From Winogradskyella alexanderae (GTDB lineage: Bacteria; Bacteroidota; Bacteroidia; Flavobacteriales; Flavobacteriaceae): a stretch of DNA of 64,000 bases. Under the pieces are notes generated by a model. It did not search any database. It was not told where the DNA came from and worked only from the letters and a program-made list of their open reading frames with translations. How positions within the stretch are numbered: the first letter of the stretch is position 1; the number at the start of each line of letters is the position of its first letter. A program made the position numbers and the translations under genes. Positions 1 to 64,000 of the stretch are shown here, one piece after another. The DNA is taken from NCBI RefSeq assembly GCF_020166335.1, contig NZ_JAIUJR010000001.1:248001-312000 (forward strand). The letters are read 5' to 3'.

Positions 1-1319
1 ACGCAATTGACAACTGCGTGGGTACTCCAAATACGGATCAATTAGATACAGATAATGACGGCTTTGGTGATGCTTGTGACGAGGATGATGATGGTGACGG
101 TATTCTTGATGATGACGATAACTGCCCTACTATACCCAATCCTACCCAAGAAGACTCAGATAATGACGGAATTGGTGATGCCTGCGACGACAATTCTTTT
201 GCGCCACAATTTCCTTGTGTTGATGGTCTTGCAAATGGACATCCTTGTAACGGAATAGATCTAATGAGCCAGATATCAATTGAGCAATTGGGAGGAACTG
301 GTGCTGAAGGCAATGATTCTTGGGGCTGGACAGATCCAGATACAGGTAAAGAATATGCCCTCGTAGGCACAACAACCAGTACTGCTTTTGTAGATATTAC
401 ATCTCCATCGCAACCTATTTATCTAGGTAGATTACCAACCGAAACCGTAAATAGTTTGTGGCGCGATGTTAAAACATACGCTAACCATGCTTTTATTGTT
501 AGCGAAGCTCCTGGCCATGGTATGCAGGTTTTTGATCTTACAAGATTAAGAAACGTTACAAACCCTCCAGTAATATTTAATGCTGATGCTGTTTATAATG
601 GCTTTGGTAACGCACACAATATTGTAATAAATGAAGATAGTGGATTTGCTTATGCTGTCGGGTCCGATACCTTTTCTGGTGGTCCTCATTTTGTTAACAT
701 TCAAAATCCATCAAATCCAGTGGCAGCTGGAGGATATGCTAATGATGCCTATTCTCATGATGCTCAAGTCATAACTTATAATGGTCCAGACCCTGATTAC
801 AATGGAAAAGAAATTCTTATTGGTAGTAATATTAATGAAGTAGTTCTTGTAGACGTTACGGACAAGAGCAATCCAACTCAAATTTCAACTATCAATTACA
901 GTAATATAGGATACACACATCAAGGTTGGTTTACTGAAGACATGACCTACTTTTTACTTGGCGACGAGGTAGATGAAATTGATTTTGGAATTAACTCAAG
1001 AACCATTGTTTTTGATTTTACGGATTTAGATAATCCGCAATTTCAAATGGAGTATTTTGGTCCTACAGGTGCAATTGACCACAACGGATATGTGAAAGGA
1101 AACGATTTTTATGTTGCTAATTACTCGGCTGGTTTGAGAATTGTTGATATTTCTGGAATTGATACTGGTATGATGTCAGAAATTGCCTTTTTTGACACTT
1201 ACATTCCTCACGACAATACAGCTTTTAATGGTGCTTGGAATGTCTATCCCTATTTTGACAGCGGTACTATAATTATTAGCGATATAGAAGGAGGCCTATT
1301 CATTGTACAGCGCAATTGA
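1..1319 (+). CDS. Choice-of-anchor B / LVIVD-repeat protein with thrombospondin type 3 repeats (5' truncated)
   Basis: The frame is open to the window edge (first full codon at base 3, reading A-I-D-N-C), so the true start lies upstream and only about the last 438 residues are present. The first 60 or so residues are calcium-binding thrombospondin type 3 repeats ([24 protein letters not shown]). The rest is a series of LVIVD-like blades (for example [16 protein letters not shown] and [17 protein letters not shown]), as in choice-of-anchor B proteins, which are inferred to fold as beta-propellers outside the cell. It ends in GGLFIVQRN with no recognisable T9SS sorting domain. The TGA stop is 2 nt before the next ATG, so it probably belongs to the same operon as the MbnP/MbnH-like genes. 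Its function is not known. Confidence 0.85.
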
Positions 1320-1321
1320 TT

Positions 1322-2650
1322 ATGAAATTAGGTTTTCTGAAATATTTGTTTATTGTTCTTATTGTCATTAGTTGCTCCAACGATGACCCTGCAACAACTA
1401 GTAATACACCAGAAATAATTTCAGTTGAATCCTTTGGAGGTTCAAACAATGACAGTGCACAATCTGTAATTGCAACAATAGATGGTGGGTACGCAGTAAT
1501 GGGTTATACACAAAGTAACGATGGCGATATTACTGATAAGCAAGACACTAGTTTTGACTTTTGGGTCATAAAATTTAACGCTCAAAACATTATCGAATGG
1601 CAGAAAACTTATGGTGGTAGCGCAGATGATAGAGGTAACTGTATTATCCAAACTTCTGATGGAGGTTTTGCTCTTTTAGGATTTAGTTTCAGTGACGATA
1701 TTGATGTAACAAATAATGAAGGGCTTCAAGATTTTTGGTTAGTCCGTTTAGATGCCTTTGGTAACTTACTCTGGCAAAAATCCTATGGATTTGAAGGTGC
1801 TGATTCTGGGATTTCAATAATAGAAACCAACGATCAAGGATTTCTTCTATCTGGAATAATCGATGTAACTGCATCTGGAGGGCAAGGCGCAACTAATAAA
1901 GCTCTGCAAAAACATGCTGGTGGTGACTATTGGCTTCTAAAAGTGGATGAAGTCGGAAGCTTGGAATGGAGCAATTACTTTGGTGGTAACTTTACCGATA
2001 CGCCTTATGGAATTATTCAAAAAGAGAATAATGGATATTTAATTCTTGGAAGCTCAGATAGCAGTGATACAGATATTTCTAATAATTTAGGTTCTTACGA
2101 CTTTTGGTTAATAGATGTTGCCCCCGATGGTACGCTTATATCCGAAAAATCATTTGGCGGTACTCAAATAGACGAAGGGAGAGCCATTATAGCCACTCCA
2201 GACGGAAACTATCTATTAGCTGGAGACACGCGAAGTAATGACGTAAACATTTCATCAAATAACGGTGGTGCCGATTTGTGGCTTGCTAAAGTTTCACCCT
2301 CAGGTAATCTCATATGGGAGAGAAACATTGGAGGTTCTAATTTTGATGTTGCAAGGGCAATCAAATCTTCCAAAAACGGCAATTTTATTCTGGCAGGTAG
2401 TTCTAGAAGTAGTGATGTTGATGTTGCTAGCAATAAAGGCCAGAACGATGCTTGGGTGCTTAAGATAGATGGCAATGGTGAAGTTATTTGGGAACGTACA
2501 ATTGGTGGCTCAAACATAGACTTTGCCTATGATGTTGCACAACTAAATGATGGATCAATAATTGCTGTGGGTGATACTACCAGTGATGATGGAGATATAA
2601 TTGTAAATAAAGGATTTACTGATCTTTTGGTAATAAAAATCGAAAACTAA
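1322..2650 (+). CDS. Surface lipoprotein with seven propeller-like repeats
   Basis: A 443-residue predicted lipoprotein. The start is set at the ATG of 1322; a TTG six bases earlier overlaps the preceding stop. The signal peptide ends in a lipobox with the lipidated Cys at residue 18 (VISC), followed by SNDD, an acidic tract resembling Bacteroidota lipoprotein export signals for surface display. The mature part holds seven repeats of roughly 55-60 residues, each opening with a GGSNND-like motif, continuing with DGGYAVMG or similar and closing with DFWVIKFN-like strands. The count suggests a seven-bladed beta-propeller (inference). Its stop overlaps the next start as TAATG, which indicates translational coupling to the MbnP-like gene. 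No enzymatic motif is visible, so a binding or scaffolding role is only a guess. Confidence 0.85.
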   Translation: MKLGFLKYLFIVLIVISCSNDDPATTSNTPEIISVESFGGSNNDSAQSVIATIDGGYAVMGYTQSNDGDITDKQDTSFDFWVIKFNAQNIIEWQKTYGGSADDRGNCIIQTSDGGFALLGFSFSDDIDVTNNEGLQDFWLVRLDAFGNLLWQKSYGFEGADSGISIIETNDQGFLLSGIIDVTASGGQGATNKALQKHAGGDYWLLKVDEVGSLEWSNYFGGNFTDTPYGIIQKENNGYLILGSSDSSDTDISNNLGSYDFWLIDVAPDGTLISEKSFGGTQIDEGRAIIATPDGNYLLAGDTRSNDVNISSNNGGADLWLAKVSPSGNLIWERNIGGSNFDVARAIKSSKNGNFILAGSSRSSDVDVASNKGQNDAWVLKIDGNGEVIWERTIGGSNIDFAYDVAQLNDGSIIAVGDTTSDDGDIIVNKGFTDLLVIKIEN

Positions 2651-3411
2651 TGAAAAAATCATTCGTGTTTCTGACCTTATCTATGCTGTTTTTGTTTTGT
2701 TGCAGCGATGACGATGGCAACCAACCATTGGAAATAATGACTACTTTTAAATTTTCCCATAATTGGGATGGTGCATTGGTAACCAACATCAATTTTAATG
2801 CAATTCAATATACAAATGCCAATGGCGACCTTCTGAGTATTGAACGATTGAGATATGTAGTGTCAGATATTGTTTTTTCCAATAATGAAAGAACAATTGA
2901 ATTAGATATGCACCATCTCATTGATGTTACAAATAATGACATGGTTTTTACACCACAAGAGTCAATTCCATCGGGAACTTACAATGTCTCTTTTACCTTC
3001 GGTTTAGATAATGAAGATAATTCTCAAAATCTGCCGGATTTAAATACCGCCAACTTTAATGTGCCTCAAAACTTAGGTGGTGGTTATCATTATATGCAAT
3101 TAGACGGGAAATTTGTTAATGCTAATATGGAGGAGCAAGGTTATAATTATCATGCCATTAGAGCTGCAGATAATCCAGGGCCTAATCCTACGTTTCCTCA
3201 AGATACGTTTTTTGAGGTTGATTTAGGAAGTATTGATATAACCACAAACGTTGAAATTGAAGTAGAAATGAACATTGCACAATGGTTTAAAGAACCTAAC
3301 TTATGGGATCTAAATATACTAAACCAAATGCTCATGCCTAATTCTCAGGCTCAAATTTTAATGTTTCAAAATGGCCAAAACGTTTTTAGCTTAGGAGATG
3401 TTTCGCAGTAG
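2650..3411 (+). CDS. MbnP-family copper-binding lipoprotein
   Basis: A 253-residue lipoprotein. The lipid Cys is residue 18, followed by SDDD, a good match to an acidic surface-export signal. The body matches the MbnP/CorA-like family: an N-terminal beta-strand with H37-N-W39, the LRYVVSDI segment, and GGYHYMQLDGKF near residue 145. Known members bind copper and carry a kynurenine made from tryptophan by the partner di-haem enzyme MbnH. That partner is encoded immediately downstream with a 14-nt overlap, which strongly supports the call. Trp occurs at residues 39, 212 and 219; which one might be converted cannot be decided here. Copper binding is inferred from the family and the neighbour. 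Confidence 0.8.
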   Translation: MKKSFVFLTLSMLFLFCCSDDDGNQPLEIMTTFKFSHNWDGALVTNINFNAIQYTNANGDLLSIERLRYVVSDIVFSNNERTIELDMHHLIDVTNNDMVFTPQESIPSGTYNVSFTFGLDNEDNSQNLPDLNTANFNVPQNLGGGYHYMQLDGKFVNANMEEQGYNYHAIRAADNPGPNPTFPQDTFFEVDLGSIDITTNVEIEVEMNIAQWFKEPNLWDLNILNQMLMPNSQAQILMFQNGQNVFSLGDVSQ

Positions 3412-4480
3412 AAGAATACGTTTAATCTGGCGCCTTATGACCATTGTTTCTGCATTGGTAAGCATGAGTTGTTCTAATGATGAATCAAATTTTTCACCAA
3501 CGGAACAACCTTTGGAAATACCTGAAATTTTTGCAGATAATATTCTATCACCAATTATTCCTACAGATAATCCACAGACAATTGAGGGTGTTGCACTAGG
3601 CAAGAAACTATTTTTTGACAAGATTCTTTCTGCCAATGGTACAAAATCTTGCGCTTCGTGTCATTCACAGCAAAACGCGTTTACGGATAACACACCAACT
3701 AGCACAGGTATCGATGGCATTGCCGGTAATAGAAACTCTATGCCTTTGTTCAATCTTGCTTGGAACTACAGTGACAGATTTAACTGGGACGGTAAAGCGC
3801 TAAGTTTAGAAAGGCAAGCCGAAGAACCCGTTGAAAATCCAATTGAACTTCATAGCGATTGGGACAACGTTGTATCCCGATTGCAAGCACATCCAGAGTA
3901 TCCTAGTCTTTTTGAAAAGGCATTCAATACATCCATAATTTCTAAAGAATTAACCACCAAAGCAATTGCTCAATTTGAAAGAACCTTAATCTCTGCGAAT
4001 TCAAAGTTTGATAATTATTTTTTGGGTACAGCAACACTTACCGATCAAGAATTAAATGGGCTAGATATATTTCTTCGTGAAGATAAAGGAGACTGCTTTC
4101 ATTGCCATGGGAGTCCAAATAATCCGCTTTGGACAGATAATGAGTTCCATAACAATGGACTGGACAGCATTTTTACGGACTTGGGCCTTGGTGCAGTGAC
4201 AGGAGACCCTAACGATAATGCTAAATTCCGTACGCCATCATTAAGAAATCTAGCGTTTACCGCACCTTATATGCACGATGGTAGATTTGCAACTCTAGAA
4301 GAAGTCATAGACTTTTATAGTGAGGGTTTACAGGATTCTCCTACGATAGATCCCTTGATGAAAAAAGTCGATGAAGGTGGTGTTCAATTAACGGAAGAAG
4401 AAAAAACAGATTTAAAGGCTTTTCTACTTACGTTATCTGATTCTTCATTTCTTACAAATCCAGTATTTCAAGAACAATAA
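3398..4480 (+). CDS. Di-haem cytochrome c peroxidase / MbnH-MauG-like lipoprotein
   Basis: A 360-residue di-haem protein with two CxxCH sites: Cys85-Ala-Ser-Cys88-His89 and Cys233-Phe-His-Cys236-His237. Between them is the FNWDGKALSLERQAEEP region typical of the CcpA/MauG superfamily, and near the C-terminus are TPSLRNLAFT and APYMHDGRF. The signal peptide has a basic start (RSRRIR) and a lipobox Cys at residue 25, so it is probably lipid-anchored. The ATG at 3398 lies inside the end of the MbnP-like gene; it is preferred because a later ATG would remove the basic n-region. With its MbnP neighbour it is best read as an MbnH-type enzyme oxidising a Trp of the partner. An ordinary hydrogen-peroxide-reducing peroxidase is the alternative. 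Confidence 0.88.
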   Translation: MFRSRRIRLIWRLMTIVSALVSMSCSNDESNFSPTEQPLEIPEIFADNILSPIIPTDNPQTIEGVALGKKLFFDKILSANGTKSCASCHSQQNAFTDNTPTSTGIDGIAGNRNSMPLFNLAWNYSDRFNWDGKALSLERQAEEPVENPIELHSDWDNVVSRLQAHPEYPSLFEKAFNTSIISKELTTKAIAQFERTLISANSKFDNYFLGTATLTDQELNGLDIFLREDKGDCFHCHGSPNNPLWTDNEFHNNGLDSIFTDLGLGAVTGDPNDNAKFRTPSLRNLAFTAPYMHDGRFATLEEVIDFYSEGLQDSPTIDPLMKKVDEGGVQLTEEEKTDLKAFLLTLSDSSFLTNPVFQEQ

Positions 4481-4561
4481 AATTGGAACTCTTAAAATAA
4501 TTAGTGTATTTCATCGAAAAATACCGTTGTTAATCTGTGATTTTAAAAGATTTTATCTAAA

Positions 4562-4583
4562 TTCATTTTGCCCTTAAAATGAA
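4562..4583 (+). promoter_or_regulatory. Perfect 8-6-8 inverted repeat just before the zinc-ribbon-like gene
   Basis: TTCATTTT, a 6-nt spacer (gccctt) and AAAATGAA form a perfect inverted repeat ending 3 nt before the first ATG of the small Cys/His protein. It could be an operator or an mRNA hairpin over the translation start. There is no T-tract, so it is not a terminator. Confidence 0.5.
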
Positions 4584-4586
4584 CTA

Positions 4587-4832
4587 ATGATGAGAACCTA
4601 CACTGATATTGCATTGCCCTGCGCAGTCCTTGGACACAATTACCATAAACTAAAAGACAACTCTGACCAAACCTCTCAAATAATCTGCAAAAACTGTGGA
4701 ATCGTTGTAAATACAGATCTTGAAGGAAATTTTGATCATGTTCACAATCCCAAAACGCACATTCAAGGTACACTCAGAAAACTATACCATTTAAAACTTC
4801 AATTTCTAAAGAGAAGTTCACATGCCTCATAG
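4587..4832 (+). CDS. Small Cys/His (zinc-ribbon-like) hypothetical protein
   Basis: An 81-residue protein of unknown function. It has a C-x4-GH segment near the start (PCAVLGHNYH) followed by CKNCG, giving a Cys/His set that could bind one zinc ion, and a basic C-terminus (RKLYHLKLQFLKRSS). Two tandem ATG codons (4587, 4590) could start it. It stands alone between the MbnH-like gene and the SUF operon and is directly preceded by a perfect inverted repeat. Layout and codon use look genuine, but the zinc site is an inference from spacing. Confidence 0.6.
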   Translation: MMRTYTDIALPCAVLGHNYHKLKDNSDQTSQIICKNCGIVVNTDLEGNFDHVHNPKTHIQGTLRKLYHLKLQFLKRSSHAS

Positions 4833-4853
4833 ATAGTTAAATCCTATGAAATC

Positions 4854-4878
4854 ATATGCTAATATAATGTTAGCATAT
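4854..4878 (+). promoter_or_regulatory. 25-bp palindrome upstream of the SUF promoter (candidate operator)
   Basis: ATATGCTAA and TTAGCATAT are perfect 9-bp arms around a 7-nt spacer (tataatg). The palindrome ends 23 nt upstream of the -7 box TATATTTG and so would touch or overlap the -33 region, a position suited to a repressor or activator of Fe-S cluster assembly. The regulator is unknown. Confidence 0.55.
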
Positions 4879-4901
4879 ATGGTTTAAGGCTGGTTATCTC
4901 G

Positions 4902-4909
4902 TATATTTG
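4902..4909 (+). promoter_or_regulatory. SUF operon promoter -7 box
   Basis: TATATTTG is an exact match to the Bacteroidota TAnnTTTG element. It lies 32 nt before the sufA ATG, giving a predicted leader of roughly 27 nt. No clear TTG is visible at the expected -33 distance, which would fit a promoter needing activation. Confidence 0.6.
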
Positions 4910-4941
4910 CATTCAATTTAGAACGAATCTAGTTAGACGAT

Positions 4942-5271
4942 ATGATTAAAGTATCTGAACAAGCTAAGAAAAAAGTCATAGAGCTTATGACTGATGATGG
5001 TTACAATCCAAACACGGATTACATTAGAGTTGGTGTAAAAAGTGGTGGATGCTCCGGGCTTTCTTATGATTTAAAGTTTGACAAAGAACAAGCTGAAGGT
5101 GATAAGGTTTTTGAAGACAATGGCATTAAAATCATTGTAGACAAAAAAAGCTTTCTGTATTTAATTGGTACAACATTAGAATATTCCGGCGGTCTTAATG
5201 GAACGGGTTTTGTTTTTAACAATCCCAATGCCAACCGAACCTGCGGTTGCGGAGAATCATTTTCACTTTAA
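4942..5271 (+). CDS. sufA: A-type Fe-S carrier protein (SufA/IscA/HesB family)
   Basis: A 109-residue cytoplasmic protein of normal A-type carrier length. The three conserved cysteines are present: Cys37 in SGGCSGLSY, and Cys101 and Cys103 in the C-terminal TCGCGESF. Family members accept Fe-S clusters from the SufBCD scaffold and pass them to target enzymes. It is the first gene of the SUF operon, 9 nt ahead of sufB, with a palindrome and a TATATTTG box upstream. ErpA-like function cannot be excluded by sequence alone, but the operon position favours SufA. Confidence 0.93.
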   Translation: MIKVSEQAKKKVIELMTDDGYNPNTDYIRVGVKSGGCSGLSYDLKFDKEQAEGDKVFEDNGIKIIVDKKSFLYLIGTTLEYSGGLNGTGFVFNNPNANRTCGCGESFSL

Positions 5272-5280
5272 AAATAACTC

Positions 5281-6729
5281 ATGAGTAAATATACAGAAGA
5301 CGATTTAAGAGAAGAGTTAAAAACCAAAGAGTACGAATATGGTTTTTATACGGATATAGAATCAGATACCTTCCCTAACGGGTTAAACGAAGACGTTGTT
5401 AGGGCAATATCCAGAAAGAAGGAAGAGCCTGAGTGGATGACAGAGTGGCGATTAGAAGCTTTTAAAGCTTGGAAGGAAATGGTTGAGCCAGAATGGGCGA
5501 ATGTAAACTATGAAAAACCAAATTTCCAAGCAATTTCCTATTATTCTGCACCAAATAGTAAACCTAAATATAATAGTTTAGATGAAGTAGATCCTGAGCT
5601 GTTAGCTACGTTTGATAAACTAGGAATCTCTTTAGATGAACAGAAAAAGCTCGCCGGAGTGGCTATGGATGTTGTAGTAGACTCTGTTTCTGTTGCAACA
5701 ACTTTTAAAGAAACATTGGCTGAAAAGGGAATTATTTTTATGAGTATTTCGGAAGCAATACACAAACATCCGGAATTAGTAAAAAAATACATTGGTACAG
5801 TGGTACCCCAAAAAGATAACTTTTATGCTGCGCTTAACAGCGCTGTATTTAGTGACGGATCATTTTGTTATATCCCAAAAGGTGTAAAATGTCCAATGGA
5901 ACTATCAACATATTTTAGAATAAATCAAGCTGGTACCGGTCAATTTGAAAGGACACTTGTTATTGCAGACGAGGGCAGTTATGTTAGTTACTTAGAAGGT
6001 TGTACCGCCCCAAGTAGAGATGAAAATCAATTACATGCTGCGGTAGTAGAACTTATAGCTCTTGATAATGCGGAAATAAAATACTCTACAGTTCAGAATT
6101 GGTATCCTGGAAATTCTGAAGGTAAAGGTGGTGTGTACAATTTTGTAACGAAGCGTGGACTTTGCGAAACAAATGCAAAAATTTCATGGACACAGGTTGA
6201 AACCGGAAGTGCTGTAACTTGGAAATACCCTTCTTGTGTGCTAAAAGGCGATAATTCGGTTGGTGAATTCTATTCTATTGCTGTTACTAACAACTTTCAG
6301 CAGGCAGATACAGGGACTAAAATGGTTCATTTAGGCAACAATACTAAATCCACGATTATATCAAAAGGGATTTCTGCTGGTAAATCCCAGAATTCTTATC
6401 GCGGTTTAGTTCAAATAAGTCCAAGAGCAAAAAATGCTCGTAATTTTTCACAATGCGATAGTTTGTTGATGGGTAACGAGTGTGGTGCACACACGTTCCC
6501 ATACATTGAGGCAAAAAATAAAACGGCTCAAATTGAGCACGAAGCAACAACAAGTAAAATCGGTGAGGATCAAATATTTTATTGTAACCAGCGTGGTATT
6601 GATACGGAAAAAGCTATTGCGCTTATTGTAAACGGCTTTAGCAAAGAAGTATTAAATAAGCTTCCTATGGAATTTGCTGTTGAAGCTCAAAAATTACTTG
6701 AAATAAGTTTAGAAGGTTCTGTGGGATAG
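5281..6729 (+). CDS. sufB: Fe-S cluster assembly scaffold SufB
   Basis: A 482-residue protein, full length for SufB. The C-terminal half is the beta-helix core shared with SufD ([33 protein letters not shown]) and ends with the conserved [22 protein letters not shown] segment and nearby acidic residues used in cluster assembly. In the SufBC2D complex it is the site where sulfur and iron are assembled. The next gene in the operon is a lipoprotein rather than sufC, which is unusual. Confidence 0.97.
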
Positions 6730-6738
6730 TTGATTTAC

Positions 6739-7152
6739 ATGAAAAAACTAATTTTCATATTCATCTTGGCGGTTTGTTTTTCAAATTGTAAAAACGAGCC
6801 AAAAGTAAACGCTAGCTTAGAAGAAAACAGGGCAAAATCTTACGACGCTAACGACGGTTATATTACTATAAAAGGCGACTTTGTTTATGATGCCAATAAA
6901 AACGCTGCGGTATTACAAACACCAACTGATATTTACGGTGTAATCATTGACGAAAATACTAAAGCACTTGATGAAAAAGTAAAGCCTTTCAAGGAAGATT
7001 TGTATACCTCGGTCCCGGTTACAATTAGAGTTAAGAAGGTTGTAAATACCAATGAGGGAAGCCTTTGGAAATACAATCTTGAAATTAAAGAAATATTGAA
7101 GGTGGAAGCACCTGATCTAAATAAAGACGACGTTATTAAACTAGGAAATTAA
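6739..7152 (+). CDS. Small lipoprotein of unknown function inside the SUF operon
   Basis: A 137-residue protein starting at the ATG of 6739; a TTG nine bases earlier directly follows the sufB stop and is less likely. [17 protein letters not shown] is a signal peptide with a probable lipidated Cys at residue 17, although Asn at -1 is an unusual lipobox residue. The rest looks like one small beta-rich domain ([20 protein letters not shown], then [10 protein letters not shown]). It lies between sufB and sufC with 5-9 nt gaps and must be co-transcribed, although its product would leave the cytoplasm where SufBCD works. No function is recognised. Confidence 0.8.
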
Positions 7153-7157
7153 AAACT

Positions 7158-7910
7158 ATGTTAAAAATAAAGAATTTACATGCTAGTGTAGAAGACAAGG
7201 CCATTTTAAGAGGTATAGATCTTCATGTTAAACCAGGTGAGGTTCATGCAATTATGGGCCCAAATGGTTCTGGAAAAAGTACCTTAGCTTCAGTTGTGGC
7301 AGGTAAAGAAGAATATGAGGTTGACAGTGGTGAAATCATATTAGATGGTGAGAATATTAACGAGCTAGGGCCGGAAGAACGTGCCCACAAAGGCATATTC
7401 CTTTCATTTCAATATCCTGTTGAAATCCCTGGCGTAAGTGTAACAAACTTTGTTAAAACAGCAATTAATGAAACGCGCAAAGCAAAAGGGCTAGAGGACA
7501 TGCCAGCTAATGAAATGCTTAAGCTAATCCGAGAAAAGTCAGAGTTATTAGAGATAGACCGCAAGTTTTTATCGCGCTCTTTGAACGAAGGGTTCTCTGG
7601 AGGAGAGAAAAAACGTAATGAGATATTTCAAATGGCAATGCTAGAACCAAAACTAGCTATACTAGATGAAACAGACTCTGGTTTAGATATAGATGCACTT
7701 CGTATTGTTGCTAATGGCGTTAATAAATTAAAATCTAAAGACAATGCGGTAATTGTTATAACACATTACCAAAGGCTTTTGGATTATATAATACCTGACT
7801 ACGTACATGTGTTACACAATGGACGTATCGTTAAAACAGGCAATAAAGAACTAGCACACGAGTTGGAGGCTAAAGGTTACGACTGGGTAAAAGAAGAAGT
7901 AAACGCTTAA
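7158..7910 (+). CDS. sufC: Fe-S cluster assembly ATPase SufC
   Basis: A 250-residue ABC-type ATPase. The Walker A motif GPNGSGKST spans residues 34-42, the signature motif is the SufC variant [11 protein letters not shown], Walker B is [12 protein letters not shown], and the switch His lies in [12 protein letters not shown]. It has no membrane domain, as expected: SufC dimers power conformational change of the SufB-SufD core. It starts 5 nt after the inserted lipoprotein gene and 10 nt before sufD. Confidence 0.97.
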
Positions 7911-7920
7911 TATTGAGCAA

Positions 7921-9234
7921 ATGGAATTAAAAGAAAAGCTAGTATCCTCGTTTATGGCGTTTGAGAATATGGTAGACGTAGACTCTCCCGTACATGACAT
8001 AAGGACTGAAGCCATTAAAACTTTTGAAACTGAAGGGTTTCCTACTAAACGCCAAGAGGCTTGGAAATACACCTCACTAAATTCAATTTTAAAATATGAT
8101 TATAGTGTGTTTCCTAAACACGAAAATGCGCTAGAATTTAAGGATATTAAAAAATACTTTGTACATAATATAGATGCTTACAAAATCATTTTCATAGATG
8201 GGAAATACGCATCGCATTTATCACAAACAACCCATGACGGTATAGACGTGTGCTTAATGTCTTCAGCATTGGCAAAACCAAAATATAGATTAGTAATAGA
8301 AAACTATTTCAATAAAATTGCCTCTAAAGATGGGTTGTCATCATTAAACACTGCATTTTCTGCTGAAGGTGCTTACATTCATATTCCAAAAAATAAATTA
8401 GTAGAAAAACCTATTCAGATTATTCATTTTTCTACAGGAAATGAATCTGCCCTCATGTTGCAACCACGAAATCTCATCGTAGTAGATGAAAATTCGCATG
8501 TTCAAATTATAGAGCGTCATCAAAGCCTAACTGATAATCCTGTTCTCACAAATAGTGTGACTGAAATATTTACCAATAAAAGAGCTATCGTAGATTACTA
8601 CAAAATTCAAAATGATAGACAATCTGCTTCATTAATTGACAATACCTTCATTAATCAAAAACAAGAAAGTATTGCTAAAGTGCATACCTTTTCTTTTGGT
8701 GGCAAGCTTACACGCAATAACCTTAATTTCTATCAAAATGGCGAGCGGATAGATTCAACAATGAAGGGTATAACAATTATTGGTGCCAAACAGCATGTAG
8801 ATCACAACACTTTGGTGCACCATATAGAACCTAATTGTGAGAGCCACCAAGACTACAAAGGAATTTTTGATGATCGTTCAACAGGTGTTTTTAATGGTAA
8901 GGTTATTGTTGAAAAGGAAGCACAAAAAACAAATGCCTACCAAGCTAATAATAACATTCTTATGAGTGATAAGGCAAGCATAAACACAAAACCACAACTT
9001 GAGATTTTTGCAGATGACGTAAAATGTTCTCATGGTTGTACTATAGGCCAACTAGATGAAAATGCCCTTTTTTATCTGAGATCCAGAGGCATCCCAGAAA
9101 AGGAAGCTAGAGCTTTACTAATGTTTGCTTTTAGCAATAATGTGTTAGACTCCGTTAAAATTCCAGAAATAAAAAATAGTATAACCAAAATTATTGCAAA
9201 TAAGCTAGGTGTAAACATAGGATTTGACCTTTAA
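7921..9234 (+). CDS. sufD: Fe-S cluster assembly protein SufD
   Basis: A 437-residue SufB paralogue that pairs with SufB in the SufBC2D scaffold. The N-terminal part is helical (QEAWKYTSL is the usual SufD signature). The beta-helix core follows, with GGKLTRNNLNFYQNGE and the C-terminal DDVKCSHGCTIGQLDENALFYLRSRGI segment containing the conserved HG element. It lies between sufC and sufS, and its TAA is directly adjacent to the sufS ATG. Confidence 0.96.
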   Translation: MELKEKLVSSFMAFENMVDVDSPVHDIRTEAIKTFETEGFPTKRQEAWKYTSLNSILKYDYSVFPKHENALEFKDIKKYFVHNIDAYKIIFIDGKYASHLSQTTHDGIDVCLMSSALAKPKYRLVIENYFNKIASKDGLSSLNTAFSAEGAYIHIPKNKLVEKPIQIIHFSTGNESALMLQPRNLIVVDENSHVQIIERHQSLTDNPVLTNSVTEIFTNKRAIVDYYKIQNDRQSASLIDNTFINQKQESIAKVHTFSFGGKLTRNNLNFYQNGERIDSTMKGITIIGAKQHVDHNTLVHHIEPNCESHQDYKGIFDDRSTGVFNGKVIVEKEAQKTNAYQANNNILMSDKASINTKPQLEIFADDVKCSHGCTIGQLDENALFYLRSRGIPEKEARALLMFAFSNNVLDSVKIPEIKNSITKIIANKLGVNIGFDL

Positions 9235-10473
9235 ATGAGAGTTAAAACGAGAGAAATGGACTTTAATGTAGAGGCAATAAGAAAAGACTTTCCAATTCTT
9301 AAAAGAGAGGTTAATGGCAAACCCCTTATTTACTTGGATAACGCTGCAACATCACAAACACCACAACAGGTTATCGATGTCATTGTAGATTATTATTCCA
9401 ATTACAATGCTAATATTCATCGTGGTGTCCATGCGTTAAGCCAAGAAGCCACAGATGCTTATGAGAATGCACGCAGAAAAATCCAAAAGCATTTTAATGC
9501 ACAACATCCCTATGAAATCATTTTTACTTCCGGTACAACGCATAGCATTAATGTAGTGGCAAATGGTTTTGCTTCACTTTTGAAGGAAGGTGATGAAGTC
9601 ATTGTATCTGCATTAGAACATCACAGTAATATAGTACCTTGGCAGATGTTGTGTGAAAAAACAGGTGCTTCGCTCAAAGTTATTCCGATGAGTTTAGAAG
9701 GAGAGCTGGTACTTTCAGAATACGATGCACTTTTAAATGAAACCACAAAATTAGTCTTTGTCAATCATATTTCTAATGCACTCGGTACTATAAATCCGAT
9801 TAAAACTATTATTGAAAAGGCGCATTCAGTTGGAGCTGCTGTATTAGTTGATGGCGCACAGGCTTGTCCTCATTTAAAACCAAATGTTCAGGAACTAGAT
9901 GTTGACTTTTACGTATGTTCGGCTCATAAAATCTGTGGCCCAACAGGAATAGGTATGCTATATGGCAAACAAGAATGGCTTAAAAAATTACCACCTTATC
10001 AAGGTGGTGGTGAGATGATTTCTGAAGTGACCTTTGAAAAAACAACCTACGCAGATCTACCTCACAAGTTTGAAGCTGGAACGCCTAATGTGTGTGGCGG
10101 TATTGCCTTCGGTGCTGCCATAGATTACATGAATACTATTGGCTTTGATGCAATCGCTAATTATGAAAATGAATTGTTAGAATATGCTACATCCGAGCTT
10201 CTTAAAATTGAAGGCATTAAAATCTATGGTACCTCTAAAAACAAGACATCGGTAATCTCATTCAATATTGGCAATATTCACCCTTACGACCTAGGTACAT
10301 TATTAGACAAAATGGGAGTTGCCGTGCGCACTGGTCAACATTGTGCACAACCTATTATGGATTTTTATCAAATACCTGGCACAGTCAGAGCATCATTTAT
10401 GTTTTACAACACCAAAGAAGAAATTGATCTTTTTATTGTTGCGCTCAAAAAGTCAATAATGATGTTATCATAA
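9235..10473 (+). CDS. sufS: Cysteine desulfurase SufS (group II)
   Basis: A 412-residue PLP enzyme that takes sulfur from cysteine and hands it to SufE. The PLP lysine is Lys232 in CSAHKICGPTG and the catalytic Cys370 is in RTGQHCAQPIMDFY, a loop type characteristic of SufS rather than IscS. The ATG at 9235 abuts the sufD stop; another in-frame ATG at 9256 would remove a seven-residue basic extension and fits the family's usual N-terminus better, so the start is uncertain. Its partner sufE is not adjacent but lies 2.2 kb downstream, beyond two lipoprotein genes. Confidence 0.96.
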   Translation: MRVKTREMDFNVEAIRKDFPILKREVNGKPLIYLDNAATSQTPQQVIDVIVDYYSNYNANIHRGVHALSQEATDAYENARRKIQKHFNAQHPYEIIFTSGTTHSINVVANGFASLLKEGDEVIVSALEHHSNIVPWQMLCEKTGASLKVIPMSLEGELVLSEYDALLNETTKLVFVNHISNALGTINPIKTIIEKAHSVGAAVLVDGAQACPHLKPNVQELDVDFYVCSAHKICGPTGIGMLYGKQEWLKKLPPYQGGGEMISEVTFEKTTYADLPHKFEAGTPNVCGGIAFGAAIDYMNTIGFDAIANYENELLEYATSELLKIEGIKIYGTSKNKTSVISFNIGNIHPYDLGTLLDKMGVAVRTGQHCAQPIMDFYQIPGTVRASFMFYNTKEEIDLFIVALKKSIMMLS

Positions 10474-10571
10474 GTATTTGGTTTTTAATCCTTTGATTGA
10501 GATAGGTATCTTCTGCACATTTATTTAATTTATTTCTTTATATCGATTTTCCTGATTGTTTTCTTAAATAT

Positions 10572-10604
10572 TTGTTAATAGTTTAAACATTTATTATATA
10601 TTCG
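10572..10604 (+). promoter_or_regulatory. Probable promoter of the M43 protease gene
   Basis: A TTG at 10572-10574, a 22-nt spacer and TATATTCG at 10597-10604 (one mismatch to TAnnTTTG) lie 30 nt before the ATG. The 160-nt gap after sufS shows no clear terminator, so some read-through from the SUF operon is possible. Confidence 0.4.
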
Positions 10605-10633
10605 GCCTTATTAATTAAAACTCATTAATACTT

Positions 10634-11689
10634 ATGAAAAAATCTTTATTAGGCCTCGTTCTATTTAGTGCTTTATTTATTGCTTGTTCTGAGGATTCAA
10701 ATCAACTTCAGGAACAGCAAACTACTGTAGATATGTCAGACTTCTATCTGTATACTGATGCTATTGAAGCAGGTACTTTAGATCGTGTCGCAAATGGCAA
10801 AAATTGTACTACCATGGAAGTACTAAACCGACAATTAAATGAAAATCCAGGGCTATACCAAGCCATGTATAATATTGAAGAAAGATCAAGGCGATTCACT
10901 AACAATTTAAGACCAGGTAATGGAAATGGAAATGGCGGTGGAAACAATGGCGGTGGAGGCGATGGTGGCGGTGAGCCGCCAGTTGACGATGGCTTAGGTT
11001 CTATTAATATTCCTGTTTATGTTTATGTAATTTATGCTAATAGTGTACAAAACATTAGTGATTCTCAAGTGAATTCACAAATAGCTGTTTTGAATGCTGA
11101 CTTCAATGACACAAACTTTAGTGATGTTAATACCTATCCTGAAAGAGGTGCAGATGTTGACATAACATTTACACTTGCAACTATTGACAGAAGAGCTAAT
11201 TCTACATCACAATGGGGAACTAATGATGCTGTTAAATCCATCTACCCAGCTCAACCGGGTCACTTAACAATTTGGGTAGCTAATATTGGTGGTGGAATAT
11301 TGGGTTATGCTCAATTTCCTGGTGGAAATGCTTCTACTGACGGTGTTGTTGTTTCTCCACAGTATTTTGGCACAAATGGCACTGCTACTGCTCCTTTTGA
11401 TGAAGGCAGAACAACCACTCATGAAGTTGGGCACTGGTTAAATTTAAGACATATTTGGGGAGATGGAAGATGTAACCGAGATGATTTTGTTGATGATACA
11501 CCAAAATCAGATCGCCCTAATTACGGTTGTCCTGGTCAGGTTAGTCACTGTAGATCTATTGATATGACCGAAAATTATATGGATTACACAGACGACGGTT
11601 GTATGGGCTTATTTACACAAGGGCAAAAAGAGAGAATGCGTTCTGTTCTTGCGCCAGGTGGTCCAAGAGATGAATATACAACTCTCTAA
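10634..11689 (+). CDS. M43-family zinc metalloprotease lipoprotein (pappalysin-like)
   Basis: A 351-residue lipoprotein with a signal peptide ending at Cys18 (FIACSEDSN). A Gly/Asn-rich linker (about residues 95-113) joins a short N-terminal region to the peptidase domain. The zinc site is His263-Glu264-x2-His267-x5-His273 in THEVGHWLNLRH, and the methionine turn is ENYMDYTDD, both diagnostic of the M43 (pregnancy-associated plasma protein A) metzincins. It is therefore predicted to be an active, envelope-anchored secreted-type protease. A strong terminator follows the gene. It separates sufS from sufE but shows no functional tie to Fe-S assembly. Confidence 0.9.
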   Translation: MKKSLLGLVLFSALFIACSEDSNQLQEQQTTVDMSDFYLYTDAIEAGTLDRVANGKNCTTMEVLNRQLNENPGLYQAMYNIEERSRRFTNNLRPGNGNGNGGGNNGGGGDGGGEPPVDDGLGSINIPVYVYVIYANSVQNISDSQVNSQIAVLNADFNDTNFSDVNTYPERGADVDITFTLATIDRRANSTSQWGTNDAVKSIYPAQPGHLTIWVANIGGGILGYAQFPGGNASTDGVVVSPQYFGTNGTATAPFDEGRTTTHEVGHWLNLRHIWGDGRCNRDDFVDDTPKSDRPNYGCPGQVSHCRSIDMTENYMDYTDDGCMGLFTQGQKERMRSVLAPGGPRDEYTTL

Positions 11690-11710
11690 TTAAATTATAA
11701 TCATTAGGAC

Positions 11711-11741
11711 AAAAAAGGCATCTAAAAGGTGCCTTTTTTTT
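11711..11741 (+). terminator. Intrinsic terminator after the M43 protease gene
   Basis: GGCATC, loop TAAAA and GGTGCC form a 6-bp stem (one T-G pair), preceded by an A-run and followed by eight T residues. Confidence 0.85.
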
Positions 11742-11794
11742 GGCACAGATTTAGCATAAAAAAAAGCAATATATTTAACTTAAAATATTAACAC

Positions 11795-12610
11795 ATGAAA
11801 TTTTTGCTTTCGCTTTTTAGTGTCGTCCTATTGGCTGATTCGTGCAACTCAGAAAAAAACCCAATGGAATCAAAACGCACAGACCAAAATTCTCTTTATG
11901 GCAATTATATAGTAACGTATTTGGGAACTAAGGTAATAGAATCAAAAACCTTAAAGATTTCATTCTCTAAAACCAATGAAGTTAAGGGATTTGGGGGCTG
12001 TAACAGTTTTTTTGGTTCCTTTGCTTTAGATGAAAGTAAAATTACTTTTGGCAATATTGCATCTTCCAAAAAGTTTTGTGGTAAAGAAATAAGCACAACA
12101 GAACGTCACTTTCTAACGGCATTAAATCAAACAAAAGAATTGGCTTTGACTGATAATGCACTCTCCTTATCTGCAGACAACAATGTCCTGCTTAAGGCAG
12201 TGAAAATTGATGAGGAAAAGGATACTATGGAGAAAATGACAGTTTTAAAACCTATTGTTATCTACAAAACAATTTCTAGAGGGTCTTTTGAATACATCAA
12301 GATTTCGGGTACAAAAGTTAGTTTGTCAACTGACAAAGACTTGAAATCGTTTAGTGATTATAACTGTGCGGAAAAAGCGCAAAACGAGCTGCATGAATTA
12401 CTCAATCAAATTGACCTGAACTCTTTGAATAAATTAAAAGCACCAACAGATAAACGCTTATTTGACGGTGCGCCTATTGCCACATTGACAATTCTAAAGA
12501 ATAAAGCAGAATTTACAACCCCTGGTTTTGATCATGGTTACCCACCCGATGAAATTAAAGCATTAGTTAATAAAGTGTTATCGATAAAAGAAAATGCAAC
12601 CAAAAAGTAG
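11795..12610 (+). CDS. META-domain lipoprotein (HslJ-like N-terminal half)
   Basis: A 271-residue lipoprotein; lipid Cys at residue 17 in ADSC. Residues 35-120 form a META/HslJ-like domain (VKGFGGCNSFFGSF, then ITFGNIASSKKFCG and a C-terminal ERHFLTAL helix), with a cysteine pair that could be disulfide-bonded. The C-terminal half (from about residue 145) is a second alpha/beta domain beginning KPIVIYKTISRGSFEYIKIS, found in other flavobacterial lipoproteins but not named here. META domains in bacteria have been linked to heat or antibiotic stress and protease inhibition, but no specific role can be given. It has its own short upstream region after a terminator. Confidence 0.82.
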   Translation: MKFLLSLFSVVLLADSCNSEKNPMESKRTDQNSLYGNYIVTYLGTKVIESKTLKISFSKTNEVKGFGGCNSFFGSFALDESKITFGNIASSKKFCGKEISTTERHFLTALNQTKELALTDNALSLSADNNVLLKAVKIDEEKDTMEKMTVLKPIVIYKTISRGSFEYIKISGTKVSLSTDKDLKSFSDYNCAEKAQNELHELLNQIDLNSLNKLKAPTDKRLFDGAPIATLTILKNKAEFTTPGFDHGYPPDEIKALVNKVLSIKENATKK

Positions 12611-12618
12611 GGTTTTTG

Positions 12619-12626
12619 TAATTTTG
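12619..12626 (+). promoter_or_regulatory. Promoter -7 box of the sufE operon
   Basis: TAATTTTG matches TAnnTTTG and lies 17 nt before the sufE ATG. No TTG is seen at the usual -33 spacing, so the promoter may be weak or activated. Confidence 0.45.
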
Positions 12627-12643
12627 CGACAAAGAAAAATAGG

Positions 12644-13066
12644 ATGACTATCGCAGAAGTACAAAATGAAATTATTGACGAATTCTCTATGTTTGACGAT
12701 TGGGAAGAGCGTTACCAATATATGATTGACCTTGGTAAAACACTGCCTTTAATTGACGAACAATACAAAACGGACGACCATATCATTAAAGGGTGCCAAA
12801 GTAAAGTATGGGTACATGCCGATATGAAAGACGATAAGGTAAATTTCACGGCCGATAGTGATGCCATTATCACCAAGGGTATTATTGCTATATTGATACG
12901 TGCGTTTTCTGGGCAACACCCAAATGACATCATAAAGGCAGATACTGATTTTATTGATAAAATTGGCTTAAAAGAACACTTGTCTCCAACACGAGCTAAT
13001 GGTCTTGTTAGTATGATTAAACAACTAAAAATGTATGCGATTGCATACCAAACACAATTGAAATAA
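12644..13066 (+). CDS. sufE: Sulfur acceptor protein SufE
   Basis: A 140-residue cytoplasmic protein of standard SufE length. The persulfide-accepting cysteine is Cys51 in IIKGCQSKVWVH, the same position as in the E. coli protein, and the GIIAILIRAFSGQ helix follows. SufE stimulates SufS and carries sulfur to SufB. It heads a second operon (sufE, SufT-like, HMG-CoA synthase, DUF2480) that is physically separated from the main SUF operon by two lipoprotein genes. Confidence 0.95.
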   Translation: MTIAEVQNEIIDEFSMFDDWEERYQYMIDLGKTLPLIDEQYKTDDHIIKGCQSKVWVHADMKDDKVNFTADSDAIITKGIIAILIRAFSGQHPNDIIKADTDFIDKIGLKEHLSPTRANGLVSMIKQLKMYAIAYQTQLK

Positions 13067-13067
13067 T

Positions 13068-13394
13068 ATGGGCGAATCAACAATAGATACAAATGTATTA
13101 GGCGAAAAAATTGTAAGAGTTCTTAAAACAATTTACGATCCCGAAATTCCTGTAGACATTTACGAATTAGGTCTTATTTACGATGTGTTTGTAAACGAAG
13201 ACTATGACGTTAAAATACTCATGACATTAACAACCCCTAATTGTCCTGTAGCCGAAACACTTCCATTAGAGGTAGAAGAAAAGATTAAGTCAATTAATGA
13301 GGTTAAAGATGCTGAAGTTGAAATTACTTTTGATCCGCCTTGGTCTCAAGATTTAATGAGTGAAGAAGCAAAGTTAGAATTGGGAATGTTATAA
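13068..13394 (+). CDS. SufT/MIP18-family (DUF59) Fe-S maturation protein
   Basis: A 108-residue single-domain DUF59 protein. The hallmark DPEIPVDIYELGLIYDV segment is at residues 24-40, the reactive Cys59 is in TTPNCPVAE, and the domain closes with VEITFDPPWSQDLMSEEAK. Relatives (SufT, PaaD, eukaryotic MIP18) help insert Fe-S clusters into target proteins. It starts 2 nt after sufE and is clearly co-transcribed with it, which supports an Fe-S role over the phenylacetate-oxygenase role of PaaD. Confidence 0.9.
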   Translation: MGESTIDTNVLGEKIVRVLKTIYDPEIPVDIYELGLIYDVFVNEDYDVKILMTLTTPNCPVAETLPLEVEEKIKSINEVKDAEVEITFDPPWSQDLMSEEAKLELGML

Positions 13395-13401
13395 ATAATA
13401 G

Positions 13402-14835
13402 ATGGTTAAAACAGGAATAGAAGCAATAGCATTTTACGTTCCAAAGCTCTATGTCTCTATGGACAATTTGGCTAATGCAAGAGGAATTGAAGCTGAAAAA
13501 TTAAAACGCGGTTTAGGACTTAATAAAATGGCAATTCCCGATTTTGGTGAGGATGCAGCTACTTTCGCGGCCAATGCACTTTTAGATTTAATTAACCAAA
13601 ATAATATTGATCCTAGTACTATTGGACGCGTATACCTTGGAACAGAAAGTGCTGTTGATGGTTCAAAACCAACAGCCACTTATGCTGTAGAGGTTGTAGA
13701 AAAAGAACTTTCATCTATTTATGGAGCCAGAAGTTTTAAGCACTGTGATATTTTAGATATGACATTTGCTTGTGTTGGCGCTGTAGATGCGATGCACAAT
13801 TGTTTGGACTGGGTGAAGCAAAATCCCAGTAGAAAGGCAGTGGTAATTGCTTCTGATCTCTCTAAATATAGCATCAATTCTACTGGAGAATACACTCAAG
13901 GTGCTGGAGCAGTTGCAATTTTAATTACAAGTAATCCATCATTATTAGAAATAAAAGATGTTTGGGGTGTTGCATCAAAAAGCGAAGGCGATTTTTTTAA
14001 ACCAAGACGTGTCCATAAAAAAGCCGATTTACTCAAATCGATAATAACGCATTTAAATCTCAAGCTATCTGAAGAGCAAATCAACTCGTTTTTAACATCT
14101 ACGACATCTGAATTTTGGAGTGATACTAACGAAATTGTTGAAGTCTTTAAGGAGGAACCTGTTTTTGATGGACAATTTTCAAATGCGTGCTACAAAGACC
14201 GTATTGCTGAAGCTTTAAACAATTTCAATACCCAGAAAGAAACTGACTTTACTACTTGGAATCAAATTATATTCCATTTGCCCTATGCGTATCACGGTAG
14301 ACGTATCATTTTTGATAATTGGCTTGAGTGGATTAAAAAATCTGGAACGTTTACGCTTTTAGAAGATGAGATTGGCAAACAAAGCCTTGCGAACGAAAAG
14401 GAATGGCTGAAAAAAGCATATAAGTCTTCGCTCTACAAAGAATATATACAAAACACTATTCAAGCTGGAGAGCTAGCATCTTCTGAAATTGGTAATATGT
14501 ATACAGCCTCAATTTTCATGGCATTATTAAGTTTTTTGTCCTACAGTTATAAAAATTCGAAGGAAATTTCAGGTCAAACCATTGGCTTCATTAGCTATGG
14601 AAGTGGTTCCAAATCTAAAGTTTTTGAGGGCGTATTACAGCCAAACTGGTCAGATAAGATAAAACACCTAAACCTGTTCGAATATTTGGATCAAAGAACG
14701 TCCATTGATGTTGACATTTATGAAAAGCTGCATAATTCAAGTCTGAGTAAGCCAGTTCTTGGCAATACAATTAGATTATCCCATATGGAGACTGAAGCAA
14801 CAGATTACGGTTTACGTCGCTATAAGAAAGATTAA
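13402..14835 (+). CDS. Hydroxymethylglutaryl-CoA synthase
   Basis: A 477-residue thiolase-fold enzyme of the mevalonate pathway that condenses acetyl-CoA with acetoacetyl-CoA. The catalytic triad can be assigned: Glu82 in GTESAVDGSKP, Cys124 in MTFACVGA and His292 in FHLPY. It is longer than typical bacterial forms (about 390 residues), with extra sequence between the conserved blocks from Cys124 to the C-terminus. The mevalonate route is used for isoprenoids in Flavobacteriia. Polyketide beta-branching HMGS homologues exist, but no polyketide genes are near. It is tightly linked to sufE and the SufT-like gene (7-nt gap), an interesting association. Confidence 0.9.
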   Translation: MVKTGIEAIAFYVPKLYVSMDNLANARGIEAEKLKRGLGLNKMAIPDFGEDAATFAANALLDLINQNNIDPSTIGRVYLGTESAVDGSKPTATYAVEVVEKELSSIYGARSFKHCDILDMTFACVGAVDAMHNCLDWVKQNPSRKAVVIASDLSKYSINSTGEYTQGAGAVAILITSNPSLLEIKDVWGVASKSEGDFFKPRRVHKKADLLKSIITHLNLKLSEEQINSFLTSTTSEFWSDTNEIVEVFKEEPVFDGQFSNACYKDRIAEALNNFNTQKETDFTTWNQIIFHLPYAYHGRRIIFDNWLEWIKKSGTFTLLEDEIGKQSLANEKEWLKKAYKSSLYKEYIQNTIQAGELASSEIGNMYTASIFMALLSFLSYSYKNSKEISGQTIGFISYGSGSKSKVFEGVLQPNWSDKIKHLNLFEYLDQRTSIDVDIYEKLHNSSLSKPVLGNTIRLSHMETEATDYGLRRYKKD

Positions 14836-14839
14836 TATT

Positions 14840-15346
14840 ATGTCTGAAGAAATCACTAATAGAGTTGCCAACAGCAAACTTAAAGTCATTGACCTTGAGG
14901 ATTATTACCCTGAAGGTAAGCGCGTATTATTCGATGTTAAAGACTGGTTATTCGAAGAATTAGTATTACGGGAAAAAGAGTTTCGGTCCTATGTAGAGGC
15001 ACATGACTGGTCCCAATATAAAGACTGTTACGTTGCACTATATTGCTCTACAGACGCCATAATACCAGATTGGGCTTATATGCTCATTACCATTAAATTA
15101 ATAGATCACGCAAAAAGAGTTGTGATTGGTTCTTTAGAACAGCTTGAATCTATATTGTATGCTTCAATAATTTCGGATATTGATCTTAAGACTTTCAGGG
15201 ATATGCCAGTAATCATAAAGGGATGTTCAAATAAGCCCGTTCCATCAAACGCCCTGGTAATGCTTACCGAAAAACTTCAACCAGTAGCAAAATCTATAAT
15301 GTTTGGTGAGGCATGTTCTTCTGTTCCTCTCTATAAAAAAAAGTAA
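14840..15346 (+). CDS. DUF2480 family protein
   Basis: A 168-residue cytoplasmic protein. The start is taken at the ATG of 14840, 4 nt after the HMG-CoA synthase stop; a longer frame back to 14759 would run inside that gene and is rejected. Recognisable DUF2480 segments include LEDYYPEGKRVLFDVKDWL, VALYCSTDAIIPDWAYML and VIIKGCSNKPVP near the C-terminus. The family is found mainly in Bacteroidota, commonly near SUF genes, and has no established biochemical function; three cysteines in short loops could bind metal (inference). It is the last gene of the sufE operon. Confidence 0.87.
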   Translation: MSEEITNRVANSKLKVIDLEDYYPEGKRVLFDVKDWLFEELVLREKEFRSYVEAHDWSQYKDCYVALYCSTDAIIPDWAYMLITIKLIDHAKRVVIGSLEQLESILYASIISDIDLKTFRDMPVIIKGCSNKPVPSNALVMLTEKLQPVAKSIMFGEACSSVPLYKKK

Positions 15347-15359
15347 TTCAAAAAAAGTT

Positions 15360-15387
15360 GTGACCTTTTAATAAATTATTGGTCTAA
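15360..15387 (+). promoter_or_regulatory. ECF-sigma-like element GTGAC-N17-GTCTAA before the DUF3078 gene
   Basis: GTGAC (15360-15364), 17 nt and GTCTAA (15382-15387). The same layout with the same 17-nt spacing and a shared TTGTGAC core occurs before mscL at 61934. The form resembles extracytoplasmic-function sigma promoters (GTGAC/GGAAC -35, GTC -10). The match is by eye between only two sites. Confidence 0.4.
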
Positions 15388-15408
15388 CACTCATAAAGAG
15401 TGCTTTTT
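15388..15408 (+). terminator. Weak terminator after the DUF2480 gene
   Basis: CACTC, loop ATAAA and GAGTG form a 5-bp stem followed by cTTTTT. It would end the sufE operon, but it also overlaps the predicted start of transcripts from the ECF-like element, so it could lie in a leader instead. Confidence 0.5.
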
Positions 15409-15409
15409 A

Positions 15410-15438
15410 TTGAGGAATTCTATTTTCTCTTATATTTG
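15410..15438 (+). promoter_or_regulatory. Housekeeping promoter of the DUF3078 gene
   Basis: TTG (15410-15412), an 18-nt spacer and TATATTTG (15431-15438) form a complete Bacteroidota sigma-A promoter, placed 36 nt before the ATG. It is one of the best promoter matches in the window. Confidence 0.75.
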
Positions 15439-15474
15439 CGCGAGTTACTGTAACTTTCTTAACATTTATTAATT

Positions 15475-16404
15475 ATGAACAAAAAATTAATCTTATCAGC
15501 CATATTTTTAATGGTTATTTCTTTTGGTTTCTCTCAGACCAAAGAAGAATTAGAAACACAAAAAGCTGAGAAACAAGCTGAAGCAGACAAATATCAAGCT
15601 GAGGCAGATGCATTACAAGCTCAAATTGATGCTCTTCCAGGTTGGCGTATTGGAGCATTTGGTACAATTGGCGGTAGTTTGTCAAACTTTAGCAACTGGT
15701 ATGCACAAGGTGCGCCTAACAATTCATCCGGTAATATTGGTTTTACGGTAAATGCCTTTGCTAATTTACTGGAAGATAAATTTTTCTGGAGAAACTCCTT
15801 AAATACCAACCTAAACTGGGTAAAATTGGATAATAAGGATATTGATACGGATAGTGGCGATTTTGAACCTACAACAGACGTCTTTAATATCTCGTCTCTG
15901 TACGGTAGAAAATTAAGTAAAACATGGGCCGTATCTGGATTAATGGAATACAGAACTACCATCCTGAATAATTTTAACGATCCAGGTTATTTAGATCTGG
16001 GTGTTGGTGCCACTTGGACGCCAATTACAAACTTGGTCGTAGTAATACACCCTTTAAATTACAACTTTGTTTTTGCTGATGATAACACCATTTTCAACTC
16101 ATCTTTAGGTGCAAAAATAGTTGCAGACTATACTAGACAAATTGGTAAGATAAACTTTAAATCAAACTTTTCTACATTTCAAAGTTATGAAGACGGTGAC
16201 CTTTCTAATTGGACGTGGATCAACTCTTTCAGCTATACCTTATGGAAAAACTTTGGTGTTGGATTTGATTTTGGCCTAAGAAGTAATAAGCAAGAAGCCT
16301 TAAACTATCAAGTTAACACTTTAGGAAATACAGATGTTACCTTTGATAATGTAGATAATGATCTCCAATCGTATTACACAATTGGCATAAGCTACAATTT
16401 CTAA
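15475..16404 (+). CDS. DUF3078 outer-membrane beta-barrel protein
   Basis: A 309-residue exported protein with signal peptide MNKKLILSAIFLMVISFGFS. The mature N-terminus is a short coiled coil rich in Ala, Glu and Gln (residues 21-53, with repeated QAEAD units). The remainder (from PGWRIGAFG) alternates hydrophobic and polar residues and ends in YTIGISYNF with a terminal Phe, as in outer-membrane barrels. This matches DUF3078, a Bacteroidota family of unknown function. It is a single-gene unit with a strong housekeeping promoter, a possible ECF-type promoter and a perfect terminator, suggesting abundant and stress-tuned expression (inference). Confidence 0.87.
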   Translation: MNKKLILSAIFLMVISFGFSQTKEELETQKAEKQAEADKYQAEADALQAQIDALPGWRIGAFGTIGGSLSNFSNWYAQGAPNNSSGNIGFTVNAFANLLEDKFFWRNSLNTNLNWVKLDNKDIDTDSGDFEPTTDVFNISSLYGRKLSKTWAVSGLMEYRTTILNNFNDPGYLDLGVGATWTPITNLVVVIHPLNYNFVFADDNTIFNSSLGAKIVADYTRQIGKINFKSNFSTFQSYEDGDLSNWTWINSFSYTLWKNFGVGFDFGLRSNKQEALNYQVNTLGNTDVTFDNVDNDLQSYYTIGISYNF

Positions 16405-16418
16405 CATTAATCTAAACT

Positions 16419-16455
16419 GAATAAAAAAGGAGCCGTAATGGCTCTTTTTTTATTC
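16419..16455. terminator. Bidirectional terminator between the DUF3078 gene and hflX
   Basis: A 16-bp stem (GAATAAAAAAGGAGCC paired with the mirror arm, one G-T pair) around the loop GTAAT, with an A-run on one side and a T-run on the other. It can stop both convergent genes and overlaps the last 6 bases of hflX. Confidence 0.92.
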
Positions 16456-17655
16456 AATCTCTTCTATGTCTGGATACAAGAAGTGGTTATAAGGAAAACG
16501 CGTAATGTGAATTTCTCTCACCTCTTTATAAACACGTTTTCTAAACTCCTCAAGATTTTCTTTGTTTAGCGCAGAAATAAACAAGGCATTATCACCAAGT
16601 TTAGCCATCCAGGTTTTCTTCCAATCCTCTATGGTGTAATTAGCTTTAGTAAGAAGTAGCTCTCCTTCCTCAACAGGTTCTGGTTTGTAAGCATCTATCT
16701 TATTAAATACCATAATTGTAGGTTTGTCTTTACTTTCAATTTCATCCAAAATTTGATTAACAGACTCTATATGCTCTTCAAAATTGGAATGCGAAATATC
16801 TACAACATGCAGTAATAAATCTGCTTCTCGTACCTCATCTAAAGTAGACTTAAAAGATTCCACCAATTGCGTTGGTAACTTTCTTATAAACCCCACAGTA
16901 TCACTTACCAAAAACGGCAAATTGCCAATTACAACTTTCCTTACAGTTGTGTCTAACGTTGCGAACAACTTATTTTCTGCAAATACATCGCTCTTGCTAA
17001 TAACATTCATTAAGGTAGATTTACCAACGTTTGTATAACCAACTAAGGCAACACGAACCATTTTACCACGATTGCCTCGTTGCACGGCCATTTGTTTATC
17101 TATAGTTTTAATCTTAGCTTTAAGAAGCGCTATCTTATCTCTAACAATACGTCTATCGGTTTCTATTTCGGTCTCTCCTGGTCCTCGCATTCCAATGCCT
17201 CCTTTTTGTCTTTCAAGGTGCGTCCACATTCCTTTCAGTCTCGGGAGCAAATATTCGCATTGGGCTAATTCTACTTGAGTTCTAGCGTAACTTGTTTGAG
17301 CGCGTTGTGCAAAAATGTCTAGAATTAAATTTGTTCTATCTAGGATTTTACAATTAAGAATTTTACTAATATTTCGTTCTTGAGCCGGTGATAATTCATC
17401 ATCAAAAATAACTGTCCCTACCTCGTTTTCCTTTACGTACTGCATTACCTCATTCATTTTTCCAGTTCCAATAAACGTCTTTGGATTGGGCATAGTCATC
17501 TTTTGGGTAAAGCGTTTGACAACATCTCCACCTGCTGTGTAAGTTAAAAACTCGAGTTCATCAAGATATTCTTTAGATTTTTCCTCGTCCTGATCTTGAG
17601 TAATTATACCAACAAGAACTACTTTTTCTAATGCAATGTCCTTTTTCTCAATCAT
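16450..17655 (-). CDS. hflX: GTPase HflX
   Basis: A 401-residue ribosome-associated GTPase that splits stalled 70S ribosomes in known species. The N-terminal HflX domain contains GTGKMNEVMQYV; the glycine-rich linker GMRGPGETEIETDRR precedes the G domain with G1 GYTNVGKST, G3 DTVGF and G4 NKID. The start is placed at 17655 (MIEKKD); an upstream in-frame ATG would add the hydrophobic leader MFNFVLYFY, which has no counterpart in the family. It is convergent with the DUF3078 gene and divergent from the endonuclease-family gene. Confidence 0.95.
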   Translation of the reverse strand: MIEKKDIALEKVVLVGIITQDQDEEKSKEYLDELEFLTYTAGGDVVKRFTQKMTMPNPKTFIGTGKMNEVMQYVKENEVGTVIFDDELSPAQERNISKILNCKILDRTNLILDIFAQRAQTSYARTQVELAQCEYLLPRLKGMWTHLERQKGGIGMRGPGETEIETDRRIVRDKIALLKAKIKTIDKQMAVQRGNRGKMVRVALVGYTNVGKSTLMNVISKSDVFAENKLFATLDTTVRKVVIGNLPFLVSDTVGFIRKLPTQLVESFKSTLDEVREADLLLHVVDISHSNFEEHIESVNQILDEIESKDKPTIMVFNKIDAYKPEPVEEGELLLTKANYTIEDWKKTWMAKLGDNALFISALNKENLEEFRKRVYKEVREIHITRFPYNHFLYPDIEEIE

Positions 17656-17669
17656 ATAAAAATAAAGTA

Positions 17670-17677
17670 CAAAGTTA
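17670..17677 (-). promoter_or_regulatory. hflX promoter -7 box
   Basis: On the minus strand TAACTTTG matches TAnnTTTG, 14 nt before the chosen ATG, which predicts a very short leader of about 8-10 nt. The box also argues against the longer HflX start at 17682, which would lie upstream of it. Confidence 0.5.
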
Positions 17678-17726
17678 AACAATTACGCTGTTTCGATTAA
17701 TGTTTTAAAATCATATATTTAGCAAT

Positions 17727-18677
17727 ATGAGTGATAAAGGTCATAATCATACGATTGCGTTTTACAATATTGAAAATCTATTTGATACCGTAGATGATCC
17801 TAAAAGTGATGATGATGATTTTCTGCCAACGTCACGAAAACGCTGGACAAAAAAACGCTATTATAACAAGCTTAGAAAAATTGGCTCTGTAATTTCTAGT
17901 ATTGGTCCTGATACGCACACTGAAGCACCTATAATTGTCGGATTAGCAGAAGTAGAAAATAAACTTGTACTTTCAGATCTAGTTAATAGTGAACACCTTA
18001 TAAATGAAAAATACCATTTTATTCATTATGATTCGTCTGATGAACGTGGTATCGATGTAGCGCTTTTATACAAGAGTAATCTTTTTGAGGTAGAACACTC
18101 TGAAACCTATTCGATATATCTAGAAACAGAAGAAGGGCTTCGCGATTTTACAAGAGACATTCTATTAGTACAAGGCAAACTTCAAAATACCGAAGTATCA
18201 ATTATTGTTAATCATTGGTCTTCTCGACGGGAAGGCGAAAAAGAGACTGAACATAAACGATTGGCAGCAGCAGAAAAGGTAAACTGGATTGTAAAACTCA
18301 TTAAAGAGAAAAATCCAAATTCCAAGATAATTGTTATGGGAGATTTTAATGATAATCCAAATGATAAAAGCTTAGCGCTTATTGAGGAACAAAGCAGTCT
18401 TTTTAATCCCTTTAAAACGGTCTGGTCAAAAGATATTGGTAGCCTGAATCACAACTGGCAATGGAATTTATTCGATCAAATCTTAATCTCGGTAAATTTT
18501 TTTGACACAAATAACTCTGAACTTTCATTTGAGGAAGCAGATGTGTTCGATGTTAAGTCACTGACACAGTACCATGGCAAATTTAAAGGACATCCTTTTA
18601 GGACATATGTTGGTAAAAAATATAAGGGCGGTTATAGTGATCATTTTCCGGTTTATATTAGTTTAAAATCACGTTAA
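17727..18677 (+). CDS. Endonuclease/exonuclease/phosphatase family protein
   Basis: A 316-residue protein of the DNase I-like superfamily. The motifs run in order: FYNIENLFDT near the N-terminus, AEVENK (metal-binding Glu), ERGIDVALLYK, VNHWSSRREGE (His and Asn), MGDFNDNP and the C-terminal YSDHFPVYI with the catalytic Asp-His pair. It lacks a signal peptide and is likely cytoplasmic. The substrate cannot be predicted: relatives hydrolyse DNA, inositol phosphates or other phosphodiesters. It is monocistronic and divergent from hflX with a 71-nt gap. Confidence 0.88.
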   Translation: MSDKGHNHTIAFYNIENLFDTVDDPKSDDDDFLPTSRKRWTKKRYYNKLRKIGSVISSIGPDTHTEAPIIVGLAEVENKLVLSDLVNSEHLINEKYHFIHYDSSDERGIDVALLYKSNLFEVEHSETYSIYLETEEGLRDFTRDILLVQGKLQNTEVSIIVNHWSSRREGEKETEHKRLAAAEKVNWIVKLIKEKNPNSKIIVMGDFNDNPNDKSLALIEEQSSLFNPFKTVWSKDIGSLNHNWQWNLFDQILISVNFFDTNNSELSFEEADVFDVKSLTQYHGKFKGHPFRTYVGKKYKGGYSDHFPVYISLKSR

Positions 18678-18679
18678 AA

Positions 18680-18698
18680 CGACAATCCCCTTTTGTCG
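18680..18698 (+). repeat. Inverted repeat after the endonuclease-family gene
   Basis: CGACAA, a 7-nt spacer and TTGTCG form a perfect 6-bp hairpin 2 nt after the stop codon. There is no T-tract, so it may protect the mRNA end rather than terminate. Confidence 0.4.
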
Positions 18699-18722
18699 AT
18701 TATAAATGTACTTCATCTATTA

Positions 18723-18804
18723 TAACACTGTTAACATAGTGTTAATAACCAATTTTTATATATTTCGAATGGATAACAAAATTTCGGTAAACAGCCGAAA
18801 TTTT
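18723..18804 (+). promoter_or_regulatory. Adhesin operon upstream region: two inverted repeats around a possible -7 box
   Basis: The 222-nt gap before the giant adhesin holds TAACACT-N8-AGTGTTA (18723-18744), a near-consensus -7 box TATATTTC (18759-18766), and a perfect 10-bp hairpin AAAATTTCGG-N7-CCGAAATTTT (18778-18804). If the box is used, the second hairpin lies at the very 5' end of the mRNA. Confidence 0.45.
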
Positions 18805-18843
18805 ATTCACTCTAGCCCCTTCATTTATTAATAAAAAACAACT

Positions 18844-18869
18844 CCTTTGTAATCAGTGTGTTACAAAGG
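18844..18869 (+). repeat. Perfect 9-bp inverted repeat in the adhesin leader
   Basis: CCTTTGTAA, an 8-nt spacer (tcagtgtg) and TTACAAAGG end 30 nt before the adhesin ATG. No T-run follows. It may be an operator or an mRNA hairpin near the ribosome-entry region. Confidence 0.5.
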
Positions 18870-18899
18870 GTTAAATAATTTCTAACAAACCAAATAATA

Positions 18900-21800
18900 A
18901 TGAAAAAAAGTACATTATTTTTTATTTCGCTTTCATTTTTGTGCGTGTCGTTTGTGCAAGCTCAAATTACAAGCTTTCCTTACACTGAAGATTTTGAATC
19001 TGGTGATGGAGGCTGGGTTGCCGATAATTCAGGTAACGGAACTTGGGCTCTCGGAGCTCCCACAGGTTCAATAATAAACAGCGCTGATTCAGGTGCTAAC
19101 GCATGGGTTACCAACTTAGCAGGTAATTATAATAACAACGAAGACAGTAATGTTCAAAGTCCAGTTTTTGACTTCTCCGCCTTATCAAGTCCAGTTATTG
19201 AGTTTTCCATTTGGTGGAATTCCGAGTTTAGTTGGGACGGATTAGTGTTGCAATCATCCATAGACGGCGGAACAACTTGGGTAAATGTAGGCAATGTTGG
19301 CGATCCAAATAATTGGTTTAATGATACAACTATTTCTGGTAGTCCTGGTGGCCAACAAATTGGATGGACAGGAAGAGGAACAAGTGGTTCCGGTGGTTGG
19401 GTAACTGCGCGAAATAATATGTCAAGTCTTGGAGGAGAGTCCAGTGTATTACTTCGTTTCGCGTTTGGTTCTGATGGCTCTGTAAATGATGAAGGTGTAG
19501 CTTTTGATTCTATTAATATTTTCGAACCAACTTGCCCTGAACCATCAGCAATAGTGATATCTGGTATTACATCTAGTGAAGCTCAAATTGATTGGACAGA
19601 AAACGGCTCCTCAACATCTTGGAATATTGAAATTGTATTAGCCGGTGATACTCCCACTGGTACACCAACTGTCTCAGGTGTATCCAATCCTTATACGGCT
19701 ATGGGTTTGAGTGCTATAACAAGTTATGATGTATACGTACAGTCGGATTGTGGTGGTGACCAAAGCCCATGGGTTGGTCCAGCAACCTTTACAACATTAT
19801 GCGATATTTTTATTCCAGATTATATAGAAGATTTTGCAACTATTATTCCTGATTGTTGGGATGAGGCTGATAATGGCGATCCTAGTACTGGTCCAACAGA
19901 CTTAGGTGGTGGTTCTTGGGTTCCAGATGAGTTTTTAAATATTGGTACTGGTGATGGCGCATATAAAATTAATCTTTTCTCAACTGGTAAAAGCGATTGG
20001 ATACTATCACCTCAATTTGATTTAACTGGAGGTCCTTTCCAAGTTGAATTTGATTTTGCAATAACAAACTGGAACAGTAGTACTGTAGCAGGCACTTTAG
20101 GTTCGGACGACCAAATTATCTTTTTAATGTCCAACGATAATGGCGCTACATGGACAACCTTATTAACTTACGATAATTCTTCTGTAGTTCCAATTCCAGG
20201 TATACATCCAGTAGTTGACTTAACAGCAAATAGTGGTGAAACCGTTCAGTTTGCAATTTACGCTACTGAAGGTACAGTAAACGATCCTGAAGATGTAGAT
20301 GTTTTTGTAGATAACTTTCAAGTTAGAAACATCCCCTCTTGTCCTGAGCCAACTGATTTAGTTGCTTCAAACCCAACACCAGATGGTGCTGAAATATCAT
20401 GGACAGAAGCGGGTACTTCTACAATTTGGAATATAGAAATTGTTCCAGCAGGCGATACACCGACTGGTACGCCAACTGCTACCAACGTTACCAATCCATA
20501 TATAGCGACTGGTTTAAGTGCAATAACATCTTATGACGTTTATGTACAGTCTGATTGTGGTGGCGATTTAAGCTCTTGGACAGGTCCAGTTACATTTACA
20601 ACATTGTGTGACATATTTGTTCCTGACTATCTAGAAAACTTTACTACAATAATTCCTGATTGTTGGGATGAAGCGAGCAACGGAGATGCCACAACAGGCC
20701 CCACCGACTTAGGTGCTGGTTCTTGGGTTGCAGATGAGTTCTTAAACATAGGTACTGGTGATGGCGCATATAAAATTAATCTTTTCTCAACAGGAAAAAG
20801 TGATTGGATTTTATCGCCACAATTTGATTTAACAGGTGGTCCTTTTCAGGTTGAATTTGACTTTGCAATTACCAATTGGAACAGTAGTACCGTTGCAGGA
20901 ACGCTAGGATCTGATGATACTGTTCAATTATTAATGACTAATGATGGTGGTGCAACTTGGATAGAATTATTACTTTACGATAACACATCAGTTGTCCCAA
21001 TTCCTGGTATTCATCCAGTAGTAGACTTAACGGCTTATAGTGGACAAATCGTTCAATTTGGTATCCGTGGTTCTGAAGGCACGGTTAACGACCCTGAAGA
21101 CGTAGATGTTTTTGTAGATAATTTTCAAGTTAGAAATATTCCAACTTGTCCAGAACCGACTGATTTAACCTCTACAAATTTATCACTTACATCTACTGAA
21201 GTTGCATGGACAGAAGCAGGAACCTCAACGGTATGGAATATTGAATATGGACCGGCTGGTTTTACGCAAGGTTCCGGTACTGTTGTAACTGGAGTGACAA
21301 ATCCATTTACTATTACAGGTTTATTATCTGACACGTTATACGATTGGTATGTACAGGCTGAGTGTGACCCAAGTAATTTAAGTTCGTGGTCTGGTCCAGG
21401 ACAGTTCTTTACTGGCTATTGTGAGTCTGTACCAACTAGTAACGATGGTCAAGGTGTAACCAATGTAACGATTGGTATTGTAGACTTTCCAAGTTTAGGA
21501 GATGTAACTTATGAAAATCAGACCTCACCAGTAGTAAATGTATTCCAAGGGGTTGACACTACAGTTGAAGTTACCTTCGCTACAAGTTTTACCTATGATA
21601 CAAACATTTGGATTGACTTTAACGACGATTTAGTTTTTGATGCGTCAGAGTTGGTATTCTCAGGTGAATCTACAAATGCTAATCCAACTACCTTGGATGC
21701 ATCATTTGTGATGCCAGCTACCGCACCTCTAGGTGAACACAGGATGCGAATAGGTACGGCAGATACTGGCCAAGCCACACCAAATCCATGTTATAATGGT

Positions 21801-24440
21801 TCTTGGGGTGTAACTTTAGATTTTACAGTCAATATTATAGAATTAACATGTACACTTCCTGAAGCTAGCTTTACAACTGTTCCAGATTGTGATAATGATC
21901 AATTCTTCATTGATGTTGAGGTAACTAGTTTAGGTGATGCGACCTCATTAGAGATATCAAATAATTTTGATGCATCAACAGTACAAGCTACCGCGCTAGG
22001 AACATTCCAGGCTGGTCCTTTCCCGTTTGGTAATACGGTAAAAGTTTTTGTGATGAACGAACAAGATAATAATTGTGTTATTAGCAGTGACAACTTCACA
22101 GTATTAGCCTGCCCGCCAGATAATGACGAATGTGAGGCGGCAACAGTAGCGGTTGTAAATGAAACCGATTTATGTAATGAGGTGACTCCAGGAACTATAT
22201 TAGCAGCGACACCATCTGGAGTAGATGCTGGTACTTGTGCAGGAGATCCAAATGATGATGTTTGGTTTGAATTTACAGCATTAGATGAGATTCAGTTTAT
22301 TTCCCTAAACAACATTCAAGGGGGTACCACCAATTTAGATCACGCTGTTTATGAAGGGGCTTGTGGAAGTTTAACAGAATTATATTGTTCTACTGCTTCT
22401 TCAAGTATAACTCCTTCTTTAGTTATTGGTAACACCTATTACATTAGAGTATTTAGTGCGGGTAGCGTGCCTGAAACATCAACTTTTGATCTATGTATTA
22501 GAGAAGCGCCAACAAATGTAATCTGTGAAAATGCAGAAAACTTCTGTTCTGTTGGTGAAGCCTTAGTTGGATCAAATATTATTGGACTTCCTGACCCTAC
22601 ACAAGTTGCTTGTTTAGGTACGGTTCCTAATCCATCTTGGAATATCATCCAAATTGGTGAACCAGGTTTAATTGAAATAGAGATTGTTCAATGGCAAGAT
22701 AATAACAACAATGGCATACAAGATGGAGGCGAACCAGGATTAGATGTTGACTTTGCTATTTGGGGCCCTTTTACCTCACTGGAACAAGGCTGTGATGAAA
22801 TTGAACTTGTAGATTGTCCTACTTGCCCATTCTCTAATAACCCAGATACTGGATTCTATCCTTTTGGCAATATTATTGACTGTAGTTATTCAGCCGCGCC
22901 AATTGAAAATCTAACAATAGATAATGCACAAGAAGGTGAAATTTATGTGTTATTAGTAACCAACTTCTCGAATGGTTCTGGTGTAATTTCAATTGAGCAA
23001 ACTAACTCAGGAACTACGGATGACGGTACAATCGAAGCAGAAATTTCTGCTGAGATCATAAGTAACGAAGTTGTTTTTGTAGACGCAGATTCTGACCCTA
23101 GTACGCCAGTTGAAGCTTCAGTCTGTGGATTTGATTCAGTAACTATCATCGCAGATTCTCCTTTTGCAGATAGCTACGTTTGGTATAAGAATGGTTTTGT
23201 TATGGATGGAGAAACATCAGATACTTTAGTGGTTACAGAATCTGATTTATATCAAGTACAGGCATTCGATGAGCAATGCGGTGCAGATGCATTTTCTCAA
23301 TTTGTGGTCGTAAATCTTTACAACGATCCTGGCACATTAGATCCACAGAATATTACAGTCTGTGACGGCCCTGAAAGTGATGGCACTGAAGCCTTTGATC
23401 TAGATGCATTAACGGCATCGTTAGGTTATGGAGATGATTTTACTGTTACTTATTATACCAATACTGCAGATGCAAACCAGGCTATTAATGCGGTAGCTTC
23501 TCCTTATGATTCCTCAGGTGAAACACTTGTGATAAGAATTGAAGATACAGATGCATTTAACAACGGTTTCTTGGGCTGTAGACAATTATCAGAAGTAGAA
23601 TTAGTTGTAAATCCAAGACCTGACATCAACCAGCCTGCAGACTTTATAGTTTGTGACGATTTGGATGGTAATGTTGACGGTATTACAGATTTTGATCTAA
23701 CTTCTATAGATGCTGAGATTACGACTGATACAAACGTCACGGTTACTTACCATACTACTCAAGAAGATGCTGAAACAGGAACTGGAGCAATTGCAAGCCC
23801 TTATTCAAGTGGTGATGCTACAATTTTTGTAAGAGCAGAAGATGCGGGAACAGGCTGCTATGAAACAACATCGTTCAATTTGGTTGTAAATGTAGTACCT
23901 CTAGGATCTATATTTACTGACGTATTCTATTACGATACTGATACTAATGAATTTCTGTTATGTCCAGCTGCAGAATCTGGTGTTGTACTAACACTTGTGC
24001 CTGATGGATTTAATACAGCAGATGTAACCGTACAATGGGTCTTAAACGGAAATGATATTTCTGACGCAAATGGTATTTCTTATGAGGCGTTTGAAGGAGG
24101 TGATTATTCTGCCCGAATTACTTTTAACGCCACTGGATGTTCAAATACAATTACTAATATTATTGTAACTGAAATTGAAAATTGTGCAATTCCTCAAGGT
24201 ATTTCTCCTGGAGTATCAGTTGGATTAAACGACACATTTGATCTAAGATACTTTAATGTAACAAGACTTGAAATCTTCAACAGAAATGGCACATTGGTAT
24301 ATTCTAAATCTAACTACTCTAATGAGTGGGAAGGACAGACCAATGACGGTGAAGAATTACCAGTTGGAACTTACTTCTACACCATGGTTTATGAAGGAGG
24401 AACAAAGTCAAAATCCGGATGGATTTACATAAATAGATAA
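18900..24440 (+). CDS. Giant T9SS type B adhesin with fibronectin III, anchor-J-like and GEVED domains
   Basis: An 1846-residue secreted protein. A signal peptide (residues 1-21) is followed by a MAM/anchor-J-like domain (about 30-205). Then come fibronectin type III-like domains near 210-300, 480-570 and 748-840, with two nearly identical anchor-J-like domains between them (about 300-480 and 570-748). A GEVED domain (WIDFNDDLVFDASE, about 840-985) and several Ig/PPC-like segments lead to the C-terminal 85 residues, which are the gliding-associated type B sorting domain (LEIFNRNGTLVYSK, NEWEG, LPVGTYFYTM). It is predicted to be exported by T9SS to the cell surface, and the two genes downstream encode the kind of partners such substrates need. 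Ligand unknown. Confidence 0.93.
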   Translation: MKKSTLFFISLSFLCVSFVQAQITSFPYTEDFESGDGGWVADNSGNGTWALGAPTGSIINSADSGANAWVTNLAGNYNNNEDSNVQSPVFDFSALSSPVIEFSIWWNSEFSWDGLVLQSSIDGGTTWVNVGNVGDPNNWFNDTTISGSPGGQQIGWTGRGTSGSGGWVTARNNMSSLGGESSVLLRFAFGSDGSVNDEGVAFDSINIFEPTCPEPSAIVISGITSSEAQIDWTENGSSTSWNIEIVLAGDTPTGTPTVSGVSNPYTAMGLSAITSYDVYVQSDCGGDQSPWVGPATFTTLCDIFIPDYIEDFATIIPDCWDEADNGDPSTGPTDLGGGSWVPDEFLNIGTGDGAYKINLFSTGKSDWILSPQFDLTGGPFQVEFDFAITNWNSSTVAGTLGSDDQIIFLMSNDNGATWTTLLTYDNSSVVPIPGIHPVVDLTANSGETVQFAIYATEGTVNDPEDVDVFVDNFQVRNIPSCPEPTDLVASNPTPDGAEISWTEAGTSTIWNIEIVPAGDTPTGTPTATNVTNPYIATGLSAITSYDVYVQSDCGGDLSSWTGPVTFTTLCDIFVPDYLENFTTIIPDCWDEASNGDATTGPTDLGAGSWVADEFLNIGTGDGAYKINLFSTGKSDWILSPQFDLTGGPFQVEFDFAITNWNSSTVAGTLGSDDTVQLLMTNDGGATWIELLLYDNTSVVPIPGIHPVVDLTAYSGQIVQFGIRGSEGTVNDPEDVDVFVDNFQVRNIPTCPEPTDLTSTNLSLTSTEVAWTEAGTSTVWNIEYGPAGFTQGSGTVVTGVTNPFTITGLLSDTLYDWYVQAECDPSNLSSWSGPGQFFTGYCESVPTSNDGQGVTNVTIGIVDFPSLGDVTYENQTSPVVNVFQGVDTTVEVTFATSFTYDTNIWIDFNDDLVFDASELVFSGESTNANPTTLDASFVMPATAPLGEHRMRIGTADTGQATPNPCYNGSWGVTLDFTVNIIELTCTLPEASFTTVPDCDNDQFFIDVEVTSLGDATSLEISNNFDASTVQATALGTFQAGPFPFGNTVKVFVMNEQDNNCVISSDNFTVLACPPDNDECEAATVAVVNETDLCNEVTPGTILAATPSGVDAGTCAGDPNDDVWFEFTALDEIQFISLNNIQGGTTNLDHAVYEGACGSLTELYCSTASSSITPSLVIGNTYYIRVFSAGSVPETSTFDLCIREAPTNVICENAENFCSVGEALVGSNIIGLPDPTQVACLGTVPNPSWNIIQIGEPGLIEIEIVQWQDNNNNGIQDGGEPGLDVDFAIWGPFTSLEQGCDEIELVDCPTCPFSNNPDTGFYPFGNIIDCSYSAAPIENLTIDNAQEGEIYVLLVTNFSNGSGVISIEQTNSGTTDDGTIEAEISAEIISNEVVFVDADSDPSTPVEASVCGFDSVTIIADSPFADSYVWYKNGFVMDGETSDTLVVTESDLYQVQAFDEQCGADAFSQFVVVNLYNDPGTLDPQNITVCDGPESDGTEAFDLDALTASLGYGDDFTVTYYTNTADANQAINAVASPYDSSGETLVIRIEDTDAFNNGFLGCRQLSEVELVVNPRPDINQPADFIVCDDLDGNVDGITDFDLTSIDAEITTDTNVTVTYHTTQEDAETGTGAIASPYSSGDATIFVRAEDAGTGCYETTSFNLVVNVVPLGSIFTDVFYYDTDTNEFLLCPAAESGVVLTLVPDGFNTADVTVQWVLNGNDISDANGISYEAFEGGDYSARITFNATGCSNTITNIIVTEIENCAIPQGISPGVSVGLNDTFDLRYFNVTRLEIFNRNGTLVYSKSNYSNEWEGQTNDGEELPVGTYFYTMVYEGGTKSKSGWIYINR
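19531..21146 (+). repeat. Tandem duplication of about 807 bp inside the adhesin gene
   Basis: Two consecutive units (about 19531-20338 and 20339-21146) encode a fibronectin III domain plus an anchor-J-like domain. Long protein stretches are identical in both, for example DGAYKINLFSTGKSDW, while many third-codon positions differ, so the copies are not recent. A third FnIII start follows at about 21147. Confidence 0.85.
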
Positions 24441-24466
24441 TCAATTAATTGAATCAACTTATTATA

Positions 24467-25378
24467 ATGAAAAAACTCACTATTATAGCGGTTCTGCTCT
24501 TAGCATTTCAAATGTACGGGCAACAAGACCCACAGTACACTCAGTACATGTATAATATGAATATTATTAATCCAGCCTATGCAGGTTCTCGAGAGAATTT
24601 GTCCTTTGGATTATTATACAGAAATCAATGGACAGCAATAGACGGAGGGCCAGAAACAGGAACGTTCTTTGGGCATTTGCCAGTAGGAAGCAACGTTGGT
24701 ATGGGGCTATCTGTAATTGCAGACCAGATTGGTCCAGTTAAGGAGACCAATACTTATGTTGATGTATCTTACACCCTAAATCTTGGTGGTGATCATCGTT
24801 TAGCTTTTGGGGTTAAAGCAGGTGCTACCTTCCACGATATTAATTTAACAAGTGGTAACGTGTCTGTTATTGACGCAGAAGACCCTTTCTTTGGTATTGG
24901 TATTAATGAAACTACGCCAAACTTTGGTGCGGGTTTCTTTTACTATACAAATAAATATTACCTGTCATTATCTGTACCGAACTTTCTATCTTCTGTACAT
25001 TTAGATGCTAATGGAAATAAAATTGGATCTGAGACACAACACTACTTTTTAACAGGTGGCTATGTGTTTGATTTATCTCCAAATACTGAGTTGAAACCTT
25101 CATTTATGCTAAAGTCTGCATTTGATGCACCAACATCATTTGATGTAAACCTAAATGCTAGATTTTTTAAAAAGTTTGAAATTGGAGCCTCCTATAGACT
25201 AGACGATTCTTTCTCTGGGTTGGTAAATTTTGCCATTTCACCAGCAGTAAGAATTGGGTATGCCTATGATGCTGTTTCATCAGAGATTAATGCCTTTGCG
25301 CCAGCATCCCATGAAGTTATGCTTCTTTTTGATCTGAATTTCCCGAAGAAAGTTTCACGTTCACCAAGATATTTCTAA
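24467..25378 (+). CDS. PorP/SprF-family T9SS outer-membrane protein
   Basis: A 303-residue protein. The start is the ATG at 24467 (MKKLTIIAVLLLAFQ); a TTG six codons upstream is less likely. After the signal peptide it opens with QQDPQYTQYMYNMNIINPAYAGS, whose core is the PorP/SprF family signature, and continues as an outer-membrane beta-barrel. In Flavobacterium johnsoniae, SprF-like proteins encoded next to type B substrates are required for their secretion and attachment. The position 26 nt after a type B adhesin therefore makes this its dedicated partner (inference from family and order). Confidence 0.93.
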   Translation: MKKLTIIAVLLLAFQMYGQQDPQYTQYMYNMNIINPAYAGSRENLSFGLLYRNQWTAIDGGPETGTFFGHLPVGSNVGMGLSVIADQIGPVKETNTYVDVSYTLNLGGDHRLAFGVKAGATFHDINLTSGNVSVIDAEDPFFGIGINETTPNFGAGFFYYTNKYYLSLSVPNFLSSVHLDANGNKIGSETQHYFLTGGYVFDLSPNTELKPSFMLKSAFDAPTSFDVNLNARFFKKFEIGASYRLDDSFSGLVNFAISPAVRIGYAYDAVSSEINAFAPASHEVMLLFDLNFPKKVSRSPRYF

Positions 25379-25397
25379 TCAGTTAAGCTAAACAAAA

Positions 25398-27311
25398 ATG
25401 AAAAACTTAAAAACACTATTATTTATTACGTTGATGAGTAGTTTATGCTTAACTGCTCAGAATAATGACACTAAAAAAGCCGATAAACAATTTGCCAGAT
25501 TCGAATTTGTAAAGGCCTCCGAAAGCTATAGCAAACTTATAGAAAAAGGTAAAGCTGATGCCTATGTTTATGGTCAATTAGCAGAGTGTTACTATAATAT
25601 TTTTAATACGGTCGAGGCCGAGAAATGGTATGCTAAGGCATTAGAGTCTACTAGTGACCCTGAAATGATTTATAAGTATTCAGAAATGCTAAAGGCGAAT
25701 GGAAAATATGATGAATCTAACAAGCAAATGGAAAAATTTGCCTCTATGCGCCCCTCTGATGATAGAGCTACTGCATTTAGAAAAAACCCAAACTATTTGC
25801 CTAAAATATTAGAACAGGGTAAAAAGTTTAATGTTCAAAATGCTGACTTTAATTCAGAACAATCTGACTTTGGAGGCACTGTAAACAATGGTAAATTGTA
25901 CATTGCTTCAAGTAGAAACGACAATCGTAAAACTTATGGTTGGAACCAAGAACCCTTTTTAGATATCTTTTCGCTTTCTAAAAATTCTGATGGTTCCTAT
26001 CAGGCCGCAACTTTAATGAATGACAAAATTAATACGAGGTATCATGAGGGCTTAGTGTCTTTTTCTCCTGATGGAGAAACCATGTATTTCTCAAGAGAAA
26101 GTTATTTTGAAAAAGACTTTGAAAAAGACTCTATTTCTAAAGTTAGATACAGTCAGTTGTATTTATTTAAGGCGACAAAACTCGGTTCAGATTGGGATAC
26201 TGTAGAGAGTCTCTCAATTAATAGCGAAAACTATTCGGTTAAAAACCCTTCTGTGAGTACAGATGGAAAAACCATGTACTTTGCTTCAGATATGCCAGGA
26301 GGCTATGGTAATTTCGATATTTACAAAGCACCAATTAAAGAAGATGGAACGTTGGGTGAACCTCAAAACCTTGGTCAAAAAGTAAATACGGAAGGCCAAG
26401 AAATGTTCCCATATATTAGCAGTAACGGCACACTTTATTTTTCTTCTAACGGTCATTTAGGACTTGGAGGTATGGATGTTTTCTACACTAAGGAAATTGA
26501 TGGTAAAATGGCTCCAATAAGAAATGTTGGTATTCCTATTAATAGCAATGGTGACGATTTTGCCTTCACAATAGATGAAGAAGCCGAAGAAGGTTTTGTG
26601 TCTTCAAACAGAGATGGTGGAAAAGGTAGTGATGACGTTTATGCATTCAAAAAATTACAACCGTTATGTGATGTGCTCGTACTAGCAACTGTGTTAGATG
26701 ACAAAACACGTGAGCCAATTGAGGGTGCTTCTGTTGGCCTTGTTGATGCAGAAGGAAATAAAGTAGCAACTAAATCAACCAATGCTGACGGTATCGCAGA
26801 ATTTATAATTGAATGTGAGGAAAATGTTGAATTAGAAGTCGCCATGGAAGATTATGACAGTAAAAAAGTTAGCGTTAGTGGTACAAGCGAGGAAGAATTA
26901 GCCGTTCAAATTTCACTTGACCCTATTGAGAAATTAATTGTTGAAGATAAAATTGAATTGCAACCTATTTACTTTGACTTTGACAAATCTAATATTACGG
27001 CACAGGCAGCTTTTGAATTGGATAAGTTAGTTCAAATAATGAATAAATATCCTGAGCTGGTTGTTAAAGCTACATCCCACACCGATGTGCGTGGAACTGC
27101 ATCTTACAACAACCTTTTATCAGAGCGAAGAGCTAAGTCAACTGTTCAATATGTTATTTCAAAAGGTATTGACGAAGCTAGAATTTCTGCAGAAGGAAAA
27201 GGAGAATCTGAGCTTAAGGTTAATTGCGGTGGCAATTGTACCGAAGAGCAACACCAAGAAAATAGAAGGTCAGAATTTATTATCATAAGTGGAGGACCAC
27301 AGCAAGAATAA
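25398..27311 (+). CDS. PorE-like OmpA-family envelope protein (TPR, PD40 propeller, CarboxypepD-like, OmpA_C)
   Basis: A 637-residue exported protein with signal peptide MKNLKTLLFITLMSSLCLTAQ. Domains in order: TPR-like helices (about 30-120), a WD40/PD40-type beta-propeller (about 150-420, with YIASSRND, SFSPDGETMYF and YFASDMPGGYG repeats), a carboxypeptidase regulatory-like fold (about 430-510) and a C-terminal OmpA peptidoglycan-binding domain (YFDFDKSNI, HTDVRG, LLSERRA). The same order is found in PorE of the T9SS. It ends the adhesin-SprF operon 19 nt after the SprF gene, probably tying the surface complex to peptidoglycan. A strong terminator follows. Confidence 0.92.
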   Translation: MKNLKTLLFITLMSSLCLTAQNNDTKKADKQFARFEFVKASESYSKLIEKGKADAYVYGQLAECYYNIFNTVEAEKWYAKALESTSDPEMIYKYSEMLKANGKYDESNKQMEKFASMRPSDDRATAFRKNPNYLPKILEQGKKFNVQNADFNSEQSDFGGTVNNGKLYIASSRNDNRKTYGWNQEPFLDIFSLSKNSDGSYQAATLMNDKINTRYHEGLVSFSPDGETMYFSRESYFEKDFEKDSISKVRYSQLYLFKATKLGSDWDTVESLSINSENYSVKNPSVSTDGKTMYFASDMPGGYGNFDIYKAPIKEDGTLGEPQNLGQKVNTEGQEMFPYISSNGTLYFSSNGHLGLGGMDVFYTKEIDGKMAPIRNVGIPINSNGDDFAFTIDEEAEEGFVSSNRDGGKGSDDVYAFKKLQPLCDVLVLATVLDDKTREPIEGASVGLVDAEGNKVATKSTNADGIAEFIIECEENVELEVAMEDYDSKKVSVSGTSEEELAVQISLDPIEKLIVEDKIELQPIYFDFDKSNITAQAAFELDKLVQIMNKYPELVVKATSHTDVRGTASYNNLLSERRAKSTVQYVISKGIDEARISAEGKGESELKVNCGGNCTEEQHQENRRSEFIIISGGPQQE

Positions 27312-27331
27312 AGAGCTAAAATAAATGTGCT

Positions 27332-27367
27332 AAAAAAAGCTCTGAAATAGTTTTCAGAGCTTTTTTT
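27332..27367. terminator. Strong bidirectional terminator after the adhesin operon
   Basis: A perfect 16-bp stem (AAAAAAAGCTCTGAAA and its complement) with a 4-nt loop, an A-run on the left and a T-run on the right. It serves the PorE-like gene on plus and the CYTH gene on minus. Confidence 0.93.
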
Positions 27368-27411
27368 ATCTGAATAGAGAAACAATTATTTAGGAACACA
27401 AATTATGGCTC

Positions 27412-27885
27412 TCATAATTTCCAGGCTTTATAAGGGTTTTTGCTTAGCTGTGAGTTATAGTATTTGATATCTCCTGTCACTTCTTTTCCTAACCAAATTG
27501 GTTTTTCAAATTTGTCATCAACTGAATTCAATTCAATTTCTGCAATAATTAATCCTTCATTATCACCAAAAAATTCATCAACCTCAATGATATGACTTCC
27601 AACCTTAACTTCATACCTTACTTTATCAATAATTCCTTCTTCACATAATTGTATAAGGGATTCTGCCTCTACAGCACTTATTTCTTTCTCCCATTCAAAT
27701 CTCGCCAATCCATCATCAGAAGACAATCCTTTTACAGTTATTATACCCTTATCATTAACTAGTCTTACCCTAACTGTTCTTAAAGGGTCTGAGTTTAAAA
27801 AGCCTTGCTTAATAGCATAATGCTTAACAGCTTCTTCCTTAAACTTAGACGATGTAATTAGGTATTTACGCTCTATTTCTATCAT
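27412..27885 (-). CDS. CYTH-domain (triphosphate tunnel) protein
   Basis: A 157-residue protein. The family-defining EIERKYL (ExExK) motif is at residues 3-9, followed by the alternating charged strands of the tunnel fold (TVRVRLVNDKGIITVKG, RFEWEKEI, RYEVKVG, EVDEFFG, AEIELNS). CYTH/TTM enzymes act on triphosphate substrates such as inorganic tripolyphosphate, thiamine triphosphate or ATP with divalent metal, but the substrate here cannot be told. It is divergent from dinB with only 21 nt between the two start codons, so their promoters overlap each other's genes. Confidence 0.9.
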   Translation of the reverse strand: MIEIERKYLITSSKFKEEAVKHYAIKQGFLNSDPLRTVRVRLVNDKGIITVKGLSSDDGLARFEWEKEISAVEAESLIQLCEEGIIDKVRYEVKVGSHIIEVDEFFGDNEGLIIAEIELNSVDDKFEKPIWLGKEVTGDIKYYNSQLSKNPYKAWKL

Positions 27886-27906
27886 GGTATTACGTAAATT
27901 TACAGT

Positions 27907-29019
27907 ATGGATACTGATTTACCAATAAGAAAGATCATTCATGTAGATATGGATGCATTTTATGCCTCCGTTGAGCAAATGGATAATCCTGATCTTAAAG
28001 GTAAACCGTTAGCTGTTGGCGGTGGTGGTGCAAGAGGAGTTATTAGTGCCGCAAGTTATGAAGCGCGTAAATTTGGTGTTAAAAGCGCCATGTCCGGTAG
28101 ATTAGCAGAAAAGCTTTGCCAAGATTTAATATTTGTAAAACCTCGATTTGAGCGTTATAAAGAAATTTCCAATCAGATTAGAAAAATTTTTTTGGACTAC
28201 ACAGATCTTGTTGAACCTTTATCTCTTGATGAAGCATACTTGGATGTTACTCAAAACAAAATAGGACTGCCAAGTGCAACCCTAATTGCTCAAAAGATTA
28301 GACAGCGTATTTTTAGCGAAGTTGGCCTAACCGCTTCTGCGGGCATTTCTATAAACAAGTTTGTAGCTAAAATAGCAAGTGATTATAATAAGCCCAATGG
28401 ACAAAAAACAGTTAATCCGGAAGATGTACTTCAATTCTTGGAAGATTTAGATATTCGGAAATTTTATGGTATTGGCAAGGTAACGGCAGAAAAAATGTAC
28501 CAAAAGGGAATATTTACTGGGAAGGACCTAAAATCTAAAAGTTTCGAGTATCTCGAAGAACACTTCGGTAAATCAGGAAAGCACTACTACTATATAGTTA
28601 GAGGAATACAGAACAGTGAGGTAAAACCAAACCGAATACGTAAATCATTGGCGGCAGAACGTACCTTTAGCGAAAATTTATCTTCTGAAATTTTTATGCT
28701 AGAAAAGCTTGACCACATTGCAGATGAAGTTTCTCGACGTTTAAATAATTCAGATGTTTCTGGAAAAACAATCACTTTAAAAATTAAGTATAGTGATTTT
28801 ACATTGCAAACCAGAAGTAAAACGTTACCATTTTATATTAATAACAAAGCTATTATCCTAGAAAACGCAAAAGAACTTCTTTATCAAGATGAATTAAAAA
28901 ACTCGGTTAGGCTATTGGGAATCTCACTTTCCAATCTAAATACGAATAAAGAAACCTCGGTTAAAACAAAAGTTGACAATAAGAAATCCGTTAGCGTACA
29001 ACTAAAATTTGACTTCTAA
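27907..29019 (+). CDS. dinB: DNA polymerase IV (Y-family translesion polymerase)
   Basis: A 370-residue DinB. The catalytic residues are visible: Asp14 and Asp16 in HVDMDAFYASVEQ, and Asp108-Glu109 in PLSLDEAYLD. Tyr19 is the steric gate against ribonucleotides. The helix-hairpin-helix (FYGIGKVTAEKM) and little-finger domain follow, and the tail QLKFDF resembles a sliding-clamp-binding motif. It copies past damaged template bases and is often SOS-controlled, but no LexA-like box could be identified in the 21-nt gap. It converges with pyk with a 1-nt gap. Confidence 0.96.
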   Translation: MDTDLPIRKIIHVDMDAFYASVEQMDNPDLKGKPLAVGGGGARGVISAASYEARKFGVKSAMSGRLAEKLCQDLIFVKPRFERYKEISNQIRKIFLDYTDLVEPLSLDEAYLDVTQNKIGLPSATLIAQKIRQRIFSEVGLTASAGISINKFVAKIASDYNKPNGQKTVNPEDVLQFLEDLDIRKFYGIGKVTAEKMYQKGIFTGKDLKSKSFEYLEEHFGKSGKHYYYIVRGIQNSEVKPNRIRKSLAAERTFSENLSSEIFMLEKLDHIADEVSRRLNNSDVSGKTITLKIKYSDFTLQTRSKTLPFYINNKAIILENAKELLYQDELKNSVRLLGISLSNLNTNKETSVKTKVDNKKSVSVQLKFDF

Positions 29020-29020
29020 G

Positions 29021-30460
29021 CTAAAAACTACAGCTTTCTATTTCAGTAACCCTTAGAGTGTTTACCATACCTTTTTCCTGTATTGGCATTGCAGCTAAGC
29101 TTATAAGCATGTCTCCGACCTCTAAATAACCTTTTTTACAAGCAATAGCATTAACGTCCTCAATTGTTTCGTCGGTACTTACAAACCTATCATAATAAAA
29201 TGCCTTAACGCCCCAAAGTAAATTTAGCTGTGTTAAAATACGTTTGTTAGATGTAAATACTAGGATGTGCGCTTTAGGTCGCCATGCGGAAATTTGAAAT
29301 GCAGTATAGCCACTGTTTGTAAGAGTTGAAATGGCCTTGGCATTTATTTCATTTGCCATATTTGCAGCATGATAACAAATTGCTTTTGTTATATAGCGTT
29401 TTGTGCGAATGTGTGGTGGTGATTGCGGCACTTCTATTAAATGCGAATCTTCAACACTTCTAATAATATTAGACATTTGACGAATAACCTGCACAGGATA
29501 CTGCCCAACAGAAGTTTCACCCGAAAGCATAACTGCATCTGCTCCATCCATTACAGAATTGGCAACGTCATTAACTTCTGCTCTTGTAGGTGTTAAACTG
29601 GTAATCATCGTTTCCATCATCTGTGTTGCGATAATTACCGGAATTCTCGCTCGTTTAGCGCGTAACACCAATTTTTTCTGAATTAGAGGCACTTCCTCTG
29701 CAGGAATCTCGACCCCTAAATCTCCACGAGCTACCATTAACCCATCACAGTACGCTACTATTTTATCTATATTCTCTACAGCTTCAGGCTTTTCAATCTT
29801 AGCTATTATTGGAATTTTATAATCACTGTTTTCCTTAATAAGTTCTTCTAGTTGCATAAGATCCTCTGCATGTCTTACAAATGAAAGTGCTATCCAATCA
29901 ACTTTTTGACTAATTGCGAAAAGTGCATCATCAATATCTTTTTCCGTCAATGCTGGTTGAGAAATACTAGTATTTGGAAGATTCACACCTTTCTTTGATT
30001 TCAATGGACCTCCTTGGATAACTTTTGCTTTTACTTCTGTTTTGCCGTCTGTAGAAACTACCTCGAAGATTAGTTTACCATCATCTAACAGTATTTTTTC
30101 ACCTGGTTTTGCATCTTGCGGAAAGTTATCATAAGTCATGTACACTCTTTCCTTTGTGCCTTCAAACCGTTCGCCAGTAGCAAAAACTATTTCATCACCT
30201 TCATTTACAATAACTTCTCCCTTCATCACACCAACTCTTAATTTTGGTCCTTGTAAATCTGCTAAAATGGCGGCATTATAACCAAATTCATCATTAAGTT
30301 CTCTAATAATATCTATCCGTTCCTTTACTGTATCATAATCCGCGTGCGAAAAGTTTATTCTGAAAACATTCGCTCCTTCATCAAGCATTTGTTTAAGTAT
30401 TTCTTTTGAGCTGGTTGCTGGCCCCAAGGTTGCAACTATTTTTGTTTTTTTGTTTGGCAT
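29021..30460 (-). CDS. pyk: Pyruvate kinase
   Basis: A 479-residue glycolytic enzyme making ATP and pyruvate from phosphoenolpyruvate. Conserved blocks are KTKIVATLGPATSS at the start, FRINFSHAD, the active-site IIAKIEKPEAVENID, and DGLMVARGDLGVEIP; the C-terminal allosteric domain is complete. The start is the ATG at 30460; a TTG three bases upstream gives the same protein with one extra residue. It is the last gene of the minus-strand acpP-fabF-rnc-IPExxxVDY block, 4 nt after its neighbour. Confidence 0.97.
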   Translation of the reverse strand: MPNKKTKIVATLGPATSSKEILKQMLDEGANVFRINFSHADYDTVKERIDIIRELNDEFGYNAAILADLQGPKLRVGVMKGEVIVNEGDEIVFATGERFEGTKERVYMTYDNFPQDAKPGEKILLDDGKLIFEVVSTDGKTEVKAKVIQGGPLKSKKGVNLPNTSISQPALTEKDIDDALFAISQKVDWIALSFVRHAEDLMQLEELIKENSDYKIPIIAKIEKPEAVENIDKIVAYCDGLMVARGDLGVEIPAEEVPLIQKKLVLRAKRARIPVIIATQMMETMITSLTPTRAEVNDVANSVMDGADAVMLSGETSVGQYPVQVIRQMSNIIRSVEDSHLIEVPQSPPHIRTKRYITKAICYHAANMANEINAKAISTLTNSGYTAFQISAWRPKAHILVFTSNKRILTQLNLLWGVKAFYYDRFVSTDETIEDVNAIACKKGYLEVGDMLISLAAMPIQEKGMVNTLRVTEIESCSF

Positions 30461-30464
30461 CAAT

Positions 30465-30944
30465 TCAAAAAATTAAATGGTTCTTTGATTTTAATTTTAA
30501 TGGATTTACACTGTAACTTGTTATTATCTGAGGTATGCTTTGTAACGTATTTAAAATTACTTTTTCGTTTATGTTTTGAATTTCCTCTGATATTTTAATA
30601 AAGAAGTTTACGGTTTTGTATTCTGAAATTAAATTGAAGGTTCTTATAACTTTTTGGTTATTTTGAAATAAGGTTCCTGTACTTGCTAAACTATTTTCTT
30701 CCCTTTTACAAATGTTGGAAACCAGATTCCATGTCACATATTCAGAATGGTTTTTCCACTCAAATAGGCTATAAGAAGATTCGAGATATTTAAAATCTAA
30801 ATCTTCTGTTTTTCTGCTTAACTGCAATCCTAAAGTTTTATTGAGTAAATAGGCAAGTCTATAATCTTCTAAATTGCAATGTAGGGCAATGAGCTTATAA
30901 CTGTCATCATAAAAATCATCTACCTGAAGTTTATGCAAAGCCAT
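30465..30944 (-). CDS. IPExxxVDY family protein
   Basis: A 159-residue protein of unknown function. It begins MALHKLQVDDFYDD, contains the LIALHCNLEDYRLAYLLNK segment and carries a degenerate form of the naming motif near the C-terminus (IPQIITSYSV in place of IPExxxVDY). The family is restricted to Bacteroidota and is typically encoded between rnc and pyk, as it is here. No catalytic residues are obvious. It is separated from rnc by 123 nt containing a small perfect hairpin (31026-31041), so it may have its own promoter. Confidence 0.85.
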   Translation of the reverse strand: MALHKLQVDDFYDDSYKLIALHCNLEDYRLAYLLNKTLGLQLSRKTEDLDFKYLESSYSLFEWKNHSEYVTWNLVSNICKREENSLASTGTLFQNNQKVIRTFNLISEYKTVNFFIKISEEIQNINEKVILNTLQSIPQIITSYSVNPLKLKSKNHLIF

Positions 30945-31067
30945 ATAATTACAAGTTTAATACTGTAAAGATATACTTTTAAAAGGTTACATAAGTGAAC
31001 TTTGTGCTAATCTTAACCCTTAACAATAACGAAAACGTTATAGTAGATAGTTTTGGTTTTTAACGGA

Positions 31068-31808
31068 TTAAATAAGCTTAGTCATTTGTTTCTGAAAGGC
31101 AAAAAACGCTCGTTTTGAGGCTTTTTCTTCAGCTTTTTTCTTAGAGGTTGCCCTTGCTTTTGAAACAACCTTTTTGTTTATACTTAAGCGCACTGAGAAA
31201 TGTTTTAGCTCATCCTTTCCCGTGTCTTCGTAAACCTCGTAATCAAAAGTATTTTTTTCTTTTTGACACCATTCAATTAATAGACTTTTATAACTGATCA
31301 CTTTACCCTCTAAGGTTTCAATATCTACATAAGGATAAATTACACGCTTGTAAATAAAGCGCTCACAGAACTTATAGCCTTTGTCTAGATAAATAGCTCC
31401 AACAAGAGCTTCAAAAAGATTACCGTGAATATTATTTCCAAAATTAGACTTTGGAATTCTGCTTTGTACTAAATCAATGAGGTTTAAATCTTTACCTAGT
31501 TCATTTAAGTGTTGTCGACTTACAACTTTAGATCGCATTTTGGTTAAATAACCTTCATCACCATGCGGAACTTGCTCATAAAGGTAGGCCGCTATTACGG
31601 AACTCAACATAGCATCACCAACAAACTCTAGTCTTTCATAATTAATTGCATTACCCTTTTTATCCTTCATATTCATTGAACGATGGGTAAAAGCCTTGAT
31701 GTATAACGATTTTGATTTGGGTTTAAAACCAAGTATATCTTTAAGTTTCAAAAAAAAATTCCCGTCTGAATCAGTACGGGAATTTAATATGTTACGAATG
31801 AAACTCAT
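31068..31808 (-). CDS. rnc: Ribonuclease III
   Basis: A 246-residue double-strand-specific endoribonuclease for rRNA and mRNA processing. The signature ERLEFVGDAML covers residues 58-68 with metal-binding Glu61 and Asp65; the second acidic cluster is in NLFEALVGAIYLDKG. A double-stranded-RNA-binding domain fills the C-terminus (KSLLIEWCQKE to KKKAEEKASKRAFFAF). The gene starts 7 nt after fabF, a classic acpP-fabF-rnc arrangement. Confidence 0.96.
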   Translation of the reverse strand: MSFIRNILNSRTDSDGNFFLKLKDILGFKPKSKSLYIKAFTHRSMNMKDKKGNAINYERLEFVGDAMLSSVIAAYLYEQVPHGDEGYLTKMRSKVVSRQHLNELGKDLNLIDLVQSRIPKSNFGNNIHGNLFEALVGAIYLDKGYKFCERFIYKRVIYPYVDIETLEGKVISYKSLLIEWCQKEKNTFDYEVYEDTGKDELKHFSVRLSINKKVVSKARATSKKKAEEKASKRAFFAFQKQMTKLI

Positions 31809-31815
31809 TCAAGAT

Positions 31816-33066
31816 TTAATCTAATTTTTTAAATAATACACAAGCGTTATGGCCACCAAATCCAAATGTATTACTCATTGCTACTTTAATATCGCGCTTT
31901 TGAGCTTTATTGAGTGTTAGATTTAATTCTGGATCAATATTTTCATCGACAGTCTCATGGTTAATTGTTGGAGGAATTATACCATGCTCTAAGGCCAAAA
32001 TAGAAGCAATTGCCTCAATAGCTCCAGCTGCACCCAACAAGTGTCCTGTCATTGATTTAGTAGAATTAATATTTATGCTTTTTGCATGGTCTCCAAATAC
32101 TTCAGATATAGCCTTTAATTCGGCCACATCTCCCAGAGGAGTTGATGTACCGTGTGTGTTAATATGATCTACGTCCTCAGGATTTAAACCTGCATTTTCT
32201 AAACAATTCTTCATTACCGCAACAACACCAATACCATCAGGATGTGGTGCAGTCATATGGTAGGCATCAGAAGACAATCCGCCACCAACAACCTCAGCAT
32301 ATATTTTAGCGCCTCTGGCTTTCGCATGTTCGTATTCTTCTAATATAATTGCGCCAGCACCTTCACCTAGTACAAAACCGTCTCGATTTGCATCGAAAGG
32401 TCTAGAAGCTGTTTCTGGGCTATCATTTCTAGTACTCATTGCATGCATAGCATTAAACCCACCCATACCAGCAATAGTAACGGCAGCTTCACTTCCTCCT
32501 GTAATAATAACGTCACAATGCCCTAGTCTAATAGTATTTAATGCATCGATCATGGAATTAGCAGATGAGGCACATGCAGATACAGTAGTGTAATTTGGCC
32601 CCATAAATCCATACTTGATGGAGATATTACCTGGTGCTATATCAGCAATCATCTTGGGTATGAAGAAAGGGTTAAAACGAGGACTTCCGTCTCCAGCAGC
32701 ATAGTTTAACACCTCATCTTGAAATGTTTGTAAACCGCCTATTCCGGCTCCCCAAATTACACCTACTCTATATTTGTTTAGCGCATCTAGATCAAGTTTT
32801 GAGTCTGCAATTGCCTCATCAGAAGCTACCATTGCATACTGTGAAAACCTGTCCATTTTCCTTGCTAACTTTCTATCAATAAAGTCGTTAACTTCAAAGT
32901 TCTTTACTTCACAAGCGAATTGAGTTTTGAATTTTTCCGCATCGAAATACGTAATTGGCGCAGCACCACTTTTACCACTGACTAGACCTTCCCAATATTC
33001 ATCCTTGGTATTGCCAATCGGTGTAAGTGCTCCTAAACCGGTAACTACTACTCGCTTCAGTTCCAT
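31816..33066 (-). CDS. fabF: Beta-ketoacyl-ACP synthase II
   Basis: A 416-residue condensing enzyme elongating acyl-ACP in fatty acid synthesis. The nucleophile is Cys165 in TVSACASSAN, and the two catalytic histidines lie in INTHGTSTPLGD and in MTGHLLGAAGA; the C-terminal NTFGFGGHNACVLF loop is complete. The acceptor protein gene acpP lies 8 nt upstream. Length and motifs fit FabF rather than FabB or FabH. Confidence 0.97.
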   Translation of the reverse strand: MELKRVVVTGLGALTPIGNTKDEYWEGLVSGKSGAAPITYFDAEKFKTQFACEVKNFEVNDFIDRKLARKMDRFSQYAMVASDEAIADSKLDLDALNKYRVGVIWGAGIGGLQTFQDEVLNYAAGDGSPRFNPFFIPKMIADIAPGNISIKYGFMGPNYTTVSACASSANSMIDALNTIRLGHCDVIITGGSEAAVTIAGMGGFNAMHAMSTRNDSPETASRPFDANRDGFVLGEGAGAIILEEYEHAKARGAKIYAEVVGGGLSSDAYHMTAPHPDGIGVVAVMKNCLENAGLNPEDVDHINTHGTSTPLGDVAELKAISEVFGDHAKSININSTKSMTGHLLGAAGAIEAIASILALEHGIIPPTINHETVDENIDPELNLTLNKAQKRDIKVAMSNTFGFGGHNACVLFKKLD

Positions 33067-33074
33067 AAAGTAAT

Positions 33075-33308
33075 TTATTTTGCTTCTTCTATATAAGAAA
33101 TAGCTTGACCAACTGTTGCAATATTTTCAGCTTGATCATCTGGGATTTGAATATCAAATTCTTTTTCGAATTCCATTATTAATTCAACAGTGTCCAATGA
33201 ATCTGCTCCTAAATCATTAGTGAAGCTAGCTTCAGTTACAACCTCGTTTTCATCAACACCTAATTTGTCTACGATAATCGCTTTTACTCTTGATGCAATG
33301 TCTGACAT
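33075..33308 (-). CDS. acpP: Acyl carrier protein
   Basis: A 77-residue acidic protein. The phosphopantetheine attachment site is Ser37 in [16 protein letters not shown]. Acyl chains are carried on this arm during fatty acid and lipid A synthesis. It leads the minus-strand operon with fabF and rnc and has a TAnnTTTG box 32 nt upstream of its ATG. Confidence 0.97.
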
Positions 33309-33339
33309 AATCTTTTAATTTTAAGTTTTAATTAGACCG

Positions 33340-33347
33340 CAAAAATA
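33340..33347 (-). promoter_or_regulatory. acpP-fabF-rnc promoter -7 box
   Basis: On the minus strand TATTTTTG matches TAnnTTTG exactly. The expected leader is about 25 nt. No TTG was found at the -33 distance. Confidence 0.55.
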
Positions 33348-33490
33348 AAAAACTTTCTTTTAAAAATCCTTTTTACTGATAAAATGTATGCCTTAGCCAT
33401 AAATTCATACATCTATTTAATAATTGCGTCTAATTGTTAATTATTATTCTTTTTTTTGTTTTTGAATAATAGCACATTGACAGTAAGTTT

Positions 33491-34057
33491 ATGAAACGTG
33501 TAGTAATTTTTGCGTCCGGTAGTGGCTCTAATGCTGAAAATTTAATAAAGTTTTTTCACAACAACGATAATGTTTCTGTTATTCAAGTTTTGACTAACAA
33601 TCCTCATGCCAAAGTTCTGGATCGTTGTAAAAAATTGAATATTAGTGCGTTATCCTTTAATAGGGTGGCATTTTCAAAATCTGAGGATATCCTAAATATT
33701 CTAAAAATTCAAAAACCCGATCTTATAGTTTTAGCTGGGTTCTTATGGAAGTTCCCGAAATTTATACTTAATCATTTTCCGAATAAGGTGATAAATATTC
33801 ATCCAGCATTGCTTCCTAAATACGGTGGAAAGGGAATGTATGGCATGCATGTTCATGAAGCAGTAGTGGCCAATGGCGAGAAGGAATCTGGCATTACAAT
33901 TCATTATGTTAATGAAAACTATGATGAAGGTGCAATTATATTTCAAGAAAAGTGTGAAATCTTAGCATCTGATACGCCCCAAGATGTAGCTTCAAAAATC
34001 CACGATTTAGAAATGAAGTATTTTCCGAAAGTAGTAAACGACATACTAAATGACTAA
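33491..34057 (+). CDS. purN: Phosphoribosylglycinamide formyltransferase
   Basis: A 188-residue purine-biosynthesis enzyme that uses 10-formyl-tetrahydrofolate. The substrate loop FASGSGSNAENL is at residues 8-19, the catalytic Asn-His pair is in VINIHPALLPKYGGKG, and the conserved Asp is in NYDEGAIIFQ. It is divergent from acpP across 182 nt. Its stop overlaps the next gene by 8 nt, so the downstream RNase H gene is translationally coupled to it. Confidence 0.95.
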   Translation: MKRVVIFASGSGSNAENLIKFFHNNDNVSVIQVLTNNPHAKVLDRCKKLNISALSFNRVAFSKSEDILNILKIQKPDLIVLAGFLWKFPKFILNHFPNKVINIHPALLPKYGGKGMYGMHVHEAVVANGEKESGITIHYVNENYDEGAIIFQEKCEILASDTPQDVASKIHDLEMKYFPKVVNDILND

Positions 34058-34691
34058 AACCAAAAAGAAATACTATACTGTATGGAAAGGCCATAATACA
34101 GGTGTATTTGAATCTTGGGATGATTGTAAGGCGCAGATCAAAGATTTTAAAGGATCTCAATACAAATCATTTGCATCTTTTGAAGCAGCAAAAACTGCTT
34201 ACAAAGCAGGTCCAAAGGATTTTATTGGAAAATCCAAGAAGTTTAAAAGTGAACTGACTAAAGAACAACTCAAAAAGATAGGGCAACCTAACCTAAATTC
34301 AATTTGTGTAGATGCTGCTGTTAGCGGAAATCCCGGTAAATTGGAATATCGAGGCGTTGATACACGAACAAAAAAACAGATCTTCATTCAAGGGCCCTTT
34401 GAGGAAGGAACCAACAACATTGGTGAGTTTTTGGCAATAGTACATGGTTTAGCCTTATTAAAACAAAAAGCTAGCAATAAAATAATCTATACTGATTCAA
34501 TTACTGCTATAAGTTGGGTGAAGAAAAAAAATTGTAACACCAAACTTAAAAGAACCGAAAAAAACAAACCGTTATTTGATTTGGTAAATAGGGCATTAAA
34601 GTGGCTTATGGAAAATAATTACTCAACTACAATAGTTAAATGGGAAACTAAAGCTTGGGGGGAAATTCCTGCAGATTTTGGAAGGAAATAA
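34050..34691 (+). CDS. Ribonuclease H with N-terminal viroplasmin (hybrid-binding) domain
   Basis: A 213-residue protein. Residues 1-50 are a viroplasmin/HBD-type RNA-DNA-hybrid binding domain (YYTVWKGHNTGVFESWDDC, then YKSFASFEAAKTAY). The RNase HI core starts near residue 85: metal ligands appear as Asp in SICVDAAV, Glu in NNIGEFLAIVHGL, Asp in IIYTDSITA and the C-terminal Asp in EIPADFGRK. It is predicted to remove RNA from RNA-DNA hybrids. The two-domain layout resembles eukaryotic RNase H1 and some bacterial enzymes. It is embedded between purN and the monooxygenase gene with overlaps or minimal gaps. Confidence 0.9.
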   Translation: MTKTKKKYYTVWKGHNTGVFESWDDCKAQIKDFKGSQYKSFASFEAAKTAYKAGPKDFIGKSKKFKSELTKEQLKKIGQPNLNSICVDAAVSGNPGKLEYRGVDTRTKKQIFIQGPFEEGTNNIGEFLAIVHGLALLKQKASNKIIYTDSITAISWVKKKNCNTKLKRTEKNKPLFDLVNRALKWLMENNYSTTIVKWETKAWGEIPADFGRK

Positions 34692-34695
34692 ATCT

Positions 34696-36147
34696 ATGGA
34701 AACAGGTAGTTATTATGATGTTTTAATTATTGGTGCTGGTTTATCTGGTATTGGAGCAGCCTGCCATCTAAAAAGAAAAAGTCCTGGTAGAACATATCAC
34801 ATTTTAGAGTCTAGATCCAATCTTGGCGGTACATGGGACTTGTTTAAGTACCCTGGTATACGTTCTGATTCTGACATGTATACATTTGGATATTCCTTTA
34901 AAACATGGGATAAACCAAAATCATTCGCGGACGCACCTTCAATCTTAAAGTACCTGCAAGAGGCAACTGAAGAATACAAGGTCAAAGACAACATTTCATA
35001 TAACCAGAAAGCAATTTCATATAGTTTCAACACTTCAAATAATCAGTGGTCCGTCAGAGCATTAAATACCAATACCAAAAAAGAATCCACAATCAATTGT
35101 AAATTCTTGTTTAATTGTAGCGGTTACTACAATTACGATGAAGGTTACACTCCAGAATTTAAGGGGCTCGATGACTTCCAAGGTATATTTATTCATCCTC
35201 AAAAATGGCCAAAAGACTTAATCTTATCTAATAAACAAGTTGTTGTTATTGGTAGCGGAGCTACTGCCGTAACCATAGTGCCAGAAATAGCACAAAAAGT
35301 AGGACATGTTACATTGCTGCAAAGATCACCAACGTATGTTGGTGCGTTGCCAAACAAAGACAAAGTTGCTAGATTCTTAAAATTCCTACTCCCAAAAAAA
35401 CTAGCTCATAAAGTTATAAGAACAAAGAACATTTTATTGGATATTGCTTTTTTTAATGCTTGTAGAAAATGGCCAAACACCATGAAAAAGTACATCATTA
35501 AAAAAGCACAAACAGAGCTTGGTGATTATCCTGTTAATCCACATTTTACGCCGAATTACAATCCTTGGGAACAACGGTTTTGTTTGGCACCAGATGGTGA
35601 CCTTTTTAAAGCAATCAGATCTGGAAAGGCTTCGGTTGAAACAGAAAAAATATCTCATTTTTATAATAAGGGCGTTGCACTAGAATCAGGCAAAAATCTT
35701 GAAGCAGATATTATTATTAGTGCTACAGGGTTAAAAATACTTCCATTGGGAGGTGTAAAGATTCTTGTAGATAATCAAACTATTGATTTATCCCAATTGT
35801 ATGTTTATAAAGGATGTATGCTTAGCAGTTTACCAAACCTGTTTTTGTTTGTCGGTTACACAAATGCTTCATGGACATTAAAAAGTGATCTAACTAGTGA
35901 ATATATAGCCCGTGTTTTAGGTTATATGAATAAAAAGGGCTTAAATACTATTTGTCCTATGTTAAAAGATTCAACTATCAAACCAATACCATTGCTAAAC
36001 TTAAATTCAGGCTATATCCATAGGGCAAAAAATATACTCCCAAATCAAGGAAACAAAGTGCCATGGCGGGTTTATCAAAATTATATTCTAGATTACAAGA
36101 TGCTAAGAATTGATAAAATCAACGATGGTATCGCGGTATTCAAATGA
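34696..36147 (+). CDS. Baeyer-Villiger-type flavin monooxygenase
   Basis: A 483-residue FAD/NADPH enzyme. The start is the ATG at 34696; the TTG at 34678 lies inside the RNase H gene. The FAD-binding GAGLSG motif is at residues 13-18, and a second Rossmann motif (VVVIGSGATAVTI) binds NADPH. Between them is the type I Baeyer-Villiger fingerprint FxGxxxHxxxW, exactly matched by Phe161, Gly163, His167 and Trp171. Such enzymes insert oxygen next to carbonyls or oxidise heteroatoms; the closest recognisable type is the EthA-like group. The natural substrate is unknown, and no catabolic neighbours suggest one. Confidence 0.9.
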   Translation: METGSYYDVLIIGAGLSGIGAACHLKRKSPGRTYHILESRSNLGGTWDLFKYPGIRSDSDMYTFGYSFKTWDKPKSFADAPSILKYLQEATEEYKVKDNISYNQKAISYSFNTSNNQWSVRALNTNTKKESTINCKFLFNCSGYYNYDEGYTPEFKGLDDFQGIFIHPQKWPKDLILSNKQVVVIGSGATAVTIVPEIAQKVGHVTLLQRSPTYVGALPNKDKVARFLKFLLPKKLAHKVIRTKNILLDIAFFNACRKWPNTMKKYIIKKAQTELGDYPVNPHFTPNYNPWEQRFCLAPDGDLFKAIRSGKASVETEKISHFYNKGVALESGKNLEADIIISATGLKILPLGGVKILVDNQTIDLSQLYVYKGCMLSSLPNLFLFVGYTNASWTLKSDLTSEYIARVLGYMNKKGLNTICPMLKDSTIKPIPLLNLNSGYIHRAKNILPNQGNKVPWRVYQNYILDYKMLRIDKINDGIAVFK

Positions 36148-36194
36148 GATTGAACTAATAGATTATATCTGTTTTAATAGGAATTTATTTTGTT

Positions 36195-36202
36195 TAAATT
36201 TG
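36195..36202 (+). promoter_or_regulatory. Promoter -7 box of the PfkB kinase gene
   Basis: TAAATTTG matches TAnnTTTG, 23 nt before the ATG. The sequence at -33 (TCTG) is only a partial match. Confidence 0.5.
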
Positions 36203-36225
36203 CACCTTAATCAAACTTACTTTTA

Positions 36226-37152
36226 ATGAGTAAATTAGTGATTGTCGGTACAGTGGCATTTGATGCTATCGAAACGCCTTTTGGTAAAACCGATAAAATC
36301 CTCGGCGGTGCAGGAACCTTTATTGCACTGGCAGCTTCAAAATTCAATATAAATTCTGCTGTTGTTTCTGTGGTAGGTGGTGATTTCCCGCCGAAATACT
36401 TAGACTTCATGTCAGAGCAAAACATAGATATATCTGGTATAGAAATCGTAAAAGAAGGAAAAACCTTTTTTTGGAGCGGAAAGTATCATAACGATATGAA
36501 TTCTCGAGATACGCTTACTACAGAGCTAAATGTTCTTGAAAATTTTGAGCCAAAGGTGCCTGAAGATTATAAAGATGCAGAAGTAGTTATGTTAGGAAAT
36601 TTACATCCGCTAACTCAAATAAGTGTCTTAAACCAAATGACCAAAAAACCTAAACTAGTCGTTCTAGATACAATGAACTTTTGGATGGATTGCGCATTGA
36701 ATGATTTGCACAATACCATGAGACATGTTGATGTAATAACTATTAATGATGAAGAAGCTAGACAATTAACTGGAGAATATTCCTTAGTTGTGGCAGCAAG
36801 AAAGATTTATGAAATGGGTCCAAAATTTGTTGTGATAAAGAAAGGAGAGCACGGCGCACTACTCTTTCATGATGACAATGTTTTCTTTGCACCTGCATTA
36901 CCTCTAGAGGAAGTGTTCGACCCGACAGGGGCAGGTGATACTTTTGCGGGTGGTTTTGTTGGTTACCTAACAAAAACAGAAGACTATTCTTTTGAAAACA
37001 TGAAAACTGCTGTTATATATGGTTCAACCTTGGCTTCTTTTTGTGTTGAAAAATTTGGGACAGAACGAATGCAAAATCTTAATGATTCAGAAGTTTATAA
37101 ACGATTAGACCAATTCAAAAGTCTAACTCAGTTTGATATAGAATTAACCTAA
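36226..37152 (+). CDS. PfkB-family sugar/nucleoside kinase
   Basis: A 308-residue ribokinase-like protein. The glycine-rich N-terminal motif ILGGAGTFIALAASKF and the C-terminal anion-hole motif DPTGAGDTFAGGFVG with its catalytic Asp are both present. The phosphate acceptor cannot be predicted; ribose, nucleosides and fructose-like sugars are all used in this family. It is followed by a strong terminator and a PurF-like gene, a pairing that suggests a link to ribose-phosphate or nucleotide metabolism (inference). Confidence 0.88.
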   Translation: MSKLVIVGTVAFDAIETPFGKTDKILGGAGTFIALAASKFNINSAVVSVVGGDFPPKYLDFMSEQNIDISGIEIVKEGKTFFWSGKYHNDMNSRDTLTTELNVLENFEPKVPEDYKDAEVVMLGNLHPLTQISVLNQMTKKPKLVVLDTMNFWMDCALNDLHNTMRHVDVITINDEEARQLTGEYSLVVAARKIYEMGPKFVVIKKGEHGALLFHDDNVFFAPALPLEEVFDPTGAGDTFAGGFVGYLTKTEDYSFENMKTAVIYGSTLASFCVEKFGTERMQNLNDSEVYKRLDQFKSLTQFDIELT

Positions 37153-37155
37153 CAC

Positions 37156-37186
37156 ATCGCGCTCACTAGTTGAGCGCGATTTTTTT
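37156..37186 (+). terminator. Strong intrinsic terminator, 8 nt before the next start codon
   Basis: A perfect 10-bp stem ATCGCGCTCA/TGAGCGCGAT with loop CTAGT, followed by seven T residues. It begins 3 nt after the PfkB gene stop, and its T-run ends 8 nt before the PurF-like ATG at 37195, leaving no room for an ordinary promoter between them. Confidence 0.9.
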
Positions 37187-37194
37187 GACTTACA

Positions 37195-39093
37195 ATGAGT
37201 GATGCAATAAAACATGAGTGTGGTATAGCTCTTATAAGGCTGTTAAAACCATTAGAATACTACAAAGAAAAATACGGTAGCGCATTTTATGGTGTAAATA
37301 AAATGTATTTGATGATGGAAAAACAGCACAACAGAGGCCAGGATGGTGCTGGTTTTGCTAGTATTAAACTAGATACAAAACCTGGTGAACGCTATATCAG
37401 CCGTGTAAGATCAATTGCACAGCAGCCCATACAAGATATTTTTTCTCAAATTAATGAGCGTGTAAATAAAGAGTTTAGCCTACATCCAGAATATCAAAAT
37501 AACGTAGCGTTACAAAAAAAGCATATACCTTACATTGGAGAACTTTTACTTGGTCATGTTAGATACGGTACTTTTGGCAAAAACAGTGTAGAGAGTGTGC
37601 ATCCCTTTTTGAGACAAAATAATTGGATGCACCGAAACCTTATTGTGGCTGGTAATTTTAATATGACCAACGTTACAGAATTATTTAACAATTTAGTCGA
37701 AATAGGACAACACCCAAAGGAGAAGGCAGATACCATTACAGTAATGGAAAAAATTGGACATTTTTTAGACGATGCCGTATCCAAGATCTATAAAGATTTA
37801 AAGAAAGAAGGTTATTCTAAAATAGAATGCTCTCCTTTAATAGCAGAACGATTAAAAATCAGTAAAATTCTTAAGCGAGCTGCCAAAAATTGGGATGGTG
37901 GTTATGCAATGGCTGGATTACTAGGACATGGCGATTCCTTCGTATTAAGAGATCCAGCCGGAATTCGACCGGCCTATTATTATAAAGATGATGAAGTTGT
38001 TGTGGTTGCTTCTGAGCGCCCTGTAATACAAACAGTTTTTAACGTTCCGTTCGAAGAGGTTGTAGAATTAGCTCCTGGGAATGCAATTATTATCAAAAAG
38101 TCTGGTTTTACAGAAATAAAACAAATTTTAGAGCCATTAGAGCGTAAGGCTTGTTCTTTTGAACGTATCTATTTTTCTAGAGGTAGTGATGCCGAGATTT
38201 ATCAAGAACGAAAAGAATTAGGAAGATTATTAATGCCTAAGGTTCTTGAAGCCATTGATAATGACACAAAAAATACTGTGTTCTCATATATCCCTAACAC
38301 AGCTGAGACATCATTCTTTGGAATGATAGATACTGTTGAGGAGCACCTAAACCATAAAAAGACTGAAGTGATATTGAGGGGGAAAAGAAGTCTTTCTGCG
38401 GAAAAGGTTGAAGAAATATTATCAGAAAGGCCTCGAATAGAAAAAATCGCTATTAAGGATGTTAAACTCAGGACCTTTATAACCGAAGATAGCAGTAGGG
38501 ATGATCTGGTGGCACATGTTTATGATATAACCTATGGTGTTATAAAACCATCTGATAATCTTGTAATTATTGACGACAGTATTGTACGTGGTACCACTTT
38601 AAAAAAGAGTATCATTAAAATGATGGATCGATTAAATCCTAAAAAAATCATTGTGGTTTCCTCTGCGCCTCAAATAAGATATCCCGATTGTTATGGTATT
38701 GATATGGCAAACCTTGAAAGTCTAATTGCATTTAGAGCTGCATTAGAGCTTCTGAGGGACTCCGGAAAATACAATCTTGTTGATGAAGTTTATCAGAAAT
38801 GCATTACTCAAGTTGGAATGAAAGACAAGAATGTACAGAATTATGTCAAAGAAATTTATGATAGCTTTTCCGATGATGAAATTTCCGATAAAATATCAGA
38901 GCTCTTAAGCGATGAAGATGTAAAAGCAGAGGTGAAAATCATCTTTCAACCCGTTAAAAACCTTCACAAAGCTTGTCCTAATAATTTAGGCGACTGGTAC
39001 TTTACTGGAGACTACCCAACACCTGGAGGAAATAGAGTGGTAAACAAAGCGTTCATAAATTTTTATGAAGGCAACAAAGAACGCGCATATTAA
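37195..39093 (+). CDS. PurF-like class II glutamine amidotransferase / phosphoribosyltransferase (632 aa)
   Basis: A 632-residue protein, longer than standard PurF (about 500). The nucleophile Cys is residue 9 (IKHECGIAL), so an eight-residue propeptide would have to be removed to expose it, as in some PurF enzymes. The glutaminase domain shows MEKQHNRGQDGAGF and LLGHVRYGTFG; the phosphoribosyltransferase domain has the PRPP loop VIIDDSIVRGTT and the upstream VKLRTFI segment. It could be the purine-pathway amidophosphoribosyltransferase or a paralogue with another substrate; no other purine gene apart from purN is near. It follows the PfkB gene and a terminator. Confidence 0.85.
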   Translation: MSDAIKHECGIALIRLLKPLEYYKEKYGSAFYGVNKMYLMMEKQHNRGQDGAGFASIKLDTKPGERYISRVRSIAQQPIQDIFSQINERVNKEFSLHPEYQNNVALQKKHIPYIGELLLGHVRYGTFGKNSVESVHPFLRQNNWMHRNLIVAGNFNMTNVTELFNNLVEIGQHPKEKADTITVMEKIGHFLDDAVSKIYKDLKKEGYSKIECSPLIAERLKISKILKRAAKNWDGGYAMAGLLGHGDSFVLRDPAGIRPAYYYKDDEVVVVASERPVIQTVFNVPFEEVVELAPGNAIIIKKSGFTEIKQILEPLERKACSFERIYFSRGSDAEIYQERKELGRLLMPKVLEAIDNDTKNTVFSYIPNTAETSFFGMIDTVEEHLNHKKTEVILRGKRSLSAEKVEEILSERPRIEKIAIKDVKLRTFITEDSSRDDLVAHVYDITYGVIKPSDNLVIIDDSIVRGTTLKKSIIKMMDRLNPKKIIVVSSAPQIRYPDCYGIDMANLESLIAFRAALELLRDSGKYNLVDEVYQKCITQVGMKDKNVQNYVKEIYDSFSDDEISDKISELLSDEDVKAEVKIIFQPVKNLHKACPNNLGDWYFTGDYPTPGGNRVVNKAFINFYEGNKERAY

Positions 39094-39097
39094 ATTC

Positions 39098-39138
39098 GAT
39101 AAAAACGCCTTTTTATCCGATAAAATAAGTATTTTATC
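39098..39138 (+). repeat. Two back-to-back AT-rich hairpins after the PurF-like gene
   Basis: GATAAAAA-cgcc-TTTTTATC (39098-39117) is followed one base later by GATAAAAT-aagt-ATTTTATC (39119-39138). Both are perfect 8-bp stems. The first could act as a weak terminator 4 nt after the stop; the facing arms in the middle can also pair with each other, so alternative folds are possible. Confidence 0.5.
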
Positions 39139-39168
39139 TATGAATTGTGCATTTCATCCAATATTTAC

Positions 39169-39197
39169 TTCGTTTTAACAAATTAAATATACATTAG
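39169..39197 (+). promoter_or_regulatory. Promoter of small-RNA-like unit 1
   Basis: TTCG (39169-39172), a 17-nt spacer and TACATTAG (39190-39197): each box differs by one base from the Bacteroidota TTTG/TAnnTTTG consensus. Unit 2 has the perfect form with exactly the same spacing. Confidence 0.5.
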
Positions 39198-39273
39198 AGT
39201 CACCATAACATAAGTAGGTTAAGTTCATGGTAGATTTGGGGCAAAAAAAGGTGAACAATGTTCACCTTTTTTT
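39198..39273 (+). ncRNA. Candidate small RNA, unit 1 (with own terminator)
   Basis: A predicted transcript of about 71 nt starting near 39203. The body is the same as in unit 2 from AGTCACC to the terminator stem, apart from one C/T difference (39226) and one extra A. A possible 5' helix pairs ACCATAA (39202-39208) with TTCATGGT (39224-39231), weakened by an A-C mismatch at the variant base. The terminator is GGTGAAC-AAT-GTTCACC plus seven T residues (39250-39273). No conserved reading frame is present. The family is not recognised. Confidence 0.65.
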
Positions 39274-39402
39274 ATGGACTTACTTGAAGTATTACTTTAA
39301 GTTAATAGCACAGTTCTATATATTTCAATATTAACATATGTAAACAATTGCTACACTTTCCACCCTTAGACTAATATATAGGTCGTTTATCCAATAAATT
39401 CA

Positions 39403-39431
39403 TTTGTTAAATTATAGTGCACTTATATTTG
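39403..39431 (+). promoter_or_regulatory. Promoter of small-RNA-like unit 2
   Basis: TTTG (39403-39406), a 17-nt spacer and TATATTTG (39424-39431): a perfect Bacteroidota sigma-A promoter with no gene start downstream, only the short repeat unit and its terminator. Confidence 0.7.
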
Positions 39432-39507
39432 AGTCACCATAACATAAGTAGGTTAAGTTTATGGTAGATTTGGGGCAAAAAAGGTGAACTCTCTGTTCAC
39501 CTTTTTT
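39432..39507 (+). ncRNA. Candidate small RNA, unit 2 (with own terminator)
   Basis: A predicted transcript of about 71 nt starting near 39437 and ending in the terminator GGTGAAC-TCTCT-GTTCACC plus six T residues (39483-39507). The terminator stem is identical to unit 1 but the loop differs in sequence and length (5 versus 3 nt), while the upstream body is almost invariant. ACCATAA (39436-39442) can pair with TTATGGT (39459-39465) as a 7-bp 5' hairpin, leaving a GATTTGGGGC-type single strand before the terminator. It is placed between the PurF-like gene and sod (convergent). Confidence 0.7.
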
Positions 39508-39552
39508 CATTTTTGATTCTCACTAAAATAGGATCTTGGTTTCTAAAGACAT

Positions 39553-39584
39553 AAAAAATCCAAGCCTTAAATTAAGCCTTGGAT
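39553..39584 (-). terminator. sod terminator
   Basis: On the minus strand, an 11-bp stem with one internal mismatch (ATCCAAG/CTTGGAT outer arms, 5-nt loop) followed by a T-run. It lies 25 nt beyond the sod stop codon. Confidence 0.75.
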
Positions 39585-39608
39585 AAAATACTAAATCTTT
39601 AAGGATTG

Positions 39609-40217
39609 TTACTTCGCCTCGGCATAACGCCTTTCAACTTCATTCCAATTAATTACTTTAAAGAAGGCTTCAATATAATCAGGTCTTCTGTTTTGATATT
39701 TGAGATAATATGCATGCTCCCATACATCGAGCCCTAGTATTGGCGTTCCGCCACAGCTAACGCCAGGCATTAATGGATTGTCTTGATTTGGCGTAGAGCA
39801 TACCTCTACTTTTCCTCCTTTATGAACACAAAGCCATGCCCAACCAGAACCAAACTGGGTTGCAGCTGCTTTACTAAAAGCTTCTACAAAAGCGTCTTTA
39901 GATCCAAATTCTGCTTCAATTGCGTCTTTTAATTCACCTGACAAATAACCTCTGTCTTCAGGATTCATTACATCCCAAAAGAGACTGTGATTGTAAAATC
40001 CACCTCCATTATTTCTAACTGCGCCATTAGCCATGTCCAAGTTGGTAAGAATATCTTCAATTGATTTTCCTTCTAAATTAGTTCCTTCTATGGCTGCGTT
40101 AAGTTTTGTGGTATATCCGTTATGATGCTTACTGTGATGTATTTCCATTGTTCTTGCATCAATATGTGGTTCTAAAGCATCGTATGCATATTTTAATTTT
40201 GGTAGTTCAAAAGCCAT
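39609..40217 (-). CDS. sodA: Superoxide dismutase (Mn-type of the Fe/Mn family)
   Basis: A 202-residue cytoplasmic enzyme converting superoxide to oxygen and peroxide. The four metal ligands are His27 (MEIHHSKHH), His76 (YNHSLFW), Asp163 and His167 (LDVWEHAYY). The glycine run at 70-72 and Gln144 in PNQDNPLM are the second-sphere pattern of manganese enzymes, though cambialistic use of iron is possible. It is a single-gene unit with a -7 box upstream and its own terminator, convergent with the small-RNA units. Confidence 0.95.
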
Positions 40218-40252
40218 AATTCTTTGGTTTTAAGTTAATAATTCAATATTTA

Positions 40253-40260
40253 CAAAATTA
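40253..40260 (-). promoter_or_regulatory. sod promoter -7 box
   Basis: On the minus strand TAATTTTG matches TAnnTTTG, 35 nt before the ATG. There is no obvious -33 element. Confidence 0.5.
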
Positions 40261-40327
40261 CAATAATGACATTTAGAAAATCTAAATAAATTATTAAGAT
40301 TCCCTATTTTGGTATAAAATTATTCTT

Positions 40328-43300
40328 TTGCAAAAATCTACCTTTAACATATACAATGCGTCTGCTGGAAGTGGCAAAACCTTCACTTTAACCAAATCTT
40401 ACCTTAAAATTCTGCTTTCTTCAAAAAACCCTGAATATTTTAAAAATTTATTGGCAATTACATTTACCAATAAGGCAGTAGGCGAAATGAAAGATAGAAT
40501 TATTCAAATGCTCAAGCTTTTCTCCTCTATTGAAGGCTTGGAGCAACACGATTCTATGTTCAAGACAATCTGTGAGGAACTAAAAATAAGTCCAAAATCG
40601 CTTCACCACGACTCAAAGCTTATTTTAAAACATATTATTCATAATTATGGAGCTTTTGAGGTTTCGACGATTGACGGCTTTACACATCGCATAATTAGAA
40701 CTTTTGCTCAAGATTTAAAGCTACCTGTTAATTTTGAGGTTGAGTTAGACGCAAAGCGGTTGTTAACTGAAGCTGTGGATAGTCTAATTTCAAAAGCCGG
40801 TACTGACTCAGCACTAACAAAGCTGTTAATTGATTTTGCAATTGAGAAGGCTGAAGAAGATAAAAGCTGGGACATAAGTTATGACTTTGAAAAAATTTCA
40901 AGTTTACTGATTAATGAAAACGACAGTGCTGCTTTAAGGTCATTTGAGAATAAAACGTTAGATGATTTTAAGCAATTAAAAACCAAACTTATTCAGGAAA
41001 TTACTAATCTAGAAAAAGCCCTTAAAAAAGAAGCCGAGACAACCTTAAATTTCATTGAAGAATGCGGACTTCAGTTTGATGATTTTAGTAGAAAATCTTT
41101 ACCAAATCATTTTAAAAATTTAAGTGATAGTAATATCAGCATTAAATTTGATTTAGCTTGGCAATCCGATTTATTGGATGCAAAGGCGCTTTACCCAAAA
41201 CGGGTAACGCCCGAAATTGCCACAATTATTGATACTATTCAACCTCATTTAGCTGAAGCTTACACCAACACTAAAACTTTAGTTTTCAGATTAAAACTTA
41301 AGAAAGGACTATATAATAACATTACGCCTCTTTCAGTCTTAAATGCTATTCAAGCCGAATTAAACACTATCAAGAAAGAACAAAATAAACTTTTAATTTC
41401 AGAATTTAATTCGCTCATAAGCAACGAAATCAAAGACCAACCAACACCTTTTATTTATGAGCGCCTGGGAGAAAAATATAAGCATTATTTTATCGACGAG
41501 TTTCAGGACACCTCAGTTATGCAGTGGACCAACCTGATACCGTTAATAGACAATGCACTTTCTGCGTCAAATGGTTCTCTAATGTTGGTTGGAGACGCAA
41601 AGCAAGCCATTTACCGTTGGCGTGGTGGAAAGGTAGAACAGTTCATAGAACTGTACAATCGTACAAGCAATCCATTTCAGGTCGATGCAACTATTGAGCC
41701 CTTGGAAACTAACTACAGAAGTGCTAGAGCAATAGTAAATTTTAATAACTCCTTCTTCAATTTTGTTAGCGGTACTTATCTTACGCAAGAGAACTATGCA
41801 TCTCTTTACAACGGTTCTAAACAAAACACTCACAACGAGAAAGAGGGGTTTGTTAAGATTAGTTTTGTTCAATCTTCCGATCAAGATGAAGATGTTACGC
41901 AACTATATATTGCCAACGTTTACGAAACAATTCAAAACTGTTTAAACAATGGCTACGAATTGAAAGATATTTGTGTTTTGGTTAGAAAACACAAAGAAGG
42001 CGTTTTGGTGTCTGATTTCCTATCGAATAATTCAATTCCCATTACATCCTCAGAAACACTTCTAATAGAGAATTCTGAAAAGGTTGTCTTTTTAAATAAT
42101 CTTATAAAACTGCTTTTACAACCCGAAAATGCACAACTTCAAATTGAGGCGTTAACCTATATTGCCAAAATCAAAGATGTTAGCGATAAACACCTGTTTT
42201 TTAAAACGCATTTTAATAAAAATTCGAAGAAAACAATTGAAAATTTAAGCCAAATTGGATATGGCTTGAACATCAATACGCTTTTAGAAATGCCTATTTA
42301 TGAATTAATTGAAGAATTAATTAGAGTTTTTGACTTGAATGAAACATCGGACGCCTTTTTACAATATTATCTGGATTTTGTTTTAGAATTTACACAGAAA
42401 CAAAACTCAGATTTGTCACAATTTATTGATTTTTTTGAGCAAAAGAAGGATAAACTAAGCATTACTACACCGCAAAATTTAAACGCTGTAAACATCATGA
42501 CAATTCATAAATCCAAAGGATTAGAGTTTCCTGTTATAATTTTTCCGTTTGCTTCATTAAACATATATCATGAAATAGAGCCAAGAGTGTGGTTCCCAGT
42601 TGACCCAAAAGAAAACAATGGCTTCAGCCAATTATTATTAAATTTTAATAAAGACATTGAACATTTTAACGAAATTGGAAATACGATTTACAACGAGCAC
42701 CAATCTCAACTTGAACTAGACAACATAAACTTGCTCTATGTTGCACTAACCAGAGCTGTTGAGCGATTGTATATCGTTTCCAAAGAAGATTTTACAAAGT
42801 CTGGAGAACCAAACCCAAAAACCTATTCAGGCATGTTTATTTCTTACCTTAAGTCAATTGGACAATGGAATGAGGCTTCCTCTTCCTATGAATTTGGTAC
42901 AATCAATGAAAAAGCAGATTCCAAAAAAGAAACTACAGATTTTAGATCATTACATCTAATTTCAACTCGAAAAGAAGACCACAATTTAAATATTGTTACA
43001 AAATCTGGATTACTCTGGGATACTAAACAAGAAAAAGCAATTGAAAAAGGAAACATCATACATAATCTTCTATCTAAAATAAAAACAAAGGATGACGTTA
43101 GTTTTGCTTTAGACGATATGGTTACTACTGGTGAAATTTCAGAAGACTCAGTAATAGCACTAAAAAGCATCGCAATGGAAGTTATAAATCATGAACAGAT
43201 TAAACATTTATTTTCAAATAATTATACAATTTATAATGAAAGAGAGTTGATTACAAACAGAGGGGTTCAGATTAGGCCAGACCGACTAAATATCAATCCA

Positions 43301-43462
43301 AACAACGAAGTTATTATTACAGACTACAAAACAGGAAGTCACAAACCTTCGCACACAAAACAGATTCAAGGATATGAAGCTGTATTAAAAGAAATGAAGT
43401 TAACAATTACAAATAAATATTTAGTGTACATAAATGAGGCTGTAAATGTCATTGAAGTGTAG
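40328..43462 (+). CDS. UvrD-type helicase-nuclease (AddA/RecB-like)
   Basis: A 1044-residue superfamily 1 helicase with a C-terminal nuclease. Walker A is ASAGSGKT at residues 11-18; further motifs include ITFTNKAVGEMKDR, the Walker B HYFIDEFQDTSVMQW, VGDAKQAIYRWRGG, LETNYRSARAIV, IMTIHKSKGLEFPV and LLYVALTRA. Near the C-terminus RPDRLN and IITDYKTGSH with QIQGYEAVL form a PD-(D/E)xK nuclease site. The start appears to be TTG at 40328: no ATG exists between the upstream stop and the Walker motif. An AddB-like gene lies 3 kb downstream, so the two probably form a double-strand-break-processing complex. Confidence 0.9.
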   Translation: MQKSTFNIYNASAGSGKTFTLTKSYLKILLSSKNPEYFKNLLAITFTNKAVGEMKDRIIQMLKLFSSIEGLEQHDSMFKTICEELKISPKSLHHDSKLILKHIIHNYGAFEVSTIDGFTHRIIRTFAQDLKLPVNFEVELDAKRLLTEAVDSLISKAGTDSALTKLLIDFAIEKAEEDKSWDISYDFEKISSLLINENDSAALRSFENKTLDDFKQLKTKLIQEITNLEKALKKEAETTLNFIEECGLQFDDFSRKSLPNHFKNLSDSNISIKFDLAWQSDLLDAKALYPKRVTPEIATIIDTIQPHLAEAYTNTKTLVFRLKLKKGLYNNITPLSVLNAIQAELNTIKKEQNKLLISEFNSLISNEIKDQPTPFIYERLGEKYKHYFIDEFQDTSVMQWTNLIPLIDNALSASNGSLMLVGDAKQAIYRWRGGKVEQFIELYNRTSNPFQVDATIEPLETNYRSARAIVNFNNSFFNFVSGTYLTQENYASLYNGSKQNTHNEKEGFVKISFVQSSDQDEDVTQLYIANVYETIQNCLNNGYELKDICVLVRKHKEGVLVSDFLSNNSIPITSSETLLIENSEKVVFLNNLIKLLLQPENAQLQIEALTYIAKIKDVSDKHLFFKTHFNKNSKKTIENLSQIGYGLNINTLLEMPIYELIEELIRVFDLNETSDAFLQYYLDFVLEFTQKQNSDLSQFIDFFEQKKDKLSITTPQNLNAVNIMTIHKSKGLEFPVIIFPFASLNIYHEIEPRVWFPVDPKENNGFSQLLLNFNKDIEHFNEIGNTIYNEHQSQLELDNINLLYVALTRAVERLYIVSKEDFTKSGEPNPKTYSGMFISYLKSIGQWNEASSSYEFGTINEKADSKKETTDFRSLHLISTRKEDHNLNIVTKSGLLWDTKQEKAIEKGNIIHNLLSKIKTKDDVSFALDDMVTTGEISEDSVIALKSIAMEVINHEQIKHLFSNNYTIYNERELITNRGVQIRPDRLNINPNNEVIITDYKTGSHKPSHTKQIQGYEAVLKEMKLTITNKYLVYINEAVNVIEV

Positions 43463-43481
43463 CTTAATGCTATTATCTTTG
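43452..43481 (+). promoter_or_regulatory. kbl promoter
   Basis: TTG (43452-43454), a 19-nt spacer and TATCTTTG (43474-43481), an exact TAnnTTTG. It overlaps the end of the AddA-like gene and lies 19 nt before the kbl ATG. Confidence 0.65.
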
Positions 43482-43500
43482 CACTATAAAAAACAATAGA

Positions 43501-44694
43501 ATGTACGGAGCAATAAAAGATTATTTACAACAAGAGATTGAATCTATTAAAGAGGCTGGTCTATATAAGGAAGAACGTATTATTACTTCGCCCCAAGGTG
43601 CTGAAATTACTCTAAATACTGGCGAAACAGTATTAAACTTTTGTGCGAATAATTATTTAGGATTATCATCGCATCCCGAGGTTATCCAAGCAGCAAAAGA
43701 CACCTTAGATTCCCATGGCTTTGGAATGTCTTCCGTTAGATTTATCTGCGGTACTCAAGACATACATAAAGAATTAGAACAAAAGATTGCTGATTTTTAC
43801 GGAACTGAGGACACTATATTGTATGCCGCTGCTTTTGACGCCAATGGTGGTGTATTTGAGCCCCTTCTTGGTAAGGAAGATGCAATTATATCAGATTCGC
43901 TCAATCATGCTTCAATAATAGATGGGGTTAGATTGTGTAAAGCTGCAAGATATCGCTACGATAATAATGATATGGCCGACTTGGAAAAACAGCTTATCGC
44001 AGCAAACCAAAATGGGGCTAGGCATAAAATCATTGTTACAGATGGTGTTTTTTCGATGGATGGGCTAGTTGCACCGTTAGACAAAATCTGTGATCTTGCT
44101 GATAAATACGATGCCATGGTAATGATAGATGAATGTCATGCTACAGGGTTTATAGGTGAAACAGGTATTGGAACTCTTGAAGAAAAAGGCGTTTTAGGCC
44201 GTATAGACATAATTACAGGTACCTTGGGAAAAGCTTTAGGTGGTGCAATGGGCGGTTACACTACTGCAAAAAAGGAGATTATAGAAATTTTGAGACAACG
44301 TTCAAGACCTTACTTGTTTTCAAACTCTTTGGCTCCGGCAATAGTTGGCGCATCTATAAAGGTTTTTGAGATGTTAAAAAACGACACAACCTTAAGAGAT
44401 AAGTTAGATTGGAATACAAAATATTTTAAAAGGAAATTACAAGAATCAGGCTTTGATATCATTGATGGGGATTCTGCTATCGTTCCAGTAATGCTGTATG
44501 ATGCTAAACTAAGTCAAACAATGGCTAATATGTTATTAAAGGAGGGTATTTACGTTATTGGTTTTTTCTATCCAGTCGTGCCAAAAGACAAAGCAAGGAT
44601 AAGAGTACAGTTGTCAGCGGCGCACACCAAAGAACAACTGGATAAAGCGATTGCAGGATTTGTTAAAGTTGGGAAGGCGTTAGAAATAATTTAA
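43501..44694 (+). CDS. kbl: Glycine C-acetyltransferase (2-amino-3-ketobutyrate CoA ligase)
   Basis: A 397-residue PLP enzyme of threonine degradation, cleaving 2-amino-3-oxobutyrate with CoA to glycine and acetyl-CoA. The PLP lysine is Lys244 in [13 protein letters not shown], the same position as in the E. coli enzyme; [10 protein letters not shown] and [12 protein letters not shown] are other conserved pieces of the alpha-oxoamine synthase family. Length and N-terminus match Kbl rather than BioF or serine palmitoyltransferase. No threonine dehydrogenase gene is adjacent. Confidence 0.92.
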
Positions 44695-44740
44695 AATCGT
44701 TACAATCTCACTATTTTAGGGCATAATTGCAATATTTTTA

Positions 44741-44748
44741 TATATTTG
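44741..44748 (+). promoter_or_regulatory. -7 box of the OmpA/TSP3 porin gene
   Basis: TATATTTG is an exact match, 69 nt upstream of the ATG, implying a leader of about 63 nt, longer than most in this window. The best TTG is too close (11-nt spacing) to be a -33 element. Confidence 0.5.
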
Positions 44749-44817
44749 TCTTTGTTAATAAATTTTAACAACTTACTTTTGCCAACAATTAACACTTAAA
44801 ATTAAATTAATTAGAAT

Positions 44818-46218
44818 ATGAAAAATCTTAGCAGATTATTATTTGTTTCAGTGCTTTTAGTATGTTTTAGCACATCAAATGCGCAAGATAAAAACAATCC
44901 TTGGGCTCTAAGCTTAGGGACTAATGCAGTTGATGCATATCCAGTAGGTGAAGATTTACCTCAAGGACCTTACTTTGATGAATATTTTAATGTAACTGAC
45001 CACTGGAACATTTTTCCAACAATTTCTAGAATCGCAGTATCTAGATATTTAAGTGATGGTTTTACATTTACTGCAGGTGGTACAATTAATAGTATTGATA
45101 AATTTGGAACAAGAAGAGATCCTGTTACTGGCGAAGAGTCTACTAACTCTGTTAATGATTTAACTTATTACAGTTTAGATGGTGCCGTTTCTTACAGCTT
45201 CCAAGAATTAATCAACTCCAAAAAATTTGAGCCATTCCTTGGTGTTGGTGGTGGTTACACTTGGTTAGATAATGTAGGTGCTGGAACTCTAAATGGTAAT
45301 TTAGGATTACGTTTTTGGATCAATGAAAAATTGGGTGTCGAAGTACAGTCTATGTACAAGCATGCATTTGAAGATTACCTTCCTAAGCATTTCCAACACT
45401 CTGCTGGTATAGTTTTCAAATTTGGTGGTACAGATACCGATGGAGATGGTATATACGACCAAGACGATGCTTGTCCAGAAGAAGCTGGTTTAGAAATATT
45501 TAATGGCTGTCCTGATTCTGATAATGATGGTATCCAAGATTCTAAAGATGACTGTCCAAACACTGCTGGTTTAGCAGAATTCAATGGTTGTCCTGATGGT
45601 GATGGCGATGGCATAATGGACAAAGACGATAAGTGTCCAACTGTTGCTGGTCTTAAAGCGTTAATGGGATGTCCTGATGCTGACGGTGATGGCGTTGCAG
45701 ATGGGGATGACAATTGTCCTAACGAAGCTGGTCCAGCTGCAAACAATGGATGCCCTTGGCCAGATACTGATGGTGACGGTGTATTAGATAAAGATGACAA
45801 GTGTCCTAACGAAGCTGGAGATGTTGCTAACAATGGATGCCCAGTGGTTGACCCACCAGTAGAAGTTGTTAAGTCATTAAACACTTACGCAAGAGATATC
45901 TTATTTGATACAGGTAAGTCATCATTTAAAAAAGGAACTGACGAAGTTCTAGAGGCTATGGTTGTTATATTTAAAGAGTATCCAGATGCTAAATTTTCAA
46001 TAGAAGGTCATACTGACAGCACAGGATCGAAATCAGGAAACCAAGCTTTATCTGAAAGAAGAGCAAATGCAGTAAGAGATTATTTAATTGCAAATGGTAT
46101 TAATGCAGACAGATTGACTGCTACTGGGTATGGTGAAGACAAGCCTATCGCTAGCAATAGCACTAGAGATGGAAGAAAAGAAAATAGACGTGTAGAAGTT
46201 AATTTAGTTAAACAATAG
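44818..46218 (+). CDS. OmpA-family outer-membrane protein with thrombospondin type 3 repeats
   Basis: A 466-residue exported protein. The signal peptide (residues 1-22, ending SNAQ) is followed by a beta-barrel of about 180 residues ([29 protein letters not shown]). Five or six calcium-binding TSP3 repeats come next (about 204-345; [15 protein letters not shown] and similar) and then the OmpA_C peptidoglycan-binding domain ([35 protein letters not shown]). Such OprF/OmpA-like proteins are major structural proteins tying the outer membrane to the wall. It is transcribed alone with a strong terminator. Confidence 0.94.
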
Positions 46219-46253
46219 TATCTAAATAACAACACTAAAAATAAATTTAAAAA

Positions 46254-46278
46254 CGCTCCGATAATCGGAGCGTTTTTT
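46254..46278 (+). terminator. Strong terminator after the OmpA/TSP3 gene, 11 nt before the AddB-like start
   Basis: CGCTCCG, loop ATAAT and CGGAGCG, extended by an A-run and T-run, end in six T residues. The next ATG is at 46290, so the same terminator-before-start layout seen at 37156 recurs here. Confidence 0.9.
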
Positions 46279-46289
46279 ATTTTTAAAAC

Positions 46290-49052
46290 ATGAAAAGCTT
46301 TATAAAATCTGTTTTACTCCACCTAAAAAATAAAAACCTGAATTTTGAAGAGCTTCTTTTTGTACTTCCAAGTAAACGTGCCGGTTTATTCATTAAACAC
46401 GAATTAGCACCGCTCATTGATAAACCCATATTTTCTCCTAGTATAAAAAGTATAGACGAATTTATTGAAGAGCTGTCTGGGCTAAAGGTTTTGCCAAATA
46501 TAGATCTTACATTTAGGCTATACGACACTTACAAAAAAATTACACCCAAAGAAGAGCTAGAAACTTTTGACTCTTTTTCAAAGTGGTCTCAGACATTGTT
46601 ACAAGATTTCAATGAAATTGATAGATACCTTGTTGAACACAAGCAAATCTTTGACTACTTAACGGCCATAAAAGAACTTAATCATTGGTCAAAAGAAACT
46701 AACCAGACAGAATTAATTAAAAACCATTTACAATTCTGGAACAGGTTAAAGGTCTTCTACTCCGTTTTTACAAAAGATCTATTAGAATTTAAATCAGGCT
46801 ACCAAGGACTCATATACAGAGAGGCATGCGAAAATTTGGAAGCGTACATTGAGAATAATAATGGAAAAATCCATGTTTTTCTGGGGTTTAACGCCTTAAA
46901 CAAAGCCGAATCATTGATTATTCAAGAACTACTTGAAAGCGACCAAGCACACATATATTGGGATATTGATGAAAGTTTTATTACTGATCCTATTCATGAT
47001 GCAGGTTTATTCATTAGGCAACACAAAACCTCTTGGAACTATTTTAAAAACCAGGCATTCAATTGGTTGACAAAAGATTACCAAAAAGAGAAAACTATTG
47101 AAATTGTGGGTGTCCCAAAGCTAATTGGGCAGGCAAAATATATAGGCCAACTCCTTGAGGCTATTGATACAAAACAACCAGACTTTACAAAAGTTGCTGT
47201 TGTCCTTGGAGAAGAAAACCTACTTTTGCCATTATTGAATTCATTACCTAAATCCATTAAAAAACTAAATGTTACTATGGGTTTAGAACTAAAATATACA
47301 CCCTTAGCCTCCGCATTTAATTTACTTTTTAAAATTCATCAAAAAAGTCCATCTTCATTTTATTATAAAGATGTAACAAACATACTCTCGCATCCGTCAT
47401 TTTATCAACTGTTTGATTCGCCTAACGGAAATTTAGCAAACAAACTTCTTCGAGAAATACAAACCAAAAATCTAACATTTCTCACATCAGAAAAATTGAA
47501 TTCTATTTCTGGATCAAAATCAAATACAATTGAATTATTCTTTAATAGCTGGAACAACAATCCCGCACTAGGAATTAAAAACTGCATCGATATTATTTCT
47601 AGAATCAAAAATAAAATTGATGTTAAAAAAACAGAAAAAGCGCTAGAGTTAGAATATCTATATAGTTTTAATAAGCTTTTTAATCAACTACAATTACTTA
47701 ATGAAAAATATAAGTACCTAGACTCTATCGCGTCCCTTTACGCAGTTTACAATGATCTTTTAGCGTCTGAAACACTCGATTTCGAGGGTGAACCTCTAGA
47801 GGGTTTACAAATCATGGGAATGCTAGAGTCAAGAGTCCTAGATTTTGAAACGGTTATTATTAGCTCTGTTAATGAAGGCATTTTACCCTCTGGCAAAACA
47901 AACAATTCATTTATTCCGTTTGATGTCAAACGAGAAAACGGGCTACCCACTTTTAAAGAAAAAGATGCTGTTTACACATACCATTTTTATCGCTTACTCC
48001 AACGTTCAAAAAACATTTATATCCTATATAATACTGATAATGATGCTATTAACGGCGGAGAAAAAAGTAGATTCATTACACAGTTGGAAATAGAAGACAT
48101 CCACAAAATAAGGCACAAAATAGTATCATCCCAGATTCCTGCTTTAATTAAAGATAAAACCGAAATTCTTAAAACAGAAATGGTTTTAGAAGCTATACAA
48201 GAGCTTTCTTGCAAGGGCTTTTCACCTTCCTCTTTAACAAATTACATTAGAAATCCTATTGATTTTTACTATCAAAAAATTCTTGGTGTTGAGGAGTTTG
48301 ATGATGTTGAAGAAAATATTGCCCATAACACATTGGGGTCTGTTATACATAAGACTCTAGAGGATTTTTATAGGCCAATGGAAAAAAAAATCTTAACTGT
48401 TGAATACCTAAATTCACTTAAAGAAAATATAAATCTTTCTGTAAGTGAGCACTTTAAAATGTTCTACAAGGAAGGTGATTTTTCAAAAGGAAAAAATCTC
48501 ATAATTTTTAATATAGCCAAACACTATATTGAAGCTTTTATAAATAATGAAATTGAAACCTTAAAAAAGGGAAATGTTATAAAAATAATTGCAATTGAAG
48601 CCAAAACAAGTTGCGCCATCAAAATTGAAGGAATTGACTTCCCCATAAGACTAAAAGGAACCGTAGATAGAATTGACCAATTCAATGGTACTACAAGAAT
48701 AGTTGATTACAAAACAGGGAAGGTAGAACAAAGTAAGGTTGAAATTATAGACTGGGAAGAGATAACCACTGACTACGATAAGTTCAGTAAATCATTTCAG
48801 GTATTATGTTACAGTTACATGTTGTATCGACAAAAATCTATTAATTTACCTGTAGAAGCGGGAATTATTTCATTTAAAAACCTAAAAAAAGGATTTTTGA
48901 AATTTGGCACCAAAGCAACATTAAGAGCAACAACAAAGAAGCAGTTAATCTCTGAAGAAACCCTTTTAAACTTTGAAGTAGAATTAAAAAAATTAATCGC
49001 TGAAATTTGCAATCCAAACATAAATTTCATTGAAAAAGACATAGACCAATGA
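46290..49052 (+). CDS. AddB-like PD-(D/E)xK nuclease family protein
   Basis: A 920-residue protein. The N-terminal two-thirds resembles the inactive helicase-like part of AddB (LLFVLPSKRAGLFIKHEL, VVLGEENLLLPLLNSL, VIISSVNEGILPSGK). The C-terminal third is a RecB-type nuclease: SPSSLTNYIRNPIDFYYQ, NTLGSVIHKTLEDFY, then RIVDYKTGKVEQSK with the catalytic Asp and Lys. No four-cysteine Fe-S set typical of classical AddB is apparent. It most likely works with the AddA-like helicase encoded 3 kb upstream in the same direction. Confidence 0.87.
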   Translation: MKSFIKSVLLHLKNKNLNFEELLFVLPSKRAGLFIKHELAPLIDKPIFSPSIKSIDEFIEELSGLKVLPNIDLTFRLYDTYKKITPKEELETFDSFSKWSQTLLQDFNEIDRYLVEHKQIFDYLTAIKELNHWSKETNQTELIKNHLQFWNRLKVFYSVFTKDLLEFKSGYQGLIYREACENLEAYIENNNGKIHVFLGFNALNKAESLIIQELLESDQAHIYWDIDESFITDPIHDAGLFIRQHKTSWNYFKNQAFNWLTKDYQKEKTIEIVGVPKLIGQAKYIGQLLEAIDTKQPDFTKVAVVLGEENLLLPLLNSLPKSIKKLNVTMGLELKYTPLASAFNLLFKIHQKSPSSFYYKDVTNILSHPSFYQLFDSPNGNLANKLLREIQTKNLTFLTSEKLNSISGSKSNTIELFFNSWNNNPALGIKNCIDIISRIKNKIDVKKTEKALELEYLYSFNKLFNQLQLLNEKYKYLDSIASLYAVYNDLLASETLDFEGEPLEGLQIMGMLESRVLDFETVIISSVNEGILPSGKTNNSFIPFDVKRENGLPTFKEKDAVYTYHFYRLLQRSKNIYILYNTDNDAINGGEKSRFITQLEIEDIHKIRHKIVSSQIPALIKDKTEILKTEMVLEAIQELSCKGFSPSSLTNYIRNPIDFYYQKILGVEEFDDVEENIAHNTLGSVIHKTLEDFYRPMEKKILTVEYLNSLKENINLSVSEHFKMFYKEGDFSKGKNLIIFNIAKHYIEAFINNEIETLKKGNVIKIIAIEAKTSCAIKIEGIDFPIRLKGTVDRIDQFNGTTRIVDYKTGKVEQSKVEIIDWEEITTDYDKFSKSFQVLCYSYMLYRQKSINLPVEAGIISFKNLKKGFLKFGTKATLRATTKKQLISEETLLNFEVELKKLIAEICNPNINFIEKDIDQ

Positions 49053-49909
49053 TTGTTGATAAAAACATAATTTTAAAAAGAATCGGTGAGAAACCAATAT
49101 TAATAGATGTTTTTAAATCTCAGAATACTCACAAACAGCCAATTATTTTGTTTTGTCACGGCTATAAAGGTTTTAAAGACTGGGGTGCTTGGAATATTAT
49201 GGCCGAAGAATTTGCCAAAGCAGGGTTTTGTTTCATCAAATTCAATTTTTCACATAATGGAGGCACGGTGGAAAATCCTATTGATTTTCCAGATTTAGAC
49301 GCATTTGGAAACAACAATTATTCAAAAGAATTACAAGATTTAAATGATGTTATAGAATGGACTGTAGAGAAGTTTAAAGACAATCCAAATGTTGACATAA
49401 ACAATTTAAATCTGATTGGACACAGTCGAGGAGGAGGTGTCGTCACGATAAAGGCAGAAGAAGATTCAAGGGTTTCTAAGGTAGTTTCATTAGCAGGAGT
49501 TGCAGATTTTGGAAATCGTTTTCCAAAAGGACAGGCCTTAGACCAGTGGAAAAAAGAAGGGTTTTTCTATGTTGTCAATGGAAGAACAAAACAAAAAATG
49601 CCACACTTTTACCAGTACTACGAAGATTTCAAAGAAAATGAGGAGCGCCTCACCATTAGGCGTGCTGCATCTCAGCTCAAAAAACCACATTTAATTATTC
49701 ATGGGGATAATGACACCTCGGTGTCTATAAATGAGGCATATGCTTTACACCAATGGAATCCTAAAAGCCAACTCAATATTGTTGAAGGAGCAGATCACGT
49801 TTTTAACACTAGACACCCATGGAACAATAAGGCACTTTCAACAGAATTGAAAAGCGTTATCAATTTAACTACTACTTTTATAAAACAAAAACCCGCCAAA
49901 GCTAATTAA
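49049..49909 (+). CDS. Alpha/beta hydrolase (peptidase S9-like)
   Basis: A 286-residue cytoplasmic hydrolase. The nucleophile is Ser126 in LIGHSRGGG, the oxyanion region is LFCHGYKGFKDWG, the acid is in IIHGDNDTSV, and the catalytic His is in VEGADHVFNTRH. The substrate is unknown; esterase or peptidase activity is equally plausible. Its ATG overlaps the AddB-like stop by 4 nt (ATGA), so the two are co-translated. The 3' end is part of a terminator shared with the tRNA on the other strand. Confidence 0.87.
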   Translation: MIVDKNIILKRIGEKPILIDVFKSQNTHKQPIILFCHGYKGFKDWGAWNIMAEEFAKAGFCFIKFNFSHNGGTVENPIDFPDLDAFGNNNYSKELQDLNDVIEWTVEKFKDNPNVDINNLNLIGHSRGGGVVTIKAEEDSRVSKVVSLAGVADFGNRFPKGQALDQWKKEGFFYVVNGRTKQKMPHFYQYYEDFKENEERLTIRRAASQLKKPHLIIHGDNDTSVSINEAYALHQWNPKSQLNIVEGADHVFNTRHPWNNKALSTELKSVINLTTTFIKQKPAKAN

Positions 49910-49924
49910 TCTTTGACGAGTTTT
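49888..49924. terminator. Bidirectional terminator between the hydrolase and tRNA-Ala
   Basis: AAAAC..CG..CAAAG pairs with CTTTG..CG..GTTTT (two single mismatches) around a 9-nt loop, with an A-run on the left and a T-run on the right. It overlaps both the hydrolase stop codon and the last base of the tRNA CCA end. Confidence 0.55.
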
Positions 49925-50000
49925 GGTGGAGAAGAGCGGACTCGAACCGCCGACCTCTTGACTGCCAGTCAAGCGCTCTAGCCAGCTGAGCTACATCCCC
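49924..50000 (-). tRNA. tRNA-Ala (anticodon GGC)
   Basis: On the minus strand the sequence folds into a cloverleaf with a 5-bp anticodon stem CTTGA/TCAAG around CTGGCAG, giving anticodon GGC (plus-strand positions 49964-49966). The acceptor stem carries the G3-U70 pair that identifies alanine tRNAs, with discriminator A73 and an encoded CCA. There is one U-U mismatch at 6-67. It lies 6 nt after the Usp gene stop on the same strand, so it may be processed from a joint transcript. Confidence 0.95.
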
Positions 50001-50006
50001 AAAATA

Positions 50007-50804
50007 CTATTTCATGCCACTTAATACTAAAACAGGTATTACGGAACTATGAAAGTCTTTCTTTAAAATGGTATTATTTTCCCAAAGTTTTGAGAAAAAG
50101 CCACGTTTACGCCTAACAACGCATAATAGATCAGGACTATGGTTTTTATAATGCTCTAATACCGCTTGAAAAGTCGTAGGACTTTCCGCATAAACAATGT
50201 TGGTTAATATACTTTTCAGTTCTTCATTCAAAATGAAGTCCTCCTCTTTATGATAAGGTGTTTTAACCAACAATGCGTTTACCACTGCCCTAAACTGATT
50301 TTTAATAGAAATCAATGGTTTTAAAACACCCTCTCTTTTTATAATGGCAGATTTTAGTGCAATTAAAATCTTTACGATTGGTTTGTATTCACAACCTTCG
50401 GGAACAATAAGTATTGGTATTTGGGTTCGCTTAACTATTTTTCCTGAGGTTTTCCCTAAATAAACGCTCTCTTTAATTGAATTTGTTCTAGGTTCAAGTA
50501 TCATCAAATCTACATCAAGAGCATTGCAAACCTTATCTAATGTATCAATTAAATCTCCTTTAAAAATACGTGTATAAACCTCAACGTCTTTAGTGTCAAT
50601 AGCACTTACCAGTTCAGTTAAAAATGCGTTAGATTCACGTTCTAAAATGTGATCAACTTTAATCATTGTTCCTGCTTTGGTGTAAACATTATATATTTGA
50701 ACCACATATAATTTTGCCCCAAATGCCTTGGCAAAATCAACAGCATATTGCAAATGTGATTTTGCGTTAATAGAAGACCCAACAGGTACCAAAATTGTTT
50801 TCAT
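50007..50804 (-). CDS. Universal stress protein family protein
   Basis: A 265-residue cytoplasmic protein. The start is the ATG at 50804 (MKTILVPVGSS); a TTG two codons upstream is ignored. The N-terminal 140 residues form a Usp domain (ILVPVGSS, YAVDFAKAFGAKLYVVQ, DLMILEPRT, then GKTSGKIVKRTQIPILIVP, close to the ATP-binding G-x2-G-x9-G-S type loop). The C-terminal half is a second, degenerate Usp-like domain without that loop. It may sense stress or bind nucleotide. A tRNA-Ala gene follows at once. Confidence 0.87.
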   Translation of the reverse strand: MKTILVPVGSSINAKSHLQYAVDFAKAFGAKLYVVQIYNVYTKAGTMIKVDHILERESNAFLTELVSAIDTKDVEVYTRIFKGDLIDTLDKVCNALDVDLMILEPRTNSIKESVYLGKTSGKIVKRTQIPILIVPEGCEYKPIVKILIALKSAIIKREGVLKPLISIKNQFRAVVNALLVKTPYHKEEDFILNEELKSILTNIVYAESPTTFQAVLEHYKNHSPDLLCVVRRKRGFFSKLWENNTILKKDFHSSVIPVLVLSGMK

Positions 50805-50838
50805 TGACAACTAAATTTAGGCAAAAGTACAATTATTT

Positions 50839-51339
50839 ATGATTCGTAAGGGAACAATCCAGGACATTACTACAATTATGGAAATAACAAACGCTTGTGC
50901 CAAGGATATGATAGCAAAAGGCATCTATCAATGGAATGACTATTACCCAAATAAGAGGGCATTTATAAAGGACGTAGAACGCGATGAACTTTTTGTTCTA
51001 GAAATTAAAAACACACTCGTTGCTACAGTAGTTGTTTCTACATTAATGGACAAGGAATACACGCCAATAAAATGGTTAACTAATAATAAAAACAATATTT
51101 ATATACATAGGTTGGCCGTTCATCCTAATTTTCAAGGAAAAGGTCTTGCTCAAAAATTGATGAATTTTGCAGAGCAATATGCTATAGAAAACAACTATAC
51201 CTCTATTCGATTAGATACATTCTCACAAAACAAAAGAAACCAAAAGTTTTACGAACTTCGTGGCTATAAAAAATTAGGCGATATTTTCTTTCCAAAACAA
51301 AGTAAATATCCTTTTCATTGTTACGAATTAGTCCTTTGA
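50839..51339 (+). CDS. GNAT family N-acetyltransferase
   Basis: A 166-residue acetyltransferase. Motif A of the fold is clear: IHRLAVHPNFQGKGLAQKLM with the acetyl-CoA pyrophosphate loop QGKGLA; the C-terminal NKRNQKFYELRGYKKLG is typical of the family. The acceptor substrate is unknown. It is divergent from the Usp gene by 34 nt, and its TGA stop overlaps the TTG start of the MATE transporter gene (TTGA). Confidence 0.88.
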   Translation: MIRKGTIQDITTIMEITNACAKDMIAKGIYQWNDYYPNKRAFIKDVERDELFVLEIKNTLVATVVVSTLMDKEYTPIKWLTNNKNNIYIHRLAVHPNFQGKGLAQKLMNFAEQYAIENNYTSIRLDTFSQNKRNQKFYELRGYKKLGDIFFPKQSKYPFHCYELVL

Positions 51340-52670
51340 GCGCTAGAATAACACTTAAGCAAATAAATAAATTAGCTATACCGGCATTGATATCTGGTAT
51401 TTCTGAACCTATTTTATCGCTTACAGACGCGGCAATAATTGGTAACATTGATTTAAATGCTACGGAGTCCCTAGCTGCTGTTGGTATAGTTACTACCTTT
51501 TTATCCATGCTAATTTGGGTATTGGGACAAACCCGAAGTGCTATTTCATCAATCGTATCACAATATCTTGGTGCAGACAAGTTAAGTGAAGTAAAAAACT
51601 TACCTGCACAGGCAATTTTTATTATTACATCACTAAGTTTTCTGATTATTCTTGTTACATATCCATTTGCACCACAAATATTTAAACTGTACAACGCGTC
51701 GGATCTTATATTAAACTACAGTGTGGATTATTATCATATCAGAGTGTTTGGTTTTCCATTTACACTATTTACAATAGCTGTTTTTGGAACATTTAGAGGG
51801 CTTCAAAACACATTTCATCCTATGCTAATTGCCATAGCTGGAGCTATTGCTAATATTTTTCTAGATATTATTTTGGTTTATGGGATTGAAGGTTATGTAC
51901 CAGCAATGCATATAAAAGGAGCGGCCTATGCAAGTGTAATGGCACAGATAATTATGGCTGCACTTTCAGTGTACTACATTTTGACAAAAACCGATATCCC
52001 GCTTTTGGTGAAGTTTCCATTTAATCCTGAAATTAAACGGTTTGCATTAATGATTGTTAACCTATTTATTAGAACTATTGCTCTTAATATTGCTCTATAT
52101 TTTGGAACTAGTTTTGCAACAAAATATGGTCCTACATTTATAGCTGCTTATACAATTGCCATTAATCTTTGGTTCTTGGGAGCATTTTTAATTGATGGGT
52201 ATGCAAGTGCTGGCAATATCTTATCAGGCAAATTGTTAGGTGGCAGAGAGTACAAAGATCTTATCGATTTAAGCAATAAACTAATTAGGTATGGAATTAC
52301 TATTGGATTAATTATAGCAGTTATTGGAACTGTACTTTATAATCCTATTGGAAACCTATTCACTGACGAGAAAGAAGTTTTAGATGAGTTTTATAAGGTG
52401 TTTTGGATAGTTCTTGCCATGCAACCGCTGTGTGCATTAGCGTTTATTTTCGACGGTGTTTTTAAAGGACTAGGTAAAATGCAGTACTTAAGAAATGTAT
52501 TGTTATTTTCAACACTATTGGTTTTTATTCCTGTGATTCTGATTGCCGATCATTTAGGATACAAACTATATGGAATATTCACGGCCTTTACACTTTGGAT
52601 TATCGCAAGAGGATTACCTTTAATTATTAAATTCAGAAAAACATTTAAATCCCTAGCTCAAAACACTTAA
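51336..52670 (+). CDS. MATE family efflux transporter
   Basis: A 444-residue, about 12-helix membrane protein with two MatE repeats, expected to export cationic compounds or drugs using a Na+ or H+ gradient. The N-terminal KQINKLAIPALISGISEPIL helix and the later PLCALAFIFDGVFKGLG segment are typical. No in-frame ATG lies near the beginning; the best start is TTG at 51336, which overlaps the upstream TGA as TTGA. A farther upstream TTG (51318) would add six residues within the acetyltransferase gene. Confidence 0.9.
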   Translation: MSARITLKQINKLAIPALISGISEPILSLTDAAIIGNIDLNATESLAAVGIVTTFLSMLIWVLGQTRSAISSIVSQYLGADKLSEVKNLPAQAIFIITSLSFLIILVTYPFAPQIFKLYNASDLILNYSVDYYHIRVFGFPFTLFTIAVFGTFRGLQNTFHPMLIAIAGAIANIFLDIILVYGIEGYVPAMHIKGAAYASVMAQIIMAALSVYYILTKTDIPLLVKFPFNPEIKRFALMIVNLFIRTIALNIALYFGTSFATKYGPTFIAAYTIAINLWFLGAFLIDGYASAGNILSGKLLGGREYKDLIDLSNKLIRYGITIGLIIAVIGTVLYNPIGNLFTDEKEVLDEFYKVFWIVLAMQPLCALAFIFDGVFKGLGKMQYLRNVLLFSTLLVFIPVILIADHLGYKLYGIFTAFTLWIIARGLPLIIKFRKTFKSLAQNT

Positions 52671-52681
52671 ATTTGGACGCA

Positions 52682-52858
52682 ATGAGCATGTTGTTATACA
52701 TAATTCAGGAAGTAGACATAGATCAAAAACTTAAGGATGCGCCAGATAATAATTATAGTATTGGCGTTTTTATTGGGACAATGCTACCCTTTGTTATACT
52801 GGTGGCCATAGCATACTTAGTATATCGTTATAACAAAAAAAGAATTAAAGAAGATTAA
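52682..52858 (+). CDS. Small single-pass membrane protein (58 aa)
   Basis: A 58-residue protein of unknown function. A polar N-terminal part (EVDIDQKLKDAPDNN) precedes one membrane helix (GVFIGTMLPFVILVAIAYLVY) and a basic tail (RYNKKRIKED), giving an N-out, C-in orientation by the positive-inside rule. ATGs at 52682 and 52688 are both possible starts. It lies 11 nt after the MATE gene and is followed without a gap by an even smaller membrane peptide. Confidence 0.7.
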   Translation: MSMLLYIIQEVDIDQKLKDAPDNNYSIGVFIGTMLPFVILVAIAYLVYRYNKKRIKED

Positions 52859-52936
52859 ATGGGAAATTATCTTTTTTTAATATTGGCAATTGCATTAATT
52901 GTTATTTATTTTGTCAACAGAAATAGAAGACAATAA
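52859..52936 (+). CDS. 25-residue membrane microprotein
   Basis: The ATG directly follows the stop of the 58-residue gene, and the TAA overlaps the next ATG (TAATG). The 25 residues are almost entirely one hydrophobic helix (YLFLILAIALIVIYFV) with a strongly basic tail (NRNRRQ). Perfect packing between two coding regions with coupled start and stop codons supports translation. It is too short for routine gene callers, and no function can be proposed. Confidence 0.6.
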   Translation: MGNYLFLILAIALIVIYFVNRNRRQ

Positions 52937-53388
52937 TGAATAGTATACGTATTACAAAGAAATTTTCATTTGAAGCAGGTCATGCATTGTATGGCTATGA
53001 CGGTAAATGTAAAAACTTACATGGTCACAGTTATCATTTATATGTAACAGTAATTGGTATGCCAATTTTAGATAATACCAATGTGAAATTTGGAATGGTT
53101 ATCGATTTTGGTGATCTTAAAAAAATAGTAAAAGAAGATATAGTAGATGTCTTTGACCATACTATGATTTTCAATAAGAATACACCACACCTCAAATTGG
53201 CAAATGAATTAAAAAAACAAGGCCATGATATTATTCTTGTAGATTATCAACCTACTACTGAAATGATGATTATAGATTTTGCAGAAAAAATTAAAAAAAG
53301 ATTGTCAACCACTATAAAACTGCATTCATTAAAACTACAGGAAACGGCAACCAGCTATGCAGAGTGGTATGCCTCGGATAATGAATAA
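52936..53388 (+). CDS. queD: 6-pyruvoyl-tetrahydropterin synthase / QueD family enzyme
   Basis: A 150-residue pterin-type enzyme. Zinc-binding histidines are His16 (FEAGHALYG), His29 and His31 (NLHGHSYH), and the catalytic Cys25 lies in GKCKNLHGH; the C-terminal LQETATSYAEWY holds the conserved Glu. QueD converts 7,8-dihydroneopterin triphosphate to 6-carboxy-tetrahydropterin in queuosine synthesis; a true tetrahydropterin synthase is the alternative. It overlaps lpxH by 8 nt. Confidence 0.88.
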   Translation: MNSIRITKKFSFEAGHALYGYDGKCKNLHGHSYHLYVTVIGMPILDNTNVKFGMVIDFGDLKKIVKEDIVDVFDHTMIFNKNTPHLKLANELKKQGHDIILVDYQPTTEMMIIDFAEKIKKRLSTTIKLHSLKLQETATSYAEWYASDNE

Positions 53389-54169
53389 GTCATTTCACAT
53401 AGATGTCCCAAATGGCAAAAAGGTCTATTTTGCGTCGGACAACCATTTAGGTGCGCCAACAAAGCAAGCTTCCCTCCCAAGAGAAAAGAAATTTGTTTCA
53501 TGGTTAAATGAAATAAAGAAAGATGCCGCTGCTATTTTTCTAATTGGTGATCTTTTTGACTTTTGGTTTGAATATAAAACAGTTGTTCCAAAAGGCTTTA
53601 CAAGAACATTGGGCAAGCTCGCCGAAATAAGTGATTCTGGAACACCAATTTATTATTTCGTTGGTAATCACGATTTATGGATGAGAGGCTATTTTGAAGA
53701 TGAATTGGGTATATCGGTTTTTCACAAACCACAAGAATTTACAATTCATAATTCAACATTCTTTATTGGGCATGGAGATGGTCTTGGGCCAGGAGACAAA
53801 GGTTATAAACGAATGAAAAAGGTATTCACCAATCCTTTTTTTAAATGGCTTTTTAGATGGCTCCATCCGGATATAGGAGTTAAAATTGCACAATATCTTT
53901 CGGTAAAAAACAAACTAATTTCAGGAGATGATGATGCCACATTTCTTGGAGAAGATAAGGAATGGTTAGTGGCCTATAGTAAGCGAAAATTAGAATCAAA
54001 ACACCATGATTATTTTATCTTTGGTCATAGACACCTTCCTTTAGAAATTGAACTTAGCGAGGCGTCAAAATACTTTAATTTAGGGGACTGGATACAATAT
54101 TTTACCTACGGCGAATTTGATGGTAATTTATTCAATCTAAAAAGCTATGAAGATTTAACTTCATCGTAG
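53381..54169 (+). CDS. lpxH: UDP-2,3-diacylglucosamine diphosphatase (LpxH-type metallophosphoesterase)
   Basis: A 262-residue calcineurin-like phosphoesterase of lipid A biosynthesis. Metal-binding motifs in order: ASDNHLG, LIGDLFDFW, VGNHDLW, IGHGDGLGPGD and FGHRHLPLE. The FDFW and PGDKGYK elements are characteristic of LpxH. The start is the ATG at 53381, overlapping the queD stop; an earlier ATG at 53357 lies within queD. The last 25 nt overlap the 3' end of the convergent MFS gene. Confidence 0.9.
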   Translation: MNKSFHIDVPNGKKVYFASDNHLGAPTKQASLPREKKFVSWLNEIKKDAAAIFLIGDLFDFWFEYKTVVPKGFTRTLGKLAEISDSGTPIYYFVGNHDLWMRGYFEDELGISVFHKPQEFTIHNSTFFIGHGDGLGPGDKGYKRMKKVFTNPFFKWLFRWLHPDIGVKIAQYLSVKNKLISGDDDATFLGEDKEWLVAYSKRKLESKHHDYFIFGHRHLPLEIELSEASKYFNLGDWIQYFTYGEFDGNLFNLKSYEDLTSS

Positions 54170-55428
54170 TGTTCTGCTACGTCCTTTCTTAAATCAAGTT
54201 CTCTTAACGGTTTATTTTTTAGACTCATAACTATTACAGTTAATAAGGTAACCGTTCCTCCTAAAACAACGGCCAAAGGCGCACCAAAAATACGTGCGGC
54301 AATGCCACTTTCTAAAGCTCCTAATTCGTTAGAGGACCCAACAAACATAGAATTTACAGCCCCAACTCTGCCACGCATTTCGTCTGGTGTTTTAAGTTGG
54401 AGAATGGTTTGTCTCACCACCATGGAAATACCATCAAATACACCAGAGAAAAATAAGGCCAATACGCTTAACCATAATAATTTTGAAGCCCCAAAGATTA
54501 TCATAAAAACACCAAAACCAAAAACTGAAACTAAAAGTTTCTTCCCTGTGCTTTTGGTTATAGGAATGTAGGTTGTTGCCAACATTGTTATTATACTTCC
54601 CGAAGATAATGCGGCATTTAGTAACCCAAAGCCTTCTGGCCCAGCATCCAGTATATCTTTAGCAAATACGGCAAAAATGGCAACTGCACCTCCAAAAAGT
54701 ACTGCAATCATATCTAAAGTAAGTGCGCCCAGAATGACCTTGTCGTTAAAGACAAATTTCAAACCAACCTTGAGGCTTTCCTTTACAGTCTCATCTGTTC
54801 TTTTATTCAGTATTGGTTTCTTGGCAATTTGCATAACAAGGATAAGGGCAAATACTACTAATAAGAAAATCATTCCCAATGTATTGTTTATTCCTATCCA
54901 TGCAATTAAAAACCCTCCGCATAAGGCCCCAAATACAGCAGCGCCTTTCCATGTGCTACTACTCCATGTAGCAGCGTTTGGATAAGCTTTTTTAGGAACC
55001 AGCAAGGCAATCAAAGAGAAAATTGTCGGACCAAAAAACGCACGTAAAACCCCTCCAAAGAATACCAAACTGTAAATTCCAGCTAAAATAGAATTCGTTT
55101 GCCATGTTGTGCTTACATAATTTGATGTTAACCAGTAAAGTCCAAAGCTTATTAGTGAAAAAAAGGTGATGCAAATAGCAAACAGGTTTCGTTTTTCTTT
55201 TCGATCTACAATGTGACCTGCAAAAGGCGCTAAAAAAAACGCTGGTAAAAATTCACATAATCCTATTATTCCAAGACTTAACTCGTCATCTGTAAGTGCA
55301 TACACCTGCCACTCAATTACCACAAATTGCATTGACCAAGCAAAAACAAGTGCAAACCGTGCTAAAAGAAAAATCTTGAATTCCTTAAACCGCAATGCTT
55401 CATATGGATCGTTCTTCTGTGCAGTCAC
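54145..55428 (-). CDS. MFS transporter
   Basis: A 427-residue, 12-helix major facilitator with the cytoplasmic loop motif GHIVDRKEKRN after helix 2 and an EntS/DHA-like layout (MFS_3 type). Substrate unknown, probably an export pump. Its start overlaps the recJ stop by 4 nt, and its end overlaps lpxH on the other strand by 25 nt with no terminator between them, so antisense interference at the 3' ends is possible. Confidence 0.88.
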   Translation of the reverse strand: MTAQKNDPYEALRFKEFKIFLLARFALVFAWSMQFVVIEWQVYALTDDELSLGIIGLCEFLPAFFLAPFAGHIVDRKEKRNLFAICITFFSLISFGLYWLTSNYVSTTWQTNSILAGIYSLVFFGGVLRAFFGPTIFSLIALLVPKKAYPNAATWSSSTWKGAAVFGALCGGFLIAWIGINNTLGMIFLLVVFALILVMQIAKKPILNKRTDETVKESLKVGLKFVFNDKVILGALTLDMIAVLFGGAVAIFAVFAKDILDAGPEGFGLLNAALSSGSIITMLATTYIPITKSTGKKLLVSVFGFGVFMIIFGASKLLWLSVLALFFSGVFDGISMVVRQTILQLKTPDEMRGRVGAVNSMFVGSSNELGALESGIAARIFGAPLAVVLGGTVTLLTVIVMSLKNKPLRELDLRKDVAEHYDEVKSS

Positions 55429-57116
55429 GCTTTAATATCTTTTAGTTTTAGCTGAAGACTTGTCGTTCCGTTCCAATAATTCTCATCAATAGTATATGCG
55501 GCGTCAAAAGATTTTTGATTTTTTATCAAATCTAGTTTATCACCTAAGCCAAACCCAATACTCACAATGCCTTTACTTCCATTTTGTGAAGCCGTAAACC
55601 GCAAATGCTTATTGTCCTCACCAACACATTTTCCCCAGCCTGTATCCTTTATGTTCTGGGTGATAAATACAGGTGTCATATTTCCGGGTCCAAATGGTGC
55701 AAATTGACGAATGATGCGCATTAGTTTACTGTCTATATCTTTTAAATCAATCTCTAAATCGACCTTTAATTCTGGTGTTAAGAGTTTTGGATCAATTGTG
55801 CTTTTTACAACCTCCTCAAATTTTATTTTGAAGGCATCATAGTTATCTGGTAATAAGGTCAATCCTGCCGCATATTTATGGCCACCGAACTGTTCAATAA
55901 AATCTGAACATGCTTCTAAGGCATTATACACATCAAAGCCTTTAACAGATCTCGCAGAAGCTGCTAGTTTGTTTCCGCTTTTAGTGAAGACTACCGTCGG
56001 TCTATAATAGGTTTCTGTTAATCTAGATGCTACAATACCTATAACGCCTTTGTGCCAATTCTCATCAAAAACTACTGTGGTAAATCTTTCTTGTTCTGTG
56101 TTTTCTTCTATCTGAAGTAAGGCTTCTTCAGTTATTCTTTGGTCGGCCTCCCTTCTGTCCGTATTAAATTGATCTATATCCACTGCGTAGGAGGCTGCTT
56201 TGTTAAAATCAGTCTCTGTCAATAATGTAACTGCGTGGTTACCATGTTTCATTCGTCCTGCCGCATTAATTCTTGGTGCTATAATAAAAACAACATCGGT
56301 AATAGTTAGTTGCTCCTTTTTTACCTCAGCAATAATGGCTTTGATACCAGGTCTAGGGTTCGTATTGATGACTTGTAAACCAAAAAAAGCCAAAACCCTG
56401 TTTTCACCCACAATAGGAACTATATCAGCTCCAATTGCAGTGGCTACCAAATCTAAATAAGACGCTAAATCTTCCGTACTTTGTCCTTGTTTTGATGCGA
56501 GTGCAGAAATCAATTTAAAGCCAACACCACAACCGCATAGTTCTTTAAATGGGTAGGCACAGTCTTCTCGTTTAGGGTCTAACACAGCAACCGCATTAGG
56601 AATCGTTTCACCAGGTCTGTGGTGATCACAGATAATGAAATCAATGCCTTTTTCATTAGCATATGCAATCTTATCAATTGCCTTAATTCCGCAATCTAGA
56701 GCTATGATAAGAGTGAAATCGTTGTCATCAGCGAAATCAATGCCCTTATAAGAAATACCATAGCCTTCATCATATCGATCTGGAATGTAAGTGGCAACCG
56801 TATCTAATCTTGTTTTTAAATACAAAGACATTAATGCTACTGACGTAGTGCCATCAACATCATAATCTCCGTAAACCAATATGCTTTCATTATTATCAAT
56901 TGCCTGCTCTATTCTGTGGACGGCTTTATCCATATCCATCATTAGGAATGGATCGTGCAAATCATCAAAACTTGGTCTAAAAAAGGTCTTAGCCTCATCA
57001 TAGGTCTCGATGCCGCGTTGTAGTAATAGTGTAGCAACAATTTCGTCAACTTTTAAATCTTCTTTTAGAGATTTTATCTTGAAAGCATCTGGCTTTGGTT
57101 TTACTGTCCAGCGCAT
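55425..57116 (-). CDS. recJ: Single-stranded-DNA-specific exonuclease RecJ
   Basis: A 563-residue DHH-family 5'-3' exonuclease for recombination and mismatch repair. Motifs: VYGDYDVDGTTS (residues 81-92, metal-binding Asp84, Asp86 and Asp88), ALDCG, CDHHRPGE (the DHH site) and the DHHA1 FGGHKYAAGLTL. Length is normal. It lies between the osmC-like gene and the MFS gene in a minus-strand operon with small gaps. Confidence 0.95.
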   Translation of the reverse strand: MRWTVKPKPDAFKIKSLKEDLKVDEIVATLLLQRGIETYDEAKTFFRPSFDDLHDPFLMMDMDKAVHRIEQAIDNNESILVYGDYDVDGTTSVALMSLYLKTRLDTVATYIPDRYDEGYGISYKGIDFADDNDFTLIIALDCGIKAIDKIAYANEKGIDFIICDHHRPGETIPNAVAVLDPKREDCAYPFKELCGCGVGFKLISALASKQGQSTEDLASYLDLVATAIGADIVPIVGENRVLAFFGLQVINTNPRPGIKAIIAEVKKEQLTITDVVFIIAPRINAAGRMKHGNHAVTLLTETDFNKAASYAVDIDQFNTDRREADQRITEEALLQIEENTEQERFTTVVFDENWHKGVIGIVASRLTETYYRPTVVFTKSGNKLAASARSVKGFDVYNALEACSDFIEQFGGHKYAAGLTLLPDNYDAFKIKFEEVVKSTIDPKLLTPELKVDLEIDLKDIDSKLMRIIRQFAPFGPGNMTPVFITQNIKDTGWGKCVGEDNKHLRFTASQNGSKGIVSIGFGLGDKLDLIKNQKSFDAAYTIDENYWNGTTSLQLKLKDIKA

Positions 57117-57133
57117 AAACTTTTAACTGTGAT

Positions 57134-57571
57134 TTATGTATTTCGTTTTGTCGCTACATGGTAAATTACTTTGGTTTTAACCTCAGCAAATTGTCTAAAC
57201 ATTTCCATTACACCACAGTATTTTTCAACAGAAAGGTCTACGGCACGCTGACATTTTTTCTTATTTAGGTCTGCACCATAAAAATGATAGTCAACGACAA
57301 CAGAATGGTAGTATTTAGGATGTTCATCGGTAAGTTCACCAAAAACTTCGATTTTAAAATCATCAATGTCTTCGTTCATTTTGTTTAAAATAGAAATAAC
57401 GTCTAAAGCGGAGCATCCTGCCAAGGAAGATAGCATCATTGCTTTTGGTGATAGGCCAAAACGCTCATCTTTACCTTCAACATTGGTATCCATAATTACT
57501 TTTTTACCACTTGGGTTGTCTGACTCAAAGGTTAAACCGCCTTGCCAATGTGTTACGATTTTATCAGCCAT
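57134..57571 (-). CDS. OsmC/Ohr-family peroxide-handling protein
   Basis: A 145-residue OsmC-fold protein. The two redox-active cysteines are in LAGCSALDVISI and EKYCGVMEMF, as expected for the thiol-dependent peroxidases of the OsmC/YhfA group. It probably reduces organic hydroperoxides in the cytoplasm. It is the first gene of the osmC-recJ-MFS run and divergent from a carboxymuconolactone-decarboxylase-family gene with which it shares a 65-nt region; both families handle oxidative stress. Confidence 0.88.
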   Translation of the reverse strand: MADKIVTHWQGGLTFESDNPSGKKVIMDTNVEGKDERFGLSPKAMMLSSLAGCSALDVISILNKMNEDIDDFKIEVFGELTDEHPKYYHSVVVDYHFYGADLNKKKCQRAVDLSVEKYCGVMEMFRQFAEVKTKVIYHVATKRNT

Positions 57572-57636
57572 ATGCTTTAATTTACTTGTTAGTTGTCTTA
57601 TCTTGTATGTTCAAAAATACCACTAAAAAAATTACT

Positions 57637-58239
57637 ATGGCATTAGTAACACCATTATCTCCAGAGCACGATTTAGAAACAAAAAAACTATCAGAATTCT
57701 TTAATGAAACGCTAGGGTTTTGTCCTAATTCTGTACTTACCATGCAGCGACGACCAGCAATTAGCAAGGCATTTATAAACCTTAACAAAGCCGTTATGGC
57801 TAATGAAGGAAGAGTGACTTCTGCCTTAAAACGAATGATTGCATGGGTAAGTAGTAATGCAACAGGATGTCGCTATTGCCAGGCTCACGCCATTAGAGCT
57901 GCTGAACGCTATGGTGCAGAACAAGAGCAATTAGACAATATTTGGGACTATAGAACACATCCTGCCTTTTCTGAAGCAGAACGTGCTGCCCTAGATTTTA
58001 GTCTTGCGGCAAGTCAAGTACCAAATACAGTAAATGCTGAAATTAAAGATAGACTTTATGAGCATTGGGATGAAGGCGAAATTGTTGAAATGCTTGGTGT
58101 AATTTCCCTTTTTGGGTATTTAAATCGCTGGAACGATTCTATGGGAACCACCATGGAAAAGGGCGCTATAGAAAGTGGCAATCAATATTTAGGCAAACAC
58201 GGATTCGTTGTTGGCAAGCACGATGGAAGTCAATATTAA
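57637..58239 (+). CDS. Carboxymuconolactone decarboxylase / AhpD-like peroxidase-family protein
   Basis: A 200-residue protein. The start is placed at the ATG of 57637 (MALVTPLSPEHD); a longer frame would overlap the divergent osmC-like gene. The AhpD-type CxxC-x3-His site is visible in GCRYCQAHAIRAAERYG, and the helix GVISLFGYLNRWNDS near the C-terminus is typical of the CMD family. It likely has thiol-based antioxidant activity rather than true decarboxylase activity. It converges with rsmI with a 3-nt gap. Confidence 0.87.
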   Translation: MALVTPLSPEHDLETKKLSEFFNETLGFCPNSVLTMQRRPAISKAFINLNKAVMANEGRVTSALKRMIAWVSSNATGCRYCQAHAIRAAERYGAEQEQLDNIWDYRTHPAFSEAERAALDFSLAASQVPNTVNAEIKDRLYEHWDEGEIVEMLGVISLFGYLNRWNDSMGTTMEKGAIESGNQYLGKHGFVVGKHDGSQY

Positions 58240-58242
58240 ATC

Positions 58243-58914
58243 CTATTTCTTGCCTTCTACAACAATCACAATTTCACCTTTAGGTGGTTTATTGCTGTAA
58301 TACTCCAACACTTCTTTTGCTGTACCTCTTATTGTTTCTTCGTAGAGCTTGGTCAACTCACGTGAGACAGATACGAGTCGGTCTTCGCCAAAGTATTCAC
58401 AAAAATGCCCTAGAGTTTTCACAAGTTTATGCGGGCTCTCATAAAATATCATCGTACGAATCTCCTCGGCCAACAATTTTAAACGAGTCTGGCGACCTTT
58501 TTTTACAGGTAAAAAGCCTTCAAAAACAAATTTATCATTTGGTAATCCGCTATTTACCAAAGCTGGAACAAAAGCCGTGGCTCCAGGTAAGCACTCTACA
58601 TCAATATTAGCCTCAATACAAGCCCTAACCAATAAAAATCCAGGATCAGAGATGGCAGGTGTGCCAGCATCGCTAATTAAAGCAATTGTTGTGCCTGATT
58701 TCAATTTTTCAACAATACCGCCCAAAGTTTTATGCTCATTGTGCATGTGATGACTTTGCATTGGTGTATTAATTTCAAAATACTTTAAAAGTTTGCCAGA
58801 AGTCCTTGTGTCCTCAGCCAAAATTAAATCAGCCTCTTTCAAAATCTCAATTGCTCTAAAGGTAATGTCCTTTAAATTCCCAATTGGGGTTGGTACGAGA
58901 TACAGTTTAGTCAT
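58243..58914 (-). CDS. rsmI: 16S rRNA (cytidine 1402-2'-O)-methyltransferase
   Basis: A 223-residue SAM-dependent methyltransferase of the tetrapyrrole-methylase fold. Recognisable pieces are LVPTPIGNLKDITFRAIE at the N-terminus, AEDTRTSGKLL, and the SAM loop LISDAGTPAISDPG. RsmI methylates C1402 in the decoding centre. Slightly shorter than E. coli RsmI, as in other Bacteroidota. Its start overlaps the DoxX gene stop by 1 nt. Confidence 0.95.
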   Translation of the reverse strand: MTKLYLVPTPIGNLKDITFRAIEILKEADLILAEDTRTSGKLLKYFEINTPMQSHHMHNEHKTLGGIVEKLKSGTTIALISDAGTPAISDPGFLLVRACIEANIDVECLPGATAFVPALVNSGLPNDKFVFEGFLPVKKGRQTRLKLLAEEIRTMIFYESPHKLVKTLGHFCEYFGEDRLVSVSRELTKLYEETIRGTAKEVLEYYSNKPPKGEIVIVVEGKK

Positions 58915-59270
58915 TAGTCTCTTAAATATTTACCTAAAAAGTACGATGGGAATAAAGCTATTAGCGCAACTAAAGAAAAACCTGCTATACCATCTCCAGC
59001 ATAATAATGAGCCCAAGTCGCTAAAACCAGATTAAAAAAGAAACCAGCATAAGCCCATTCTATTAACCAGTTAGATGGCCTCCATAATACGATAATAACA
59101 CCTAGTGTTTTAGCAATTGCGAGTGGAATAACGAGGTAAACAGGAAATCCAAAATTTTCAAAAAAACTTTTAACTAATTCGGTCTTAGTAAAATACACTA
59201 TCGCCGAGTACAGCATTATACCGCACAAAACAATAGTGCTTAGCCAATAAACAATTTGCTTAAAGCGCAT
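58914..59270 (-). CDS. DoxX family membrane protein
   Basis: A 118-residue, four-helix membrane protein. The order of hydrophobic segments (VYWLSTIVLCGIMLYSAI, FPVYLVIPLAIAKTLGVIIV, WAYAGFFFNLVLATWAHY, FSLVALIALFPSYFL) and the KTLGVIIVLWRP motif fit the DoxX-like group. The role in Bacteroidota is uncertain; relatives are linked to thiol redox or respiration. It lies between rsmI and a hypothetical gene on the minus strand. Confidence 0.82.
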   Translation of the reverse strand: MRFKQIVYWLSTIVLCGIMLYSAIVYFTKTELVKSFFENFGFPVYLVIPLAIAKTLGVIIVLWRPSNWLIEWAYAGFFFNLVLATWAHYYAGDGIAGFSLVALIALFPSYFLGKYLRD

Positions 59271-59273
59271 GTA

Positions 59274-60002
59274 TTAATCGAATTTATCTTCAACCAGCTC
59301 CATAAAGCGTTCTTCATATTCGGCTTTATTGTCCCAATTGTTATAATCTGGCTTTATAAATTCTGATATGAGTTTCTGCGCCTCTTCAAAAGATTTTGTT
59401 GTATTTATTTGAGAAATCACCCTGTCGTAATCCTCGCTTTTCCCATCAAAAAGGTGCTTGATAAAAGCTAACTTATCATTTAAATCAATTTGAAGGCGTC
59501 TTCCTTTTAGTGCGTCATTTAAAGATTTTCGTTTTTGAGCCTCTTCAATAGGCTCAAATTCTGGGATTTCTGCGTAATCTGAAGTGATATCCTCGAACTC
59601 AATTGTTGTGGCAGTCTTACTTTCTTTTGCCTTCTCCAAAATAACATCAATCTCGTTTGTCTCCTCTGGCATGTGAGCGACCATATCTTTTATTTTGTTC
59701 ATCACAGGTTCCATTATGCCATCGTCCTCAACTTCATCTAGATTAATATAAATCTTATTTTCTACTTCAATGTTATCACTAACTTTATTATTAAAAGCCG
59801 TATCTAACATTTCAAAAAATGAAGAATCATTGCCAATTGTTGGCATTCTATCTTCAAAATTCTCATGCGCAAACTTAAGCACGGTTAATTTTTCGTAAAG
59901 TTTAGTTACTTCCTCGTGCATTTTGTCTACATCCTCTCTACCTTTCAGTTTCAGAATTCGGTGTGCAATACTTATTAATTCTGATTCTAATTTCTTTTTC
60001 AT
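59274..60002 (-). CDS. Conserved hypothetical acidic protein (242 aa)
   Basis: A 242-residue soluble, acidic protein that I cannot assign. It begins with a Lys-rich helix (MKKKLESELISIAHRIL), has helical stretches in the first third (KMHEEVTKLYEKLTVLKF), a Glu/Asp-rich middle and a helical C-terminus (DKLAFIKHLFDGKSEDYDRVISQINTT is a compact conserved-looking block, residues about 195-222). No signal peptide, cysteine pairs or membrane helices. It lies first in the run with DoxX and rsmI and is divergent from tdk. Confidence 0.72.
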   Translation of the reverse strand: MKKKLESELISIAHRILKLKGREDVDKMHEEVTKLYEKLTVLKFAHENFEDRMPTIGNDSSFFEMLDTAFNNKVSDNIEVENKIYINLDEVEDDGIMEPVMNKIKDMVAHMPEETNEIDVILEKAKESKTATTIEFEDITSDYAEIPEFEPIEEAQKRKSLNDALKGRRLQIDLNDKLAFIKHLFDGKSEDYDRVISQINTTKSFEEAQKLISEFIKPDYNNWDNKAEYEERFMELVEDKFD

Positions 60003-60107
60003 CTTGTAATTCCTCTTAAATTTTCAAAGTCAAAAACATCTTTTGCAATTGCATTTAATTTGTCTGAATTAAATTATAGATGTTTCACTTTTACTTTTGA
60101 TTTTTTA

Positions 60108-60115
60108 TATTTTTG
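60108..60115 (+). promoter_or_regulatory. tdk promoter -7 box
   Basis: TATTTTTG is an exact TAnnTTTG, 53 nt before the tdk ATG. GTTTC at 60082-60086 could be a poor -33 element. Confidence 0.5.
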
Positions 60116-60168
60116 ATTGACCTTTATAAAAACGGATTATTAATACGATTTAGTGTTAAAATTACGAA

Positions 60169-60816
60169 ATGTTTCTTGAAAATACGGTAAATCATAAAGA
60201 ACAATTTGGATGGATTGAGGTGATTTGTGGATCGATGTTCTCTGGTAAAACCGAAGAACTAATTCGAAGACTAAAACGCGCTAAATTTGCCAGACAAAAA
60301 GTTGAAATTTTTAAACCAGCCATAGACGTTAGGTACGATGATGAGATGGTAATCTCTCATGACTCTAATGAGATAAGGTCTACTCCTGTACCTGCTGCGG
60401 CAAACATTCCTATATTAGCAGACGGTTGCGATGTCGTTGGTATTGATGAAGCTCAATTTTTCGATGATGAAATTGTACGAGTGTGTAATGATTTGGCAAA
60501 TAAAGGTGTCCGTGTTATTGTTGCTGGTTTAGATATGGATTTTAAAGGCAATCCATTTGGTCCTATGCCATACCTAATGGCTACCGCAGAGTATGTTACC
60601 AAAGTACACGCCATATGCACTAAAACAGGAAACCTTGCGCAATACAGTTATAGAAAAGCCAAAAGTGATGATCTTGTTCTTCTCGGTGAAGTAGACGAAT
60701 ACGAACCGCTTAGTAGAGCAGCTTTTTATAAAAGTATGCTACGAGATAAAGTGCGACAGATAAAGGTTAATGATGCACAAGAAATTAACGCCAAAGATCA
60801 AAAATCAGATGGCTAA
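60169..60816 (+). CDS. tdk: Thymidine kinase
   Basis: A 215-residue type II thymidine kinase of nucleoside salvage. The P-loop [14 protein letters not shown] spans residues 21-34, the Walker B-like [11 protein letters not shown] and the lasso region ([17 protein letters not shown]) follow. Only one cysteine remains at the lasso base, so the structural zinc site (two CxxC pairs in E. coli) appears lost. Its end overlaps alr by 8 nt. Confidence 0.92.
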
Positions 60817-61915
60817 AGCACAAGAAACTGTTTTAGAGCTTAATTTAAATTCGCTAAGCCACAACTTCGAATATCTTAAATCAAAATTAAAACCAAGCAC
60901 AAAATTCTTAGGAGTAGTAAAGGCATTTGCCTATGGAAGTGACGCGGTTGTGGTTGCAAAACATCTGGAAAAACTTGGTGTTGACTATTTTGCAGTGGCG
61001 TATGTCAATGAAGGGATTGTATTGCGTGAAAATGGCGTTACCACGCCAATATTGGTATTGCATCCTCAGCCCATAAATTTTAAGGCGTTGATAGAGCATT
61101 GTTTAGAACCAAGCTTGTATAACGCTAAGGTTTTAAATGAATTTATCGAGACGGCCACAAAACAAGGACAAAAAGATTATCCCGTTCACATTAAGTTTAA
61201 CACTGGATTAAACCGTTTGGGGTTTTCTGAAAATGACATACCTTTTATCATTAATAAACTAAAAAGCACTAAGTGCGTAAAGGCCAAATCTGTTTTTTCA
61301 CATTTAGTTGCTAGTGAAGATCTAGACGAAAAAGAATTTACCGAAAACCAGATTAAAAAATTTATTTCGATTGCAGAGCGTTTTGCAGATCTAATAGGAT
61401 ATAAACCATGGCTACACCTCTGTAATACCTCAGGCCTTTTAAATTATCCTAATGCGCATTTTGATATGGTGCGATGCGGCATTGGTCTTTATGGTTTCGG
61501 AAACTCATTCAAGGAAGACAAAAATCTAATACCAATCGCAAGTCTGAAGTCGGTAATTTCTCAGATACATAATATCGAAAAAGGAGAATCTGTTGGTTAC
61601 AACAGGTCCTACAGGGCTTCTAAATCTGAGAGAATAGCAACCATACCTATAGGCCACGCAGATGGAATAAGCAGAATATACGGCCAAGGCAAAGGATTTG
61701 TTTCTATTAATGGTAAAAGTGCACCCATTGCAGGAAATGTTTGTATGGACATGTTAATGGTTAATATTACCAATATTGAATGCAAAGAAGGTGACGAAGT
61801 AATTGTATTTGGTCAAGAGAATTCTGCCTCAAATTTAGCGGAATCTGCAGGGACTATTTCCTATGAAATTCTGACTGCTATTTCTAGTCGTGTTAGAAGA
61901 ACCTTTACAAAATAA
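60809..61915 (+). CDS. alr: Alanine racemase
   Basis: A 368-residue PLP enzyme making D-alanine for peptidoglycan. The PLP lysine is Lys38 in [14 protein letters not shown] (the usual KANAYGHG is altered to KAFAYGSD), and the C-terminal catalytic tyrosine lies in [20 protein letters not shown] and GNVCMDMLM are further signatures. The start is the ATG at 60809, overlapping the tdk stop; longer forms reach back into tdk. There is no terminator between alr and mscL. Confidence 0.93.
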
Positions 61916-61933
61916 CTATGTGTTTTTAAAATT

Positions 61934-61961
61934 GTGACTTTTTAACTAAATTGGTGTCTTA
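61934..61961 (+). promoter_or_regulatory. ECF-sigma-like promoter GTGAC-N17-GTCTTA before mscL
   Basis: GTGAC (61934-61938), 17 nt and GTCTTA (61956-61961) lie 36 nt before the mscL ATG, the expected distance for a promoter. The element matches the one before the DUF3078 gene in sequence and spacing. No TAnnTTTG box is present here. Confidence 0.45.
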
Positions 61962-61997
61962 CTAACATATTTTACTAACTATTAATACACTATTATT

Positions 61998-62399
61998 ATG
62001 CTAAAAGAATTTAAGGAATTTGCAATGAAAGGCAATCTTGTCGACATTGCAGTTGGTTTTGTTATGGGTGCAGCTTTCAAAGAAGTTGTGACGGCATTCA
62101 CCGGAGGAATTGTTTCTCCATTAATTGGTCTTATCTTTGATTCAGACTTTAAAGCATTAAGATACAAATTAAAAGACGGTGTTTTGAATGATGCAGGTGA
62201 AATGGCAGGAGAGGTATGGTTAGAATATGGTACATTTCTAACTAATGTAATTGACTTTATTATTGTTGCATTTGTAATGTTCCTTGTGGTAAAAGGTGTT
62301 AACAAAATGAAGAAGAAAGAGGAGCCAGCTCCGGAAGCACCAGCAGGACCATCTGAAGTTGATCTATTAACTGAGATTAGAGATGCTTTAAAGAAGTAA
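61998..62399 (+). CDS. mscL: Large-conductance mechanosensitive channel
   Basis: A 133-residue inner-membrane channel. Helix TM1 contains GNLVDIAVGFVMGAAF with the pore glycines and alanines, TM2 is VIDFIIVAFVMFLVVKGVNKM, and a short charged C-terminal helix (LLTEIRDALKK) completes the fold. It opens at high membrane tension on osmotic downshift and releases solutes. It is a single-gene unit with an unusual upstream element and a strong terminator. Confidence 0.96.
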   Translation: MLKEFKEFAMKGNLVDIAVGFVMGAAFKEVVTAFTGGIVSPLIGLIFDSDFKALRYKLKDGVLNDAGEMAGEVWLEYGTFLTNVIDFIIVAFVMFLVVKGVNKMKKKEEPAPEAPAGPSEVDLLTEIRDALKK

Positions 62400-62407
62400 T
62401 AAAAGTA

Positions 62408-62421
62408 TAGCGACACCGCTA
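62408..62421 (+). repeat. Small hairpin between mscL and its terminator
   Basis: TAGCG, loop ACAC and CGCTA form a perfect 5-bp stem 8 nt after the mscL stop, without a T-tract. Confidence 0.35.
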
Positions 62422-62442
62422 CACTATATTAGTTTATAATTA

Positions 62443-62474
62443 AACCCAAGCCATACGGCTTGGGTTCTTTTTTT
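62443..62474 (+). terminator. mscL terminator
   Basis: AACCCAAGCC, loop ATAC and GGCTTGGGTT (perfect 10-bp stem), then C and seven T residues. Confidence 0.92.
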
Positions 62475-62555
62475 AAACAAAGTTAATTAATTAACACCTA
62501 GATTTTTTGTTGTTAAAAGCCCTCACATTATTTAATAGAAGGTTTTAGTTTTGCT

Positions 62556-62563
62556 TAATTTTG
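62556..62563 (+). promoter_or_regulatory. asd promoter -7 box
   Basis: TAATTTTG is an exact TAnnTTTG, 24 nt before the ATG. No TTG at the -33 position. Confidence 0.5.
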
Positions 62564-62587
62564 TGAGATAATTTTTAATTAGAAAAA

Positions 62588-63577
62588 ATGAAAGTAGCTG
62601 TGGTTGGTGCGACCGGTCTTGTTGGTAATGTTATGCTTAAAGTTTTGGAAGAGCGCAATTTTCCTATTGATGATATATTTCTTGTTGCTTCTGAACGTTC
62701 AGTTGGCAAAAAAGTTGATTTCAAAGGTAAGACCTATGAAGTTATTAGTATACCGACCGCCATCGAAAAACGTCCCGATATTGCGTTGTTTTCTGCTGGT
62801 GGAAACACCTCATTAGAATGGGCCCCAAAGTTTGCTGAAATTGGAACTACAGTTATAGATAATTCTTCGGCATGGCGTATGGATCAAAGCAAAAAATTAG
62901 TTGTTCCAGAAATAAATGCTGACCAGCTAACCAAAGAAGATAAAATCATTGCAAATCCTAATTGTTCAACTATACAAATGGTAATGGCGCTAGCACCTTT
63001 GCATGCTAAATACAAAATCAAGCGCATTGTTGTGTCTACATATCAGTCTGTATCTGGTACCGGTGTAAAAGCTGTAGAACAATTAGAAAACGAGATTGCT
63101 GGTAAAAAAGGGGATATGGCTTATCACTATCCTATCCACAAAAATGCTATCCCACATTGTGATATTTTTGAAGAAAATGGTTATACCAAAGAAGAAATGA
63201 AATTGGTGCGTGAAACTCAAAAAATCCTAAACGATAACAGTATCGCTGTTACGGCTACGGCGGTGAGAATCCCAACTGCTGGTGGTCACAGTGAAGCTGT
63301 TAACGTAGAGTTTGAACATGATTTTGACCTGTCTGATATAAGAAGAATACTGAGTAATACAGCCGGAGTAACCGTTCAGGATAATCTTGATGTAAATGTT
63401 TATCCAATGCCAATATATGCCAACGGCAAAGATGATGTTTTTGTTGGTAGAATAAGGCGAGACATGTCACAACCAAATAGTCTCAATCTTTGGGTGGTAA
63501 GCGATAATCTTAGAAAAGGTGCCGCCACCAATACCATACAAATTGCAGAATATTTGGTATACAATAGTCTTGTTTAG
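62588..63577 (+). CDS. asd: Aspartate-semialdehyde dehydrogenase
   Basis: A 329-residue NADP-dependent enzyme of lysine, threonine, methionine and diaminopimelate synthesis. The nucleotide-binding motif VAVVGATGLVGNVML begins at residue 3, the catalytic Cys126 is in NPNCSTIQMV, and the active-site His lies in VRIPTAGGHSEAVNVEF. Length is standard for the bacterial type. It is preceded by its own promoter box and is followed by 128 nt with no clear terminator. Confidence 0.95.
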   Translation: MKVAVVGATGLVGNVMLKVLEERNFPIDDIFLVASERSVGKKVDFKGKTYEVISIPTAIEKRPDIALFSAGGNTSLEWAPKFAEIGTTVIDNSSAWRMDQSKKLVVPEINADQLTKEDKIIANPNCSTIQMVMALAPLHAKYKIKRIVVSTYQSVSGTGVKAVEQLENEIAGKKGDMAYHYPIHKNAIPHCDIFEENGYTKEEMKLVRETQKILNDNSIAVTATAVRIPTAGGHSEAVNVEFEHDFDLSDIRRILSNTAGVTVQDNLDVNVYPMPIYANGKDDVFVGRIRRDMSQPNSLNLWVVSDNLRKGAATNTIQIAEYLVYNSLV

Positions 63578-63705
63578 TTCGGCGAATAATCCCCAACTAG
63601 TTTGATTTTAAAGTCTTCTTTTTGACCTTTCATTCTGTTGATTAAGAACTATTAAATAGTTATCTTGTGTGATAGTAATTTAATTTCTTAATAAATCACT
63701 CCAAA

Positions 63706-64000
63706 ATGAAAAAAACAATCTTATTGTTAGCCTTAGTCTTTATTTTTGTATCGTGTAAAAACGATTCTAAATCTTTGAAAACTGTCAACGTTAACTATCC
63801 AGAAACTAAAACAGTAGATACTGTAGATACTTATTTTGGAGAGGAAGTATCCGATCCATATCGCTGGTTAGAAGATGACAGGAGCGAAGAAACTGAAGAG
63901 TGGGTAAAAGCACAAAATGAATCGACATATAGTTTTTTGGATAACATTCCTTATCGAGAAGAGCTCAAAGAACGACTTACCAAAATATGGAACTACGAAA
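63706..64000 (+). CDS. Prolyl oligopeptidase (S9A) lipoprotein, 3' truncated
   Basis: The first 98 codons of a gene that runs off the window. The signal peptide MKKTILLLALVFIFVSC ends at lipid Cys17 (followed by KNDSK). From residue 38 the sequence YFGEEVSDPYRWLEDDR, then EEWVKAQNESTYSFL and REELKERLTKIW, is the typical start of the S9A prolyl oligopeptidase propeller. The catalytic domain lies outside the window, so activity cannot be judged. Many Bacteroidota carry several such envelope peptidases. Confidence 0.85.
   Translation, partial: MKKTILLLALVFIFVSCKNDSKSLKTVNVNYPETKTVDTVDTYFGEEVSDPYRWLEDDRSEETEEWVKAQNESTYSFLDNIPYREELKERLTKIWNYE

Follow-up and report, generated by a model that had tools for sequence, protein, structure and literature searches.

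Two tandem units in the window (the whole 64-kb stretch of DNA that was analysed) are very probably genes of Flavobacteriaceae-specific small RNAs (sRNAs), which would act in trans by base pairing, would repress exported proteins and would have a co-regulated target or sponge RNA. The family represented by these units has a nearly invariant core and occupies one fixed locus in most of the Flavobacteriaceae sampled. Judging from the literature searched, it appears to be previously undescribed. The analysis also revealed an unannotated family of ~41-aa proteins. If the proposal is true, the surface-protein and lipoprotein output of flavobacteria is tied to one RNA circuit.

The two units and their relatives

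Two nearly identical blocks had been pointed out in an earlier note, and they were confirmed in the window sequence at 39198-39273 and 39432-39507. From AGTCACC (starting at 39198 and 39432) up to the terminator the only differences are a C/T substitution and a single A of an A-run, and the intervening DNA is unrelated sequence, as had been claimed. Unit 1 (39202..39273, + strand, predicted 5' end) is C-type and scored 98.1 bits with the covariance model; unit 2 (39436..39507, +) is U-type and scored 96.1 bits. Compared with dinucleotide shuffles, the folding energies of the units had z-scores of -3.24 (0/200 as good) and -3.01 (2/200). The 5' hairpin of unit 1 (39202..39231, +) can be written as ACCAU.AAC.UAA(GUAGG)UUA.GUU.Y.AUGGU, where Y, the C/T position, is a bulge. 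Predicted seed 1, CATAAGTAGGTTAAG, consists of the apical loop and its flanks (39209..39223, +), predicted seed 2, AGATTTGGGGC, is single-stranded (39232..39242, +), and the intrinsic terminator of the consensus fold lies at 39245..39273 (+). The corresponding parts of unit 2, assigned on the same basis, are at 39443..39457, 39466..39476 and 39478..39507 (all +). The predicted sRNAs are ~71 nt long, and both genes lie between an amidophosphoribosyltransferase-like ORF, which we take to be purF (37195..39093, +), and a convergent Fe/Mn superoxide dismutase-like ORF, presumably sod (39609..40217, -).

A covariance-model search of the own genome returned 23 places at E ≤ 10, with the two true copies at 98.1 and 96.1 bits and the next place at 28.4 bits. 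The next-best places (L183-L188) were rejected as copies, since they represent terminators or hairpins of other kinds, or else unit 1 read from its opposite strand. A minus-strand match (G000 C11:469.4 kb) was also considered as a degenerate third copy; this match is antisense to the multi-site partner RNA described below. When unit 2 was used in a DNA search, matches (E ≤ 0.01) were obtained in 242 of 299 Flavobacteriaceae genomes, some of the weakest of which (G015, G228, G253, G293; E 1.9e-5 to 0.007) may be matches to the terminator only; matches in so many genomes of the family show that the blocks are not due to chance. In an order-wide sample, searched with stricter filters and with family counts tallied by hand, covariance model R1 matched 42/50 genomes of the family at E ≤ 0.001 (for 40 of these genomes E was about 1e-12 or lower) and 25/246 genomes of other families, where none of the matches listed exceeded 39 bits. 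The sRNA family is apparently confined to Flavobacteriaceae.

The ~40-nt core ACCATAACATAAGTAGGTTAAGTTYATGGTAGATTTGGGGC was 96-100% identical at each column except Y (C in 171, T in 101) among 272 distinct units, most of which had been selected through an exact 18-mer; that part of the core is biased, and the columns beyond the 18-mer were likewise conserved. The RNAalifold consensus consists of a 5' hairpin with the loop GUAGG and Y bulged, the single-stranded AGAUUUGGGGC and a covarying terminator. The substitution had been thought to disrupt the 5' helix of unit 1; this did not hold, since the C/T position (alignment column 30) lies unpaired in a bulge of one nucleotide, and the change is thus neutral for the hairpin. 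Departures from the hairpin consensus were seen in nine cells, seven giving G-U pairs and two breaking a pair, and the invariance of the 5' hairpin in window-type units is too high for covariation support. The intrinsic terminators, also part of the original description, are well supported: their stems covary, and double changes were kept in 8/12 pairs. The core is nucleotide-invariant whatever the reading frame, in agreement with the claim that no frame is conserved. Taken together, the comparative data support the view that this is a duplicated regulatory-RNA gene with a promoter and a terminator for each copy.

The arrays contain one to six copies. Two-copy arrays have a C-type unit followed by a T-type unit (U in the RNA) in 87 of 107 cases, the rest being C-C; among the 17 three-copy arrays, ten were CTT or CCT, three CCC and four of other orders (CTC, TTT, TCC, TCT), and the five-copy arrays were CCCCT (3) and CCCCC (2). 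First and last units differ in the operator (see below), the -10 box, the length of the A-run and the terminator end, which suggests that they are paralogues of long standing, each maintained separately. One locus (L096 1785-1864) has a truncated unit joined directly to the start of a second unit, which is likely a product of recombination in a tandem array.

Both neighbours were present at 135 of 161 related loci, purF only at 15, sod only at seven and neither at four, so that purF was found at 150 and sod at 142; in this set some genomes were entered twice, and many loci ended at 3-8 kb or at contig ends. Single units remote from purF and sod were seen at L034, L080, L100 and L107 in unrelated contexts, one of them by an integrase-like ORF. 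The fixed place between purF and convergent sod and the terminator-like ends could also fit a local cis element, i.e. a terminator or attenuator of these genes, or a REP-like mobile repeat, but this is very improbable, given that each unit has its own -10 box and operator, that the unpaired core is invariant, that at four loci the unit is remote from both genes, and that complementary sites occur elsewhere.

A second sRNA subfamily, with the layout YATAAGTAGGTTG-hairpin-ATCAAATTTGGGGCGAAAAG-terminator, was found at nine loci (L492, L496-L498, L500, L503, L506-L508, near 1454-1589). Its loop-type segment YATAAGTAGGTT and single-stranded segment CAAATTTGGGGC were invariant in 9/9 loci except for Y. 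The intervening hairpin varied in sequence and length, with seven pairs changed on both sides. Seed 2 is slightly different here (CAAATTTGGGGC as compared with AGATTTGGGGC of the window units). That two scaffolds carry nearly the same two segments supports these segments as the working parts. In 7/9 loci the second-subfamily unit lies 85-247 nt 3' of an ORF beginning with MKRR, which was Asparaginase_2 in the three tested.

It might be argued that the conserved product is a small peptide, as ATGGTAGATTTGGGGCAAAAA translates as MVDLGQK in unit 2. We give this reading practically no weight: third positions hardly vary in the 272 distinct sequences, the length of the A-run, and hence the frame, differs between copies, the GGTAAGATTT variant shifts the frame, and the second subfamily lacks such an ORF start.

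Promoters and the repeated operator

Each unit had been described as preceded by a promoter with 17 nt between its boxes, TTCG/TACATTAG for unit 1 and TTTG/TATATTTG for unit 2. These boxes are present in the window, but only the -10 part of the description holds family-wide: in 306 upstream regions aligned on the -10 box no -33 box was detected (0.03-0.36 bits per position). What is conserved instead is the -10 box together with an upstream 14-bp operator, TTYRTCYAAWAWWT, repeated at 20 bp. The motif had a score of more than 6 bits in 280 of the 298 upstream regions; 150 of these regions have another copy 20 bp further upstream, and 49 have a third one at 40-41 bp. By motif score, unit 1 has three such boxes, all on the + strand: TTTATCCGATAAAA (39112..39125), TTTATCTATGAATT (39133..39146), which is 20 bp ahead of the next, and the promoter-proximal TTCATCCAATATTT (39153..39166), which lies inside GCATTTCATC, the usual form in first units; they are followed by the -10 element TACATTAG (39190..39197, +), placed by the aligned upstream regions. 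Unit 2 has a distal box, TTAGACTAATATAT (39366..39379, +), a proximal box, TTTATCCAATAAAT (39386..39399, +), which has the form usual in last units, GTCGTTTATC, and the -10 element TATATTTG (39424..39431, +), placed in the same way. In general, the operator is mostly GCATTTCRTC in first units and mostly GTCGTTTRTC in last units.

The two best-scoring operator pairs of the 64-kb window were those of units 1 and 2. Across the own genome the operator-pair pattern gave 81 matches as compared with 87 for the control, i.e. no excess. Two further pairs with 20-bp spacing were noted in this genome, one of 18.9 bits upstream of an ECF sigma factor-like gene (L335 1544-1578; G000 C51:~70943) and one of 25.4 bits upstream of a small lipoprotein-like gene (L330 1594-1628; G000 C48:~31793); these genes are possible further members of the operator regulon. 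LytTR-type operators are described as 9-11-nt repeats, 11-13 nt apart, and the YpdB motif as GGCATTTCAT (PMC4847170). The operator described here, with its 20-bp repeat and, in first units, a proximal box that is often GCATTTCRTC, resembles these in layout, and a LytTR-type regulator is weakly predicted.

Complementary sites at gene starts

The unpaired stretch GATTTGGGGC had been suggested as a target-pairing seed, and it is indeed one of two core segments whose complements were over-represented at gene starts. The stronger one, the hairpin loop, was absent from that suggestion. The two segments with matches beyond those of shuffled sequences are AAGUAGGUUAAG, which forms the apical loop, and GAUUUGGG, which is single-stranded. 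These counts come from 1,089 predicted genes of the own genome (the window and 60 further stretches, 1.26 Mb of 3.31 Mb). Duplexes of -22 kcal/mol or better were formed at 53 gene starts as compared with 16.8 (sd 5.9) for 30 dinucleotide-shuffled sRNAs, none of which reached 53 (top shuffle 34), and with nine for the reversed sRNA. At -24 kcal/mol the values were 24 as compared with 5.0 (sd 3.3; 0/30 shuffles reaching 24) and three for the reversed sRNA; at -26 kcal/mol the counts became too small (6, equalled by 1/30 shuffles). With a home-made predictor, exported-like proteins made up 20 of the 53 in the -22 set, as compared with 24.5% overall (Fisher p 0.020) and with 117/504 for the shuffled sRNAs. 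Gene-start samples from a second genome with the sRNA (311 genes) and from a genome without it (354 genes) were too small to decide.

In the same 1,089 genes AACCTACTT was the commonest of 1,680 same-composition 9-mers at gene starts, and other complements of the loop were top-ranked as well (CCTACTT 1/140, ACCTACT 1/210, AACCTAC 1/140); the complement of the single-stranded stretch, CCAAATC, gave a milder signal (rank 3/140). Against dinucleotide shuffles, the counts of loop 8- and 9-mers were not extreme (69/300 and 43/300), and those of loop 10-mers were (3/300). In a search with one seed, AAATCTACCATRAA, no excess was found (176 as compared with 231 for the control), nor was there one, overall, with the pattern AACCTACTTN{0,12}ATGAA in 42 genomes containing the sRNA (85 and 77, respectively). 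The search with CCCCAAATC gave 20 matches as compared with four for the control; two of these are the units, and most of the other 18 were rejected as they lie inside reading frames of the opposite strand.

Ten AACCTACTTATGAA places were inspected, eight in six other genomes and two in the own genome. Three of them, at lipoprotein-like genes (L475, L477, L479), had CCCAAAT 12-30 nt upstream, and a CAP lipoprotein gene of the own genome (L482) had CCCAAA upstream, whereas at an exported-like gene start (L473) upstream CCCAAATC was absent, as were CCCAAAT and CCCAAA. The remaining places were a 56-aa ORF (L481) and four without an ORF over 31 aa. These places suggested the bipartite pattern CCCAAATN{15,45}AACCTACTT, which gave 130 matches in 98 of the 299 genomes as compared with 65 for the reversed pattern. 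Thirty-one of these 130 matches are antisense to sRNA genes themselves. Without these, there were 95 matches as compared with 55 for the control in the 242 genomes containing the sRNA, and four as compared with ten in the 57 genomes lacking it (Fisher p 0.019), although the shared ancestry of the genomes makes this and other across-genome p values overstate significance.

For a finer count, 34 matches beginning with CCCAAATTTGAT and three apparent self-antisense matches were set aside, leaving 93. Of the 34, 29 proved to be antisense to genes of the second sRNA subfamily and five to be start-codon sites; the possibility that the 34 represent a coding motif was checked and rejected. Two of the three self-like matches are antisense to sRNA genes; the third represents the partner leader of G219 (see below). 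ATGAA occurred in 40 of the 93 matches as compared with 7.05 expected from shuffled spacers. In these 40, the frame from ATG to AACCTACTT was mixed (15/15/10), which favours a constraint at the level of RNA over one at the level of protein. In 42 of the 93 a C follows CCCAAAT, which lengthens the pairing.

Among the candidate targets, CAP-domain lipoproteins had sites in four genomes of three genera (PF00188 E-values: L482, 5.9e-9; L486, 4.3e-20; L487, 1.6e-19; L489, 3.4e-15), and other predicted targets were secreted-looking by eye. Starts of TonB-dependent transporter and susC-like genes showed no enrichment with the UUYAUGG seed, the sole seed tried on them: for 16 transporter-type starts (of 30 loci) the mean was -12.56 kcal/mol as compared with -12.08 for 133 controls. 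A fifth CAP-lipoprotein-like case (L504) was recognised by eye. Two small membrane-like proteins, of 56 aa (L481, G000 C11:121107) and 42 aa (L490, G260), have AACCTACTT at the start codon and, judged by eye, are apparently homologous.

The partner RNA and the proposed circuit

A predicted, unannotated RNA coding for a ~41-aa protein (in the own genome G000 C11:469459-469581, + strand, L158) carries one to five sRNA-complementary sites in its leader, preceding and overlapping the ORF. The protein family ends with LTKKxFML and was found at further loci (L483, L485, L488, L493, L513-L532); two members tested against Pfam and NCBIfam had no match. The own-genome leader has three sites (-33.4, -41.5 and -20.2 kcal/mol), that of G130 forms four duplexes, one of them across two motif copies, and that of G219 contains a 31-nt perfect complement 5 nt ahead of the ATG (-59.8 kcal/mol). 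These first examples are biased, having been found through the site pattern. A protein search, which is blind to the sites, had matches in 245 genomes, and 20 further leaders were chosen among those that scored higher. These leaders contained 52 sites of -20 kcal/mol or better as compared with 3.8 for shuffled and three for reversed sRNA, with at least one site in 20/20 and at least two in 18/20 leaders.

The partner genes also have the operator. The mean score of the operator pair in 25 leaders was 12.4 (lowest -5.2) as compared with -7.8 for shuffled sequences (maximum 11.1 of 500), and the spacing was 20 bp in 20 of the 25. By hand count, the -10 box sits about one helical turn closer to the operator than in the sRNA genes. 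Such a multi-site RNA under a like operator is the strongest evidence for a base-pairing action of the units.

The small ORF was detected (E ≤ 1e-3) in 115 of the 242 genomes with the sRNA and in none of the 57 without it, a count that may miss short or divergent ORFs. This nested occurrence, and the fact that complementarity in the ~41-aa leader, overlapping its start codon, surpasses all other sites by a wide margin in both strength and number, would also be expected if the sRNA mainly silenced this one RNA, as an antitoxin-like dedicated pair acting in trans, with the sites at genes for exported proteins being side effects or chance. We consider this unlikely, but not negligibly so, because the sRNA is present in 242/299 genomes and the small ORF in just 115 of these 242, and because the start-region excess spans many genes and sites recur at CAP-lipoprotein genes of four genomes, which represent three genera.

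Sibling or tandem sRNAs of Proteobacteria, such as PrrF1/2 and RybB/MicA, repress outer-membrane or iron proteins at start regions. They likewise occur as tandem or related copies; the units described here have a different operator, and we know of no relation between them and PrrF1/2 or RybB/MicA. Like sRNA sponges or target mimics such as chbBC-ChiX, the partner RNA has sRNA-complementary sites by which it could titrate the sRNA. Its sites, however, number up to five, they precede or overlap a small ORF, and its operator is that of the sRNA genes.

An Rfam check including Flavo-1 had been recommended. No Rfam 15 family reached its gathering threshold for the units, and in a scan of the window (including Flavo-1, 6S and riboswitches) tRNA-Ala alone was above threshold. 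In the accessible part of the report on FopS/GibS of Bacteroides (RF04319), these are short paralogous sRNAs pairing at translation starts of outer-surface mRNAs (PMC11697453). The similarity in size, paralogy, intrinsic terminators and start-codon targeting, a sub-threshold RF04319 match and the motif UUCAUGG...UAGAUUU, common to the FopS consensus, raise the question of whether the units are divergent members of that family. This is improbable: the match has 22.4 bits and E 0.27 as compared with a gathering score of 56, the pairwise shuffle p (222/20,000, 0.011, uncorrected) loses its significance once the number of families searched is allowed for, and among the class-wide matches listed with loci no credible intermediate was recognised by eye. 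The FopS R1' seed, UUCAUGGUAUUAGAUUUAAGG in the consensus and in class-wide matches, was not found in the units, which have only UUCAUGG...UAGAUUU, with a 3-nt gap, in common with it; this stretch is partly within the hairpin here, and the second subfamily lacks UUCAUGG. Unlike FopS/GibS, the units form a syntenic tandem array of two (1-6) copies, their seeds are a hairpin loop and a single-stranded stretch 3' of it, no enrichment of TonB-dependent transporters was seen, and there is a multi-site partner RNA with the same operator.

The Rfp sRNAs of Flavobacterium psychrophilum (Rfp1-89) are, in the part of the paper that was available, independent transcripts, some of them conserved beyond the species, with Rfp18 affecting proteases (PMC9723704). 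Rfp18 pairs through its third stem-loop, whereas the RNA described here has two helices; one of the Rfp RNAs, which were compared by text description, may be this sRNA. The studies found on post-transcriptional regulation in Bacteroidota concern Bacteroides and one fish-pathogenic Flavobacterium, and their available parts contain no description of this sRNA family. Nor was a paper describing it recognised among those listed on flavobacterial sRNAs, purF/sod or sponges, and neither TAAGTAGGTTAAG nor its complement was found in the literature text searched.

Returning to trans-acting, base-pairing sRNAs as the preferred reading, each unit appears to have its own promoter and intrinsic terminator, and the conserved, accessible seeds have putative sites at gene starts. 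Sequence comparison shows a layout of GUAGG-loop hairpin, single-stranded GAUUUGGGG(C) stretch and terminator. An activator bound to the 20-bp-spaced operator would induce both the sRNA and the partner RNA. The single-stranded GAUUUGGG would pair with CCCAAAUC ahead of the start codon or around it, and the loop with AACCUACUU at or just past it. This bipartite pairing would block the ribosome and repress translation, with lipoproteins and further exported proteins being the main ones affected. The multi-site RNA would be both the best target and a sponge limiting free sRNA. Repression rather than activation, and a sponge rather than a plain target, are what we infer from the sequences. Since seeds, targets, operator and partner RNA are all predicted in concrete terms and the core is invariant, small mutations can test the family directly.

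A wider proposal, which we put forward tentatively and hold to have somewhat less than an even chance of being right, is that this is a self-buffered RNA switch throughout the family. One activator would induce a two-seed sRNA that clamps start codons and a small-protein RNA that soaks up the sRNA and is translated only when the sRNA is saturated, and the C- and U-type copies and the second subfamily would be kept to divide messages and sponge between them. At 67 sponge sites the U-type unit paired better in 33, the C-type unit in 21, and the two were equal in 13, with no clear preference for either type.

The ~41-aa ORF is convergent with an ORF of the opposite strand, which in the own genome is a peptide ABC-transporter ATPase-like gene, and in some genomes it lies downstream of a CoA-transferase-like ORF.
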